Source: Sedimenticola thiotaurini (GTDB lineage Bacteria > Pseudomonadota > Gammaproteobacteria > Chromatiales > Chromatiaceae). From it: a stretch of 64,000 bases of DNA. The position numbers and the translations under genes are program-made. The notes beneath the pieces were generated by a model. The model was not told the DNA's origin, ran no database searches, and was given only the letters and a program-made list of their open reading frames with translations. The DNA lies in contig DRKP01000137.1 of the NCBI GenBank assembly GCA_011051715.1, forward strand, positions 1 to 64,000, given 5' to 3'. Numbering within the stretch: position 1 is the stretch's first letter; every line of letters begins with the position of its first letter. Positions 1 to 64,000 of this stretch are shown piece by piece.

Positions 1-3
1 GAT

Positions 4-73
4 CTTCGCGTTCTCTGCGCCTTTGCGAGAGGATAATTGTTACTTCGTCATTCCGGCGCAGGCCGGAATCCAG
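4..73. repeat. Dispersed intergenic repeats at window start
   Basis: Two repeat types lie side by side downstream of metF. Positions 4-32 read as a 'TTCGCG...GCGCCTTTGCGAGA' element of the GCAAAGGCGC family. Positions 46-73 hold a palindromic CATTCCGGCGCAGGCCGGAAT core. Both types recur elsewhere in this window in gaps (for example 51.0-51.5 kb and 58.1-58.7 kb), so they are dispersed non-coding repeats rather than gene remnants. Confidence 0.7.
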
Positions 74-113
74 CAGATCCAGGCGCCGGGGTCCCGGCCT
101 TCGGGACGACGGC

Positions 114-974
114 CTATTCCGGGGTGCCCCGCCCGCCCAATCCGAGGTTGTCGCAGATCCGCAGCACCGGCCCGGCCTGGTTCATGGTGTAGAAGTGGAG
201 CCCGGGGGCGCCGCCGTCGAGCAGCCGCTGGCACAGCTCGGTCACCACCTCGATGCCGAAGGCGCGGATCGATTCCACGTCGTCGGCGTAGGCCTGCAAG
301 CGGCGCCGGATCCAGCGCGGGATCTCGGCGCCGCAGGCATCGGAGAAGCGGGCCAGCTGGGTGTAGTTGTTGATCGGCATGATGCCGGGGACGACCGGGA
401 TGTCGACGCCCAGCCGGCGGCAGTCGTCGAGGAAGTGGAAGTAGGCGTCGGCGTTGTAGAAGTACTGGGTGATGGCGCCGTCGGCACCGGCCTCCACCTT
501 GCGCCGGAAGTTCTCCAGATCGGTCCAGGCATCCGCCGCCTGGGGATGGAACTCCGGATAGGCCGCCACCTCGATATGGAAGTGATCCCCGGTCTCGGCA
601 CGGATGAAGGCGACCAGTTCGTTGGCGTAGGGGAAATCACCGGCCTCGCCCATGCCGGAGGGCATGTCGCCGCGCAGGGCGACGATGCGGTGGATGCCCT
701 GGTGCCGGTAGTGATCCAGGATCTCCCGGATGTGCTCCCGGGAGGCGCCGATGCAGGAGAGATGGGGAGCGGTCTCGATCCCCTCCCTGCGCAGCCATTC
801 CACCGTCTCGAAGGTGCGCTCCTGGGTGGAGCCGCCGGCCCCGTAGGTGACCGAGAAGTAGGCCGGCCGCAGCGCCGCCAGGCGGTGGACACTGTTCCTG
901 AGCTTCTCCATCCCGGCGTCGGTCTTGGGCGGGAACAGCTCCAGGCTGAGGTTGTTCTTGAGGTCGGTGGTCAT
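114..974 (-). CDS. metF: 5,10-methylenetetrahydrofolate reductase
   Basis: This cytosolic flavoprotein reduces 5,10-methylene-THF to 5-methyl-THF, the methyl donor for methionine synthesis. The 286-residue protein matches the MetF family in length (about 290). The N-terminal LSLELFPPK segment (residues 9-17) carries the catalytic Glu at residue 12. VTYGAGGST near residue 43 and the ALRGDMP region near residue 98 are family hallmarks. The start is ATG at 974, giving MTTDLKNN. It lies downstream of ahcY on the same strand across a 192-bp gap filled with heptamer repeats. With metK and ahcY it forms an activated-methyl-cycle group. No intrinsic terminator follows; only a short GTCCCG/CGGGAC hairpin lies just past the stop. 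Confidence 0.96.
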   Translation of the reverse strand: MTTDLKNNLSLELFPPKTDAGMEKLRNSVHRLAALRPAYFSVTYGAGGSTQERTFETVEWLRREGIETAPHLSCIGASREHIREILDHYRHQGIHRIVALRGDMPSGMGEAGDFPYANELVAFIRAETGDHFHIEVAAYPEFHPQAADAWTDLENFRRKVEAGADGAITQYFYNADAYFHFLDDCRRLGVDIPVVPGIMPINNYTQLARFSDACGAEIPRWIRRRLQAYADDVESIRAFGIEVVTELCQRLLDGGAPGLHFYTMNQAGPVLRICDNLGLGGRGTPE

Positions 975-1017
975 GGGGTGTTGGCGGTTTGGATTGGAGT
1001 AGTGGTCTGATTGATAA

Positions 1018-1164
1018 GGGCCGAGGGCCGAGGGCCGAGGGCAGAGGGCAGAGGGCAGAGGGCAGAGGGGTGGCAGGATGGGTTGCAGTACCCGACTATG
1101 GCACCGTCCAGCCCCGGCCCTGTTTTTCCTCTGCCCTCGGCCCTGTCTTTCCTCGGCCCTGACC
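1018..1164. repeat. Heptamer GGGNNNN repeats in inverted orientation
   Basis: Seven perfect 7-bp units run from 1018 to 1066: three GGGCCGA followed by four GGGCAGA. An imperfect run of the complementary units (CTCTGCC, CTCGGCC, CTCGGCC and CTGACCC, with a small interruption) occupies about 1130-1164. The two runs could fold into a long stem in the transcript between ahcY and metF. Related heptamers occur at 8490-8517 and 51032-51073. Confidence 0.8.
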
Positions 1165-1166
1165 CC

Positions 1167-2582
<1,416 letters not shown>

Positions 2583-2601
2583 GGTTCAGTCTCCGAAAAA
2601 A

Positions 2602-2722
2602 CCGAGCGCCGTTGTCCGATCAAGACCCCGAGCCTGGCCCGACCACTCGATCCGTTTTCCCGTGTTGCCAATGGCGGTACGCGAAGAAAGGATCGAGTGG
2701 TCCGGTTGCAGCGCTCCTCGGG
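2602..2722 (-). ncRNA. SAH riboswitch (ahcY leader)
   Basis: The minus strand holds the conserved SAH-riboswitch blocks in the right order: CCGAGGAGCGCTGCAACC (2722 downward), GGCCAGGCTCGG (2639-2628) and CAACGGCGCTC (2613-2603). GAGCGC and GCGCTC form the closing helix, while CCGAG and CTCGG form the pseudoknot. A 13-bp perfect arm pair (2641-2653 with 2690-2702) forms an extended variable hairpin. The aptamer ends in a six-T run and a GGAG Shine-Dalgarno about 10 nt before the ahcY start. The family is known to turn ahcY on when SAH binds. Confidence 0.93.
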
Positions 2723-2810
2723 ATGTTGGGTGTCGATTCCGTGGTCTGCCCCGGTGGAGCGGTACCGCGCCGGAGATGTCGGGAGGGCCAGTGGCGGGCT
2801 CTCTCCCAGG

Positions 2811-2830
2811 CGGGGCGCCGCTCCCGCGGG
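2811..2830. repeat. REP-like GAGCGGCGCC element
   Basis: The 20-bp segment between metK and the SAH riboswitch differs at only two positions from one arm of the large hairpin downstream of ftsZ (47300-47319). Sharing this CGGGGCGCCGCTCC core suggests a REP-type dispersed element. Confidence 0.5.
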
Positions 2831-2840
2831 CACCGATGCT

Positions 2841-4010
2841 CTATTTCAATCCTGCCGCGTCGCGCAGCATCTCGGCCCTGTCGGTCCGCTCCCAGGTGAA
2901 CTCGGGCTCCTCCCGCCCGAAGTGGCCGTAGGCGGCGGTCTTGCGGTAGATGGGGCGGATCAGGTCGAGCATCTGCAGGATGCCGTAGGGGCGCAGGTCG
3001 AAGTGCTCGCGCACCAGTTCCACGATCTTCTCGTCGGCGATCCGGCCGGTGCCGAAGGTCTCCACCGAGATGGAGGTGGGCTCGGCCACGCCGATGGCGT
3101 AGGAGACCTGGATCTCGCAACGGTCGGCAAGTCCGGCGGCAACGATGTTCTTGGCCACGTAGCGGCCGGCATAGGCGGCGGAACGGTCCACCTTGGACGG
3201 GTCCTTGCCGGAGAAGGCACCGCCACCGTGGCGTGCCGCACCGCCATAGGTGTCGACGATGATCTTGCGCCCGGTCAGACCACAGTCGCCCACCGGGCCG
3301 CCGATGACGAAGGAACCGGTCGGGTTGATGTGGTAACGGGTATCCCTGGTCAGCCACTCCTCCGGCAGCACCGGCTTGATGATGTTCTCCATCACCGCCT
3401 CCTGCAGGTGGGCGTACTCGATGCCCGGGTCGTGCTGGGTGGAGAGGACCACCGCGTCGATGCCGACGATGGCGTTGTCCCTGTAGTGGAAGGTGACCTG
3501 GCTCTTGGCGTCCGGCCGCAGCCAGGGCAGCACCTTCTCCCGGCGCATCTCCGACTGGCGCTGCACCAGGCGGTGGGCATAGGTGATGGGCGCCGGCATC
3601 AGCACGTCGGTCTCGTTGGTGGCGTAGCCGAACATCAGCCCCTGGTCACCGGCCCCCTGTTCCTCCGGTGCGGAACGGTCCACGCCCTGGGCGATGTTGC
3701 TCGACTGCTTTCCGATCAGCGACATCACGGCGCAGGTGCTGCCGTCGAATCCCACCTCCGAGCTGGTATAGCCGATCTCGCAGATCACCTTGCGTACCAG
3801 TTCGTCCAGATCCACCCAAGCCTCGGTGGTGATCTCGCCACCGATGATGACGGCACCGGTCTTGACCATGGTCTCGCAGGCGACCCGGGCATGTTCCGGG
3901 TTGGGGTCCTGGCTCAGGATGGCATCCAGCACGGCATCGGAGATCTGGTCGGCCATCTTGTCCGGATGGCCCTCGGATACGGATTCGGAGGTAAAGAGGT
4001 GTTCGCTCAT
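2841..4010 (-). CDS. metK: S-adenosylmethionine synthetase
   Basis: This enzyme makes SAM from methionine and ATP in the cytosol. The 389-residue length fits the family (about 384). The protein begins with the canonical [18 protein letters not shown]-type N-terminus (ATP-binding HPDK). GAGDQG near residue 117 and the glycine-rich GGGAFSGKD near residue 260 are the two family signatures. The ATG at 4010 is fixed by this conserved N-terminus, although there is no strong Shine-Dalgarno. A good promoter lies 150 bp upstream, and an intrinsic terminator hairpin sits between promoter and start, implying attenuation. It heads the metK-ahcY-metF group. Confidence 0.98.
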
Positions 4011-4027
4011 GGTCGTTCGTCGTCCCG

Positions 4028-4068
4028 AAAAATGAAAAACCCGCCTGGGCTTCAGCTTCGGCGGGTTT
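4028..4068 (-). terminator. Intrinsic terminator in metK leader (possible attenuator)
   Basis: In the metK sense direction AAACCCGCC pairs perfectly with GGCGGGTTT (9 bp, 14-nt loop; plus-strand arms 4037-4045 and 4060-4068). It is followed by TTTTT-CA-TTTTT. The hairpin ends only about 20 nt before the metK start and lies downstream of the metK promoter. It would therefore stop transcription of metK itself unless overridden. An upstream GCGGG (4120-4116) could pair with CCCGC of the 5' arm as an antiterminator. Confidence 0.7.
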
Positions 4069-4161
4069 CAAGAATCCTGAATTCCACACCTCGCTTTAGC
4101 CGCACTTGTTACGCGCCCGCAATCTGAGTTCAAATCGGCGCGATCCCTCGATTCCTGGGGC

Positions 4162-4189
4162 ATTATGCGGGCGTGGCCCCGTTTGTCAA
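4162..4189 (-). promoter_or_regulatory. metK promoter
   Basis: On the minus strand a perfect TTGACA (4189-4184) is followed after 16 bp by CATAAT (4167-4162). This predicts a transcript start near 4155 and a leader of about 145 nt before the metK ATG. Confidence 0.75.
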
Positions 4190-4320
4190 TCGGAATCGGA
4201 GACGCCCTCCCGCCGCGCCGATGACGCCGTCCCGACCCGGTGCTGGCACGGGCCCCTGCCTGTGGGTACACTTGGCCGTCGATTTTCCATGTTCAGCGTC
4301 GACACGCGAGGAGGAGGACG

Positions 4321-4875
4321 ATGGTATCACTGGAGACCCCGGTCTGTGACTTCGGCCGCCCGGCCATCGATTTCGCCCTGCCGGGGGTGGACGGCCGCAC
4401 CTGGACCCTGCAGGAGTGCCGCGGTGAGAAGGGCCTGCTGGTGATGTTCATCTGCAACCACTGCCCCTACGTCAAGGCGGTACGGGACCGGATCGTGCGC
4501 GATGCCCGGGAACTGAAGGAGCTGGGGGTCAACAGCGTCGCCATCATGTCCAACGATCCGGCCGACTATCCCGAGGACTCGTTCGACAACATGAAGCGGG
4601 TGGCAGAGGAGTACGGTTTTCCGTTCCCCTACCTCTATGATGAGACCCAGGAGGTGGCGCGGGCCTATGGCGCGGTCTGCACCCCCGATTTCTTCGGTTA
4701 CAACGCCGATCTGAAACTGCAGTACCGTGGCCGCCTCGACGCCAGCCGCAAGGAGGCGGCGCCGCCGGACGTGCGTCGCGACCTGTTCGAGGCGATGAAG
4801 CAGGTGGCCGAGACCGGCGAGGGGCCGCGGCAGCAGATCCCCAGCATCGGCTGCTCCATCAAATGGAAGGAGTGA
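4321..4875 (+). CDS. Thioredoxin-fold protein (AhpC/TSA-like, CxxC)
   Basis: This 184-residue protein has an AhpC/TSA-like thioredoxin fold. A CNHC motif (Cys45 and Cys48), followed by PYV, sits after the first core strand (LLVMF). The conserved cis-Pro region is read as CTPDFFGY. The family is common in Proteobacteria and usually annotated only as thioredoxin family protein; a thiol oxidoreductase or peroxidase role is inferred. The ATG at 4321 was chosen over upstream starts because GAGGAGGAGG lies directly in front of it. It is divergent from metK and followed by a strong terminator, so it is probably a single-gene unit. Confidence 0.85.
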   Translation: MVSLETPVCDFGRPAIDFALPGVDGRTWTLQECRGEKGLLVMFICNHCPYVKAVRDRIVRDARELKELGVNSVAIMSNDPADYPEDSFDNMKRVAEEYGFPFPYLYDETQEVARAYGAVCTPDFFGYNADLKLQYRGRLDASRKEAAPPDVRRDLFEAMKQVAETGEGPRQQIPSIGCSIKWKE

Positions 4876-4887
4876 TGGCCGGGCCCC

Positions 4888-4946
4888 ACCGGCCCGTTGT
4901 GCAGGGCAGCAAAGTTGCCCTGGGTCACGCGGCCGGTTTTTCTTTT
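4888..4946 (+). terminator. Terminator after the thioredoxin-fold gene
   Basis: ACCGGCC (4888-4894) pairs with GGCCGGT (4931-4937), enclosing an inner CAGGGCA/TGCCCTG hairpin. The structure runs into TTTTTCTTTT. This is a nested rho-independent terminator 13 bp past the stop codon. Confidence 0.85.
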
Positions 4947-5225
4947 ACCCCCATAAAGCCCCCTGTCTTGCCTGCCGCTTGTTGATGGGTTAAGAATACT
5001 CTTCTGTTCTAACGTTCAAGGGGCTTCAGGTCGTCGTGGTTTCCGCCATGGGCGGGCCTGGGACGACCGGGATCGGGGGATCCGCCGGCCGGCGGGCGGC
5101 CAAGACCGGGCCGGGGGGCAGCATTTCCGGGCAGCTTTCTGCCGCAGTCGGACGAACACGACGACCAGCCGGGGTCCTGAAGCCGGAGCAACTGAATTCC
5201 AACCAGCCGAATGAGGGAAGGATTA
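4947..5225 (+). promoter_or_regulatory. Upstream region of tkt (long leader)
   Basis: About 280 bp without a gene. A TTGATG at 4982 is a possible -35, but no convincing -10 follows at good spacing. The rest is GC-rich (5050-5130), with no recognised riboswitch. A CbbR-type operator could lie here in an autotroph, but I cannot identify one with confidence. An AGGGAAGG Shine-Dalgarno (5214-5221) precedes the tkt ATG. Confidence 0.4.
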
Positions 5226-7238
<2,013 letters not shown>

Positions 7239-7301
7239 GGCCGGGCGCCGGTACAGACACCAGAGAATTCCCAAAAGTTATCTGAACAATCAGGAGGCTA
7301 G

Positions 7302-8306
<1,005 letters not shown>

Positions 8307-8539
8307 GGTCCTGGGCTCCGGGTACCGGGGAGACCCCCGTGGTGCCTGGAGCCCTGTACCTGCAGCGGGGGTGCATGGCGAACACCCGTCGCCGGCGTTT
8401 TTCGATTGGCGTGGTCATGCGGCATTGAAAATGCACCGGGCCCTCCATTGGCCACCCGGCTTCAGTCAGACCGCCGATCCCCCTTTTCCCAGTACCGAGT
8501 ACCTCGTACCTGGCACCTTTTTTCCAAGGAGTTGTGAGC
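8307..8539 (+). repeat. Heptamer repeats in the gap-pgk spacer
   Basis: The 233-bp spacer ends with four 7-bp units at 8490-8517: CAGTACC, GAGTACC, TCGTACC and TGGCACC. They run straight into a T6 tract. More GGGTACC-like text lies at 8307-8350. These units resemble the GGGNNNN heptamer runs at 1018-1066 and 51032-51073 read on the other strand. No gene is seen. An AAGGAG Shine-Dalgarno for pgk follows at 8526. Confidence 0.65.
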
Positions 8540-9721
8540 ATGTCCGTTATCAAGATGACCGACCTCGACCTGTCCGGCAAGCGGGTGCTGATCCGCCAGG
8601 ATCTGAACGTCCCGATCAAGGATGGCAAGGTCGCCTCCGACAAGCGCATCCGGGCCTCCATGCCCACCATCGAGCACTGCATCAAGGCCGGCGCCAAGGT
8701 GATGCTGATGTCCCACCTGGGCCGTCCCACCGAGGGCGAGCCGTCGGAGGAGTTCTCGATGAAACCGGTGGCCGACTACCTCACCGGTGCCCTGGGCCAG
8801 GAGGTGAAGCTGGTCAAGGACTACCTGGAGAACCCGCCCCAGCTGGAGGATGGTCAGGTGGTACTGCTGGAGAACGTGCGCTTCAACGTCGGTGAGAAGA
8901 AGAACGACGAGGCGCTGGCGAAGAAGTACGCCGCCCTGTGCGACATCTACGTGATGGACGCCTTCGGCACCGCCCACCGGGCCCAGGCCTCCACCTACGG
9001 CGCCGGTGTCTACGCGCCGGTGGCCTGCGCCGGCCCGCTGCTGGCCGGTGAGCTGGAGGCCCTGGGCAAGGCCCTGGGCGACCCGAAGCGGCCCATGGCC
9101 GCCATCGTCGGTGGCTCCAAGGTCTCCACCAAGCTGACCGTGCTGGAGGCCCTGTCGAAGATCGTCGACCAGCTGATCCCCGGTGGCGGTATCGCCAACA
9201 CCTTCATCGCCGCCGCCGGATACAATGTCGGCAAGTCCCTCTATGAGCCCGACCTGGTGGACGAGGCGAAGCGCCTGATGGCGGCGGCCAGGGCCAAGGG
9301 CGGTGAGATCCCGGTGCCCACCGACGTGGTCTGTGGCAAGGAGTTCTCCGAGAGCGCCGAGGCCACGGTGAAGAAGGTGGACGAGGTCGCCGACGATGAC
9401 ATGATCTTCGACATCGGCCCGGAGACCGCGGCCCGTTTCGCCGACATGATGAAGGCCGCCGGTACCATCGTCTGGAACGGCCCGGTCGGGGTGTTCGAAT
9501 TCGATCAGTTCGGCGAGGGGACCAGGACCCTGGGCCTGGCCATCGCCGAGTCCGACGCCTTCTCCATCGCCGGTGGTGGCGACACCCTGGCGGCGGTCGA
9601 CAAGTACGGTATCGCCGACCGCATCTCCTACATCTCCACCGGTGGCGGTGCCTTCCTCGAGTTTCTGGAGGGCAAGAAGCTGCCGGCGGTGGCGATGCTG
9701 GAGGAGCGGGCCAAGGGCTGA
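8540..9721 (+). CDS. pgk: Phosphoglycerate kinase
   Basis: This enzyme interconverts 1,3-bisphosphoglycerate plus ADP and 3-phosphoglycerate plus ATP. It has 393 residues, typical for bacterial PGK (387-400). The N-terminal signature is [13 protein letters not shown] (residues 13-25), MSHLGRP lies near residue 57, and the C-terminal nucleotide-binding loop is GGGDTLAAV near residue 342. The ATG at 8540 was chosen because AAGGAG sits 8 bp upstream, while the in-frame GTG at 8534 is only 2 bp from it. It is followed by pyk after 48 bp. Confidence 0.97.
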
Positions 9722-9737
9722 CGGAAGCGATGGGTGC

Positions 9738-9757
9738 GGCCCCGGCAGGGGCCGCGG
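9738..9757 (+). other. Hairpin between pgk and pyk
   Basis: GCGGCCCC and GGGGCCGC form a perfect 8-bp stem with a GGCA loop just before the pyk Shine-Dalgarno. There is no T run, so it is more likely an mRNA-processing or stability element than a terminator. Confidence 0.5.
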
Positions 9758-9769
9758 CCTGGAGAAGAG

Positions 9770-11233
9770 ATGCCAAGACGAACCAAGATCCTCGCCACCC
9801 TGGGTCCCGCCACGGACGATCCCCGCACCCTCGACGATCTGATCGGGGCGGGTGTCGATGTGGTGCGGCTCAACCTCTCCCACGGCTCCCACGAGGAACA
9901 CCGGATCCGCGCCGAGACCATCCGCGACCGGGCCCGCGCCAGCGGCCGCCAGATCGGTGTGCTGATGGATCTGCAGGGACCCAAGATCCGCATCGGTGGC
10001 TTCCGCGACGGCAGGGTCGAGCTGCGTGAGGGGGGGGAGTTCGTCCTCGACACCGCCTGCGGCCCGAACGAGGGCGACGAGAACCAGGTGGGTCTCACCT
10101 TCCCCGACATGATTCGCGACCTGTCCCGCGGCGATACCCTGCTGCTGGCCGATGGCGCCATCCAGCTGTGGGTGGAGGAGGTGACCGACACCAGCGTCCG
10201 CTGCCGCGTGGACGTGGGCGGTGTATTGTCGAACAGCAAGGGAATCAACAAGCAGGGCGGGGGGCTGTCGGCGCCGGCCCTGACCGACAAGGACAAGGCG
10301 GACATCCTGTTCGCCGCCAGTATCGAGGCCGACTACCTGGCGGTCTCCTTCGTGCGCAGCGCCGAGGACGTGTTCGAGGCGCGGCGCCTGCTGCACGAGG
10401 CCGGCGGCAAGGCGGACATCGTCTCCAAGATCGAGCGCGCCGAGGCGGTGGATGCCATCGACGGCATCATCGAGGCCTCCGAGGCGATCATGATCGCCCG
10501 TGGCGACCTGGGGGTGGAGATCGGCGACGCCGAGCTGCCGGCGGTGCAGAAGCGGCTGATCAAGATGGCCCGCTCCGGCAACAAGGTGGTGATCACCGCC
10601 ACCCAGATGATGGAATCAATGATCGACAGTCCGATCCCCACCCGGGCGGAGGTGTTCGATGTCGCCAACGCAGTGCTGGACGGCACCGACGCGGTGATGC
10701 TGTCGGCCGAGACCGCCGCCGGGCGTTATCCGGTGAAGGCGGTGGAGGCGATGGACCGGATCTGCCGCGAGGCGGAGAAACAGAGCAAGGTACGCACCTC
10801 CCACCACCGCCTGAACACCGTGTTCGGCCGGGTGGACGAGGCCATCGCCATGGCCACCATGTACACCGCCAACCACCTGGGAGTGGCGGCCATCGCCGCC
10901 CTCACCGAGTCCGGCTCGACGCCGAAGTGGATGTCGCGTATCAGCTCCGGCATCCCCATCTACGCCCTCACCAGCCACGTCGCCACCCGCCGCAAGGTGA
11001 CCCTGTTCCGTGGTGTCTACCCGGTCAGCTTCGACGTCTCGGTACAGGACAGCCAGAAGGCCAACGAGGAGATCGTGGAGGAACTGCAGCGGCGCGGCGC
11101 GGTGCGTACCGGCGACCTGATCATCATCACCAAGGGGGATCTCAACGGCGTCGAGGGCGGGACCAACGTCATGAAGATCCTCCGCGTCGGCGAGCATATC
11201 CTGTCCGACCAGAGAATCGAACCGAACCAGTGA
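9770..11233 (+). CDS. pyk: Pyruvate kinase
   Basis: This enzyme converts PEP and ADP to pyruvate and ATP. It has 487 residues, close to PykA/PykF forms (470-480). The N-terminal RRTKILATLGPATDD and LNLSHG blocks are standard. The active-site signature MIARGDLGVEIG lies near residue 244, and the C-terminal allosteric domain is complete. The ATG at 9770 follows GGAGAAGAG; an in-frame start 36 bp upstream lacks such a site. It is in the same orientation as pgk and probably in the same operon. I did not try to decide between the PykA and PykF allosteric classes. Confidence 0.96.
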   Translation: MPRRTKILATLGPATDDPRTLDDLIGAGVDVVRLNLSHGSHEEHRIRAETIRDRARASGRQIGVLMDLQGPKIRIGGFRDGRVELREGGEFVLDTACGPNEGDENQVGLTFPDMIRDLSRGDTLLLADGAIQLWVEEVTDTSVRCRVDVGGVLSNSKGINKQGGGLSAPALTDKDKADILFAASIEADYLAVSFVRSAEDVFEARRLLHEAGGKADIVSKIERAEAVDAIDGIIEASEAIMIARGDLGVEIGDAELPAVQKRLIKMARSGNKVVITATQMMESMIDSPIPTRAEVFDVANAVLDGTDAVMLSAETAAGRYPVKAVEAMDRICREAEKQSKVRTSHHRLNTVFGRVDEAIAMATMYTANHLGVAAIAALTESGSTPKWMSRISSGIPIYALTSHVATRRKVTLFRGVYPVSFDVSVQDSQKANEEIVEELQRRGAVRTGDLIIITKGDLNGVEGGTNVMKILRVGEHILSDQRIEPNQ

Positions 11234-11240
11234 CCGTTTT

Positions 11241-11429
11241 CACCACAGAGCCACAGAGGGCACGGAGACCGGTATAGTATCTCCAGTATCGAATCGACGC
11301 CTGGGCCCGCAGTGGAGATCCACCAGCGACCGGGGGCGCGACCCGGGACCATGCCAATGGTGGGATTGGGGTCGCCTCCGGATCGCAAGCAGGAAACCCC
11401 GTGCACTGCCTGTCTCTGTGGTTGCGACA
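11241..11429. repeat. CCACAGAG-type inverted repeats in the pyk-fba spacer
   Basis: The left copy (11241-11262) is CACCACAGAGCCACAGAGGG and the right copy, near 11411-11429, is the inverted CTGTCTCTGTGGTTG form. They flank about 150 bp of non-coding sequence. The same inverted-pair layout is seen between ilvH and ilvC. A TATAGT at 11273 could be a -10 for fba but has no good -35. Confidence 0.6.
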
Positions 11430-11473
11430 ACAAGCCACCCTGAATCAACGTAACGCTCAAGGAGAAAGAAGCC

Positions 11474-12538
11474 ATGCCCCTGATTTCCATGCGTCAACTG
11501 CTGGACTACGCGGCCGAGAACGACTTCGGCATGCCGGCCTTCAACGTCAACAACATGGAGCAGGTCCACGCCATCATGCAGGCGGCGGACGAGACCGACA
11601 GCCCGGTGATCATGCAGGGATCGGCCGGTGCCCGTTCCTATGCCGGCGAACCCTTCCTGCGCCACCTGATCCAGGCGGCGGTGGAGGCCTATCCCCACAT
11701 ACCCATCGTCATGCACCAGGACCACGGTTCGTCGCCGGCGGTGTGCCTGCGCTCGATCCAGTCCGGTTTCACCTCGGTGATGATGGACGGTTCCCTGATG
11801 GAGGACGCCAAGACCCCGTCCAGCTACGAGTACAACGTGGACGTGACCCGGAAGGTGGTGGAGATGGCCCACGCCGGTGGCGTCTCGGTCGAGGGTGAGC
11901 TGGGCTGCCTCGGCTCCCTGGAGACCGGCGAGGCGGGCGAGGAGGACGGCGTCGGCGCCGAGGGCAAGCTGGACATGGACCAGATGCTGACCGACCCGGA
12001 ACAGGCGGCCGATTTCGTCAAGCAGACCGGTGTGGATGCCCTGGCCATCGCCATCGGTACCTCCCACGGCGCCTACAAGTTCACCAAGCCACCGACGGGC
12101 GAGGTTCTGCGCATCGATCGCATCAAGGAGATCCACGCCCGTATCCCCAATACCCACCTGGTGATGCACGGCTCCTCCTCGGTACCCCAGGACTGGCTGA
12201 AGATCATCAACGAGTACGGTGGCGAGATGGGCCAGACCTACGGCGTGCCGGTGGAGGAGATCGTCGAGGGCATCCGGCACGGTGTGCGCAAGGTCAATAT
12301 CGATACCGATCTGCGCATGGCATCCACCGGTTCGGTGCGGCGCCACCTGGCGGAGAACCCCTCCAATTTCGATCCGCGCAAGTTCCTGAAGGCGGCCACC
12401 GAAGGGATGAAGGGGATCTGCAAGGCCCGCTACGAGGCCTTCGGCTGCGCCGGCCACGCCTCGAAGATCAGGGCCGACTCGCTGGAGAAGATGTTCATGC
12501 TGTACGAGAAGGGCGAGCTCGACCCCAAGGTGAGCTGA
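11474..12538 (+). CDS. fba: Fructose-1,6-bisphosphate aldolase, class II
   Basis: This zinc-dependent aldolase condenses DHAP and GAP to FBP, and also makes sedoheptulose bisphosphate in Calvin-cycle organisms. It has 354 residues and is of the CbbA/FbaA2 type. HQDHG (81-85) provides zinc and catalytic residues. The [10 protein letters not shown] loop (near residue 140) is a CbbA-type hallmark. VNIDTDLR near residue 277 is the phosphate-binding region. The ATG follows an AAGGAGAAAG Shine-Dalgarno. It closes the tkt-to-fba block and is followed by a strong terminator. Confidence 0.97.
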
Positions 12539-12580
12539 TCCAGGCCTGGAACGTTCAGCGCCACTACGTTGTATCATGCA

Positions 12581-12622
12581 CGGAGCAGGGACGCCGGAGG
12601 TGTCCCTGCTCCGTTTCTGTCT
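12581..12622 (+). terminator. Terminator after fba
   Basis: A 12-bp perfect stem (12581-12592 with 12602-12613; CGGAGCAGGGAC/GTCCCTGCTCCG) has a 9-nt loop and is followed by TTTCTGTCT. It lies about 40 bp past the fba stop. Confidence 0.85.
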
Positions 12623-12640
12623 GAGAAAAGGAGATTTCCC

Positions 12641-13015
12641 ATGAAACCCAAGATTGCAACCGGCGCCAAAGCGGCCGTCGCGGCGCTCTCCCTGCCACTG
12701 CTGGCCGCCTGCGTCTCCACCGGGACCCAGCCCGGCGTGGTGGGTGGGAGCCTGCCGCGAAGCGACGGCTTTCTGACCGCGTCGGTGGCGCCGGGCCGCA
12801 GCGCCAGCTGTGCCGGCACCCCCTGCAACATCCACTACCGGACGCCGGATCTGGCCGGCGATGTCACCGTGGTGGCGAACGGGCAGACCGTCGGCACCTT
12901 CCCGCCGGGCACGGTGGTCAATCTTGGTGACTATGCCGAGACCACGGTGCGGATCACGGTCCCCGGGGCCGATGTGAAGCCGGCCTATGTCAACATGCCC
13001 AACGACAACCGCTGA
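12641..13015 (+). CDS. Small putative lipoprotein, function unknown
   Basis: This 124-residue protein has a lipoprotein signal: basic start MKPK, a hydrophobic stretch, and lipobox LAAC with Cys24 as predicted lipidation site. After cleavage it has two nearby cysteines in SCAGTPCN and a beta-rich remainder ending in MPNDNR. I do not recognise the family. The ATG at 12641 follows AAGGAG at the right distance; an upstream in-frame start would bury the signal peptide. It is convergent with srkA, only 12 bp away, and separated from fba by a terminator, so it must have its own promoter. Confidence 0.75.
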   Translation: MKPKIATGAKAAVAALSLPLLAACVSTGTQPGVVGGSLPRSDGFLTASVAPGRSASCAGTPCNIHYRTPDLAGDVTVVANGQTVGTFPPGTVVNLGDYAETTVRITVPGADVKPAYVNMPNDNR

Positions 13016-13027
13016 GCCGGGGGCGCC

Positions 13028-14011
13028 TCAATAGAGTGGCAGCGGCGGCTGGGACAGTTCGACCAGCTGCTGCTCCAGCTGGGTCAGGTGCTCCTGCCAG
13101 TACTGGGTGGTGCCGAACCAGGGGAAGGCGGCGGGGAAGGCCGGGTCCTCCCAGCGGCGGGCGATCCAGGCGGCGTAGTGGATCATGCGCAGGGTCCTGA
13201 GGGGCTCGATCAGCGCCACCTCGGCAACCGGAAACGGCCGGAAGACCTCGTAACCCTCGCGCAGGAAGGAGAGCTGCAGCGCCATCTCCCGGCGGCTGCC
13301 CGACAGCAGCATCCACAGATCCTGGATCGCCGGCCCGGTGCGGCAGTCGTCCATGTCGACGAAGTGGGGGCCGCTGTCGGTCCACAGGATATTGCCGGGA
13401 TGACAGTCTCCGTGGAGCGGGATCCAGTGGTCCCTGTCCAGTCGTCCGAACGCCTCCCCGATGCCGTCGAGCAGGGCCTGGGTCAGCTCCCGGTAACGGG
13501 CCTCCTGCTGGGCCGGGACCAGACCGTGACCGAGCAGGAAGTCGACCGGGTCCCGTCCCATGGCGTCGGGTTCCAGCACGGGGCGGTGCCGGAACGGGCG
13601 GCTCGTCCCCAGTTGATGAATGCGGGCCAGGAAACGCCCGATCCAGGCCAGGTTCTCCGCCGGCTCCAGCTCCGGCCAGCGCCCCCCCTGGCGGGGGAAC
13701 AGGGCGAAACGGAAGCCGTCGTGGTACAGCAGTGTCTCCCCGCCGGGACTGCGCAACGGCGGGACCACCGGGATCTCGGCGGCGGCGAGGGCCAGGCTGA
13801 ACCCGTGTTCCTCCCGGATCGCCGCATCGCTCCAGCGCTCCGGGCGGTAGAACTTGGCCACCAGGGGCGGCCCCTCCTCCATGCTGATCTGGTAGACCCG
13901 GTTCTCGTAGCTGTTCAGTGCCAGCATGCCGCCGTCGGGTCGGAATCCCGCTCCCTCGATGGCGTCCAGGATGGTGTCGGGAGTGAGCCGGGAGTAGGGG
14001 TGTTCAGACAT
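13028..14011 (-). CDS. srkA: Stress response serine/threonine protein kinase (SrkA/YihE/RdoA)
   Basis: This 327-residue protein has an APH/choline-kinase-like fold and matches the SrkA (YihE) family, which counters stress-induced death in E. coli. The catalytic loop HGDCHPGN (200-207) and the metal-binding VDMDDC (218-223) are intact. LVAKFYRPERW near residue 50 holds the ATP-binding lysine. It is the last gene of purC-grx-srkA. Its ATG overlaps the upstream glutaredoxin stop by 8 bp, implying coupled translation. Confidence 0.93.
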   Translation of the reverse strand: MSEHPYSRLTPDTILDAIEGAGFRPDGGMLALNSYENRVYQISMEEGPPLVAKFYRPERWSDAAIREEHGFSLALAAAEIPVVPPLRSPGGETLLYHDGFRFALFPRQGGRWPELEPAENLAWIGRFLARIHQLGTSRPFRHRPVLEPDAMGRDPVDFLLGHGLVPAQQEARYRELTQALLDGIGEAFGRLDRDHWIPLHGDCHPGNILWTDSGPHFVDMDDCRTGPAIQDLWMLLSGSRREMALQLSFLREGYEVFRPFPVAEVALIEPLRTLRMIHYAAWIARRWEDPAFPAAFPWFGTTQYWQEHLTQLEQQLVELSQPPLPLY

Positions 14012-14264
14012 TCTTGAGCCCGGCCGCGCGCAGGGCCCGGGCCAGGCGTGCCGGGTCGAAGCCGTGCAGTGGCCGGCCGTCGATCAGGATCAGCGGCACG
14101 CCGCGGCCGCCATGGCGCTGGAACTCGGCCCAGGCGCGCCGGCTGCGCTGGATGTCCTGCTCGCGGAAGCGGATCCCCCGTTCAGCCAGAAAGCGTTTCA
14201 ACCGGCGGCAGTGCGTGCATTGGCGGGTGCCGTAGAGGATCAGCCGGGGTCCGTCGCCGCTCAC
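14004..14264 (-). CDS. Small glutaredoxin-like protein
   Basis: This 86-residue thioredoxin-fold protein has a redox motif CTHC (Cys16 and Cys19) preceded by LILYGTRQ, and the cis-Pro in [12 protein letters not shown]. It resembles glutaredoxin/NrdH-type proteins; the partner is unknown. The start is taken as GTG at 14264, which overlaps the purC stop as GTGA. The 3' end overlaps srkA by 8 bp. This tight packing supports the short reading; longer upstream extensions would lie entirely inside purC. Confidence 0.85.
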
Positions 14265-15148
14265 CGTCCGGTCAGCCTGCGCTCCGCCTCGCGGTACTTC
14301 TCCGCCGTCCTGCGGATCACCTCCTCCGGCAGCCTCGGGGCCGGTGGCCTCTTGTCCCAGTCCAGCGTCTCCAGGTAGTCGCGTACATACTGCTTGTCGA
14401 AACTGGGCGGGCTGATGCCGGGGCGATACTGGTCCGCCGGCCAGAAGCGGGAGGAATCGGGGGTCAGCACCTCGTCGATCAGATACAGGTTGCCGCCGGC
14501 ATCCAGTCCGAACTCGAACTTGGTGTCGGCGATGATGATGCCCTTGTCCCGGGCGTAGGCGGAACACTCGGTGTAGATTCGCAGGCTGACGTCGCGCACC
14601 CTGGTGGCGAGCTCGTCGCCCAGCAGTTCCCGGGTCTGGTCGAAGTCGATGTTCTGGTCGTGCTCGCCCTGCTCCGCCTTGGTGGAGGGGGTGTAGATCG
14701 CCTCCGGCAGCCGGTCGGCCTGGCGCAGGCCGTCCGGCAGCTGGATGCCACAGACGCTGCCGCTGGCCTGGTAGTCCTTCCAGCCGGATCCGATCAGGTA
14801 ACCGCGCACGATCGCCTCCACCGGCAACGGCTTCAGTTTCCTCACCACCAGCGCCCGGTCGCCCAGCTCCGCCCGCTGGGCGGGATCGGGCACCACCTCT
14901 TCCAGTGGCAGACCGGCGAGGTGGTTGGGGATGATGTCGCGGGTGCGTCCAAACCAGAAACTGGAGACGCGGGTGAGTACCTCGCCCTTGCCCGGGATGG
15001 GCTGGGGCAGCACCACGTCGAAGGCGGAGAGCCGGTCGCTGGTCACGATCAGGAGGTGGTCGGCATCGACGTCGTAGATGTCACGCACCTTGCCCCGGTT
15101 GAGCAGTCTGAGATGGGGCAGGTTGGATTCGAAGAGGGCGTTGTCCAT
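14261..15148 (-). CDS. purC: SAICAR synthetase
   Basis: Phosphoribosylaminoimidazole-succinocarboxamide synthase joins CAIR and aspartate in purine synthesis. The 295-residue length fits the longer bacterial/eukaryotic-type PurC (about 300) rather than the 237-residue E. coli form. [14 protein letters not shown] at the N-terminus, [18 protein letters not shown] near residue 98 and the [10 protein letters not shown] block are signatures. The ATG at 15148 gives [11 protein letters not shown]; upstream in-frame codons do not resemble the family. It heads the purC-grx-srkA operon and is divergent from the DUF2934 gene. Confidence 0.96.
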
Positions 15149-15322
15149 GGGTCTGTGGGGCGGTTGTAACAATGGAAAATCTGGAACCGAACAGTATACC
15201 GGAATCCACCGGCCGCTTCGCGGGGGGTGCAAATGGGAACGGGACTCCTGTGATCACCCACCGATTCCGGTAGAATGAATGGGGAACAATCCGTGTAACG
15301 CAGTATCGATCGAGGTGCAGTG

Positions 15323-15664
15323 ATGGCAGCGAGTTCCGGCAGTGACGAGAAGAAACCAAAGGCCGCCCCGGCAAAGGGGCCGGCCGCCGGCCGCAGGAAG
15401 GCGGTGAAGAAGGCAGCGGCCCGGAAGAAGACGGCGAAGAAGAAGACCGCGAAGAAGAAGGCGGTGGCCAGGAAGAAGAAGGCCGCAGCAACCCGGCGTC
15501 CCGGCCAGGTGTCCCAGGTGAGCCCGAAGGAGCGTTACGAGATGATCGCCAAGATGGCCTATTTCCGGGCCGAGAAGCGGGGCTTCGAGCCGGGCTGGGA
15601 GCAGGAAGACTGGCTGGAGAGCGAGCGCCTGATCGACGAGATGCTGAAGAACATGGGCCGCTGA
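15323..15664 (+). CDS. DUF2934 protein with Lys/Ala-rich N-terminal tail
   Basis: This 113-residue protein has two parts. Residues about 9-65 are Lys/Ala/Arg-rich with AAKK-type repeats, like histone H1-type or AlgP-like tails, suggesting nucleic-acid binding. Residues about 70-110 match DUF2934: ERYEMIAKMAYFRAEKRGF, then WEQEDWLESERLIDE. The function of DUF2934 is unknown. The ATG at 15323 follows GAGGTG 7 bp away; an in-frame GTG lies one codon upstream. It is divergent from purC. Confidence 0.85.
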   Translation: MAASSGSDEKKPKAAPAKGPAAGRRKAVKKAAARKKTAKKKTAKKKAVARKKKAAATRRPGQVSQVSPKERYEMIAKMAYFRAEKRGFEPGWEQEDWLESERLIDEMLKNMGR

Positions 15665-15733
15665 CCCGCCTTTTCCCACCCGGCTGTGGAACAACCCTTC
15701 CCGCTAAGGGTAAATAGGCTTCACGACCCGTGT

Positions 15734-15761
15734 TATTATCCTACCAAATTAGTAGGTAATA
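15734..15761 (+). promoter_or_regulatory. Inverted-repeat operator before the MbcA-like gene
   Basis: A near-perfect palindrome in an AT-rich island: TATTATCCTAC (15734-15744) and GTAGGTAATA (15752-15761) around CAAATTA. It lies about 40 bp before the start of the Xre/MbcA-like gene. Autoregulatory operators are usual for such antitoxins, so this is the likely binding site. Confidence 0.6.
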
Positions 15762-15801
15762 GTGGGTAACAACCTGCCTGCGGGTGGGAGGAGATGAAGA
15801 A

Positions 15802-16206
15802 GTGGACAACGAGATGCCCCTCGAGAGCCGGGTGCTGCTGACCAAGGCGACCATGAGTATCCTGGATTCCTGGCGCCTGCGACCGGAGGAGATGCAGGTG
15901 GTGCTGGGCCTGCCGGAGAAGACGCGGGCCCGCAGCCTGCAGAAGTTCCGGACCCACGAGCCGTTTCCGGACGAACCCGGGATCCACCGGCGCGCCGACT
16001 ATGTGCTGCGCATCGCCGGTGCCCTGCGGACCACCTATCCCACCAATCCGCACATGGGCTGGCGCTGGCTGCGGCAGAAGCACCGCCGCCTCGGCCGTAC
16101 CCCCCTGTCGGTACTGCTGGAGGGGGGGGAGGATGGACTGGTGCAGGTCCTGGCCGAGCTGGACTGCACCTTCTGCTGGGACCTGAGCGGGTCCAGGTCC
16201 AACTGA
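15802..16206 (+). CDS. Orphan MbcA/ParS/Xre-type antitoxin-like protein
   Basis: This 134-residue protein has an N-terminal helical Xre-like region (LLTKATMSILDSWRLRPEEMQ) and a C-terminal MbcA/ParS toxin-binding domain (DUF2384-like), with WLRQKHRRLGRTPLSVLLEGG matching its core. In known systems the partner is a RES-domain toxin encoded next to it. Here the next gene is a convergent hydrolase 12 bp away and no RES gene is present, so this is an orphan or a stand-alone regulator. The GTG at 15802 was chosen because GGAGGAG lies 8 bp upstream; an ATG at 15814 is possible. Confidence 0.75.
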   Translation: MDNEMPLESRVLLTKATMSILDSWRLRPEEMQVVLGLPEKTRARSLQKFRTHEPFPDEPGIHRRADYVLRIAGALRTTYPTNPHMGWRWLRQKHRRLGRTPLSVLLEGGEDGLVQVLAELDCTFCWDLSGSRSN

Positions 16207-16218
16207 GCCGGTCGTGTT

Positions 16219-17175
16219 TCAGCCCGGCGACCCCTGCCGGCGCCGGAGCCACACCTCCAGCCCCTGGGCGCAGAGGTGGATGTCCATCCCCAGCAGGTAG
16301 TCGAACTCCTCCGAACCGATGTTGCACCCGTGCCGCGCGAGACGGTCGAGGATGTGCTCCCGCAGCCGCTGCTCGATCGCCGCAGCGGGGGCTTCGCTGT
16401 CCGCTGAAGCCAGCGCCAGGGCGGCATAGGCATCGATCTCGCCATGCAGCGCCTGCGCCATTCCGGCCGGACCCTGCACCTCGCCGTAGTGGGTGAGGAA
16501 GATCCGCTCCGGGCCCGGTTCGAGCAGCCGCTCCAGGGTCCGGTGCCAGGCGTCGGGGTCGAACTGTACTGGCGTGCTGGGCAGGAACATGAACGGTCTG
16601 CCGTCCACCGTCAGCTCAGGATAACTGATGCCGAAGGTGTCACCGGTGAACAGACCGCGACTCTCCGGATCCCAGACGCAGAAATGGTGGCGTGCGTGGC
16701 CGGGCGAGTCCAGGCAGGTGAAACTGCGCTCCTCCAGTCGGAATCGGAAACCATCCTCCACTGCGACCACCCGTTCGGCGGGTACCGGCAGCAGTTCCCC
16801 GTATTCACGCCGGAAGGTCTCCTCGCCGTAGACCGCCACCGTACCGGCCCGCAGCCTGGTCGGGTCGATGAGGTGCGCGGCCCCCCGTGGATGCGCCAGC
16901 AGGCGGGCCTCCGGCAGGGCCGCCATCAGCTGACCGGAACCACCGGCGTGATCCAGGTGGACATGGGTGGGGACCACGTAGCGCACCTGTTCCGGGGTGA
17001 TCCCCTTGTATCGCAGCAACGCCAGGATATGGGGGGCGGTCCGGGCCGTCCCGGTGTCGACGATGGCCGCCTCCTCACCCTGCCGGATCAGGTAGCAGGC
17101 GGCCAGGCCGGGGCGGTGGTAGTGGGTCTCGATGCAGGTGACGCCTGCGGTCAGATCCTGATGGACGGGTATCAT
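16219..17175 (-). CDS. Metallo-beta-lactamase-fold hydrolase
   Basis: This 318-residue MBL-fold protein has the metal motif HVHLDH (71-76), then SPGHARHH (next metal His), FTGDTFG (bridging Asp) and FLTHYG (last His), so the dinuclear site looks complete. The substrate is unknown; glyoxalase II-like or lactonase-like relatives are possible. A C-terminal helical extension of about 90 residues (from about 230) distinguishes it from minimal glyoxalase II. It is convergent with the antitoxin-like gene and followed on the same strand by a small HMA-like gene. Confidence 0.9.
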   Translation of the reverse strand: MIPVHQDLTAGVTCIETHYHRPGLAACYLIRQGEEAAIVDTGTARTAPHILALLRYKGITPEQVRYVVPTHVHLDHAGGSGQLMAALPEARLLAHPRGAAHLIDPTRLRAGTVAVYGEETFRREYGELLPVPAERVVAVEDGFRFRLEERSFTCLDSPGHARHHFCVWDPESRGLFTGDTFGISYPELTVDGRPFMFLPSTPVQFDPDAWHRTLERLLEPGPERIFLTHYGEVQGPAGMAQALHGEIDAYAALALASADSEAPAAAIEQRLREHILDRLARHGCNIGSEEFDYLLGMDIHLCAQGLEVWLRRRQGSPG

Positions 17176-17230
17176 GGTCGTGCTTCCGGGTCGGGGGGTA
17201 GCCGGACTCTGCCATGCCCGGATGCAGCGG

Positions 17231-17467
17231 TCAAAGGCCGATCAGCTCCCCTTCGAGTCCCTGGTAGCGTAGGACATCGAGCAGGTCGTGGGAGCGGATC
17301 AGCTTCGGGTTGTACTCCACCAGCAGCAGGTGCGGCTTGTCCGGATTGATGCGGACCGAGACCACGCCTTCGCGTTGCCGGTACTCCGATTCGAGCCGGG
17401 AAAGGGTGTCGTCGTCCAGGGCCTGGTCGATGTGCAGGGTCACGTCCGCCAGATCGATATCGGTCAT
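17231..17467 (-). CDS. Small HMA-like protein lacking CxxC
   Basis: This 78-residue acidic protein has a predicted beta-alpha-beta-beta-alpha-beta pattern like heavy-metal-associated domains (VTLHIDQALDDDTLSRLE, then VVSVRINPDKPHLLLVEYNP), but with no CxxC metal site. The function is unknown; a protein-interaction or degenerate metallochaperone role is possible. A GGAGGAG Shine-Dalgarno precedes the ATG. It sits 55 bp upstream of the MBL-fold hydrolase gene on the same strand, so the two may be co-transcribed. Confidence 0.8.
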   Translation of the reverse strand: MTDIDLADVTLHIDQALDDDTLSRLESEYRQREGVVSVRINPDKPHLLLVEYNPKLIRSHDLLDVLRYQGLEGELIGL

Positions 17468-17683
17468 GGTCTGCTCCTCCTTGTGCCGTCGTCGCCTGCT
17501 ATCAAAGATAGCCCATTGCCGCCTCTCTTGGGGGCGCCGCCCCGGATGGGTGCTCCGTGGTCACCCGTTGCCGCTGCCCGCGCCTGGCGACGGGGCCTGG
17601 TATACAATCGACGGGCTGGCGACCCCCCGGCCGTTGCGCTTTTCGCAACGCCAACCGGAACAGAGATTCCCCGAGGAGAACAG

Positions 17684-17890
17684 ATGAGCGCGCATATCTA
17701 CAAGAAGATCGAGCTGGTGGGATCCTCCACCGAGGGTTCGGACCAGGCGATCGAGAATGCCCTGGCCAAGGCGGCGGACAGCATCCGCCACATGGACTGG
17801 TTCGAGGTGCAGGAGACCCGCGGCCATATCGTCGATGGCCGGGTGGCACACTGGCAGGTGGTGCTGAAGGTGGGGTTCCGGCTCGACTGA
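17684..17890 (+). CDS. Dodecin
   Basis: This 68-residue flavin-binding storage/buffer protein assembles as a dodecamer. It matches the dodecin family over its full length: YKKIELVGSSTEGSDQAI at the N-terminus, MDWFEV with Trp39 positioned to sandwich flavin, and the closing YQVVLK-like strand read as HWQVVLKVGF. The ATG at 17684 follows GAGGAG at 5 bp. It is divergent from the HMA-like gene and convergent with the Bat operon. Confidence 0.95.
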   Translation: MSAHIYKKIELVGSSTEGSDQAIENALAKAADSIRHMDWFEVQETRGHIVDGRVAHWQVVLKVGFRLD

Positions 17891-18073
17891 CTTCCTTCCC
17901 ACCGGCCGCCCCCGCCGCGCGGAGATCGCCTGCCGGGCGGGGCCGCCAGGAGCCCGGAGCCGGGGGATGCGCCACTCCATCGCCCCCCCTGCGTTATCAA
18001 TGGTTGTTTTCTGATCGAACCTGAGCGCTCGGCGGCGGCACACGGGGGGAGGGGAGGGCGCTTCCTGTCCCCC

Positions 18074-19873
18074 TCAAGCGTGCGTGCGCGGGTTGAGCTC
18101 GGGCAGGTGCCGGCGGGGTTTCCAATTGCTCGTTCCGGTCCTGCGGGGTGCCGGCAGCCATGACGGCCGCAGCTGACGGCGGAAGCGCCGCTTCCAGTCG
18201 GGGAAGTCGATGTCGCCACCGCCGTAGAGGGCGTTGTCGAGCTCCTGCATCAGGGCGTCCATCGCCCGGGGATCGGAACGGGGGTGGATCTCCGACAGGC
18301 GCCGGCCCAGCTCCAGCAGCGGCTGGGGCGGGATGCCCAGATGCTTGTGGGCGAGGAACTTGAGCATGTAGGCCCATACCTCCGGGTCGTCTTCGCCGTC
18401 CACCACCCGCACGCAGAACCAGAGCCGGAACGAGCGCGGCAGACTGCGGACGAACAGCTGGCGCAGTCGCTGCAGGCGCCGGATCGGGGCCAGCCAGACC
18501 AGGAACTGGTGGAAACGGCGGGCGCTGAAGCGGATCAGGATGGCGATCTCCTCCTCCACCACCTGGACGAAGCGCTTGTTGCGCAGCCAGGCCAGGATCC
18601 AGAAGCCGATGGTGGCGGCGAACAGGCCGATCAGGGGGATCCACAACAGCAGGTCCTTGGCGCCGATGGCCAGCGCCTCGATGCTGCCACCCAGGGAGCC
18701 GGGTTCACCGGCTGCGACCAGTTGCCGGATCGGTACCGTGGCGGTCTCGACCCGGTTCGTGTCCACGTTCCACCAGTCCACCTTCAGCTCCGGTATCTGT
18801 ACCTTGCCACCGTGCTGTGGCACCAGGGTGAAGGTCTCGGTGCGGTGGCCGAGCAGGTAACGGCCGTCGGAGGAGAGCCGTCCCTCCACCTCCGATTTCT
18901 CGCGGTAGACGTGGAAATCGTCGTTCCTGAGGAGCTGCTCGAACGAGGGCAGCTGGCCACCGCTGGCGCCGATGGCGGAGATGTCCACCACCAGCGTCAG
19001 GGGCTTGCCCGCGGCCGGTTTGTCCGCCCCTTTCAGATAGGACTGCAGGATCAGTCCGTGCAGAGGCAGCCACGGCTTGACGCTCTCGACCGCCGGCTGC
19101 ACCTGCAGCAGGGTGGAGGCGGGTGCGGCGATCTCGAAGCGGTCGCTGCGCCCGGCCTGGGTGCCGCTCACATGGATCGCCGGGATGCTGATCTCGCCGC
19201 TCCGCAGGGGGGTGACCGCATAGTGGTAGCGGTTGACGATCTCGGTCCGGTCGCCGCGCCGGCGGGAGAGGGTGACCGGCCCGTCCAGCCGGCCGAAGAT
19301 CAGGCCGGGACTGCCCGGCAGTTTCGGCTGCAGGGTGGTCAGGTTGCTGCTGCTGATCACCTCCAGGGTGAGGATGATGGTCTGCTGCAGGTAGGGGCGC
19401 CGCTCCGATACCGTCACCTGCAGCCGTGGCGCGGCGCCGCTGCCGCTCTGCGCGGCGGGCGGGGAGTAGCCCGTGGCCGGTGGCGTGCCCGGCCAGTTGC
19501 CCTGGCTCCGGGGGCGGGTCGGCGGCGGCTGTGCCGGCGCCTGCGGCGTGGGGGGCTGCGACTGGTAGGAGGGCTGCCGGGGTGCGGTCGGCTGCTGTGG
19601 GTAGCGGGGCCGGGTGGGCTGCGCGGGACGCGGTGTCTGCCTGGAGTAGGGATAGGCCGGCTGCTGGCCCGGCTGGGCGTAGGGCTGGTAGGGGGGCGCC
19701 TGGCGGCCGTAGGGCTGGTAGGGATTGGCCTGGCGGCCATAGGGCTGGTAGGGGTTCGCCTGCTGGCCGTAGGGGTAGCCGTAGCCGGGATAGCGCTGCT
19801 GGGCGGTCGCCTGGCTGACCGCCATGGCCAGCAGCAGGAGTATCGTCGCCTGGAGGAACAATCGCCTGTGCAT
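18074..19873 (-). CDS. batD: BatD-like protein (oxygen tolerance), Pro/Gln/Tyr-rich N-terminus
   Basis: A 599-residue secreted/membrane protein. Residues 1-25 form a signal peptide (MHRRLFLQATILLLLAMA...ATAQ). Residues about 26-145 are Pro/Gln/Tyr-rich, with tandem NPYQPYGRQA decapeptides. Residues from about 150 match BatD (LQVTVSERRPYLQQTIILTLEV), and a transmembrane helix (LLLWIPLIGLFAATIGFWIL) lies near residue 405, followed by a cytoplasmic tail. In Bacteroides and other bacteria the Bat genes affect aerotolerance or stress resistance; the mechanism is unclear. The ATG at 19873 follows GGGAGAGG. It is the last gene of the seven-gene moxR operon. Confidence 0.88.
   Translation of the reverse strand: MHRRLFLQATILLLLAMAVSQATAQQRYPGYGYPYGQQANPYQPYGRQANPYQPYGRQAPPYQPYAQPGQQPAYPYSRQTPRPAQPTRPRYPQQPTAPRQPSYQSQPPTPQAPAQPPPTRPRSQGNWPGTPPATGYSPPAAQSGSGAAPRLQVTVSERRPYLQQTIILTLEVISSSNLTTLQPKLPGSPGLIFGRLDGPVTLSRRRGDRTEIVNRYHYAVTPLRSGEISIPAIHVSGTQAGRSDRFEIAAPASTLLQVQPAVESVKPWLPLHGLILQSYLKGADKPAAGKPLTLVVDISAIGASGGQLPSFEQLLRNDDFHVYREKSEVEGRLSSDGRYLLGHRTETFTLVPQHGGKVQIPELKVDWWNVDTNRVETATVPIRQLVAAGEPGSLGGSIEALAIGAKDLLLWIPLIGLFAATIGFWILAWLRNKRFVQVVEEEIAILIRFSARRFHQFLVWLAPIRRLQRLRQLFVRSLPRSFRLWFCVRVVDGEDDPEVWAYMLKFLAHKHLGIPPQPLLELGRRLSEIHPRSDPRAMDALMQELDNALYGGGDIDFPDWKRRFRRQLRPSWLPAPRRTGTSNWKPRRHLPELNPRTHA
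19676..19770 (-). repeat. 30-bp tandem repeats inside batD
   Basis: Three to four copies of a 30-bp unit (plus-strand core GTAGGGCTGGTAGGG) encode the decapeptide NPYQPYGRQA and variants. The copies are nearly identical at the DNA level, so recent slippage is likely and copy number may vary between strains. Confidence 0.85.
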
Positions 19874-19977
19874 GGTACCTCTCCCTCGTCCGTCTCCGGG
19901 CCGGCCGGCGCCGTGATGCCGGCGGGCTGCCGGTCGGAAGGCCGGTCCGCGGGGACAGGGGCCCGGATGGCAGCCGG

Positions 19978-21645
19978 TCACCATGGCCGTGGCTCCCGCA
20001 GCGGCCGCCCCTGCACCCGCATCTGGCGCTGCTCCTCGAGCATGAACTGGTTGCGCAGCAGGTAGGCCGGGTTGCCCTCGATCTGATCCAGCCACTGTTC
20101 CATCAGCAGGGTGGCGGTGCTGTCCCCCTCTCCCTCGCCCTCGGGACCGGTCTCGCCGCCCCGCTCCGGTGCCTGCTCCTCGGGTGTCTCGCCAAGCTGG
20201 TCGAACCGCTCCACCGCGTCGATCCCCTCACCGGGCGGCTGCAGCAGCTCGTCCGGGGGGCGCCGGCCACCGGCCGGTGGCTGCTGGCGCAGGGCCTGCC
20301 GCCGTTCGGTATCGCCGCTGCCGGGCTGCTCCGTCTGCTGTTCCCCCTCCTTTCCGGCCTCTTCCTCCTCCTTGCGGCCCTCACCCTGGTCGGTCCGTTC
20401 CTGCTCGCCGCCGCCGGCCTGCTGTTCACTGTCCGGCTGCTCGCCGCGGTCGCCCTGGTCCTGCTCGGAGCGGTCGCCCCGGTCCCCCTCCTCCTGCTGC
20501 CGGTCACGGCTGCCGCTCTCCGGTTTCTCCTGCTGCTCGCCACCGGCGGCCTGCTCCTGCTCCTGCCGGTCCGGCTGCTGGCCCGACTCGTTCTGCTGTT
20601 CCTGTTCCGCTTCGCCGGCCTGCTGCTGTTCCTCCTCCCTGCTGCCCTGGTCGGAGGTCTCGGTCTGGTCCGCCTGGTCGCCGCTGCTCCCCTGCTCGGT
20701 CTCGGCGTCCTGGCCCTCCTCGGTCTGCTCCTCCGACTCGCTGCCGGAGGCGGTCTGTTGCTGCTCCTGCTGTCGGTCCCCGCTCTCCGATGTCTGCTCA
20801 CCGGTGCCGCTCTGCTGCTGTTCGCTCTGCTGGCCCGATTCGCCCTCCTGCTGCTGCTCGCCCGAGGACTGCTGTTCCGATTCCTGCTCCCCCGACTGGG
20901 ATTGCTGCTCCTGCTGCTGCTGGCCCGACTGCTCCTGCTCCTGCTGTTGTTCACCGGACTGCTGCTGCTCCTGCTCCTGCTGCCCGCCGGACTGCTCCTG
21001 TTGCTGTTCCTTCTGCTCGCCGGACTGCTGCTGCTCCTGTTTCTTCTGTTCCTCCGACTGCTGCTGTCGCTCCTGCTGTCCGCCGGACTGCTGCTGTTCC
21101 TGTTGCTGCTTCTGTTCGTCCGGCTGTTCCTGTTCCTGTTCCTGTTGCTGCTCCTGCTGTTGCTCGCCGGACTTCCGCTCCTCATCCTGCTGCCGTTGCT
21201 GCGCCTTGTTCTTCTCCCGCTCCTTCTGCTCCAGGCGTTCCAGCGCCTCGGGGTCGATCTCGGCCAGCATCGCCTTGGCCAGCCCCAGGTTGTAGCGGGC
21301 GTCCTGCTGGTCGGGCTGCTGGTCCAGTACTGCCTGATAGGCCTGGATGGCGCCTTCGTAGTTGCCCTGCTGGAAACGGGAGTTGCCCAGGTTGTAGAGG
21401 GCATCCAGCCTCACCGCATCGCGATCCACGGCGGCGAACGCCTGCTCTGCCGCCGCATAGTCCTGGCCGCGGTAGAGCGCCACGCCACGCCGGTAGTCGT
21501 CCCCGAACAGGCGTGCCGCCTCGATGTAGCGGCCCTGGTCGAACAGCCGTTTCGCCATCTGCTCGTCGGTCTCGAACCAGCCCGCCGAAAGCGGCGGCGG
21601 GGCAATCGCGAGCAGGGCGAGCAGCAGTGGAACGGCCGGTCTCAT
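19978..21645 (-). CDS. BatC/BatE-like TPR protein with very long Gln/Glu-rich tail
   Basis: A 555-residue protein with a signal peptide (PAVPLLLALLAIAPPPLSAG) and TPR repeats at residues about 30-150 (LYNLGNSRFQQGNYEGAIQAY is a clear TPR). Then come about 280 residues (roughly 155-440) of Gln/Glu/Ser/Gly low complexity such as EQQQEQQQEQ, and a C-terminal block ending EEQRQMRVQGRPLREPRPW that resembles the conserved end of Bat-associated TPR proteins. The ATG at 21645 shares a base with the batB stop and follows GGAGGAG. The role is probably periplasmic scaffolding for the two VWA proteins. The low-complexity length is far above that usual for this family. Confidence 0.85.
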   Translation of the reverse strand: MRPAVPLLLALLAIAPPPLSAGWFETDEQMAKRLFDQGRYIEAARLFGDDYRRGVALYRGQDYAAAEQAFAAVDRDAVRLDALYNLGNSRFQQGNYEGAIQAYQAVLDQQPDQQDARYNLGLAKAMLAEIDPEALERLEQKEREKNKAQQRQQDEERKSGEQQQEQQQEQEQEQPDEQKQQQEQQQSGGQQERQQQSEEQKKQEQQQSGEQKEQQQEQSGGQQEQEQQQSGEQQQEQEQSGQQQQEQQSQSGEQESEQQSSGEQQQEGESGQQSEQQQSGTGEQTSESGDRQQEQQQTASGSESEEQTEEGQDAETEQGSSGDQADQTETSDQGSREEEQQQAGEAEQEQQNESGQQPDRQEQEQAAGGEQQEKPESGSRDRQQEEGDRGDRSEQDQGDRGEQPDSEQQAGGGEQERTDQGEGRKEEEEAGKEGEQQTEQPGSGDTERRQALRQQPPAGGRRPPDELLQPPGEGIDAVERFDQLGETPEEQAPERGGETGPEGEGEGDSTATLLMEQWLDQIEGNPAYLLRNQFMLEEQRQMRVQGRPLREPRPW

Positions 21646-22667
21646 CACGGCTTCTCCTCCAGCGTCCGGTGGGTCCTGAACGCCGGCAGCAGCACCAGCA
21701 TCACCGGGATCACCAGCCAGTAGAAGCGCTCGTTCCAGACCCGGATGCGCTCGTCGGCGGTGGCCTCGGCGGCCTGTTCGGAGGTGGCCCAGTCGAGGAT
21801 CCGGGTGGTGTCCCCGGCGCGGTAGTCCGCCGCCAGATAGAGCCCGTCCCCGGCCACGGCCAGCCGCTTGAGGCCGGCCTCGTCGAGCCGTGACTCCACC
21901 ACCTGGCCCCGGCTGTCGGTGAGGAAGCGGCCGTTGTGCCCGGGTACCGGCCCCCCACCACTGGTGCCGACGGCGAGCACGCTGAGGCGGATGCCGTCGC
22001 GGGCCATGGCCTTCACCTGCTGCTCGATGCCGGGCTCGTCGAAGTCCCCGTCCGAGATCAGCAGGATGCTGTGCTGGCTCTTCTCCGGCTGGCCGGCGAG
22101 CAGGCTGCGTGCCCGTGCCAGGGCCTGGCCCAGACGGCTGCCCTGGAGCCGTACCAGGTCACTGGAGATGGCCGGCAACTGGTTGCGGATGGACTGGGTG
22201 TCGTCGGTGATGGGGGCGATGACGTGGGCGACGGAGGCGAAGGCGATGAGGCCGATACGCACTCCCCGGGCCTGGTTTGCCAAGTCCTCGATCTCCTGCC
22301 GCGCCCGCGCCAGTCGCGACGGCGCCACGTCGGCCACCTCCATGGAGCGGGAGATGTCCAGCAGGATCACCAGGTCGGCGCCGGGGGTGAACAGCTGGAT
22401 CTCGGTATAGTCCCAGCGTGGTCCGGCCATGGCCACCACCAGGGCGCTCCACAGCAGGGCCCAGCGGCGGAAGCGTCGCCAGCGCTCGCCGGAGTGGAGT
22501 TCGCGGCTGCCGGTGAGGTGGGGCAGCAGGTGGCGGTCGGCGTAGCGCTGCAGCCGGGCATCGTCACCGAACTCGGCGCTGCGGCGCAGCCAGGCGCCGA
22601 CCGGAAGGATCAGCAGCAGCCCGAGCAGCCACCAGGGTGCGGCGAAATGGAAGCCCAGGTCAGACAC
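21645..22667 (-). CDS. batB: BatB-like VWA-domain membrane protein
   Basis: A 340-residue protein with an N-terminal membrane anchor (WWLLGLLLILPVGAWL), a second helix near residue 75, a von Willebrand factor A domain with MIDAS motif DISRS (104-108) and later TDD and SDGD acidic positions, and a C-terminal helix (FYWLVIPVMLVLLP). It pairs with the neighbouring VWA protein encoded just upstream. The GTG start at 22667 overlaps the batA stop by 8 bp. The VWA domain is predicted to face the periplasm. Confidence 0.92.
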   Translation of the reverse strand: MSDLGFHFAAPWWLLGLLLILPVGAWLRRSAEFGDDARLQRYADRHLLPHLTGSRELHSGERWRRFRRWALLWSALVVAMAGPRWDYTEIQLFTPGADLVILLDISRSMEVADVAPSRLARARQEIEDLANQARGVRIGLIAFASVAHVIAPITDDTQSIRNQLPAISSDLVRLQGSRLGQALARARSLLAGQPEKSQHSILLISDGDFDEPGIEQQVKAMARDGIRLSVLAVGTSGGGPVPGHNGRFLTDSRGQVVESRLDEAGLKRLAVAGDGLYLAADYRAGDTTRILDWATSEQAAEATADERIRVWNERFYWLVIPVMLVLLPAFRTHRTLEEKP

Positions 22668-23706
22668 GTCCCACCCCCTCAGGCAGCCGGATGCGGCCCT
22701 CCGGGAACAGGCCGAGGAACAGCAGGATCAGCAGGGCGGCGCCCAGCGGCCAGCGGTACAGGGGACGGGGGATCAGCACAGTTCGTGGTTCCGCCTCGGT
22801 CTTCTCCAGGGCATCGATGCGACGCGAGATCTCCTCCAGCGCGCGGGTGTTGGTGGCGCGGAAATAGGCGCCACCGGTGGCGGCGGCGATCTGTTTCAGA
22901 CTCTCCTCGTCCATGCCGATGTCGGTCTCCGGCCGGTACTGACCGTCGCTGCCCTGGATCATCACCTCCTGCTTGTTGCTGCCGACGCCGATGGTGTAGA
23001 TGCGCACCCCTTCCCGCGCCGCCAGCCGGGCCGCCTCCAGCGGCGGGATCAGTCCGGCGGTGTTCTCGCCGTCGGTCACCAGCAGCAGCACGCGGGAGCC
23101 CTCCGGACGCTCGCGCAGCTTCTTCACGCTGAGGCCGATGGCATCGCCCATGGCGGTGGCATTGCCGGCCATTCCCGGAACGATGTCGTCGAGGATACGA
23201 CGCACGGCACGCCGGTCCAGGGTCAGGGGTGACTGCACGAAGGCCTGGTCGCCGAAGATCACCAGCCCGACCCGGTCTCCCTGGCGCTTCCCGATCAGCT
23301 GTCCCATCACCCCCTTGACCACCGCCATCCGGCTCACCGGGCGGCCACCGCGGCTGAAGTCCAGCGCGGTCATGGAACGGGAGGTGTCGATGGCGAGCAT
23401 CAGGTCGTAGCCCTCGTTGTCGATCTCGGTATGGGGTTCCAGCCACTGGGGCCGCATCACCGCCAGGGTGAGGGCGAGCCAGAGCAGGGCCAGCAGCAGG
23501 GCGTGCACCCGTCCGGCGATGGCGCTGCGCGGACGCCGGCCCTGGAAGTTGTGCCGCAGCCGGGCCAGCGACGGGTGCAGCAGGGTGGTGCGCTGGCCCT
23601 CGGTGGGGCGCTCCTCGCCGGGATGGACGAAGCGCGGCCAGAACAGCCGTACCAGCAGTGGCAGGGGCAGGGCGAAGGCCATCCAGGGCCAGTGGAACTC
23701 AAACAC
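22660..23706 (-). CDS. batA: BatA-like VWA-domain membrane protein
   Basis: A 348-residue protein with an N-terminal helix (WMAFALPLPLLVRLFW), a second helix near residue 70-84, a VWA domain with intact MIDAS DTSRS (107-111) and TDGEN, and a C-terminal helix (LGAALLILLFLGLF). In related operons a MoxR ATPase acts on VWA proteins, by analogy with RavA-ViaA. The start is read as GTG at 23706 because GGTGGAGG lies 7 bp upstream and it overlaps the DUF4381 stop by 8 bp. Confidence 0.92.
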   Translation of the reverse strand: MFEFHWPWMAFALPLPLLVRLFWPRFVHPGEERPTEGQRTTLLHPSLARLRHNFQGRRPRSAIAGRVHALLLALLWLALTLAVMRPQWLEPHTEIDNEGYDLMLAIDTSRSMTALDFSRGGRPVSRMAVVKGVMGQLIGKRQGDRVGLVIFGDQAFVQSPLTLDRRAVRRILDDIVPGMAGNATAMGDAIGLSVKKLRERPEGSRVLLLVTDGENTAGLIPPLEAARLAAREGVRIYTIGVGSNKQEVMIQGSDGQYRPETDIGMDEESLKQIAAATGGAYFRATNTRALEEISRRIDALEKTEAEPRTVLIPRPLYRWPLGAALLILLFLGLFPEGRIRLPEGVGRV

Positions 23707-24220
23707 GGCGCAGCCTCCACCAGGACCGCTTCCGCCGGCCATAGACCTCCGTGCTGTTGCGGACCATGCGCTGGGCGGCGCGGATCAGCTCGTCCAGCGT
23801 CTCCTCTCCCGGCGCCCAGTCGTCCGGGGCATAGGGCAGCTGCAGCAGGATGCGCCCCCGGGCGGGCCAGTCGAAACCGTTCGGATCCTGTTCCCGCAGC
23901 CACTCCAGCCACTCCTCGCCGGAGAGGCGGGCGGCGCGCGCGCGGCCGAAGCGGGCGATGGCGATGCGGCGCAGCAGCTCGGACAGTTCGCTGGCGGCCT
24001 GCTTCGGCGTCAGCGTGTGGCGCCGGCTGCGCAGGTGGCGCAGGGCGGCCCATGCCTCCTGTTTCCAGCTGCCGGGGGGGTAGCGCACCAGGTAGCGCAC
24101 CAGCGACACCAGCAGCAGGACGACCAGGATCACCAGCGCGGCGCCGATCCACCAGCCTGCGGCCGGTGGCCACCAGGAGATGGGGTCGAGCCCGTGGATG
24201 TCGCGCAGCCGGGGGCCCAT
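23699..24220 (-). CDS. DUF4381 membrane protein
   Basis: A 173-residue protein with one strong transmembrane helix near residues 24-44 (WIGAALVILVVLLLVSLV) and a basic cytoplasmic region containing RRHTLTPKQAASELSELLRR, typical of DUF4381. Such proteins regularly sit between DUF58 and VWA genes in MoxR operons; the function is unknown. The ATG at 24220 overlaps the DUF58 stop as TGATG. Confidence 0.88.
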   Translation of the reverse strand: MGPRLRDIHGLDPISWWPPAAGWWIGAALVILVVLLLVSLVRYLVRYPPGSWKQEAWAALRHLRSRRHTLTPKQAASELSELLRRIAIARFGRARAARLSGEEWLEWLREQDPNGFDWPARGRILLQLPYAPDDWAPGEETLDELIRAAQRMVRNSTEVYGRRKRSWWRLRRV

Positions 24221-25140
24221 CAGCGCAGGATCCGCAGCCGGCTGCTGTGAACCATGCCGGTCATCAGGGAGCGGTGGACGTCGCGGTCGGTGCGGATGGG
24301 AAGCACCGGGATGCCGAGGCGGTTGGCGGTGCCGGTGAGCAGCATGCGGTTGTGCTCCCACTCCTCGCGGTAGGCCTGGCGGCCGGCGGCGTCGTCGGTG
24401 TCGATCTCCAGCAGTTCTCCGTCGGGACCGGCGAACAGCGCATTGCCCATCTCGGGCAGCTCCCAGTCGGCCGGATCGTCCACCGGGATCATCACCAGGG
24501 TGTGGCGCTGACACAGCCGGCCCAGGGTGCTCTCCAGGCTGATCACGTCCCGGTTGAGATCGGCGATGAGGAAGATCAGGCTGCCGGTGGCGGTGCCGCG
24601 CTCGGCCCGGTGCAGGGCGCTGAGCAGCGGGTCCTTGCCCGCCTCCACCCTGCCGGACGGCCCGGAGAGGGCCTTCAGCAGGCGCCACAGGGCGCGCCGG
24701 TCCTTGGTCGGGCGGAAATGGTGGGGCAGGCTGCCGGCGGCGCCGAACAGCAGCCCGCCGACGCGGTCGTTGAGGCCGCTGGCGGCCCAGCCGAGCAGGG
24801 CGGCGGCGCGCGCCGCCTGGATCGACTTGAAGGTGCCGCGGGTGCCGAAGTTCATGTGCGGACCCTGATCCACACACAGTACCACGCTGCGTTCGCGCTC
24901 CTCCCGGAACACCTTCAGGTGGGGGCTGTTGGTGCGCGCCGTCACCTTCCACTCCATGTTGCGCACGTCGTCCCCCTCCTGGTACTCGCGCACCTCCTCG
25001 AAATCGAGGCCGGTGCCGCGGAACACCGAGGCGTAGAGACCGCTGAAGCTGGAGTTCACCAGGTGGTGGGAGGCCAGCCCCAGGGTGCGGGACTGGTGGC
25101 GCAGCTCCAGCAGGTCGTCGAGTTCGGGGTACAGCGGCAT
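24220..25140 (-). CDS. DUF58 domain protein
   Basis: A 306-residue cytosolic protein of the DUF58 family, which has a VWA-like fold. The family core is seen in GTGLDFEEVREYQEGDDVRNMEWKVTART (within about residues 42-70), followed by LCVDQGPHMNFG, a degenerate MIDAS-like segment. It is encoded 12 bp after moxR, the usual pairing, and likely works with the MoxR ATPase. There is no signal peptide or membrane helix. Confidence 0.92.
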   Translation of the reverse strand: MPLYPELDDLLELRHQSRTLGLASHHLVNSSFSGLYASVFRGTGLDFEEVREYQEGDDVRNMEWKVTARTNSPHLKVFREERERSVVLCVDQGPHMNFGTRGTFKSIQAARAAALLGWAASGLNDRVGGLLFGAAGSLPHHFRPTKDRRALWRLLKALSGPSGRVEAGKDPLLSALHRAERGTATGSLIFLIADLNRDVISLESTLGRLCQRHTLVMIPVDDPADWELPEMGNALFAGPDGELLEIDTDDAAGRQAYREEWEHNRMLLTGTANRLGIPVLPIRTDRDVHRSLMTGMVHSSRLRILR

Positions 25141-25152
25141 CAGGGGGAGTGC

Positions 25153-26151
25153 CTAGGGAATGGCGACCATGTCCAGCAGACGCGATACGAAATCGTCGGT
25201 GGTGATACCCTCGGCCTCGGCCTCGAAGGTGAGCAGGATGCGGTGGCGCAGGATCTCCGGTGCCACCTGCTGGATGTGGCCGGGGGAGACGAAAGTCTCG
25301 CCGTCGAGCCAGGCGCGGGCGCGGGCGCAGCGGGCCAGGGCGATGGAGGCGCGTGGCGATGCGCCGAAGCGGCACCAGCGCGCCAGGGTGTCGTCGTAGG
25401 CGCGCGGGTCACGGGTCGCCTGCACCAGATCGACGATGTAGTTGTTCAGTTTCTCGTCCAGGAACAGGCCGGCCACGTCCCGGCGCATGGCGAACAGGGC
25501 GGCCTGGGACAGGGGACGCTCCGGCGGTTTCGGCTCCTCCTTCAGCTGGCGGCTGTCCAGCTCCAGGATGGCCAGTTCCTCGTCGCGGTTGGGGTAGTCC
25601 ACCCACACCTGCATCAGGAAGCGGTCGAGCTGGGCCTCCGGCAGGTGGTAGGTCCCCTCCTGCTCGATCGGGTTCTGGGTCGCCAGCACCATGAACAGCT
25701 CCGGCAGGGGATAGGTCCGCTGGCCGACGGTGATCTGGTGCTCGCCCATCGCCTCCAGCAGGGCCGACTGCACCTTGGCCGGTGCCCGGTTCACCTCGTC
25801 GGCGAGCAGGATGTTGTGGAACAGGGGGCCGGGGCGGAACTCGAACTCGCCCTTCTCGTGGCGGTAGATGTCGGTTCCGATCAGGTCCGACGGCAACAGG
25901 TCCGGGGTGAACTGCACCCGGTGGAAGTCGCCCTCGATGGCCTCCGACAGGGCCTTGACCGCGGTGGTCTTGGCCAGTCCCGGCATGCCTTCGACCAGCA
26001 GGTGGCCGTTGCTGAGGAGGCAGACCAGCATGCTGTCGATGAGTTTCTGCTGACCGATGATGCGGGAGGCGAGATGCTCCCGGAGAGGATCCAGATCTGT
26101 GGGGTTCATAGGATTGGCTACTGCTGTTGTCCGTTGCTGCGCGAGCCGCAT
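25153..26151 (-). CDS. MoxR-family AAA+ ATPase
   Basis: An AAA+ ATPase of 332 residues. Walker A is GMPGLAKT (55-62), Walker B is ILLADEVNRAP near residue 113, sensor 1 is VLATQNPIEQEGTY, and the C-terminal lid domain has SPRASIALARCARA (sensor 2 Arg). MoxR proteins are chaperone-like and work with VWA partners. It is the first gene of the seven-gene Bat operon. Two ATGs are possible: 26151 has GGAAGAGG just upstream and is used here; 26109 gives the more typical short N-terminus (MNPTDLDPLREHL) but has no Shine-Dalgarno. Confidence 0.94.
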   Translation of the reverse strand: MRLAQQRTTAVANPMNPTDLDPLREHLASRIIGQQKLIDSMLVCLLSNGHLLVEGMPGLAKTTAVKALSEAIEGDFHRVQFTPDLLPSDLIGTDIYRHEKGEFEFRPGPLFHNILLADEVNRAPAKVQSALLEAMGEHQITVGQRTYPLPELFMVLATQNPIEQEGTYHLPEAQLDRFLMQVWVDYPNRDEELAILELDSRQLKEEPKPPERPLSQAALFAMRRDVAGLFLDEKLNNYIVDLVQATRDPRAYDDTLARWCRFGASPRASIALARCARARAWLDGETFVSPGHIQQVAPEILRHRILLTFEAEAEGITTDDFVSRLLDMVAIP

Positions 26152-26171
26152 CGGGCCTCTTCCGGACCCTC

Positions 26172-26204
26172 GTGAGGATGGCGACCTTGAACCGCCATCC
26201 TCAC
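26172..26204. other. 12-bp hairpin upstream of moxR
   Basis: GTGAGGATGGCG (26172-26183) and its exact reverse complement (26193-26204) flank 9 nt. It sits between the argF terminator and moxR, without a T run. It could be a regulatory site, an mRNA leader hairpin or a dispersed repeat. A weak promoter (minus strand TTGCAG at 26263-26258, AATACT at 26239-26234) lies upstream of it for moxR. Confidence 0.5.
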
Positions 26205-26270
26205 CCTTTCCCGCAGCCGATGCAAGCAGGGGAAGTATTTTCGAGTATTCGGGTTTTCTGCAAGGCCCGG

Positions 26271-26291
26271 AAAAAGGGCGCCACCGCGCCC
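26271..26291 (-). terminator. Terminator after argF
   Basis: On the minus strand GGGCGC and GCGCCC form a 6-bp GC stem with a GGTG loop, followed by TTTTT. It lies just past the argF stop and separates argDF from the moxR operon. Confidence 0.85.
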
Positions 26292-26299
26292 CTCACCCC

Positions 26300-27220
26300 T
26301 CACCATCCAACGATCAACATCTCCAGCAGCGCCTTCTGGGCATGCAGCCGGTTCTCCGCCTCGTCCCAGACCACGCTGTGCGGGCCGTCGATGACGGAGG
26401 CGCTCACCTCCTCGCCGCGGTGGGCCGGCAGGCAGTGCATGAACAGGGCGTCGCCGTCGGCGGCGGCCATCACCGTGTCGTCCACCTGGTAACCGGCGAA
26501 GGCATGCTCCCGTTTCTGCTGTTCCTCCTCCTGGCCCATGCTGGCCCAGACGTCGGTGACCACCAGGTCGGCGCCGGCGGCGGCCTCGCGGGGGTCGCGC
26601 AGGATGCGGCAGTGGTCGGCGGCCGGTTCCAGGATCGCGGGATCCGGGTCGTAGCCCTCGGGACAGGCGATGTGCAGCCGGAAACCGAAGCGGCGGGCGG
26701 CGTTGATGTAGGAGTGGCACATGTTGTTGCCGTCGCCGATCCAGGCCACGGTGCGGCCGGCGATATCGCCGCGGTGTTCCAGGTAGGTCTGCATGTCGGC
26801 CAGCAGCTGGCACGGGTGCAGCAGGTCGGTGAGGCCGTTGATCACCGGCACCCGGGAGTGGGCGGCGAAGCGCTCCACGGTGTCGTGGGCGAAGGTGCGG
26901 ATCATGACGCAGTCCACCATCCGCGACAGTACCCGGGCGCTGTCCTCGATCGGCTCGCCGCGGCCCAGCTGGGTGTCACGGGAGGAGAGGAACAGGGCGT
27001 GGCCGCCGAGCTGGGTCATGCCGGTCTCGAACGAGACCCGGGTGCGGGTGGAGGACTTCTCGAACACCATGGCCAGGGTACGGCCGTTGAGGGGTTCGTG
27101 GCGCTCGCCGGCATGCAGGGTCCGCTTCAACTCCACGGCACGGTGCAGCAGTCGCGTCAGCTCCTCCGTCGACAGGTCCAGCAGGGAGAGGAAATGCCTC
27201 GGTGTCGGGTCGTTGTCCAT
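26300..27220 (-). CDS. argF: Ornithine carbamoyltransferase
   Basis: This enzyme makes citrulline from ornithine and carbamoyl phosphate in arginine synthesis. It has 306 residues. The carbamoyl-phosphate sites are STRTR (57-61) and HPCQ near residue 135. The ornithine-site residues are in VWASMGQE and [11 protein letters not shown] (catalytic Cys). It is encoded 24 bp after argD on the same strand and followed by an intrinsic terminator. Confidence 0.97.
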
Positions 27221-27244
27221 CAGTCTCCTCGTCGCCGGCGCGGC

Positions 27245-28423
27245 TCAGTCGCCGGACAGAAAGTCCCGGATCAGGCCGGCCAGCCGTCGTACCAGCTCGC
27301 CCGCCTCGTCGTCGCTCATCACCAGCGGCGGCAGCAGGCGGATCACCCGCTCCGCCGTCACGTTGATCAGCAGGCCCTGCTCCAGGGCGCGGCCCACCAG
27401 TTCACCGCAGGGGCGGTCCAGCTCGATGCCGATCAGCAGGCCCAGACCGCGGATCTCCTCGATACCGGACACCCCGGCAAGGGCATCGGCCAGGTCGGCC
27501 AGCAGAGTCGCCCCGAGGCGTTCCGCCCGCTCCACCAGCCGGTCCCGTTCCAGGGTGTCGAGCACCGCCAGCGCGGCAGCACAGACCAGGGGACTGCCGC
27601 CGAAGGTGGAGCCGTGGCTGCCCGGTCCAAGGAGCCCGGCCGCCTCGCCCCGGGCCAGGCAGGCACCGATGGGGACACCGTTGCCCAGGCCCTTCGCCAG
27701 GGTCATCACGTCGGGCAGTACGCCGGCGTGCTGACAGGCGAACATGCGGCCGCTGCGGCCCATGCCGGTCTGGATCTCGTCCAGCATCATCAGCCAGCCC
27801 TGGCGGTCGCACAGGGCGCGGATGCCGGCCAGGTAGTTCTCGTCGGGGATGTTGATACCGCCCTCGCCCTGGACCGGCTCCACCAGCACGGCGACCGCAT
27901 TGGGGCTGTTCTCGGCCACCGCCTCCAGCGCCGCCAGATCGTCGAAGGGGACGCGCAGAAAGCCCTGTACCAGCGGCTCGAACCCGGCCTGGACCCTGCG
28001 GTTGCCGGTGGCCGACAGGGTGGCCAGGGTGCGGCCGTGAAAGCTCTGATCCATCACCACCACGGCCGGGTTGGCCACGCCCCGGTCGTTGCCGAAGCGG
28101 CGGGCGATCTTGAGCGCCGCCTCGTTGGCCTCGGCCCCCGAGTTGGAGAAGAACACCCGCTCCATGCCGGCGGCCCGGATCAGGCGCTCGCCGAGCTGTT
28201 CCTGCAGCGGGATGCGGTAGAGATTGGAGGTGTGGATGAGCTCACCCGCCTGGTGGCAGAGGGCGTCCCTGACCGCCGGGTGGGCATGGCCCAGACCGCA
28301 GACCGCGATCCCGGACAGGGCGTCCAGATAGCGTTTTCCCTCCATGTCCTGGAGCCATACGCCCTCGCCCCGCTGGAACGCCACCGGCAGGCGGGCATAG
28401 GTGGCCATCAAGGTATCCGGCAT
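27245..28423 (-). CDS. argD: Acetylornithine aminotransferase
   Basis: This PLP-dependent class III transaminase of arginine (and possibly lysine) synthesis has 392 residues, standard for ArgD. The phosphate-binding FSNSGAEANEAALK lies near residue 100. LDEIQTGMGRSG precedes the PLP lysine in TLAKGLGNG near residue 244, and GSHGSTFGGSPL follows. The ATG at 28423 (MPDTLMATYARLPVAF) matches the family N-terminus; an upstream in-frame ATG does not. It is first in argD-argF, with a leader terminator upstream. Confidence 0.96.
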   Translation of the reverse strand: MPDTLMATYARLPVAFQRGEGVWLQDMEGKRYLDALSGIAVCGLGHAHPAVRDALCHQAGELIHTSNLYRIPLQEQLGERLIRAAGMERVFFSNSGAEANEAALKIARRFGNDRGVANPAVVVMDQSFHGRTLATLSATGNRRVQAGFEPLVQGFLRVPFDDLAALEAVAENSPNAVAVLVEPVQGEGGINIPDENYLAGIRALCDRQGWLMMLDEIQTGMGRSGRMFACQHAGVLPDVMTLAKGLGNGVPIGACLARGEAAGLLGPGSHGSTFGGSPLVCAAALAVLDTLERDRLVERAERLGATLLADLADALAGVSGIEEIRGLGLLIGIELDRPCGELVGRALEQGLLINVTAERVIRLLPPLVMSDDEAGELVRRLAGLIRDFLSGD

Positions 28424-28450
28424 GTCACTGGTTCTCCAGCCCGGGTCCCG

Positions 28451-28491
28451 AAAAAACAAAAGGCAGCCCAGCCGTTACAGCGGAGGCCGCC
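28451..28491 (-). terminator. Intrinsic terminator in argD leader (possible attenuator)
   Basis: In the argD sense direction GGCGGCC pairs with GGCTGCC (7 bp with one G-U, 16-nt loop), followed by TTTTGTTTTTT. It lies downstream of the predicted argD promoter and about 30 nt before the argD start, so it would terminate the argD transcript itself. No arginine-rich leader peptide is evident. Confidence 0.65.
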
Positions 28492-28520
28492 CGGGATCGA
28501 GGGCATATCACGCGGAAAAC

Positions 28521-28549
28521 CAATAATCATAGGCAGGTTGCTCTGTCAA
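28521..28549 (-). promoter_or_regulatory. Predicted argD promoter
   Basis: Minus strand TTGACA (28549-28544), 17-bp spacer, TTATTG (28526-28521). The -10 is weak, but the -35 is perfect and the position is right for a leader carrying the attenuator hairpin. Confidence 0.5.
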
Positions 28550-28558
28550 TGCAATAGC

Positions 28559-28602
28559 CTGTGGGAGGGCGATCTCTCCCGGGCGCAGCCGCCCCTCCCG
28601 CT
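28559..28602. repeat. REP-like palindrome between argD and rnpB
   Basis: GTGGGAGGGCG on the left and CGCCCCTCCCGC on the right form an imperfect palindrome resembling REP elements of the GTGGGAGCGGC type. It occupies the divergent promoter gap and overlaps the expected -35 region of rnpB. Confidence 0.45.
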
Positions 28603-28628
28603 ACTCTCCTATGTTATTATGGGTATCC

Positions 28629-29040
28629 GGGAGTCGGCCGGATGATCGCTGCCACGGTTCCACCATGGCGGAGGAAAGTCCGGGCTCCACAGGACAGGAT
28701 GCCAGGTAACGCCTGGGGGGCGCGAGCCCACGGAAAGTGCCACAGAAAACAGACCGCCCGACCACTCTGCCGGCGGTTCATCCGGTGGTCTCATCCACCG
28801 GTCGAAGCCGGCGAGTGGTCGGGTAAGGGTGAAAAGGTGCGGTAAGAGCGCACCGCGTCGCTGGTAACAGCGGCGGCAGGGTAAACCCCATCCGGAGCAA
28901 GACCAAATAGGGGGACGCTGGCGCGAGCCTGAGGTGTGGTCCGCACTGTCCCCGGGTAGGTCGCTCGAGGCGTCCGGCGACGGGCGTCCCAGATGAATGA
29001 TCATCCCCGACAGAACCCGGCTTACAGGCCGGCTCCCACT
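28629..29040 (+). ncRNA. rnpB: RNase P RNA, class A
   Basis: This is the catalytic RNA of RNase P, which matures tRNA 5' ends. The conserved core GAGGAAAGTCCGGGCTCC lies at about 28671, GGTAAGGGTGAAAAGGTGCG at about 28823, and the 3' AGATGAATGATCATCC and ACAGAACCCGGCTTACAG blocks end the gene. The 5' GGGAGTCGGCC pairs with the 3' GGCCGGCTCCC to form helix P1, which sets the ends. The length is about 410 nt. A TATTAT at 28615-28620 is a good -10; the -35 is weak. The 3' end runs into a T6 tract (29040-29045). Confidence 0.97.
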
Positions 29041-29046
29041 TTTTTC
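29020..29046 (+). terminator. rnpB 3' end and terminator
   Basis: The 3' strand of helix P1 (GGCCGGCTCCCA) is followed directly by CTTTTTTCCCC. Transcription most likely ends in this T run. Confidence 0.7.
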
Positions 29047-29219
29047 CCCACTTTTCGGATCGCCGTTCCCGGCGGACCGGCGTTATCCGAGAATTCACTT
29101 TAAGTGCCGATTTTATTCCCCTGTATTCCTATATCTTTATGTCACAGGTTCTTTCTTGGTTCTCCATGTAAGCCGCTGTCTTTAAAGGAACTTTCCCTGA
29201 TTTTGCGTCCTTGATCTCC

Positions 29220-29249
29220 TTGACAACCCCCGAATCCGGTACCTATTAT
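29220..29249 (+). promoter_or_regulatory. mraZ (dcw operon) promoter
   Basis: Perfect TTGACA (29220-29225), 18-bp spacer, TATTAT (29244-29249), with a predicted start near 29256. The upstream stretch 29046-29219 is AT-richer than its surroundings and contains no gene. Confidence 0.85.
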
Positions 29250-29272
29250 GGGTTTAAGTGGGGAAAAGTGGG
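29249..29272 (+). promoter_or_regulatory. MraZ operator (three TGGG boxes)
   Basis: TGGG occurs at 29249, 29259 and 29269, exactly 10 bp apart, overlapping the -10 and the predicted transcription start. This is the known MraZ autorepression layout of phased TGGGN direct repeats. Confidence 0.88.
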
Positions 29273-29316
29273 GGATTCTGGAGACAGGCGTCCCCCCAAC
29301 CATCGGAGGGGGATTC

Positions 29317-29772
29317 TTGTTCCGCGGGGTCACGCAGCTCAACCTGGATGCCAAGGGGCGTCTCGCCATACCGACCCGGTACCGGGACCGGTTGCGGGAG
29401 CAGTGTGACTCCCAGCTGGTGATCACCGTCGACAAGGACCACTGCCTGCTGCTCTATCCCCTGCCCGAGTGGGTGGAGATCGAGCGCAAGCTGATGCAGC
29501 TGCCCTCGTTCGATCCGGTGACGCGCAACCTCCAGCGCCTGATGGTGGGCCATGCCACCGACGTGGAGATGGATGGTCAGGGGCGCGTGCTGCTGCCGCC
29601 GCCCCTGCGCCAGTTCGCCGGGCTGGAGAAGCGGGTGGTGATGATCGGGCAGGGCAGGAAGTTCGAGCTGTGGGACGAGGAGCTCTGGAACCGGCAGCGG
29701 GACGAATGGCTGGATACGGTGGATATGAGTCAGCTGGATTCGTCGAAGAATCTGGGAACCATCACCATCTGA
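29317..29772 (+). CDS. mraZ: Transcriptional regulator MraZ
   Basis: This AbrB-fold DNA-binding protein autorepresses the dcw operon. It has 151 residues, the usual length. The N-terminal [19 protein letters not shown] and the second repeat [16 protein letters not shown] are the two SpoVT/AbrB-like DNA-binding units. The start is read as TTG at 29317 because it aligns with the family MFRG start and has GGAGGGGG 4-7 bp upstream; the longer in-frame ATG at 29248 lies inside the promoter/operator. It is first in the dcw cluster. Confidence 0.94.
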
Positions 29773-29774
29773 CC

Positions 29775-30707
29775 ATGCCGGAGAGCCGTGCACATCGGCC
29801 GGTGCTCCTGGAGGAGGCGCTGGCAGGGCTGGATGTCCGCCCAGACGGCTGCTACCTGGATGGAACCTTCGGGCGCGGAGGACACGCCGGGGCGATCCTG
29901 GAGCGGCTGGGCGAGGAGGGCCGGCTGCTGGCCCTGGACAAGGATCCGGAGGCGGTGGCGTACGGGCGGCAGCGGTTCTGCCGGGACCGGCGCTTCCACA
30001 TCCACCAGGGCAGTTTCGCCGCCATGGCGGCGCAGGTGGCGGCCCTGGGCTGGGAGGGCGTGGACGGCATCCTGCTGGACCTGGGGGTCTCCTCGCCCCA
30101 GCTGGACCGGGCGGAGCGGGGTTTCAGCTTCCTGCAGGACGGCCCGCTGGACATGCGCATGGACCCGGGCAGCGGTGTCAGCGCCGCCGACTGGCTGGCC
30201 GGGGCCAGTGAATCCGACATCGTGCGGGTACTGAAGGAGTATGGAGAAGAGCGCTTCGCCCGGCGCATCGCCCGGGCGATCCTGGAGCAGCGGGAGCAGG
30301 CGCCGATACGCACCACCGGCCGGCTGGCGGAGATCGTCGCCGCGGCGGTGCCGGTGAAGGAGAAAGGGAAGCACCCGGCCACGCGCAGCTTCCAGGCCAT
30401 CCGCATCCACCTCAACCGGGAGCTGGAGGAGCTGGCGGCGTTTCTGCAGCAGGTGACCGGAGTGCTGCGGCCCGGCGGGCGGCTGGTGGTGATCAGCTTC
30501 CACTCCCTGGAGGACCGGATGGTGAAGCGCTTCATCCGCGAACAGAGCCGCGGCGACCGCTTCCCGCCGGGGCTGCCGGTGACCCGGGATCAGCTGCAGC
30601 CGAAGCTGCGGCCGGTGGGGCGGGCGGTCCGTCCCGGTGAGGCCGAGGTGGCCGCCAATCCCCGGGCCCGCAGCGCGGTGCTGCGGGTGGCCGAGCGCCT
30701 GGCGTGA
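29775..30707 (+). CDS. rsmH: 16S rRNA (cytosine-1402 N4) methyltransferase
   Basis: This SAM-dependent methyltransferase (MraW) of the 30S subunit has 310 residues. [10 protein letters not shown] at the N-terminus, the SAM-binding [14 protein letters not shown] near residue 37, [15 protein letters not shown] near residue 99 and [12 protein letters not shown] near residue 245 are all family blocks. The ATG at 29775 begins 2 bp after the mraZ stop without a clear Shine-Dalgarno, so translation is probably coupled to mraZ. Confidence 0.97.
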
Positions 30708-30976
30708 GTCGGCGCACGCTGCTGCTGATCCTGCTGCTGGGCGCGGGTGTGCTGGCCAGCTCGGTGGCGGTGGTGTACGCCAAGTACAGCTCCCGGCGCC
30801 ACTTCGTGGAGCTGCAGGGGCTGCGGGCACGACAGGATGCACTGGAGGTGGAGTGGAGCCGGCTGCAGCTGGAACAGGGCGCCTGGTCCACCAACGGCCG
30901 GGTGGAGCGGATCGCCCGTGACAGACTGAAGATGCACATACCCTCGGCGGACGAGGTGGTGGTGATACGACCTTGA
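30704..30976 (+). CDS. ftsL: Cell division protein FtsL
   Basis: A 90-residue bitopic divisome protein: short cytoplasmic start, one transmembrane helix ([20 protein letters not shown], residues about 6-25) and a periplasmic coiled coil ([23 protein letters not shown]) that pairs with FtsB and FtsQ. The GTG start at 30704 overlaps the rsmH stop as GTGA, and the 3' end overlaps ftsI by 4 bp. Confidence 0.93.
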
Positions 30977-32742
30977 GCAGGAGAGCGACAACGACCCGGA
31001 AAGGAAAGCGGCGGCAGCCGCCGGCCCAGGGGCGGGTGACCCTGCCGCGCTACCGGTTGCGCCGCTGGTTCCTGCTGTCGCTGCTGGGTATGGCCGCGGT
31101 GGTCCTGCTGTGGCGGGCGGTGGACCAGCAGATCTTCGAGACCGACTTTCTGCAGAACGAGGGTCAGCGCCGCTACCTGCGGGTGGTGGAGATGCCGGCC
31201 CACCGCGGCATGATCACCGACCGTCACGGCTCCCCCCTGGCGATCAGCACGCCGGTGGACTCGATCTGGGCCAACCCGCGGGTGCTGAGTCCGGACCGCC
31301 GCGTATTGACCCCGCTGGCCGGGATGCTGGGGATGAAGACCGATGAGCTGCGCCAGCTGCTGGCGCGCCGCAGCAACCGCTCCTTCGTCTACCTGCGCCG
31401 CCGTATCAACCCGGACCTGGCGGAGAAGGTGAGCCGCTGGGTGAAGGAGGAGGGGATTCGCGGCGTCGGCCTGCAGCGGGAGTATCGCCGCTTCTATCCC
31501 GCCGGCGAGGTGTTCGCCCATGTGGTCGGGTTCACCGACGTGGACGACCGCGGGCAGGAGGGCATCGAGCTGGCCTATGACGACTGGCTGCGCGGCATCC
31601 CCGGTCGCAAGCGGGTGATCCGGGACGGGCGCGCCCGGCCGGTGCGGGACGTGGAGAGCATTCGCCAGCCCCAGCCCGGCAAGGAGCTGACCCTGAGCAT
31701 CGACCGCCGGCTGCAGTTCCTCGCCTACCGCGAGCTGAAGCGGGCGGTGAAACAGCACCGGGCGCGCTCCGGGTCGGCGGTGATCCTGGACGTGCGCAGC
31801 GGCGAGGTGCTGGCGATGGTCAACCAGCCGGCCTACAACCCCAACGGTTCCAAGAGCGGCCCTCCCGGCCGCTTCCGCAACCGCGCCGTCACCGATGTGT
31901 TCGAGCCCGGTTCCACCATGAAGCCATTCACCGTCGCCGCCGCCCTGGAGACCGGGCGCTACCGGCCGGACACGCGCATCGACACCCGCCCCGGTTTTCT
32001 CCGGGTGGGGCGTAACCGGGTGCGTGACCACGACAACCTGGGCGTGATCGACGTGGCCACGGTATTGCAGAAGTCGAGCAACGTGGGCTCCAGCAGGATC
32101 GCCCTGGATCTCACCGGCGAACAACTCTACCGGCTCTACTCCGGGGTCGGCTTCGGCACGGCGGCCAACATCGGCTTTCCCGGCGAGGCGAGCGGTCAGC
32201 TCACCCCCTGGCAGCGCTGGGCGCGCATCGACCAGGCCACCCTGTCGTTCGGCTATGGCCTGTCGGTGAACGTGCTGCAGCTGGCCCGGGCCTATGCGGT
32301 GCTGGCGGCCGACGGCGTGCGCCGGCCGGTCTCGCTGCTGCGGGTCGGGCAGCCACCGGAGGGGGAGCGGGTGATGCGCCCGGAGACCGCCCGCTCGGTC
32401 CGCACCATGCTGGAACGGGTGGTGGCGAAGGGTGGGACCGCGCCGCGGGCGGCGGTGCCCGGCTACCGCGTTGCCGGCAAGACCGGCACGGTGAAGAAGA
32501 GCATCGGCGGCAGGTACGCCGACGACCGCTACCTGGCCCTGTTCGTGGGCATGGCGCCGGCCAGCGACCCGCGGCTGGTGATGGCGGTGGTGATCGATGA
32601 GCCGGCGGGGAAGAAATACTACGGCGGCCAGGTGGCCGCGCCGGTCTTCTCGTCCGTCATGGCCGGGGCGCTGCGGCTGCTGAACGTGGCACCGGACGCC
32701 CTCGGGCCGGAGGCCGTGCGGCTGGCGGGAGGTGTGCAGTGA
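30973..32742 (+). CDS. ftsI: Peptidoglycan transpeptidase FtsI (PBP3)
   Basis: This septal class B penicillin-binding protein crosslinks peptidoglycan with FtsW as glycosyltransferase partner. It has 589 residues. One N-terminal transmembrane helix (FLLSLLGMAAVVLLW, about 33-47) is followed by the dimerisation/pedestal domain and the transpeptidase domain with catalytic STMK (Ser314), SSN (368-370) and KTGT near residue 500. The TTG start at 30973 overlaps the ftsL stop. Confidence 0.97.
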   Translation: MSRRATTTRKGKRRQPPAQGRVTLPRYRLRRWFLLSLLGMAAVVLLWRAVDQQIFETDFLQNEGQRRYLRVVEMPAHRGMITDRHGSPLAISTPVDSIWANPRVLSPDRRVLTPLAGMLGMKTDELRQLLARRSNRSFVYLRRRINPDLAEKVSRWVKEEGIRGVGLQREYRRFYPAGEVFAHVVGFTDVDDRGQEGIELAYDDWLRGIPGRKRVIRDGRARPVRDVESIRQPQPGKELTLSIDRRLQFLAYRELKRAVKQHRARSGSAVILDVRSGEVLAMVNQPAYNPNGSKSGPPGRFRNRAVTDVFEPGSTMKPFTVAAALETGRYRPDTRIDTRPGFLRVGRNRVRDHDNLGVIDVATVLQKSSNVGSSRIALDLTGEQLYRLYSGVGFGTAANIGFPGEASGQLTPWQRWARIDQATLSFGYGLSVNVLQLARAYAVLAADGVRRPVSLLRVGQPPEGERVMRPETARSVRTMLERVVAKGGTAPRAAVPGYRVAGKTGTVKKSIGGRYADDRYLALFVGMAPASDPRLVMAVVIDEPAGKKYYGGQVAAPVFSSVMAGALRLLNVAPDALGPEAVRLAGGVQ

Positions 32743-34253
32743 CGGCGCTGGCGGCCCGAATGGAGACGATGCCCCTGAGCGCACTGCTGCAGCGGACGCT
32801 GGAGCGGGATCCGGAGATCGCGGCCCTCGCCATGGACAGCCGGGACGTGGTTCCCGGGGCCCTGTTCCTGGCCTGCGCCGGGCACAGCGCCCACGGCCTG
32901 GAGTACCTGGCGCAGGCGCTGGACCGGGGCGCGGTGGCGGTGGCCTGGGAGCCGGACGGGGCCTGGGACCGGCAGCGGGTGGCCGCACTGGAGGCCCCGG
33001 TCCCGCTGATCGAGGTGCCGGGCCTCGGCCGCCGGGTGAGCCACATCGCCGGACGCTTCCATGCCGATCCCAGCGCCGACCTCGATCTGATCGGCGTCAC
33101 CGGCACCAACGGCAAGACCAGCTGCGCCCTGTTCATCGCCCAGGCGCTGGCACCCGACCTCCCCTGCGGCGTCATCGGCACCATCGGCAACGGCTATCCC
33201 GGCGAGCTGAGACCGGGGCGCCACACCACCCCGGACCCGGTGCGGCTGCAGGCCCTGCTGGCCCAGTTCCGTGACCGGGGCGCCGGCGCGGTGGCGATGG
33301 AGGTCTCCTCCCATGCCCTCGACCAGGACCGGGCCGCGGCCCTGCGCTTCGACCTGGCGGTCCTGACCAATCTCAGCCGCGACCACCTGGACTATCACGG
33401 CGACATGGAGAGCTACGCCGGGGCGAAGAAGCGCCTGTTCCACGCCCCTGGCCTGGAGGCGGCGGTGATCAACCTGGACGACGAACTGGGCCGGACCCTG
33501 GCCGGGGAGCTGGCCGGCGGGCCGCAGCTGATCGGCTATGGCTGCAGACGGGAGCCGGACCGGGCGTCGGTGGACCGCTGGCTCCACGGCGAGATCCTCG
33601 CCGTCGACGACGACGGCCTGCGGGTGGCGATCAGCGGCAGCTGGGGCGAGGGGCATCTCTCCACGCCCCTGCTGGGCCACTTCAACGTCAGCAACCTGCT
33701 GGCGGTGCTGGGGGTGCTGCTGCAGCGCGGGCTGCCGCTGGAGATCGCGCTGCAGCGGCTGGGCCGGCTGCCCGGTGTACCGGGCCGGATGCAGCGTTTC
33801 GGCGGTGGTGAGCGGCCACTGGTGGTGGTGGACTATGCCCACACCCCGGACGCCCTGGAGCACGTCCTGACCGCCCTGCGCCACCATACCCGCGGCCGGC
33901 TGATCTGCGTGTTCGGCTGTGGTGGTGACCGCGATACCGGCAAGCGGCCGCAGATGGGTGCGATCGCAGAACGGCTGGCCGACCTGGCGGTGGTCACCGA
34001 CGACAACCCGCGGGGCGAGGACGGCGACCGCATCGTCGCCCAGATCCTGGCCGGCATGGAGCGGCCGGGGGCGGCCCGGGTACAGCGCGACCGGGCGGTG
34101 GCGATCCGCCAGGCGATCGGCGGCGCGCGTCCGGGCGACCTGGTGGTGGTGGCCGGCAAGGGGCACGAGACCAGCCAGGAGATCCGCGGGGTGAAGCACC
34201 CCTTCGACGATGCCGAGCAGGTGCGACGGGCGCTGCGGGAGTGGCCGGCATGA
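32739..34253 (+). CDS. murE: UDP-MurNAc-tripeptide synthetase (meso-DAP adding)
   Basis: This cytosolic Mur ligase adds meso-diaminopimelate to UDP-MurNAc-L-Ala-D-Glu. It has 504 residues. The ATP-binding motif is GTNGKTS (122-128). The DNPRGED motif near residue 423 is the DAP-recognition signature, arguing against a lysine-adding type. The GTG at 32739 overlaps the ftsI stop as GTGA; ATGs a few codons in are alternatives. It overlaps murF by 4 bp. Confidence 0.97.
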   Translation: MTALAARMETMPLSALLQRTLERDPEIAALAMDSRDVVPGALFLACAGHSAHGLEYLAQALDRGAVAVAWEPDGAWDRQRVAALEAPVPLIEVPGLGRRVSHIAGRFHADPSADLDLIGVTGTNGKTSCALFIAQALAPDLPCGVIGTIGNGYPGELRPGRHTTPDPVRLQALLAQFRDRGAGAVAMEVSSHALDQDRAAALRFDLAVLTNLSRDHLDYHGDMESYAGAKKRLFHAPGLEAAVINLDDELGRTLAGELAGGPQLIGYGCRREPDRASVDRWLHGEILAVDDDGLRVAISGSWGEGHLSTPLLGHFNVSNLLAVLGVLLQRGLPLEIALQRLGRLPGVPGRMQRFGGGERPLVVVDYAHTPDALEHVLTALRHHTRGRLICVFGCGGDRDTGKRPQMGAIAERLADLAVVTDDNPRGEDGDRIVAQILAGMERPGAARVQRDRAVAIRQAIGGARPGDLVVVAGKGHETSQEIRGVKHPFDDAEQVRRALREWPA

Positions 34254-35614
34254 TCCAGCACAGCCTGTCCGATCTCGCCCCCGCCCTGGACGCCCGCCAC
34301 ATCGGTCCGGACGCCAGCTTCACCGCGGTGAGCACCGATACCCGCACCCTGCGCCCGGGGGAGCTGTTCGTGGCCCTGCAGGGGCCGCGCTTCGACGGTC
34401 ATGAGCACCTGGCGGAGGCGGAGGCGAAGGGGGCCGCGGCGGTTATGGTCAGCCGCCGGCCCGGAGTGGCGCTGCCCGGGCTGCTGCTGGAGGACACCCG
34501 CCGCGGCCTGGGTCGGCTGGCGGCCCTGTGGCGCCGCAGCTACCGCGGCCCGGTGGTGGCGGTCACCGGCAGCAACGGCAAGACCACGGTGAAGGAGATG
34601 CTGGCGGCGATCCTCTCCCGGCGGGGCAGTGTGCTGGCCACCGTCGGCAACCAGAACAACGACATCGGCCTGCCCCTGACCCTGCTGCGGCTGCAGGAGC
34701 ACGACCACGCGGTGGTCGAGCTGGGTGCCAACCGCCCGGGGGAGATCGACTATCTCACCCGTATCGCGCGTCCCGACGTGGCGCTGGTGAACAACGCCGG
34801 TCCGGCCCATCTGGAGGGCTTCGGCAGTGTCGAGGGGGTGGCCCGCGCCAAGGGCGAGATCGTCAACGGTCTCGCCGCCGACGGCTGCCTGGTCTACAAC
34901 GCCGACGACGACTGGGCCGGCCTGTGGCGGGAACTGGCCGGCGGCCGCCGGCTGGTCGGCTTCGGTGTCAACCGGCCGGCGGAGGTGAGCAGCCCGGCCC
35001 TTGCGCTGGAGCTGGCATGGAGCGGGCAGGGCTTTCGCAGCCGTTTCCCGGTACTGACCCCGGCCGGCGAGATCGACGTGGAGATCGCCCTGGCCGGAGA
35101 GCACAACCGGATGAACGCCCTGGCCGCCATCGCCGCCGCGCTGGTGCTTGGGGTCGACCGGGAGCGGATCCGGGAGGGGCTGGCCGGGCTGGCGCCGGTA
35201 CCGGGCCGGCTGCAGCCGCTGGCCGGCCGCGACGGTATCGGCCTGATCGACGACAGCTACAACGCCAACCCGGCCTCGGTCGAGGCGGCGATCAGGGTGC
35301 TGGCGACGGCCCCGGGACGGCGTTTCCTGGTGCTCGGACCGCTGGCGGAACTGGGTGACGACGCCACCCGCTACTACCGCCATATCGGCGAGGCGGCACG
35401 GGCGGCGGGAATCGATGATCTCTACGCCGTCGGCGACGCCGCTGCCGCCGCCCGCGCGTTCGGTCCGCGCGGCCACGGCTTCGTCTCCCTGGAGCGGCTG
35501 CTGGACGGACTGGAGCAGGTGCTGGAGCCGGCCGACCGGGTGCTGATCAAGGGCTCGCGCAGCGCCGGCATGGAGCGGGTGGTGGAACGGCTGGCGGCCG
35601 CGGGGGAGGACTGA
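34250..35614 (+). CDS. murF: UDP-MurNAc-pentapeptide synthetase
   Basis: This Mur ligase adds D-Ala-D-Ala to the tripeptide precursor. It has 454 residues. The ATP-binding [11 protein letters not shown] lies near residue 109, with [11 protein letters not shown] and [10 protein letters not shown] following. [11 protein letters not shown] near residue 337 is the C-terminal signature. The ATG at 34250 overlaps the murE stop as ATGA. Confidence 0.97.
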
Positions 35615-35615
35615 G

Positions 35616-36698
35616 ATGCTGCTCTATCTTGCCGAGTTCCTGGCCCAGTACAACAGCGGCTTCAACGTCTTCCAGTACCTCACCCTGCGCACCATCCTGG
35701 GGGTGCTTACGGCGCTGGTCATCTCCTTCCTGGTGGGTCCGGTGATGATCCGCCGCCTTACCGTGCACCAGATCGGCCAGACCGTGCGCAGCGACGGTCC
35801 CCAGTCCCATCTCTCCAAGGCCGGCACCCCCACCATGGGCGGTGCGCTGCTGCTGGTGGCGGTGACGGTCAGCACCCTGCTGTGGGCCGATATCGGCAGC
35901 CGCTACGTCTGGACGGTGCTGGTGGTCACCCTGCTGTTCGGCGTCATCGGCTTCATCGACGACTACCGCAAGCTGGTGCTGAACGATCCGAAGGGGCTGT
36001 CGGCCCGCAGCAAGTACCTGTGGCAGTCGCTGGTGGGGCTGGGGGCGGCCCTGTTTCTCTACCAGACCGCCCAGGTGCCGGCAGAGACCCAGCTGATCAT
36101 CCCCTTCGTCAAGAGCATCACCCTGGACATGGGCCCCTGGTTCGTGGTGCTCGGCTATTTCGTCATCGTCGGCTCCAGCAACGCGGTCAATCTGACCGAC
36201 GGTCTCGATGGCCTGGCGATCATGCCGACGGTGCTGGTGGCGGGCGCCCTGGCCATCTTCGCCTATGTCTCCGGCCACGCCCGGATCTCCGACTACCTGC
36301 TGATCCCGCACCTGCCCGGGGTCGGCGAGGTGGCGGTGTTCTGCGGCTCCCTGGTGGGGGCCGGGCTCGGCTTCCTCTGGTTCAACGCCTACCCGGCCCA
36401 GGTCTTCATGGGCGACGTGGGGGCGCTGGCGCTGGGGGCGGCCCTGGGGGTGGTGGCGGTGATCGTGCGCCAGGAGCTGGTGCTGCTGATCATGGGCGGG
36501 GTGTTCGTGATGGAGACGGTGTCGGTGATCCTGCAGGTGGTGTCGTTCAAGCTCACCGGCAGGCGCATCTTCCGCATGGCGCCGCTGCACCACCATTTCG
36601 AGCTCAAGGGGTGGCCGGAGCCACGGGTGATCGTCCGTTTCTGGATCGTCACCGTGATCCTGGTCCTGGTCGGTCTGGCGAGTCTGAAGATCCGCTGA
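35616..36698 (+). CDS. mraY: Phospho-MurNAc-pentapeptide transferase
   Basis: This integral membrane enzyme makes lipid I from UDP-MurNAc-pentapeptide and undecaprenyl phosphate. It has 360 residues, the usual length, with about ten hydrophobic segments. The motifs KAGTPTMGG near residue 70, FIDDYRK near residue 114 (catalytic Asp pair) and [13 protein letters not shown] near residue 190 are intact, as is APLHHHFE. The ATG follows the murF stop by 1 bp. Confidence 0.98.
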
Positions 36699-36699
36699 C

Positions 36700-38091
36700 A
36701 TGAATGCACGGGTGGAACAGAGTGGCAACGACACCGCCGGCAGGCCGGAGCGGCGCCGCAAGACCCTGGTGGTGGGCCTCGGCGAGACCGGTCTCTCCTG
36801 CGCCCGCCACCTGGCCGGGCGCGGTGTCCCCACCGCCATCGTCGACAGTCGCCGCGAACCGCCGGGGCTGGACCGGCTGCGCCGGGAGCTGCCGGACACC
36901 GCCCTGTTCCTGGGCCGCTTCGATCCGGCGGTGTTCGAGGCCGCCGAGCGGCTGGTGGTGAGCCCCGGCGTGTCGATCCAGGAACCCCTGATCCAGGCCG
37001 CCATCGCCCGCGGTGTGGCGGTGGAGGGGGATATCGAACTGTTCGCCCGCGCCGTCCGCGCACCGGTGGTGGCGATCACCGGGTCCAACGGCAAGAGCAC
37101 GGTGACCAGCCTGCTCGGCGAGATGGCGCTGGCGGCGGGGCTGAACACCGCCGTCGGCGGCAACCTGGGCCGGCCGGCCCTGGAGCTGCTGGACGATGCA
37201 GTACAGCTCTACGTGCTGGAGCTCTCCAGCTTCCAGCTCGAGACCACCGCCAGCCTGGCGCCGCGGGCGGCGGCCATCCTCAACCTGTCGCCGGATCACC
37301 AGGACCGCTATCCGGACATGGCGGCCTACGTGGCGGCCAAGGCACGCATCCTGCGCGGCGCCCGGACCGTCGTCCTCGGCCGTGACGATCCCCGGGTGAT
37401 GGCGCTGGCGGGCGGGGTGGAGCGGCTCCTCACCTTCGGCCTGGACCGGCCGGTGGAGGAGAACGCCTTCGGCCTGCGTCGGATCGGCGGGGAAGAGTGG
37501 CTGTGCCGTGGTCATGCGCCGCTGGCACCGGCCTCCGAGCTGCTGCTGCCCGGACGCCACAACCTGGCCAATGCCCTGGCGGCCCTCGCCCTGGGGCATG
37601 CCATCGGCCTGCCGGCAGAGGCGATGCGCCGCGCCCTGGGCCGCTATACCGGGCTGCCCCACCGGACCCAGTTCGTGGCCGAGATCGACGGCGTGCGCTG
37701 GTACAACGACTCCAAGGGGACCAATCCGGGCGCCACCCTGGCGGCGCTGGAGGGGTTCCACCGCCCGGACAGCGATGCCCGCACCGTGCTGATCGCCGGC
37801 GGTGATGCCAAGGGTGCCGACTTCTCGGTGCTGGCCGATGCGGTGGAGCGCTGCGTCCGCTGCCTGGTGCTGCTGGGACGCGATGCCCCGCTGCTGGAGC
37901 GGGCGCTGGCGGGCCGGGTGCCGGTGCGCCATGCCGCCGACATGGCGGCGGCGGTGGCGGCGGCGGCAGAGGAGGCCCGTCCCGGCGACCGGGTGCTGCT
38001 GTCGCCGGCCTGTGCCAGTTTCGACATGTACCCCAACTACGCCGTCCGCGGCGAGCAGTTCATGGAGCTGGTGCGGGAGCGGCAGGCATGA
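36700..38091 (+). CDS. murD: UDP-MurNAc-L-alanine:D-glutamate ligase
   Basis: This Mur ligase adds D-glutamate to UDP-MurNAc-Ala. It has 463 residues, including a basic N-terminal extension (about 20 residues before KTLVVGLGETG). The ATP-binding GSNGKSTVTSLL lies near residue 125, LSSFQLE near residue 175, and HRTQFV plus NDSKGTNPGAT near residues 320-345. The ATG is 1 bp after the mraY stop. Confidence 0.97.
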   Translation: MNARVEQSGNDTAGRPERRRKTLVVGLGETGLSCARHLAGRGVPTAIVDSRREPPGLDRLRRELPDTALFLGRFDPAVFEAAERLVVSPGVSIQEPLIQAAIARGVAVEGDIELFARAVRAPVVAITGSNGKSTVTSLLGEMALAAGLNTAVGGNLGRPALELLDDAVQLYVLELSSFQLETTASLAPRAAAILNLSPDHQDRYPDMAAYVAAKARILRGARTVVLGRDDPRVMALAGGVERLLTFGLDRPVEENAFGLRRIGGEEWLCRGHAPLAPASELLLPGRHNLANALAALALGHAIGLPAEAMRRALGRYTGLPHRTQFVAEIDGVRWYNDSKGTNPGATLAALEGFHRPDSDARTVLIAGGDAKGADFSVLADAVERCVRCLVLLGRDAPLLERALAGRVPVRHAADMAAAVAAAAEEARPGDRVLLSPACASFDMYPNYAVRGEQFMELVRERQA

Positions 38092-39260
38092 GGGCGGCGG
38101 CGCGCAACCAGGCGACGGTGGCCGGTGCCGGTCCGGCGCTGCCGCCGCTGGACTACCTGCTGATCCTGGCGGCCCTGGCCCTGCTCGGGCTGGGCCTGGT
38201 GATGGTGGCCTCGGCCTCGCTGCACCGCATCCCGGATGCCCCGTTCCACTACATCGTCCGCCACCTGGTCGCCCTCGGTCTCGGCCTCGGCGGTGCCGTC
38301 GCCGTGGCGCTGCTGCCGATGTCGTTCTGGGAGCGCAGCGGCACCACTCTCTACTTCATCGGCCTGCTGCTGCTGGGACTGGTACTGCTGCCGGGCGTCG
38401 GTCGCGAGGCCAATGGCGCCGTGCGCTGGATCCCGCTGGGCCCGTTCAACCTGCAGAGCTCCGAGTTCATGAAGCTGTTCCTGGTGGTCTACATGGCCGG
38501 TTACCTGGTGCGCCGGCAGCAGGAGGTGGCCACCAGTGTGTGGGGATTCATCAAACCCATGATCCTGCTGATCCTGGCCGCCGTCCTGCTGCTGCTGCAG
38601 CCCGACTTCGGCACCACCGCGGTGCTGATGGCCACCGCCATGGGGATGCTGTTCCTCGGTGGCGTGCCGCTGTGGCAGTTCGGTGTGCTGCTGGCGCTGG
38701 CGGTGTCGGCACTGGCGGGACTGGTGCTGGTCTCGCCCTACCGGCTGCAGCGCATCACCGCCTTCCTCGATCCCTGGGCCGACGTGCAGAACAGCGGTTA
38801 CCAGCTGGCCCAGGCGCTGATCGCCTTCGGCCGCGGCGAGTGGTTCGGCGTCGGCCTGGGCGCCGGCATCCAGAAACAGTTCTACCTGCCGGAGGCGCAC
38901 ACCGACTTCCTGATGGCGGTGATCGGCGAGGAGCTGGGTCTGCTGGGCACGGTCACCGTGATCCTGCTGTTCGGGGTGATCGTCTGGCGCGCCTTCCGCA
39001 TCGGTGCCGGGGCCGAGTCCCGCAGCCGTTTCGCCGCCTACGTGGCCCAGGGCTTCGGCCTCTGGATCGGGCTGCAGGCGTTCATCAACATCGGCGTCAA
39101 CGTCGGCCTGCTGCCGACCAAGGGCCTGACTCTGCCGCTGATGAGCTACGGCGGCAACAGCCTGATCGTCGCCTGCCTGGTGATCGGCATCCTGGTGCGT
39201 ATCGACTACGAGACCCGGCGCAGTCCGGCGGGGGAGGGGAAGTCGTGGGTACGCGCGTGA
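38088..39260 (+). CDS. ftsW: Septal peptidoglycan glycosyltransferase FtsW
   Basis: A SEDS-family polymerase with about ten transmembrane helices in 390 residues. Motifs include [10 protein letters not shown] near residue 124, LQPDFGTT near residue 172, the conserved [21 protein letters not shown] block near residue 244, and MSYGGNS near residue 350. It works with FtsI. The ATG at 38088 overlaps the murD stop as ATGA. Confidence 0.97.
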
Positions 39261-40321
39261 TGGTGATGGCGGGCGGCACCGGCGGCCACGTCTTTCCCGC
39301 CCTGGCGGTGGCGGACGAACTGCGCCGGCGCGGCCTGGAGGTGTGCTGGCTCGGCACCCCGGACAGCTTCGAGAGCCGGCTGGTGCCCGGTCACGGCTTC
39401 CCCATGGAGCTGGTCGGCATCCGCGGCCTGCGTGGCAACGGGATCGCCGGCTGGCTGCTGGCCCCGTTCCGCCTGCTGCGTGCCTGCGGCCAGGCCCTGG
39501 GCGCCCTGCGCCGCCGCCGTCCCGCCCTGGTGCTGGGGATGGGGGGGTTCGCCAGCGGCCCCGGCGGGCTGATGGCCTGGCTCACCCGCATCCCGCTGGT
39601 GATCCACGAGCAGAACGCGGTCCCCGGCCTGACCAACCGCTGGCTGGCGCGTCTCGCCGACCGGGTGCTGGAGGCCTTCCCCGGCAGCTTCGGACCGGCC
39701 CGGCGGGCGCAGCTCACCGGCAACCCGGTACGGCCGGAGATCAGCGCCCTGGCGGCGCCGGAGGAGCGCCTGTCCGGCCGCGCCGGGGCGGTACGGCTGC
39801 TGGTGCTGGGGGGCTCCCTCGGTGCCCAGGCCCTGAACGAGAGCCTGCCCGCCGCCCTGGCCAGAGTGGCGCCGGAGGATCGCCCCGAGGTGCGCCACCA
39901 GGCCGGCCGGGGCAAGGACGAGGCCACCCGCGCCGCCTATGCGGCCGCGGGCGTGGCGGCCGAGGTGACCCCGTTCCTGGAGGAGATGGCCGCGGCCTAC
40001 GGCTGGGCCGACCTGGTGATCTGTCGCGCCGGTGCCCTCACCGTGGCCGAGCTGGCGGCGGCCGGTATCGGCGCCATCCTGGTCCCCTATCCCCACGCCG
40101 TGGACGACCATCAGACCCGCAACGCCGGCTACCTGGTGGACGGCGGCGCCGCCCTGCTGCTGCCCCAGGCGGAGCTGACGCCGGAGCGCCTGGCCGACCT
40201 GCTGCGGCCGCTGCTGCAGGATCGCCCGCGGCTGCTGGAGATGGCGCGGCGGGCGCGGCGGCTGGCGCTGCCGCAGGCCACCGCCCGGGTGGCGGACGCC
40301 TGCCAGGAGGTGCTGGGATGA
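39245..40321 (+). CDS. murG: UDP-GlcNAc:lipid I N-acetylglucosaminyltransferase
   Basis: This peripheral membrane GT-B enzyme makes lipid II from lipid I. It has 358 residues. [16 protein letters not shown] near residue 8 and [10 protein letters not shown] near residue 100 are N-domain loops, HEQNAVPG follows, and the C-domain has [11 protein letters not shown] and the UDP-GlcNAc site [13 protein letters not shown]. The start is taken as GTG at 39245, since GGAGGGG lies upstream and [14 protein letters not shown] matches relatives; ATG 39260 is an alternative. It overlaps ftsW. Confidence 0.96.
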
Positions 40322-41760
40322 GCAAGCCGGTCCTGCATGGGCGGCGCCGGGCGGCGGAGGCGATGGGCCGCATCCGCCAGCTCCACTTCGTCGGCATCGG
40401 CGGCTCCGGCATGAACGGCATCGCCGAGGTGATGCTCAACCTGGGCTACCGCATCTCCGGCTCCGACCTGAAGGCCAATGCCGCCACCCGGCGGCTGGAG
40501 GAGCTGGGCGCCAGCATCCATATCGGCCACGCCGCCGGCAACATCGACGGTGCCGACGCGGTGGTCATCTCCAGCGCGGTGCGGGAGGAGAACCCGGAGG
40601 TCCAGGCGGCGCGGGAGCGGCGCATCCCGGTGGTGCCGCGGGCGGAGATGCTGGCCGAGCTGATGCGCTTCCACTACGGCATCGCCGTCGCCGGCACCCA
40701 CGGCAAGACCACCACCACCAGCCTGGTGGCCAGCGTGCTGGGGGAGGCGGGCCTGGATCCCACCTTCGTCATCGGCGGCCGGCTCAACTCCGCCGGCACC
40801 CATGCGCGGCTGGGCGAGGGGGAGTACCTGGTGGCCGAGGCGGACGAGAGCGACGCCTCCTTCCTCTACCTGCAGCCGATGCTGGCGGTGGTGACCAACG
40901 TCGACGCCGACCACATGACCACCTACGGTGGCGACTTCGAGCGCCTGCGCCGGACCTTTCTCGAGTTCCTGCACCACCTGCCCTTCTACGGGCTGGCGGT
41001 GCTCTGCATCGACGACGACCAGGTGCGCGGGCTGCTCGGCCGGGTGACCCGGCGGGTGTTGACCTACGGCACCCGTGCCGGTGCCGACCTGCGCGCCTGC
41101 GACATCCGCGCCGAGGGGCTGCGCACCCACTTCCGGGTGGAGCGGGCGGGGGAGGAACCCTTCGACGTCACCCTCAACATGCCCGGGCGCCACAACGTGC
41201 TCAACGCCCTCGCCGCCATCGCCGTGGCGCTGGAACTGGGGTGCGGGCCGGAGGTGATCCAGCGCGCCCTGGCCCGGTTCCAGGGCATCGGCCGGCGCTT
41301 CCAGGCCAGCCGCTGCCCGCTGCCAGGCGGTGGCGAGGTGATGCTGGTGGACGACTACGGCCACCATCCGCGCGAGCTGGCCGCCACCCTCGACGCGGTG
41401 CGCGAGGCCTGGCCCGGCCGCCGCCTGGTGCTGGCGTTCCAGCCCCACCGCTACACCCGCACCCGGGAGCAGTTCGAGGATTTCGTGCAGGTGCTGTCGC
41501 GCCCCGACCTGCTGATCCTGACCGAGGTCTACGCCGCCGGCGAGACCCCGATCCCGGGGGCCGATGGCCGCGCCCTCAGCGGCGCCATCCGCGCCCGCGG
41601 CCAGCGGGTGCCGGTGTTCGTGGATCCGGTGACCGAGCTGCCGGAGGTGATCCTGGGGCTGGTGCGGCCGGACGACATCGTGCTGCTGATGGGCGCCGGC
41701 GACATCGGCGCCGTGGCCGCCGCCCTGCCGGAACGGCTGCGGCAGGAGGCGGGGGCGTGA
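40318..41760 (+). CDS. murC: UDP-MurNAc:L-alanine ligase
   Basis: The first Mur ligase, adding L-Ala to UDP-MurNAc. It has 480 residues. The N-terminal [18 protein letters not shown] near residue 23 binds [15 protein letters not shown] near residue 125 is the P-loop, EADESDASF follows, and DDYGHHPRE near residue 345 and FQPHRYTRT are C-terminal blocks. The ATG overlaps the murG stop as ATGA. Unlike its neighbours it is followed by a 184-bp gap before murB. Confidence 0.97.
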
Positions 41761-41944
41761 CGCGGAGACTGCACATGGGCTGTGGCGAGTCCCTCGGCGG
41801 GGTCGCCCCGGAGAGGCGGCGGGTGAAGACCGGAGGCTGGAAGCCGGGATCGCCCGGGAACGGAGTCGTGGTGTCCCCGCAGGGGAGGGCGGACAGATCC
41901 TCCCCCATGCCGGCGCCATCGGGCCGCCGGGAGGAGAGGTCGTG
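41761..41944 (+). other. murC-murB spacer with bridging small ORF
   Basis: This is the only sizeable gap between mraZ and ftsQ in a cluster otherwise packed to within 4 bp. An ORF of 62 codons starts with GTG at 41757, overlapping the murC stop as GTGA. It ends at 41945, where its TGA shares a base with the murB ATG. The predicted peptide is Gly/Arg/Pro-rich and resembles no family I know. It may be a chance reading of a GC-rich insert. Confidence 0.25.
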
Positions 41945-44606
<2,662 letters not shown>

Positions 44607-45842
44607 ATGACCAAGAAGGTGGAGAAGAATCTCATCGTCGGGCTCGACATCGGCACCTCCAAGGTGGTGGCCATCGTCGGTGAGCTGAAGCCGGACGACG
44701 AGATCGAGATCATCGGCATCGGCTCCCATCCCTCGCGGGGGCTGAAGAAGGGGGTGGTGGTCAACATCGAGTCCACGGTGCAGTCGATCCAGCGGGCGGT
44801 GGAGGAGGCGGAGCTGATGGCCGGCTGCCAGATCCACTCGGTCCACGCCGGCATCGCCGGCAGCCACATCCGCAGTCTCAACTCCCACGGCATCGTCGCC
44901 ATCAAGGACCGGGAGGTGACCCACGGCGACGTCGAGCGGGTGATCGACGCCGCCCGGGCGGTGGCGATCCCGGCGGATCAGAAGATCCTCCACATCCTGC
45001 CCCAGGAGTTCATCATCGACGAGCAGGAGGGGATCAAGGAGCCGGTGGGCATGTCCGGGGTGCGGCTGGAGGCGCGGGTGCACATGGTCACCGGCGCCGT
45101 GAGCGCGGCCCAGAATATCGTCAAGTGCGTGCGCCGCTGCGGCCTGGAGGTGGACGACCTGATCCTGGAACAGCTCGCCTCCAGCTACTCGGTACTGAGC
45201 GACGACGAGAAGGAGCTGGGGGTCTGCCTGGTGGACATCGGCGGCGGCACCACCGACATCGCCGTCTTCACCGACGGCTCCATCCGCCACACCGCGGTGA
45301 TCCCCATCGCCGGCGACCAGGTGACCAACGACATCGCCGTGGCCCTGCGCACCCCGACCCAGCACGCCGAGGAGATCAAGATCAAGTACGCCTGCGCCCT
45401 GACCCAGCTGGCGGCCAGCGACGAGACCATCGAGGTGCCCAGCATCGGCGACCGGCCGGCGCGGCGGCTGTCGCGCCAGACCCTGGCCGAGGTGGTGGAG
45501 CCGCGCTACGAGGAGCTGATCGGCCTGATCCAGGCGGAGCTTCGACGCAGCGGCTTCGAGGACCTGATCGCCGGCGGCGTGGTGCTGACCGGCGGCAGTT
45601 CCAAGATGGAGGGGCTGATCGAGCTGGCGGAGGAGATCTTCCACATGCCGGTGCGCCTGGGCATGCCGCGCTATGTCACCGGCCTGGTGGACGTGGTGCG
45701 CAACCCGATCTACGCCACCGGCGTCGGGTTGCTGCTGTTCGGCTACCACAACCGCCGCAGCCGGCTGCAGGAGCTGCCCTCCGGCCACGGCGTGAAGGCG
45801 ATCTGGGAACGGATGAAGAGCTGGTTCCAGGGGAATTTCTGA
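44607..45842 (+). CDS. ftsA: Cell division protein FtsA
   Basis: This actin-like ATPase tethers FtsZ to the membrane. It has 411 residues. Phosphate 1 is IVGLDIGTSKV (9-19), the 1C domain follows, phosphate 2 is VDIGGGTTDIAVF near residue 210, and the adenosine motif is GGVVLTGGSSKMEG near residue 323. The C-terminal amphipathic membrane-targeting helix is visible as IWERMKSWFQGNF. It begins directly after the ftsQ stop. Confidence 0.98.
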   Translation: MTKKVEKNLIVGLDIGTSKVVAIVGELKPDDEIEIIGIGSHPSRGLKKGVVVNIESTVQSIQRAVEEAELMAGCQIHSVHAGIAGSHIRSLNSHGIVAIKDREVTHGDVERVIDAARAVAIPADQKILHILPQEFIIDEQEGIKEPVGMSGVRLEARVHMVTGAVSAAQNIVKCVRRCGLEVDDLILEQLASSYSVLSDDEKELGVCLVDIGGGTTDIAVFTDGSIRHTAVIPIAGDQVTNDIAVALRTPTQHAEEIKIKYACALTQLAASDETIEVPSIGDRPARRLSRQTLAEVVEPRYEELIGLIQAELRRSGFEDLIAGGVVLTGGSSKMEGLIELAEEIFHMPVRLGMPRYVTGLVDVVRNPIYATGVGLLLFGYHNRRSRLQELPSGHGVKAIWERMKSWFQGNF

Positions 45843-46112
45843 TGCCTGGCATCGATTCGACGGGGTTGTCTTTCCGGCAACGGCGCAAAGGGCGCGAAGA
45901 TCGCCGGCCTTCGTCGCTGCGGCAGTGGCCGAGGCTGTGGAGCAGGGAGACTCCGCCGCTCCCCGGCGGAAAAAAGCCGCCAGGGGGAACGGCGGTCGGT
46001 GCAGGAAGGGGGATGCAAAAGGTTTTCAGGGGGCGGTTGAGAACCGCGCCCGCGGGGTGATTTTTCAGTTGATTGTTTGCGAACAGAATCGGGAACGAGA
46101 GGAGCGAGGACA
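45843..46112 (+). other. ftsA-ftsZ spacer with repeats and hairpins
   Basis: A 270-bp gap without a gene. It holds a GCAAAGGCGC-family repeat (45882-45902, GGCGCAAAGGGCGCGAAG) and a strong hairpin CCCCGGCGG/CCGCC-GGGG at about 45960-45990. A GCGGTT-GAG-AACCGC hairpin near 46035 has a TTTTT about 10 nt later. The latter could attenuate ftsA-to-ftsZ readthrough, so ftsZ probably has its own promoter here, although no clear -35/-10 is seen. Confidence 0.5.
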
Positions 46113-47288
46113 ATGTTTGAACTGATGGATGCATACAGCCAGAACGCGGTGATCAAGGTGGTCGGCGTCGGTGGTGGCGGCGGCAACGCGGTCAACCACA
46201 TGCTCAACGCCAACATCGAGGGGGTCGACTTCATCTGCGCCAACACCGATGCCCAGGCGCTGAAGAACAGCGAGGTGCGCACGGTGCTGCAGCTCGGCTC
46301 CAACATCACCAAGGGATTGGGCGCCGGTGCCGACCCCGGGGTGGGGCGGGAGGCGGCGCTGGAGGACCGCGACCGTATCCACGAGGCGCTGCAGGGGGCG
46401 GACATGGTGTTCATCACCGCCGGCATGGGTGGTGGCACCGGTACCGGCGCCGCGCCTGTGGTGGCCGAGGTGGCGCGGGACCTGGGAATCCTCACCGTGG
46501 CGGTGGTGACCAAGCCGTTCCCGTTCGAGGGCAACAAGCGCATGGCCATCGCCAACCAGGGTATCGACGAGCTGGGGCAGTACGTGGATTCCCTGATCAC
46601 CATCCCCAACGAGAAGCTGCTGGCGGTGCTGGGCAAGGAGATGAGCCTGCTCAACGCCTTCAAGTCCGCCAACGACGTGCTGCTGGGGGCGGTGCAGGGC
46701 ATCGCCGAGCTGATCACCCGTCCCGGCCTGATCAACGTCGACTTTGCCGACGTGCGCACGGTGATGTCGGAGATGGGCGTGGCGATGATGGGCTCCGGTT
46801 CCGCCCGCGGCGAGAACCGGGCCCGGGACGCGGCGGAGGAGGCGATCCGCAGCCCGCTGCTGGAGGATATCGATCTGTCCGGCGCCAAGGGCATCCTGGT
46901 CAACATCACCGCCGGCCTGGACCTCTCCATCGGCGAATTCGACGAGGTGGGCAGCACGGTGAAGGAGTTCGCCCGCGACGACGCCACCGTGGTGGTCGGC
47001 ACCGTGATCGATCCGGAGATGTCGGACGAACTGCGTGTCACCGTGGTGGCCACCGGCCTGGGCGACGCCGGCGACAGCGTGCTGACCCCGAGCCAGCCCC
47101 AGGAGGCGCCGGTACGGCTGGTCAACTCCGATGTCGCCGATGCCGGTCCGGCCGACTACCGCGACATGGACAGCCCGACCGTGATCCGTCGCGACCGCCA
47201 GGCCGCCAAGACCTATGTCGACGCGGCCCAGGACAAGGACATGGACTACCTGGACATCCCCGCCTTCCTGCGGCGGCAGGCGGACTGA
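46113..47288 (+). CDS. ftsZ: Cell division protein FtsZ
   Basis: This tubulin-like GTPase forms the Z ring. It has 391 residues. The tubulin signature [14 protein letters not shown] lies near residue 107, [14 protein letters not shown] near residue 18 binds GTP, and [11 protein letters not shown] with the T7 loop follows. A variable linker ends in the conserved C-terminal peptide [14 protein letters not shown] that binds FtsA and ZipA. GAGGAGCGAGG precedes the ATG. No lpxC follows; the dcw cluster ends here. Confidence 0.98.
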
Positions 47289-47299
47289 TCCGGTTCGCA

Positions 47300-47352
47300 C
47301 CGGGGCGCCGCTCCTGCAGGGAAGGCTCCGACCTGCAGGAGCGGCGCCCCGG
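47300..47352 (+). repeat. 20-bp perfect REP-like hairpin after ftsZ
   Basis: CCGGGGCGCCGCTCCTGCAG (47300-47319) and its exact reverse complement (47333-47352) flank 13 nt. No T run follows. It matches the element near 2811-2830 at 18 of 20 positions, so it is probably a REP pair that may also protect the ftsZ transcript end. Confidence 0.8.
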
Positions 47353-47384
47353 CGTGAATGGCTGTCCGGCCCGAAGCCCGGCGC

Positions 47385-47413
47385 TTGACCTGTCACCTCA
47401 ATATGAGTAATTT
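47385..47413 (+). promoter_or_regulatory. ilvB promoter
   Basis: TTGACC (47385-47390), 17-bp spacer, TAATTT (47408-47413). Transcription would start near 47420, leaving a leader of about 70 nt. No branched-chain leader peptide is visible in it. Confidence 0.65.
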
Positions 47414-47489
47414 GCGCTGTTCTTAATTTTTCCCTGATTCATCGGGCGCTGGCGGCTGCAACCGGGCCGGCAGATGGGAGGTCATTGTC

Positions 47490-49208
47490 GTGGAACTGAG
47501 TGGTGCCGAGATCGTCGTCCAGTGTTTGAAGGACGAGGGCGTGGAACATGTGTTCGGCTACCCGGGCGGGGCCGTGCTGCACATCTACGATGCATTATTC
47601 CAGCAGGACGAGGTCCGGCATATCCTGGTACGCCACGAGCAGGGCGCGGTGCACGCGGCGGACGGCTATGCCCGCTCCACCGGTCGCCCCGGCGTGGCGC
47701 TGGTGACCTCGGGTCCCGGGGCCACCAACGCGGTCACCGGCATCGCCACCGCCCACCTGGACTCCATCCCGCTGGTGGTGCTCACCGGCCAGGTGCCGAC
47801 GCCGTTCATCGGCAGCGATGCCTTCCAGGAGGTCGATACCGTCGGCATCACCCGTCCCTGCGTGAAGCACAACTTCCTGATCAAGGACGTGCGCGACATC
47901 GCCGAGACCTTCCGCAAGGCCTTCTACATCGCCACTTCCGGTCGCCCCGGCCCGGTGGTGATCGATATCCCGAAGGACATCACCGACCCCAATATCAAGA
48001 TCCCCTACGAGTACCCGAAGAAGGTCAGGATCCGCTCCTACAATCCGGTGACCAAGGGGCATCTGGGACAGATCAAGAAGGCGGTGGACCTGATGCTGGC
48101 GGCGAAGCGGCCGGTGTTCTATACCGGCGGCGGCGTGGTGCTGAACGATGCCGGCAAACAGCTGACCGAGCTGGTGCGGGAGCTGAACTTCCCCATCACC
48201 AGCACCCTGATGGGACTGGGCGCCTACCCCGGCAGTGACCGCCAGTTCCTCGGCATGCTGGGCATGCACGGCACCTACGAGGCCAACATGGCGATGCACG
48301 AGACCGACGTGCTGATCGCCATCGGCGCCCGCTTCGACGACCGGGTCACCGGGCAGGTGGCCCAGTTCTGCCCCAACGCCACCATCATCCACGTGGACAT
48401 CGATCCCTCCTCGATCTCCAAGAACGTGCGCGTCGACGTCCCCATCGTCGGCCCGGTGAAGGCGGTGCTGAAGGACATGCTGAAGGTGCTGGCCGAGCGC
48501 AGGAAGCGGCCGCAGGAGGAGAACATCCAGAAGTGGTGGGCCCAGATCGACCGCTGGCGCGGCATGCAGTGCCTCAAGTACGACCAGAAGAGCCCCCAGA
48601 TCAAGCCCCAGTTCGCGGTGGAGACCCTGCACCGGGTCACCAACGGCGACGCCTTCGTCACCTCCGACGTGGGTCAGCACCAGATGTTCGCCGCCCAGTT
48701 CTACCGTTTCGACAAGCCGCGCCGCTGGATCAACTCCGGGGGGCTCGGCACCATGGGCTTCGGCCTGCCGGCGGCCATCGGCGTGCAGATGGCTCATCCC
48801 GACGCCGAGGTGGCGGTGATCACCGGCGAGGCCAGCATCCAGATGTGCATCCAGGAGCTGGCCACCTGCAGGCAGCACGACCTGCCGATCAAGATCATGC
48901 TGCTGAACAACGGCTACATGGGCATGGTGCGGCAGTGGCAGGAGTTCTTCTACGACGGCCGCTATGCCCATTCCTATGTCGACGCGCTGCCCGATTTCGT
49001 CAAGCTGGCGGAGAGCTACGGCCATGTCGGTATGAAGATCGAGCGGCCGGAGGACCTGGAGGGCGCCGTGAAGGAGGCCTTCTCGCTGAAGGACCGGCTG
49101 GTGTTCATGGACGTGGTGATCGACCCCACCGAGAACGTCTACCCGATGATCGAGGCGGGCAAGGGCCACCACGAGATGTATCTGCCGCCGGAGAGTGAGC
49201 TGGTATGA
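47490..49208 (+). CDS. ilvB: Acetolactate synthase large subunit
   Basis: This ThDP/FAD enzyme makes acetolactate or acetohydroxybutyrate, the first common step of Val/Leu/Ile synthesis. It has 572 residues. The catalytic Glu50 is in [31 protein letters not shown] is the FAD/herbicide-site region. The ThDP motif reads GEASIQM...LNNGYMGM, with Glu at the usual Asp position, a variant also found in other gammaproteobacterial IlvI-type enzymes. The GTG start at 47490 follows GGGAGG. ilvH follows with an ATGA overlap. Confidence 0.97.
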
Positions 49209-49696
49209 GACACGTCATTTCGATCCTGATGGAAAACGAGGCGGGGGCCCTGTCCCGGGTGGCCGGGCTGTTCTCCGCCCGCGGTTACAACATCGAGGCG
49301 CTCACGGTGGCCCCGACCGAGGACCCCTCGCTGTCGCGCATGACCCTGGTCACCCGTGGCGACGAGGCGATCATCGAGCAGATCACCAAGCAGCTGAACA
49401 AGCTGATCGACGTGGTCAAGCTGCTCGACCTGACCGGGGGGCCCCACATCGAACGCGAGATGATGCTGATCAAGGTGAAGGCGGAGCGCTCGCACCGGGA
49501 CGAGATCATCCGCCTCACCGACATCTTTCGCGGCAAGGTGCTGGACGTGACCGAGACCAGTTTCGTCATCGAGCTGACCGGAAAGAGCGCCAAGCTGGAC
49601 GCCTTCATCCGGGCGATCCACGAGGACCTGGTGCTGGAGGTGGTGCGCACCGGACCCTCCGGCATCGGCCGCGGCACCAAGGGGCTGACGCTCTGA
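49205..49696 (+). CDS. ilvH: Acetolactate synthase small subunit
   Basis: The regulatory subunit conferring valine feedback and full activity on IlvB. It has 163 residues: an N-terminal ACT domain ([31 protein letters not shown] within residues 3-33) and a second ACT-like domain from about 78. The ATG overlaps the ilvB stop. It is followed by a 300-bp repeat-bearing gap before ilvC. Confidence 0.96.
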
Positions 49697-49727
49697 CCCC
49701 CTACGGTGATGTCGTATTCGTTTGTTT

Positions 49728-51021
<1,294 letters not shown>

Positions 51022-51031
51022 GGACACTCTA

Positions 51032-51073
51032 GGGCCGAGGGCCGAGGGCCGAGGGTACAGGGACCAGGGAGTT
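51032..51073. repeat. Heptamer GGGNNNN run after ilvC
   Basis: Six 7-bp units begin 11 bp past the ilvC stop: GGGCCGA three times, then GGGTACA, GGGACCA and GGGAGTT. This is the same family as at 1018-1066. Confidence 0.8.
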
Positions 51074-51085
51074 GTCTGTCTGCCC

Positions 51086-51153
51086 CGTCATCCCGCGCAG
51101 GCCGGGATCCAGGCAGCTGAGTGGTATGGATTCCGGCCTGCGCCGGAATGACG
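51086..51153. repeat. Inverted pair of GGCCGGAAT-type repeats
   Basis: CGTCATCCCGCGCAGGCCGG begins at 51086 and its inverted partner (TGGATTCCGGCCTGCGCCGG...) ends at 51153, with about 14 bp between. Each copy is itself palindromic. The copy at the window start (46-73) belongs to the same family. Confidence 0.85.
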
Positions 51154-51225
51154 TAAAGGGGCTCGTGCAGGGATTCGTATAAGGGGTTCATTCAGGGAAT
51201 CGCTGGCGGGAGAGGCGATCTGTGA

Positions 51226-51342
51226 CTCGCAAAGGCGCAGGGAACCTGAAGACCACGAAGGATCCCGATTCGCGGTGACCAATGCGATCGAAGGGCAAAT
51301 GACCCGCCTGGCGTTCTTTGCGGCCCTGGCGCCTTGGCGAGA
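51226..51342. repeat. Inverted pair of GCAAAGGCGC-type repeats
   Basis: CTCGCAAAGGCGCAGGG (51226-51242) faces an inverted copy ending in GGCGCCTTGGCGAG (51311-51342), with about 70 bp between. Another fragment, ACGCAAAGGCCC, follows near 51358. Related single copies lie at 4-32, 45882-45902 and 55706-55740. Confidence 0.7.
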
Positions 51343-51397
51343 AAAACGATCTCCCCCACGCAAAGGCCCAGAGGACGTGGAGAGTACCTGAACAACC

Positions 51398-51464
51398 CGT
51401 CATCCCGGCGCAGGCCGGGATCCAGGGGCTGAATCCTGTGATTCCGGCCTGGACCGGCATGATG
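51398..51464. repeat. Second inverted pair of GGCCGGAAT-type repeats
   Basis: CGTCATCCCGGCGCAGGCCGG starts at 51399 and a degenerate inverted partner (ATTCCGGCCTGGACCGGCAT) runs to 51464. With the preceding elements it fills most of the 552-bp ilvC-pssA gap; no gene is seen there. Confidence 0.8.
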
Positions 51465-51573
51465 AAGAGGGGGTGTTCGGGGGGATCCTGATGCCGGTTT
51501 CTAGGTAGTCGGGTGATCGAAGGGGTACTATCCTGGTACCGAACCCCCCGAGCCCAGTGCCTCTATATCCAAA

Positions 51574-52344
51574 ATGTCTCATCCCGACCAACCTGAGCGT
51601 CGCCGCCGCGGCATCTACCTGCTGCCCAACCTGTTCACGACGGCGGCCCTGTTCAGCGGTTTCTATGCGGTGCTGGCGGCGATGAACGGCAAGTTCGAGC
51701 ATGCCGCCCTGGCCATTTTCGTCGCCATGCTGCTGGACGGGCTGGATGGCCGGGTGGCGCGCCTGACCAATACCCAGACCGCCTTCGGTGCCGAGTACGA
51801 CAGCCTGTCGGACATGGTCGCCTTCGGCCTCGCCCCCTCGCTGGTGATGTACGTCTGGTCCCTCAGCGGCCTGGGCAAGCTCGGCTGGCTGGCGGCCTTC
51901 GTCTATACCGCCGGTGGTGCCCTGCGGCTGGCCCGTTTCAACACCCAGGTGGGCATCGCCGACAAGCGCTATTTTCAGGGCCTGCCAAGCCCGGCCGCGG
52001 CGGCCGTGATCGCCGGCTGTGTCTGGGTGGGGGTCGAGTTCGGCATCGCCGGCGATGATCTCGCCTACCTGACCGCGGGTCTCACTGTCATCGTCGGCCT
52101 GCTGATGGTCAGCAATATCCGCTACAACAGCTTCAAGGAGGTGGATTTTCGCGGCAAGGTTCCGTTCTTCTCCATCGTGGTGATCATGCTCGCCTTCGCC
52201 GTACTGCTGGTGCAGACCCAGCTGGTGCTGTTCCTGGTGTTCCTGGTCTACGCCGTCTCCGGCCCGGTGCTGACCCTGATCCATCTGCGCCGCCGCCGCG
52301 CCGAGCGCAAGCGCATCGGCCGCCACCCCGATCCCCCGCCGTAG
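51574..52344 (+). CDS. pssA: CDP-diacylglycerol--serine O-phosphatidyltransferase
   Basis: This integral membrane enzyme makes phosphatidylserine, the precursor of phosphatidylethanolamine. It has 256 residues with about six to eight hydrophobic helices. The CDP-alcohol phosphotransferase motif DG-x2-AR-x8-G-x3-D-x3-D is complete in DGLDGRVARLTNTQTAFGAEYDSLSD (starting near residue 55, broken here by spacing). This is the multi-spanning type II Pss, not the E. coli peripheral type. No good Shine-Dalgarno precedes the ATG. It sits between ilvC and leuA, a common gammaproteobacterial arrangement. Confidence 0.95.
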   Translation: MSHPDQPERRRRGIYLLPNLFTTAALFSGFYAVLAAMNGKFEHAALAIFVAMLLDGLDGRVARLTNTQTAFGAEYDSLSDMVAFGLAPSLVMYVWSLSGLGKLGWLAAFVYTAGGALRLARFNTQVGIADKRYFQGLPSPAAAAVIAGCVWVGVEFGIAGDDLAYLTAGLTVIVGLLMVSNIRYNSFKEVDFRGKVPFFSIVVIMLAFAVLLVQTQLVLFLVFLVYAVSGPVLTLIHLRRRRAERKRIGRHPDPPP

Positions 52345-52381
52345 AGAGGCCCCGGGCCGACGCATCTGCCGGGAAATCCGC

Positions 52382-52410
52382 TTGGCAAGCCCCCGGCCTT
52401 CGGCTATAGT
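52382..52410 (+). promoter_or_regulatory. leuA promoter
   Basis: TTGGCA (52382-52387), 17-bp spacer, TATAGT (52405-52410). Transcription would begin near 52417, 30 nt before the leader-peptide ATG and about 260 nt before leuA. Confidence 0.75.
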
Positions 52411-52446
52411 CGTTGCAAACCGACCAGGCGAACTATCCCTCTCTCC

Positions 52447-52557
52447 ATGGCGCGTCAGACCACACAGACAGGCATCCACTGCACCCGTTCCGGGTCGGCC
52501 GCCTGCGCGCGCGCCCTGCCTCTCCTTCCGCTATCCCTCCTGCGACTGCTGCCCTGA
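52447..52557 (+). CDS. leuL: Predicted leucine-rich leader peptide (leuA attenuation)
   Basis: A 36-codon ORF starting ATG at 52447 and ending TGA at 52555-52557. Its last 14 residues read ALPLLPLSLLRLLP, with eight Leu codons using CTG, CTC, CTT and CTA, the last two unusual for this GC-rich sequence. It lies between the leuA promoter and leuA, as leader peptides for leucine operons do. CCCTC near the Leu codons can pair with GAGGG at the stop, and GAGGG can alternatively pair with CCCT downstream, while GCCCT-GGCG-AGGGC forms a later hairpin. There is no T run and no good Shine-Dalgarno. Confidence 0.6.
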   Translation: MARQTTQTGIHCTRSGSAACARALPLLPLSLLRLLP

Positions 52558-52679
52558 GGGGCATACAGAGACGACACGCCCTGGCGAGGGCCAACCACGC
52601 GAACAGACCAGAATCCGAATGCAAGTAGAGAGCCCGCCCCGGCAACGGGAGGCACGGGCGGAACAGGGAGCAGCGACCC
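52558..52679 (+). promoter_or_regulatory. leuA leader downstream of the peptide
   Basis: The leader holds GCCCT-GGCG-AGGGC (about 52577-52591) and a tight CCCG-GCAA-CGGG hairpin (about 52637-52648), nested in an outer CCCG/CGGG pair and lying just before the leuA Shine-Dalgarno (GGGAG). No rho-independent terminator is visible. Control could therefore be rho-dependent or act on translation. Confidence 0.45.
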
Positions 52680-54227
52680 ATGAACAACCCAGACAGACTG
52701 ATCATCTTCGACACCACCCTGCGCGACGGCGAGCAGAGCCCCGGCGCCTCCATGACCAGGGACGAGAAGATCCGTATCGCCAAGGCCCTGGAGAAGATGC
52801 GGGTGGACGTGATCGAGGCCGGTTTCCCCATCGCCAGCCCCGGCGACTTCGAGGCGGTCCAGGCGGTGGCGCGCACCATCCGGGACAGCACCATCTGCGG
52901 CCTGGCCCGCGCCCTCGAGGGCGACATCGACCGCGCCGGCGAGGCCCTGAAGGAGGCCAACTCCGGCCGCATCCACACCTTCATCGCCACCTCCCCGATC
53001 CACATGGAGCAGAAGCTGCGCATGACCCCCGACCAGGTGGTCGAGCAGGCGGTGTGGGCGGTGAAGCGGGCGCGCAACTACACCGACGATGTGGAGTTCT
53101 CGGCCGAGGACGCGGGCCGCTCCGACATCGACTTTCTGTGCCGCATCTTCGAGCAGGCGATCGACGCCGGCGCCACCACCATCAATGTCCCGGACACCGT
53201 CGGCTACAATCTGCCGGACCAGTTCGGCGCCACCATCCGCACCCTGATGGAGCGCATCCCCAACGCCGACAAGGCGGTATTCTCGGTGCACTGCCACAAC
53301 GACCTGGGGCTGGCCTCCGCCAACTCCCTGGCGGCGGTACGCAACGGCGCCCGCCAGGTGGAGTGCACCATCAACGGCCTCGGCGAGCGGGCCGGCAACG
53401 CCGCCCTGGAGGAGGTGGTGATGGCGGTGCGCACCCGCCGTGACCTGTTCGAGTGCGATACCGGCCTGGATACCACCCAGATCGTCAACTGCTCCCGCCT
53501 GGTGGCCAGCATCACCGGCTTCCCGGTGCAGCCGAACAAGGCCATCGTCGGCGCCAACGCCTTCGCCCACGAGGCCGGCATCCACCAGGACGGCGTGCTC
53601 AAGAGCCGCGAGACCTACGAGATCATGCGCGCCGAGGACGTGGGCTGGTCCCACAACCGCATGGTGCTGGGCAAGCACTCCGGCCGCAACGCCTTCCGCG
53701 CCCGTCTGGAGGAGCTGGACATCGTGTTCGACAGCGAGGAGGAGCTGAACGCCGCCTTCCGCCGCTTCAAGGACCTGGCCGACAAGAAGCACGAGGTGTT
53801 CGACGACGACCTGCTGGCCCTGGTCAACGACGCCGGTTTCAGTGCCGAGAACGAGCGCATCAAGCTGGTCTCCATGAAGGTCTGCTCCGAGACCGGGGAG
53901 ACCCCGGACGCCACCGTGGTGCTCACCGTCGACGGCGAGGAGAGGTCGGCCCACGCCCAGGGCGGCGGTCCGGTGGACGCCGCCTTCAAGGCGATCGAGG
54001 CGATCCTGCAGACCGGCTCGGTGCTGGAGCTCTACTCGGTCAACAGCATCACCAGTGGCACCGATGCCCAGGGCGAGGTGACGGTGCGGGTGCAGAAGGA
54101 GGGCAAGATCGTCAACGGCCAGGGGGCCGACACCGACATCGTCATCGCCTCCGCCAAGGCCTACGTCAACGCCCTCAACCGGCTGCTGCAGGAGCAGCGC
54201 GCCCACCCCCAGCAGGGCAACGTCTGA
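52680..54227 (+). CDS. leuA: 2-isopropylmalate synthase
   Basis: This enzyme condenses acetyl-CoA and 2-ketoisovalerate, the first leucine-specific step. It has 515 residues, the bacterial LeuA type. The catalytic TIM-barrel has [13 protein letters not shown] (10-22), the metal site SVHCHNDLG near residue 200 and [10 protein letters not shown] near residue 240. The C-terminal LeuA dimer/allosteric domain binds leucine. It is followed 10 bp later by the uracil-DNA glycosylase gene. Confidence 0.97.
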
Positions 54228-54237
54228 CCCCTCCCCC

Positions 54238-55098
54238 ATGGACGAGGCGCGGCGACGGCACTACCTGAAGGCGATGGGGATCCAGGCCTGGCTGCCACGG
54301 ACGGCGGCCGGGGAGGGGGAGGCGGCGACCGCCGCGGAGGGCGCCGCCGACGAGGTCCGGCCGGCCCCGGTCCCTGCGCCGCAGGCCGGGCCGCTGCCGG
54401 ACGCCGCCCCCGCGCGGCAACCGGAGACGGTCGACGAACCGCCGCCCTGGCTGGAGGAGGCCCCGCCGCCGTCCGACGACTGGCAGCCGGCGGGACCGCG
54501 GGAGGAGGAGCCCCCGCTGATGGTCCCGGACGAGGACGAGATCGCCCGCCTCGACTGGGATGCCCTGGAATACCGGGTGGCCCACTGCGAGCTGTGCGAA
54601 CTGAGCCGCACCCGGACCAATCCGGTGTTCGGCACCGGCGACCGGAATGCCGACCTGATGGTGATCGGCGAGGCGCCGGGGGCGGAGGAGGACAGGCAGG
54701 GGGAACCCTTCGTCGGCCGCGCCGGCCAGCTTCTGAATGCCATGCTGCTGGCCATCCGGCTGCGGCGGGAGCAGGTCTACATCGCCAACATCCTCAAGTG
54801 CCGTCCTCCCGGCAACCGCGACCCGCGACTGGAGGAGGCCCTCAAGTGCGAACCCTATCTGCGGCGCCAGGTGGCGCTGGTCCGGCCGCGGGTGATCCTG
54901 GCGGTGGGGCGGGTCGCGGCCCAGAACCTGCTCAAGACCCAGGAGGCGGTGGGGCGGATGCGGGGCAGGGAGTACCGCTACGACGGCATCCCGGTGGTGG
55001 TGAGCTACCATCCCGCCTACCTGTTGCGTTCCCCCGACCAGAAGGGCAGGGCGTGGCAGGACCTGCAGCGGGTGATGCGGCTGCTCGAGGATGGGTAG
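54238..55098 (+). CDS. Uracil-DNA glycosylase, family 4 (Fe-S)
   Basis: A base-excision repair enzyme removing uracil from DNA. It has 286 residues. The catalytic region [20 protein letters not shown] lies near residue 143, and the second motif is [10 protein letters not shown] near residue 258. Four cysteines fit the Fe4S4 ligands: CELC near residue 116, [10 protein letters not shown] near residue 185 and KCEPYL near residue 201. Residues about 22-95 form a Pro/Ala/Glu-rich linker between an N-terminal helix ([17 protein letters not shown]) and the catalytic core. Confidence 0.94.
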
Positions 55099-55199
55099 CG
55101 TGGAATCCGCGCCGGCCTGAAGAGCAACGCAAGACCCGGTGAACCGGCCCGCGGCCGGGGGTGGATTTTTCCCGTCAGCGGCCGAATCATATCCATGAC

Positions 55200-55667
55200 A
55201 TGAGCGCCCTCCTCGAAGACCCGCTGCTGGGCATGCGCCCGATGCAGGAGACCGACCTCGATCAGGTGATGGCGATCGAGCGCCTGGCCTACCCCTTTCC
55301 CTGGACCGAGGGCATCTTCCGTGATTGTCTGCGGGTGGGCTACTGCTGCTGGGTCTGCACCCGGTCGGAGCAGGTGATCGGCTACGGAGTGATGTCGGTG
55401 GCGGCGGGGGAGGCCCACATCCTCAACGTCTGCATCGACCCGGAACTGCAGGGGCAGGGCCTCGGCCGGCGGCTGATGCAGCGGCTGCTCACCCTGGCCG
55501 GCCGCCATGGCGCCGACACCGTATTCCTGGAGGTGCGCGCCTCCAACCGCCGCGCCCTGCGCCTCTACCTGGACCTGGGCTTCAACGAGATCGGCCTGCG
55601 CCGCGGCTACTATCCCCTGGAGAAGGGCCACGAGGACGCGGTGGTGATGGCCCTGAGCCTGGTCTGA
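55200..55667 (+). CDS. rimI: Ribosomal protein alanine N-acetyltransferase
   Basis: A GNAT acetyltransferase for ribosomal protein S18 N-terminus. It has 155 residues. The acetyl-CoA pyrophosphate loop is LQGQGLGRRLM near residue 87, LEVRASNRRALRLYLDLGF near residue 113 is the RimI C-terminal block, and GYYPLEKGHEDAVVM closes it. The ATG at 55200 matches the usual RimI length; an in-frame GTG at 55161 would add 13 residues. It lies downstream of the glycosylase gene, where rimI or tsaB genes often cluster. Confidence 0.92.
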   Translation: MSALLEDPLLGMRPMQETDLDQVMAIERLAYPFPWTEGIFRDCLRVGYCCWVCTRSEQVIGYGVMSVAAGEAHILNVCIDPELQGQGLGRRLMQRLLTLAGRHGADTVFLEVRASNRRALRLYLDLGFNEIGLRRGYYPLEKGHEDAVVMALSLV

Positions 55668-56062
55668 TCCACGGCAGGTCGGCCGGGCGGGTCTCCTGGC
55701 CGGCTCTCCCGCAGAGACGCAAAGAGCGCGAAGAGCGCCAGGTTCGTCCCGGGATTCGGCGCCGACAGGACGATGACCGGTTGAGTCGCCGCATCGCCCG
55801 GGGTTGCTGTCCACTCGATCCCTCTTCGTTTCGGCGACTCCCGGAACCCGGCAGTCGCTCTGCCCCCGGCTGCGGATGTGCACGCCCAGATGTCCAATCA
55901 CCGGCCGTTTCCACCGGTCGAACCACACCTCCCTTTGCGCCCCCCCGTATCCCTTGCACCGCTGCGGGAAGAATCGCCACACCCTGATTGAGCCCGTCTG
56001 CTCCGGAACCCGTCGGCCGATCTGTTGTATAATGGCCGGCTTTTCCCCAGACACGATCCCGA
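55668..56062 (+). promoter_or_regulatory. rimI-prfC intergenic region
   Basis: A 395-bp gap without a gene. A repeat of the GCAAAGGCGC family (CGCAGAGACGCAAAGAGCGCG) lies at 55706-55740. A consensus TATAAT at 56028-56033, with predicted start near 56040, should serve prfC; its -35 is weak. The rest shows nothing I recognise. Confidence 0.6.
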
Positions 56063-57643
56063 ATGTCCGAACTGCTCGAACAACTCCACCGGCGGCGCAC
56101 CTTCGCCATCATCTCCCACCCCGACGCCGGCAAGACCACCCTGACCGAGAAGCTGCTGCTGTACGGCGGGGCGATCCAGATGGCCGGCACCGTGAAGGGG
56201 CGCAAGGCGGCGCGCCACGCCACCTCCGACTGGATGGAGCTGGAGAAGGAGCGCGGCATCTCGGTCACCTCGTCGGTGATGCAGTTCCCCTACGGCGACG
56301 CCATCGTCAACCTGCTCGACACCCCCGGCCACGAGGACTTTTCCGAGGACACCTACCGCACCCTCACCGCGGTGGACTCGGCGCTGATGGTGATCGACGT
56401 GGCCAAGGGCGTGGAGGAGCGCACCATCAAGCTGATGGACGTCTGCCGCCTGCGCGACACCCCGATCCTCACCTTCGTCAACAAGCTGGACCGGGAGGGA
56501 CGGGATCCGCTGGAGATCCTGGACGAGATCGAGGAGGTGCTGAAGATCGCGTGCGCCCCGGTCACCTGGCCGATCGGCATGGGCAAGCGGCTGAAGGGGG
56601 TGTTCGACCTGCGTTCCCGGACCACCCACCTGTTCTCCGCCACCCACGGCGGGAAGATCCAGCAGGGTGAGCTGATCGAGGGGCTGGACAACCCGCGCCT
56701 GGACGAGGTGATCGGCGACCAGGCCGACGAGCTGCGCGAGGAGATCGAGCTGGTGGAGGGCGCCAGCCACCAGCTGGACCTGGATGCCTATCGCCGCGGC
56801 GAGCTGACCCCGGTCTTCTTCGGCTCGGCGATCAACAACTTCGGCGTCCGCGAACTGCTCGACGCCTTCGTCCGGTATGCCCCGCCGCCGCTGCCGCGGG
56901 AGACCCGGCAGCGCCTGGTGAAGCCGGAGGAGCCGAAGTTCACCGGCTTCATCTTCAAGATCCAGGCCAACATGGACCCCTCCCACCGCGACCGGATCGC
57001 CTTCCTGCGGGTCTGTTCCGGTTCCTACAGAAAAGGCATGAAGATGCGCCACGTGCGCATCGGCAAGACGGTGCAGGTGAGCAACGCCATCACCTTCCAG
57101 GCGGACGAGCGGCGCCACGTGGAGGAGGCCTGGCCGGGCGACATCATCGGCCTGCACAACCACGGCACCATCCAGATCGGCGATACCTTCACCGAGGGCG
57201 AGGAGCTGAAGTACGAGGGCATCCCCTATTTCGCCCCGGAGCTGTTCCGCCGCGTGGTGCTGAAGGACCCGCTGCGCATGAAGGCGCTGCAGAAGGGGGT
57301 GCTGCAGCTGTGTGAGGAGGGGGCGACCCAGGTGTTCCGGCCGCTGAAGAACAACGACATGATCCTGGGTGCCGTCGGCATCCTCCAGTTCGACGTGGCC
57401 GCCCAGCGGCTGAAGAGCGAATACGGCGTCGAGGCGATCGTGGAGCCGGTCACGGTGGCCACCGCCCGCTGGATCAGGTGCGACGATCCGAAGCTGCTGG
57501 AGCGGTTCCGGGTGAAGGCCTACGAGAACCTGGCCCTGGACGGCGACGACCAGCTGGTCTACCTGGCCCCGAGCCGGGTCAACCTGGAGCTGACCATCGA
57601 GCGCTGGCCGGAGATCGGGTTCATGGCCACCCGGGAGCTCTGA
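56063..57643 (+). CDS. prfC: Peptide chain release factor 3
   Basis: A translational GTPase that recycles RF1/RF2 after termination. It has 526 residues (E. coli 529). G1 is SHPDAGKTT (18-26), G2 lies within [11 protein letters not shown]3 is [14 protein letters not shown] near residue 92 and G4 is NKLDREG near residue 145. Domain 2 and the RF3 C-terminal domain follow. The [12 protein letters not shown] stretch is diagnostic for RF3 over EF-G. Confidence 0.97.
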
Positions 57644-57724
57644 CATGGCACCCGCCGCCGGCCCAGACCGAATCGCCCCCCCCCGCCGCGAACCCACCGA
57701 ACCATCAACAACCGGGAGCAACAC

Positions 57725-57970
57725 ATGGAAAACCAACAGGTTGAAGAACTGATCAGGGCCGGTCTCCCCGGCTGCGAGGTCACCGTTACCGGCGACGGCC
57801 GCCACTTCGAGGCGATCGTGGTGAGCGCCGAGTTCGAGGGCAAGAGCCCGCTCCAGAAGCAGCGCATGGTGATGGCCACGGTCAAGCCCCAGATCGAGAG
57901 CGATGAACTCCACGCCCTCTCGATCAAGACCTTCACCCCCGATCAGTGGGCCGCCGGGAACCGCTCCTGA
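57725..57970 (+). CDS. ibaG: BolA-family protein (IbaG-like)
   Basis: An 81-residue BolA-fold protein likely partnering with a monothiol glutaredoxin in iron-sulfur metabolism. VEELIRAGLPGCEVTVTGDGRHFEAIVVS (within residues 6-35) and the FEGKSPLQKQRMVMA helix fit the IbaG/YrbA subgroup better than BolA itself, including the conserved C-terminal His in ELHALSIKTFTP. GGGAG precedes the ATG. In many genomes ibaG is linked to murA; here it follows prfC. Confidence 0.92.
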   Translation: MENQQVEELIRAGLPGCEVTVTGDGRHFEAIVVSAEFEGKSPLQKQRMVMATVKPQIESDELHALSIKTFTPDQWAAGNRS

Positions 57971-58072
57971 CCCGGCGGTATCCCGGGAGCCGGGCCCGCC
58001 GCCGGCCTCATGCTGGCACCGATCGGCAGGGATAATCCGGGACGCCTGTCCTGCATCGCCGAATGTCTATCC

Positions 58073-58099
58073 CGTCATTCCTGCGCAGGCAGGAATCCA
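58073..58099. repeat. GGCCGGAAT-type repeat copy
   Basis: CGTCATTCCTGCGCAGGCAGG starts at 58075 and continues into GAATCCAGG. It is a copy of the palindromic family seen at 46-73, with T/A changes keeping the stem paired. Confidence 0.75.
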
Positions 58100-58199
58100 G
58101 GGAGCCGCGCGGGTGATCGATCCGTCACCGTGCCACTCCGGTTTCCAGCCCGCCCGGGAATGATCGGCTGCCGGGTTCCGCAGGCGATCACCAGGCGCG

Positions 58200-58227
58200 T
58201 TGAAAAGCCCGCCACTGCGCCCATAAT
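58200..58227 (+). promoter_or_regulatory. Promoter of the 58267 gene
   Basis: TTGAAA (58200-58205), 16-bp spacer, CATAAT (58222-58227), 39 bp before the start codon. Confidence 0.6.
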
Positions 58228-58266
58228 CATAAGTAGACAAGGGCCAGGCCGAAGAAGGAGGGCAAG

Positions 58267-58488
58267 ATGTTCCTGAAACACAAGGGTGATGGAAAGCTGG
58301 TCGAGGTGCTGAGCCTCAACGACCTGTTCAACCCCAACCATGCCCAACTGGTGGGGCGCTACCAGGCGGGAGAGGAGCTGCAGGACCCGGAGAAGTTCGC
58401 CAAGGCGGACCTGGAGTTCCTCTCCGGCGAACCGCTCCCCCGCTGCTGGACCGATATCCACTACCGGGACGACGAGCTGAGGCGCTGA
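58267..58488 (+). CDS. Small conserved hypothetical protein
   Basis: A 73-residue acidic soluble protein (MFLKHKGDGKLVEVLSLNDL...), with no signal peptide or membrane helix. Similar short proteins with the FLKHKG start, LNDLFNP and a GEELQDPEKFAKADLEF core occur in sulfur bacteria as far as I recall, but the function is unknown. An AAGGAGG Shine-Dalgarno 4 bp upstream, its own promoter and a strong terminator make it a convincing single-gene unit. Confidence 0.85.
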   Translation: MFLKHKGDGKLVEVLSLNDLFNPNHAQLVGRYQAGEELQDPEKFAKADLEFLSGEPLPRCWTDIHYRDDELRR

Positions 58489-58494
58489 ACGGAA

Positions 58495-58523
58495 ACCGGG
58501 GGCCCAGGGCCCCCGGTCCTTTT
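58495..58523 (+). terminator. Terminator after the 58267 gene
   Basis: ACCGGGGGCC and GGCCCCCGGT form a 10-bp perfect stem with a CAG loop (58495-58517), followed by CCTTTTCC. Confidence 0.8.
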
Positions 58524-58574
58524 CCGGCCCGGGATCCATGACGTACAGAAGTGGCCGGACGGATCTGCACGACC

Positions 58575-58722
58575 GTCAACCCGGCCAGACTTTCACGGCT
58601 GTCATTCCAGTCAGCCCTTCACACCGTCATTCCGGCCAGCCCTTAACGGCTGTAATTCCAGTCAGCCCTCCACGATCGCCAATCCGGCCAGGCCTTCATT
58701 CCGGCGAAGGCCGGAATCCAGG
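58575..58722. repeat. 25-26 bp tandem repeats plus palindromic repeat
   Basis: Five degenerate units start at 58575, 58601, 58626, 58652 and 58678 (core GTCATTCCGGCCAGCCCTT). They alternate CCGGCCAG and CCAGTCAG. They run into a GGCCGGAAT-type palindrome at 58697-58722, suggesting the array arose from partial duplications of that family. Confidence 0.8.
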
Positions 58723-58763
58723 AGGCTTCCCCCGGATACGCCCCGGCCGGTTTTGAAGGGCTC

Positions 58764-58958
58764 CTAGCCATCGTCGGCGAGAAAGGCGCCGGCAATGAGG
58801 GGCGGGCGGGGCGCATCGCGGCGCTCACCCCGCCTGCCTTCCCCCTCCGGCCCGGAGACCCCGAACCAGGCGCGATGGCCCTCTATCCGCAGAATGGTGA
58901 TTCGCCGGTCGCCGTCCAGCACGATGGATTCACCAACCTTCCTTGTGATCTTGCGCAT
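58764..58958 (-). CDS. Divergent CsrA/RsmA-like RNA-binding protein
   Basis: A 64-residue protein whose first 40 residues align with CsrA: MRKITRKVGESIVLDGD for MLILTRRVGETLMIGDE, then RITILRIEGHRAWFGVSGPEG for the beta3-beta4 strands. The usual C-terminal RNA-binding segment VAVHREEI is replaced by GRRGERRDAPRPP. It keeps Arg6 but lacks a clear Arg44 equivalent, so RNA binding may be altered. GGAGG and AGGGAAG precede the ATG. It is flanked by repeats and not linked to other genes on its strand. Confidence 0.8.
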   Translation of the reverse strand: MRKITRKVGESIVLDGDRRITILRIEGHRAWFGVSGPEGEGRRGERRDAPRPPLIAGAFLADDG

Positions 58959-59509
58959 CTTCCCTGATCCTCCGTCGTCCGTTTGGGAATAAAAAGGCTA
59001 TCACCGCCCGGATCCGTGATCAACGGGGACCACTGGATTACGCCAATCCGACGCAAGGGTGGCACCGCCCTTCATGTTTGATCCGCTCGGGCCGTTACAA
59101 CGGATGAGGGATTGCCGCTTCGCCCCGCCCTCATGGCAGCCGGGTCACATGGGATGCCTGAAGCCCCCCGTCCCGGGCTGGACCCGGGGCAAGGATACCG
59201 TGGCCCCATGTGGGTGGGGTTGATTGCTGCCCCACTGGTGATCGGTGAGAGGTCGTTGTCGTGGTCTGTCTTTTCGGTCATTCCATTGTCCGGACGGCAG
59301 CCACGAATACGACCTGATCGAACGGATGGTCTCTTCTCCCTCGGGGAGAGGATGATGAAACAGGAAAACAAGACCCTGGCCCTGCCGGTCCTCCATCCCG
59401 GCCCTCCCCCCGGCGGGGGCAACGGTGAGAGGTGAGACGGGGCGGTGAAGATCGTGGGTGTTCCGCATGTCGGCGGCCTCCCGGCCAGGGCTGCAATCGG
59501 GTGACAGGC
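58959..59509. other. Repeat-rich gap between the csrA-like gene and the cyclic-nucleotide-binding gene
   Basis: About 550 bp with no convincing gene. It contains an element with GGGCTGGACCCGGGGCAAGG near 59171 and one with CCCTCGGGGAGAGGATGATG near 59338. A CGGCCCTCCCCCCGGCGGGG hairpin lies near 59400. These resemble dispersed intergenic repeats. An ORF of about 107 codons here (59112-59435) runs through the repeats and is probably not a gene. Confidence 0.5.
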
Positions 59510-59995
59510 ATGACAGCAGACGTGATAGAGTTGCTCGACCGAATCACGCAGGATCCGGGATTTCCCGAGGGTTCCGCCTGGTGGCGCTATCGGTTCGAGC
59601 CCAATGAGGTGATCGTCAGGGAAGGGGAGCAGGGAGCCTCCCTGTATGTCGTGAAACGGGGCAGACTCCGGGTCACCGGCCGGGTCGAACTGGAACAGAA
59701 ACGCTTTGTCCAGCCAGGTATCTGCGACCTTCATGAGGGCGACCTGTTCGGGGAGCATTGCCTGTTCGAGCCCGGCCATCGCAGTGCCTCGGTGGTCGGG
59801 CTGACAGAGGGGGAACTGCTGGAGATCGACGGCATCCGCCTTGGCGGCTATCTCGATCTCCATCCCGATCTGGGATACGTTCTCCTGAAGCGGATGTTCG
59901 TCACCTCCAGCCGGCGCCTGGGGCGGGCCAACCAACGGGTCGAGCACCTGTTCGCCTGGGGACTCAAGGCACACGGGATCGACCAGCACCTCTAG
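59510..59995 (+). CDS. Cyclic nucleotide-binding domain protein without HTH
   Basis: A 161-residue single-domain protein with the cNMP-binding beta-roll: RFEPNEVIVREGEQGASLYVVKRGRLRVTG (within about 27-56), then DLHEGDLFGEHCLFEPGHRSASVVG (phosphate-binding cassette region near 75-98). The cassette lacks a canonical RAA-type ending (HRSAS instead), so ligand binding is uncertain. No helix-turn-helix or transmembrane segment follows. The ATG at 59510 or GTG at 59501 could be the start. It lies upstream of prsT. Confidence 0.82.
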   Translation: MTADVIELLDRITQDPGFPEGSAWWRYRFEPNEVIVREGEQGASLYVVKRGRLRVTGRVELEQKRFVQPGICDLHEGDLFGEHCLFEPGHRSASVVGLTEGELLEIDGIRLGGYLDLHPDLGYVLLKRMFVTSSRRLGRANQRVEHLFAWGLKAHGIDQHL

Positions 59996-60251
59996 GGGCC
60001 TGTCGGATTTGAGAAGGATCTGCTGCGGCGATGGGAAATGGGTCCGTTTTTCCGCTCTTGCTCGTTGAATAGTCTCCCCTATTCGCCTCGAAAGAGTGAA
60101 AAACCGGCCTCCATTTCCACACGCCTTGTACGATCCCCGAAACCCGGCAGATCCCTGGCCTGGAAAGGACGATGCCTCCAGAGGCGATCGAATGGGGGAG
60201 CAACGGGCGGATCCACCTGGGACCCGATGATCAAGCGAAGGAAATGACGAT
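59996..60251 (+). other. Gap before prsT
   Basis: 256 bp without a gene. I looked for a sigma-54 -24/-12 element, expected if a PrsK/PrsR-type system controls the locus, and found none. There is no terminator either. AAGGAAATGACGAT precedes the prsT ATG as the ribosome-binding site. Confidence 0.4.
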
Positions 60252-63032
60252 ATGCAAAGGGTATTGACACTCATCCTGGTTCTGCTTCTCGCCGGCTGTG
60301 ACGGCCTTGGCGGCATGACGGATGCCGAGTACGTGGCCAGGGCGCAGGACTATCTGGACAGAGGCGAGCTGAGCGCCGCTTCCATCGAGTTGAAGAATGC
60401 GCTGTCGGAGAATCCCCAGAATACTCAGGCGAGATGGCTGCTGGGCAAGCTCTATGTCGACAGTGGCAACTTCCCGGGGGCGGAAAAAGAGCTGTCCCGG
60501 GCAAAGGATCTGGGTGTAAGCAGTGAATCGGTACTGCCGTTGCTGGGGCAGACCTATCTCCGGCTGGGGAAATATGAACAGGTCATCGCACTTGCGGATC
60601 GGAGCGGCTCCCTGTCCGAAAAGGCGAGAGCGAGCCTGCTGACCTCTGCCGGCCTCGCCCATCTGCGGCAGGGAAGGAAGGACGAGGCGACCGAAAAGAT
60701 CGGTGAAGCGCTGGCCCTGGATGCCGGATCCGCCTATCCCCTCTATGGACAGATCATGCTGAGCATCGACAGTGGGGATCTCGACCGGGCGCGAAATCAG
60801 CTGGACAGGCTGTTGAAACGCCATGCCCGCTATGCCCCCGGGTGGAGCCTGCTGGGAGATCTGGAGCAGAAGAACAACAGGCTAGAGGAAGCGGAGGAGG
60901 CCTACGGAAAGGCAATTTCCCTTCGCTACGACAATGGCTCCGACAAGCTGAAGCGGGTTTTCGTGCGTATCCGGCTCAAGCGTTATGACCAGGCCAGGAA
61001 AGATCTGGATGAACTGAAGACGGAGTCGCCCAGGCACCCCGGGATACAGTATGCCCAGGGGCTGCTCCATTTCATCGACAAGGATCTTCCGAAGGCCCAG
61101 GAATCTTTTGAGACTGCCCTGCAGTCCAACGCAGACTTCGCCCCGGCACTGTTCTACCTGGGGGCCACCCAGTATCTCCAGGGAAACATGGAGCAGGCGG
61201 TCGAGTATCTGAACCGGTTCAGGGCCGGAAACCCGGATAACAGAATTGCAAGAATCCTGGTCGCCACCATCCGGCTCAAGCAGAACGACTACGAAAGCGT
61301 TGAGAATCTGCTGCAGCCCCTGATCGGGCCCGAGAGCGGGGATGTGTTTCTCCTCAACCTCATGGCCACCGCCCTGCTGAAGGACGGCAAGACGCAGCAG
61401 GGCATGCGATTGCTGGAACGCATTGTCGAGCTTGAACCGGAATCGACCCCGGAGGCGGCCCTGGCGAAAGCCAAGCTCGGCATCGGCTATCTGGCCGGGG
61501 GTGACCAGGATGCGGCGGTGAAGATGCTCGAGTCGGCGATCGAGATCGATCCCAATCTGCAGCAGGTCGACAGTGTCCTGGTACTCAACTATCTGCGGCA
61601 GGGGCAGGCGGACAAGGCAGTGCAGGTCGCCAGTCGCTTCGTCGCCCGCCAACCGGACAGCCCGGTGGCCCATACCCTCCTTGGCATGGCCTATCTGGCA
61701 CAGAACAGGGAGAGCGAAGCGGAGGCGTCGTTCCTGCGCGCCACCGAAGTGGCACCCGGCGATCCGGCTGCCAGCATGAATCTCGCCGCGCTCGCAATGA
61801 AGAGATCCGAACCGGATCGGGCACGGGAGATCTACGATCGGATCTTCGAGGTGCACCCGGACGATCTGGGCGCCCTGATCGGACTGGCCGCACTGCAGGC
61901 CGGCCAGGGTGATCTCCAGGGTGCGAAGAAGAGGCTGGAACAGGCCATCGCGGCACACCCGGATGCCCTGCAGCCGCGAATCCTGCTGGCCCAGATCCAC
62001 CTCAAGGAACGGGATGCGGCCGCGGCCCTGCGGACCCTCGGTGATTTCCAGGCCAGACAGTCGGATACGCCCGGCGTCATGGCGGTCGTGGGTGAAGCCT
62101 ATCTGTTCCAGAACAGGTTCCGGGAGGCAGTCAGGATCCTGCAGCGACTGGTCACCATGCGGCCGGACTCCGCCCAGGCAAGATTCCTTCTGTCCAAGGC
62201 CTATGCCGGGACCGGTGACCGGGTGAGAATGGAAGAGCAGCTGTCACGGGCGCTGGAACTGGATCCGTCTTACTATGCGGCCAGGATGGTGAGGGCCAAT
62301 ATCCGCCTGATTCAGGGGGACGTCGACGGTGCCGCCCGGGACATCGGGAAACTGAAGGAACAGTATGCGGACGATGCCGGAGTCATGGGGCTGGAAGCCG
62401 TACTGCTCGCGAAGCAGGGCGACGCAAAGGGAGCCCGGGACAGGCTGGAACAGCGCTTTCTTGCGGATCCTTCCACCGGAACCCTGCTCGACCTGGTGCG
62501 GATGGAATGGGCGCTTGGAGAGCGGAAGCGGGCCATCGAGCGGCTGACCGGATGGCTGGAGAGGCAGCCGGACGACACCAGGGCGAGAATGATGCTGGCC
62601 GATGCCTATCTGCAGCAGGGTGAGACGAAGGCACCCCTGGAGCAGTATCTGCGGGTTCTCGATCAGTCGGAGAACAACGTGATCGCCCTTCTCAATGCCG
62701 CCCTGCTGCTGCGCGAGGAGGATCCGGAACGCGCGTTGTCCTATGCCGAGAAGGCCCTTTCCCTGACGCCGGAGTCCGTGGCGGCAATGGACACGCTGGC
62801 GGCGGTCCTGCTCCGGACCGGATCGATCGATCGCGCCAGGGAACTGAACGCAAAGACGTTGGAAAAGGCGCCCGGTACACCCGCCTACCGCTTCCGCAAG
62901 GCGCAGATCCTGGAGGCATCCGGAGATCGCGAGGCGGCGACACGGCTGCTTGCCACCCTGTTGTCGGAAAAGGCCGGCTTTCGCGAGCGCGACCAGGCGC
63001 AGGCGCTGTATCAGCGGTTGACGGCGCGATAG
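60252..63032 (+). CDS. prsT: PrsT-like TPR-repeat lipoprotein (PEP-CTERM/exosortase type)
   Basis: A 926-residue outer-membrane or periplasmic lipoprotein: signal MQRVLTLILVLLLAGC with lipidated Cys16, then about 20 or more TPR units through to the end (for example YVARAQDYLDRGELSAASIELKNAL and LLLREEDPERALSYAEKALSL). Length and full-length TPR architecture match PrsT, a TPR protein linked to exosortase A, PEP-CTERM proteins and exopolysaccharide export. No exosortase or EPS gene lies in this window, so the assignment rests on architecture. A ThiF-like gene follows 8 bp later, apparently in the same operon. Confidence 0.85.
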   Translation: MQRVLTLILVLLLAGCDGLGGMTDAEYVARAQDYLDRGELSAASIELKNALSENPQNTQARWLLGKLYVDSGNFPGAEKELSRAKDLGVSSESVLPLLGQTYLRLGKYEQVIALADRSGSLSEKARASLLTSAGLAHLRQGRKDEATEKIGEALALDAGSAYPLYGQIMLSIDSGDLDRARNQLDRLLKRHARYAPGWSLLGDLEQKNNRLEEAEEAYGKAISLRYDNGSDKLKRVFVRIRLKRYDQARKDLDELKTESPRHPGIQYAQGLLHFIDKDLPKAQESFETALQSNADFAPALFYLGATQYLQGNMEQAVEYLNRFRAGNPDNRIARILVATIRLKQNDYESVENLLQPLIGPESGDVFLLNLMATALLKDGKTQQGMRLLERIVELEPESTPEAALAKAKLGIGYLAGGDQDAAVKMLESAIEIDPNLQQVDSVLVLNYLRQGQADKAVQVASRFVARQPDSPVAHTLLGMAYLAQNRESEAEASFLRATEVAPGDPAASMNLAALAMKRSEPDRAREIYDRIFEVHPDDLGALIGLAALQAGQGDLQGAKKRLEQAIAAHPDALQPRILLAQIHLKERDAAAALRTLGDFQARQSDTPGVMAVVGEAYLFQNRFREAVRILQRLVTMRPDSAQARFLLSKAYAGTGDRVRMEEQLSRALELDPSYYAARMVRANIRLIQGDVDGAARDIGKLKEQYADDAGVMGLEAVLLAKQGDAKGARDRLEQRFLADPSTGTLLDLVRMEWALGERKRAIERLTGWLERQPDDTRARMMLADAYLQQGETKAPLEQYLRVLDQSENNVIALLNAALLLREEDPERALSYAEKALSLTPESVAAMDTLAAVLLRTGSIDRARELNAKTLEKAPGTPAYRFRKAQILEASGDREAATRLLATLLSEKAGFRERDQAQALYQRLTAR

Positions 63033-63040
63033 GGCCGGGG

Positions 63041-63922
63041 ATGCCGACCGTGCCCGTGTTCGATCCGGACATCGCCTTCTCCCGCAATATCGGCTGGCTG
63101 ACGCCGGAGGAGCAGTCGCTGCTGGCGCGGCGGAAAGTGGCCATTGCCGGGCTGGGCGGCGTCGGCGGCAGCCATCTGCTGACATTGACGAGACTGGGTA
63201 TCGGCCGCTTCAGCATCGCCGATCTCGACCGCTTCGAACTGGCGAACTTCAATCGCCAGGCGGGGGCCAGTCTGAAGAGCATCGGCCGGGACAAGGTGGA
63301 TGTTTTGAGGGAGGCGGCCCTGGAGATCAATCCGACCCTTGAGATCACCGCTTTCCCTTCCGGGGTCGACGCCGGGAACGTCGACCGGTTTCTCCAGGGG
63401 GCCGACGTCTATGTGGACGGGCTGGACTACTTCGCGGTCGAAGCACGCCGCCTGGTGTTTGCGGCCTGTGCCGAAAGGGGGATACCGGCGGTAACGGCTG
63501 CGCCCCTCGGAACAGGTGCGGCAGTGATCAACTTCATTCCCGGAAAGATGACGTTCGAGGAGTATTTCCGGCTCGACGGGTTTTCCGAACGTGAACAGCT
63601 GGTCCGTTTCCTCCTCGGCCTGTCACCCACCATGCCCCAGCGTGGTTACCTGGTCTTCCCGGAGGCGGTGGACTTCGCGCGGCATAAAGGGCCGTCCACC
63701 CCCATGGCGTGCGAGATCTGTGCCGGTGTCGCCGCGACCCAGGTGTTGAAGATCCTGGCCGGGCGCGGCCGGGTGCTCGCGGCCCCCTGGGGGCAGCAGT
63801 TCGATCCCTTCCGGAACCTCTATAGAAAGACCTGGCGTCCCTGGGGAAACCGCAACCCGCTGCAGCGAATCGGCATACGGATCGCCATGAACCAGATCGA
63901 AAGGATGGGAACGGGGCGATAG
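63041..63922 (+). CDS. ThiF/E1-like adenylyltransferase
   Basis: A 293-residue E1-like protein. The nucleotide-binding loop is GLGGVGG (37-43). SIADLDRFELANFNRQAG (about 57-74) carries the acidic, Asn and Arg residues that bind ATP/Mg. GRDKVDVLREAALEINP follows. CEIC near residue 223 could be half of a zinc site, but the second CxxC usual in MoeB/ThiF is not seen. It activates an unknown carboxyl substrate; no ubiquitin-like ThiS/MoaD partner is encoded nearby. It lies 8 bp after prsT, so it is probably co-transcribed with it. Confidence 0.88.
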   Translation: MPTVPVFDPDIAFSRNIGWLTPEEQSLLARRKVAIAGLGGVGGSHLLTLTRLGIGRFSIADLDRFELANFNRQAGASLKSIGRDKVDVLREAALEINPTLEITAFPSGVDAGNVDRFLQGADVYVDGLDYFAVEARRLVFAACAERGIPAVTAAPLGTGAAVINFIPGKMTFEEYFRLDGFSEREQLVRFLLGLSPTMPQRGYLVFPEAVDFARHKGPSTPMACEICAGVAATQVLKILAGRGRVLAAPWGQQFDPFRNLYRKTWRPWGNRNPLQRIGIRIAMNQIERMGTGR

Positions 63923-63945
63923 CCGGCCCGCCTCCCTCCCTCCTG

Positions 63946-64000
63946 TCACCGCTCCGGTCGCTCCGCCGGGCGATCAGTGAATACCAGTTCCAGGGGAAGC
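63946..64000 (-). CDS. Possible 3' end of a minus-strand gene (partial)
   Basis: Reading inward from the window edge, 17 codons encode LPLELVFTDRPAERPER before a TGA at 63948-63946. This would converge with the ThiF-like gene. It is too short to identify; coding is inferred only from the open frame and plausible composition. Confidence 0.3.
   Translation of the reverse strand, partial: LPLELVFTDRPAERPER

Follow-up and report, generated by a model that had tools for sequence, protein, structure and literature searches.

The leader of metK in this Sedimenticola thiotaurini genome probably carries a SAM-II riboswitch aptamer joined to a transcription terminator, an arrangement in which high SAM would shut metK off. 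Judged by its sequence, the leader is an unannotated member of the known SAM-II class with an apparently new target; SAM binding, termination and its direction are inferred. That aptamer and terminator, together with an antiterminator supplied by the 3′ strand of the aptamer, control metK as a SAM-dependent OFF switch is, in our judgment, very probable. A preliminary description of the window (the whole 64,000-nt stretch of DNA that was analysed) had proposed a SAM-pathway attenuator of an unrecognised kind at this site; the attenuator and the pathway hold up, while the class turns out to be SAM-II. The features of the locus are collected in Table 1.

Table 1. Features of the metK leader and its neighbourhood (window positions).
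Feature	Position	Strand	Remarks
-35 box TTGACA	4184-4189	-	promoter kept in metK leaders of relatives
-10 box CATAAT	4162-4167	-	16-nt spacer from -35 box
Putative transcription start	near 4155	-	deduced from promoter spacing
SAM-II riboswitch aptamer (candidate)	4087-4144	-	model R1, 72.2 bits, E 2.6e-18
P1 5′ strand CGCGCC	4137-4142	-	outermost P1 pair covaries
L1 third strand GAUUUG	4131-4136	-	triplex uridines around SAM; role from SAM-II/SAM-V structures (PMC6061858)
P2b pseudoknot 5′ strand UUGC	4119-4122	-	invariant
P1 3′ strand GGCGCG	4112-4117	-	pairs with P1 5′ strand
GGCUAAA	4095-4101	-	P2b 3′ strand and putative SAM-contact bases U4098, A4097, A4095; 5′ part of proposed antiterminator
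Proposed antiterminator hairpin	4046-4104	-	4101-4098/4051-4048, 4095-4093/4056-4054, 4090-4087/4063-4060, 4085-4084/4065-4064
Intrinsic terminator	4028-4068	-	stem 4068-4060/4045-4037, U-tract 4039-4028
metK, methionine adenosyltransferase (regulated gene)	2841-4010	-	NCBIfam metK TIGR01034, 621 bits
SAH riboswitch preceding ahcY, separate from metK leader	2597-2725	-	RF01057, 57.2 bits, GA 37

Identification and structure of the aptamer

At Rfam gathering thresholds, the only matches in the window are the SAH riboswitch before ahcY and an RNase P RNA (bacterial class A, 28630-29040 on the + strand, 335.5 bits). Under a permissive Rfam search, RF00521 (SAM_alpha, SAM-II) matches the metK leader at 4073-4151 (-) with 26.6 bits, below the gathering score of 36 bits, which is a scoring threshold and not a structural feature; it is because the score falls just under this cut-off that standard annotation overlooks the leader. 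Genome-wide, matches to RF00521 at E ≤ 0.001 are confined to the metK and metZ leaders. We also used a covariance model, R1, whose training set of 35 aptamers was drawn entirely from the sulfhydrylase (metZ-type) cluster in other families and so included no metK leader and no sequence from the window's own family. In the window's genome, R1 gives 72.2 bits to the metK leader (E 2.6e-18) and 62.6 bits to the metZ leader, the next site, a non-met leader, reaching 11.8 bits. The metZ aptamer, the second in this genome (G000:C112:348-404 (+), locus L002), precedes a gene for O-succinylhomoserine sulfhydrylase and also scores below the Rfam cut-off. The earlier view that the metK leader lies outside every known SAM or SAH class was therefore wrong: R1, with its gamma- and betaproteobacterial members, places it in SAM-II, though it stays under the Rfam cut-off. 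SAM-V, SAM/SAH, SAM-III (SMK) and SAM-VI are SAM sensors too, and SAM/SAH and SMK also control metK; none of these classes matched the metK leader in the Rfam search. Matches to rnk_pseudo, CRISPR-DR28, Burkholderiales-2 and sR33 in the leader region were at chance level and were discarded.

The leader resembles SAM-II (RF00521) in its H-type pseudoknot with helix P1, an AUUUG third strand and a P2b helix of UUGC with GC(U)AAA, and also in its wider layout, with a promoter close upstream of P1, a terminator past the aptamer and methionine or SAM genes downstream (PMC1273637, PMC2258182); it differs in its score under the Rfam cut-off, its short P2a and its target, metK. AUUUG and GCUAAAG are each found in 62/62 entries of the metK set, which after the addition of named genomes holds 50 distinct aptamer sequences. 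P1 comprises 6 bp in the window, and its outermost pair is formed in 160 of 208 sequences (shuffle mean 92.8, maximum 114) by five pair types (AU, CG, UG, UA and GC), with a P1 covariation score equalled by none of 500 shuffles. The covariation bears on the outer P1 pair alone, because the other P1 pairs and the whole of P2b hardly vary; P2b is present and invariant in the 62 metK entries, an invariance that lends no covariation support. The preliminary description would have been contradicted by leaders lacking a conserved structure ahead of the hairpin; the comparison instead shows a conserved aptamer there. P2a is short and poorly defined, with a possible pairing of CUC (4128-4126) and GAG (4092-4090) that is not kept in all leaders; this helix has 5 bp in 60% of SAM-II aptamers and 2 bp in the crystallised one. 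Folded as a single sequence, the leader has a weak z-score (-1.69), as expected for a pseudoknot, and the value was therefore set aside.

The SAM-V binding site is nearly superimposable on that of SAM-II (PMC6061858), and we mapped the SAM contacts onto the solved SAM-V structure (PMC6061858) by a visual alignment guided by the conserved motifs. In this alignment, U4098 would face the SAM adenine, U4121-A4097-U4133 would surround the sulfonium, and A4095 would sit by the amino-acid end. The bases aligned to known SAM-contacting positions (4134-4132 and 4098-4095), which comprise a bulged U, the A of the U-A-U triple, an A by the aminoacyl end and the U's of the third strand, are all present. 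An unrelated attenuator, whether of a new class or dependent on a protein or a leader peptide, might resemble SAM-II by chance and would fit the RF00521 score under the Rfam cut-off, but the E value obtained with the independent model R1, the presence of every contact base and the occurrence of the element before other met genes (below) make this reading very improbable.

Terminator, proposed antiterminator and predicted switch

The strong promoter noticed earlier ahead of metK is confirmed by comparison: the two boxes (4189-4162) match the consensus at 11 of 12 positions, and at least 9 of 12 matches are found in 39 of 42 metK leaders, a median of 9 nt upstream of P1, versus 4% of shuffles. 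Past the aptamer, AAACCCGCC (4068-4060) and GGCGGGTTT (4045-4037) form a 9-bp stem with a 14-nt loop, followed by the U-tract TTTTTCATTTTT (4039-4028), which ends 17 nt upstream of the metK ATG, so that the 9-bp terminator with a T-rich tail is located where the preliminary description had put it, about 20 nt before the start codon. Counted singly, terminator-type hairpins are not significant here (1 found versus 1.6 expected in 2.9 kb), and since a lone hairpin is no better than chance, the case for an attenuator rests on comparison: a terminator-like hairpin lies within 110 nt of the aptamer in 42/42 metK leaders, against a mean of 8.0 and a maximum of 12 in shuffles. Its position between the aptamer and metK is conserved in these 42 leaders, in keeping with metK as the target. 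The same conservation speaks against the hairpin being the ordinary terminator of the divergent thioredoxin-like gene (ORF 4240-4875, +) and not of metK; the hairpin is partly symmetric across both strands, as such a role would allow, but relative to that gene it is upstream and on the other strand, and the long T-tract belongs to the metK strand, which leaves this reading a close to negligible probability.

The proposed antiterminator is the MFE structure of the transcript that ends before the terminator 3′ arm, and P1 is retained in it. GGCU, AGC, GGUG and GG of the aptamer tail pair there with AGCC, GCU, CGCC and CC of the terminator arm and loop. In the 42 metK leaders, the expected number of GCUAAAGC bases paired with the terminator arm and loop is 6.2, versus 3.9 after shuffling of the region (Wilcoxon p 7.5e-12, in a test that counts related leaders as independent), and the same pairing amounts to 6.8 versus 4.0 in 88 other leaders; for the window itself the values are 6.0 and 3.0, and none of 60 shuffles reaches 6.0. 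As an antiterminator the preliminary description had put forward GCGGG (4120-4116), competing for the CCCGC arm (4065-4061). The two are indeed complementary, but this pairing has a probability of about 0 and is 13.7 kcal/mol worse than the MFE, and the conserved alternative uses GCUAAAGC.

Sequence and folding thus provide both a terminator downstream of the aptamer and a mutually exclusive antiterminator. Because the GGCUAAAGCG strand would serve at once as P2b, as the site of SAM contacts and as part of the antiterminator, SAM binding and antitermination should exclude each other, and an OFF switch is therefore predicted. RNA polymerase would start near 4155 and make the H-type pseudoknot aptamer (4144-4087) first. 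When SAM is scarce, the aptamer 3′ strand GGCUAAAGCGAGG would pair with the 5′ arm and loop of the terminator as the antiterminator, and metK would be transcribed. When SAM is plentiful, it would be bound between L1 and P2b, and GCUAAAG would be held in the pseudoknot; the terminator arm would thereby be free, the hairpin 4068-4037 could form and transcription would stop about 20 nt before metK.

The energy models, which were used without pseudoknot and without SAM, predict the terminated form as the MFE of the full-length ligand-free transcript, and the ON state would therefore depend on cotranscriptional folding. This ligand-free fold also fits the idea that the SAM-II aptamer is real while the leader acts mainly by constitutive attenuation or small-RNA release, the riboswitch affecting metK little, as does the metA terminator after a SAM-II aptamer in S. 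meliloti, which gives rise to small RNAs and lowers expression in each of the two media used (PMC9373788). We regard such a role as unlikely for metK, given that the conserved complementarity of the aptamer 3′ strand to the terminator arm implies selection for switching.

Distribution and relation to catalogued elements

The metK leaders of the window's family share the core GCGCCG-AUUUGA..CUCAGAUUGCGGGCGC..AAAUGC-GGCUAAAG, with a promoter just upstream and a terminator downstream, and three of them (L084, L085 and L086), that of the Solemya elarraichensis gill symbiont (39.9 bits) included, score above the Rfam cut-off. Among the named genomes, a Chromatiales MAG (metK, L243) and Malikia spinosa exceed the RF00521 cut-off as well. 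Within the family, R1 has matches in 73 of 210 genomes and RF00521 in 60 (5 above cut-off); in the gammaproteobacterial class (GTDB, betaproteobacteria included), RF00521 has matches in 136 of 369 genomes, and because only 30 of the 136 exceed the Rfam cut-off, standard annotation misses most SAM-II there. The downstream genes, whose clusters were named from representatives and recognisable N-termini, belong mainly to a cluster containing MetZ-type sulfhydrylases (97 loci) and to MetK (46 loci, a few of which are one site counted twice); metX, metF, metN and others make up smaller groups. A scan of named genomes with a 33-nt core pattern returned at least 120 stretches, including Sedimenticola hydrogenitrophicus, Ca. 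Sedimenticola endophacoides and Solemya gill symbionts, Accumulibacter, Undibacterium, Hydrogenophaga and Malikia, and also alphaproteobacteria, e.g., Microvirga and Pseudogemmobacter. Besides metK, SAM-II aptamers precede metZ, metX, metA, metH and metF; in betaproteobacteria they are found before metX and metZ.

Genes named by N-terminal sequence only follow the core in further genera: metH-like genes in Accumulibacter and Undibacterium (including L224, L229, L235, L242 and L257) and metA-like genes in Leucothrix and Cocleimonas (L237 and L222). Tandem aptamers, with a terminator after the first, are seen at L116 (near 328 and 441), which precedes metK, at L087, at L094 and at L108, which precedes a 398-aa protein without Pfam or NCBIfam match. 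The second aptamer of L087 is followed by a hairpin able to cover the ribosome-binding site, and the arrangement suggests that tandem aptamers, at least at L087, may form a transcriptional and translational pair.

SAM-II has been described in alphaproteobacteria and a small number of further lineages, and a terminator often accompanies it (PMC1273637); its occurrence in gammaproteobacteria is sporadic, and its predominant use of terminators in alpha- and betaproteobacteria is unusual (PMC2258182). One survey lists SAM_alpha in Rhizobiales and Rhodobacterales only, with metY as the core target next to metA, metX, metC, hom and metW (PMC4239095), and metK did not turn up as a SAM-II target in the open-access literature searched. 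The metXZ element of betaproteobacteria, in which regions 1 and 4 pair, regions 2 and 6 form a pseudoknot and a terminator follows before metX or metZ (Leyn et al. 2014, PMC4239095), was published as a new element and not as SAM-II; a comparison by text description, not by alignment, argues strongly that it is SAM-II. Bp2_287 (RF02424), a "Burkholderia sRNA" catalogued on the antisense strand, lies antisense to SAM-II matches in 13/13 of its matches in 114 genomes, all of them below its own cut-off and the window included (4034-4172 (+), the strand opposite the metK leader), and probably represents a SAM-II leader recorded on the opposite strand. We consider it likely that SAM-II is widespread and mostly unannotated in gamma- and betaproteobacteria, that the SAM synthetase gene is a main target, that one switch, with the SAM-binding strand also serving as antiterminator, is shared and that the metXZ element is SAM-II, as is the Bp2_287 sRNA. 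Two separately catalogued RNA elements would thereby merge into SAM-II.

Predicted RNA control of the SAM cycle

On its strand, metK is followed in order by the SAH riboswitch, ahcY and metF, and in several relatives this neighbourhood has an SAH riboswitch too. No MetJ repressor was found in this genome. The switch proposed for the metK leader is simple and testable, one strand serving both for ligand binding and as the antiterminator. Through it, SAM would feed back directly on its own synthesis, and with SAM-II on metK and the SAH switch on ahcY, both ends of the SAM cycle would be under RNA control.
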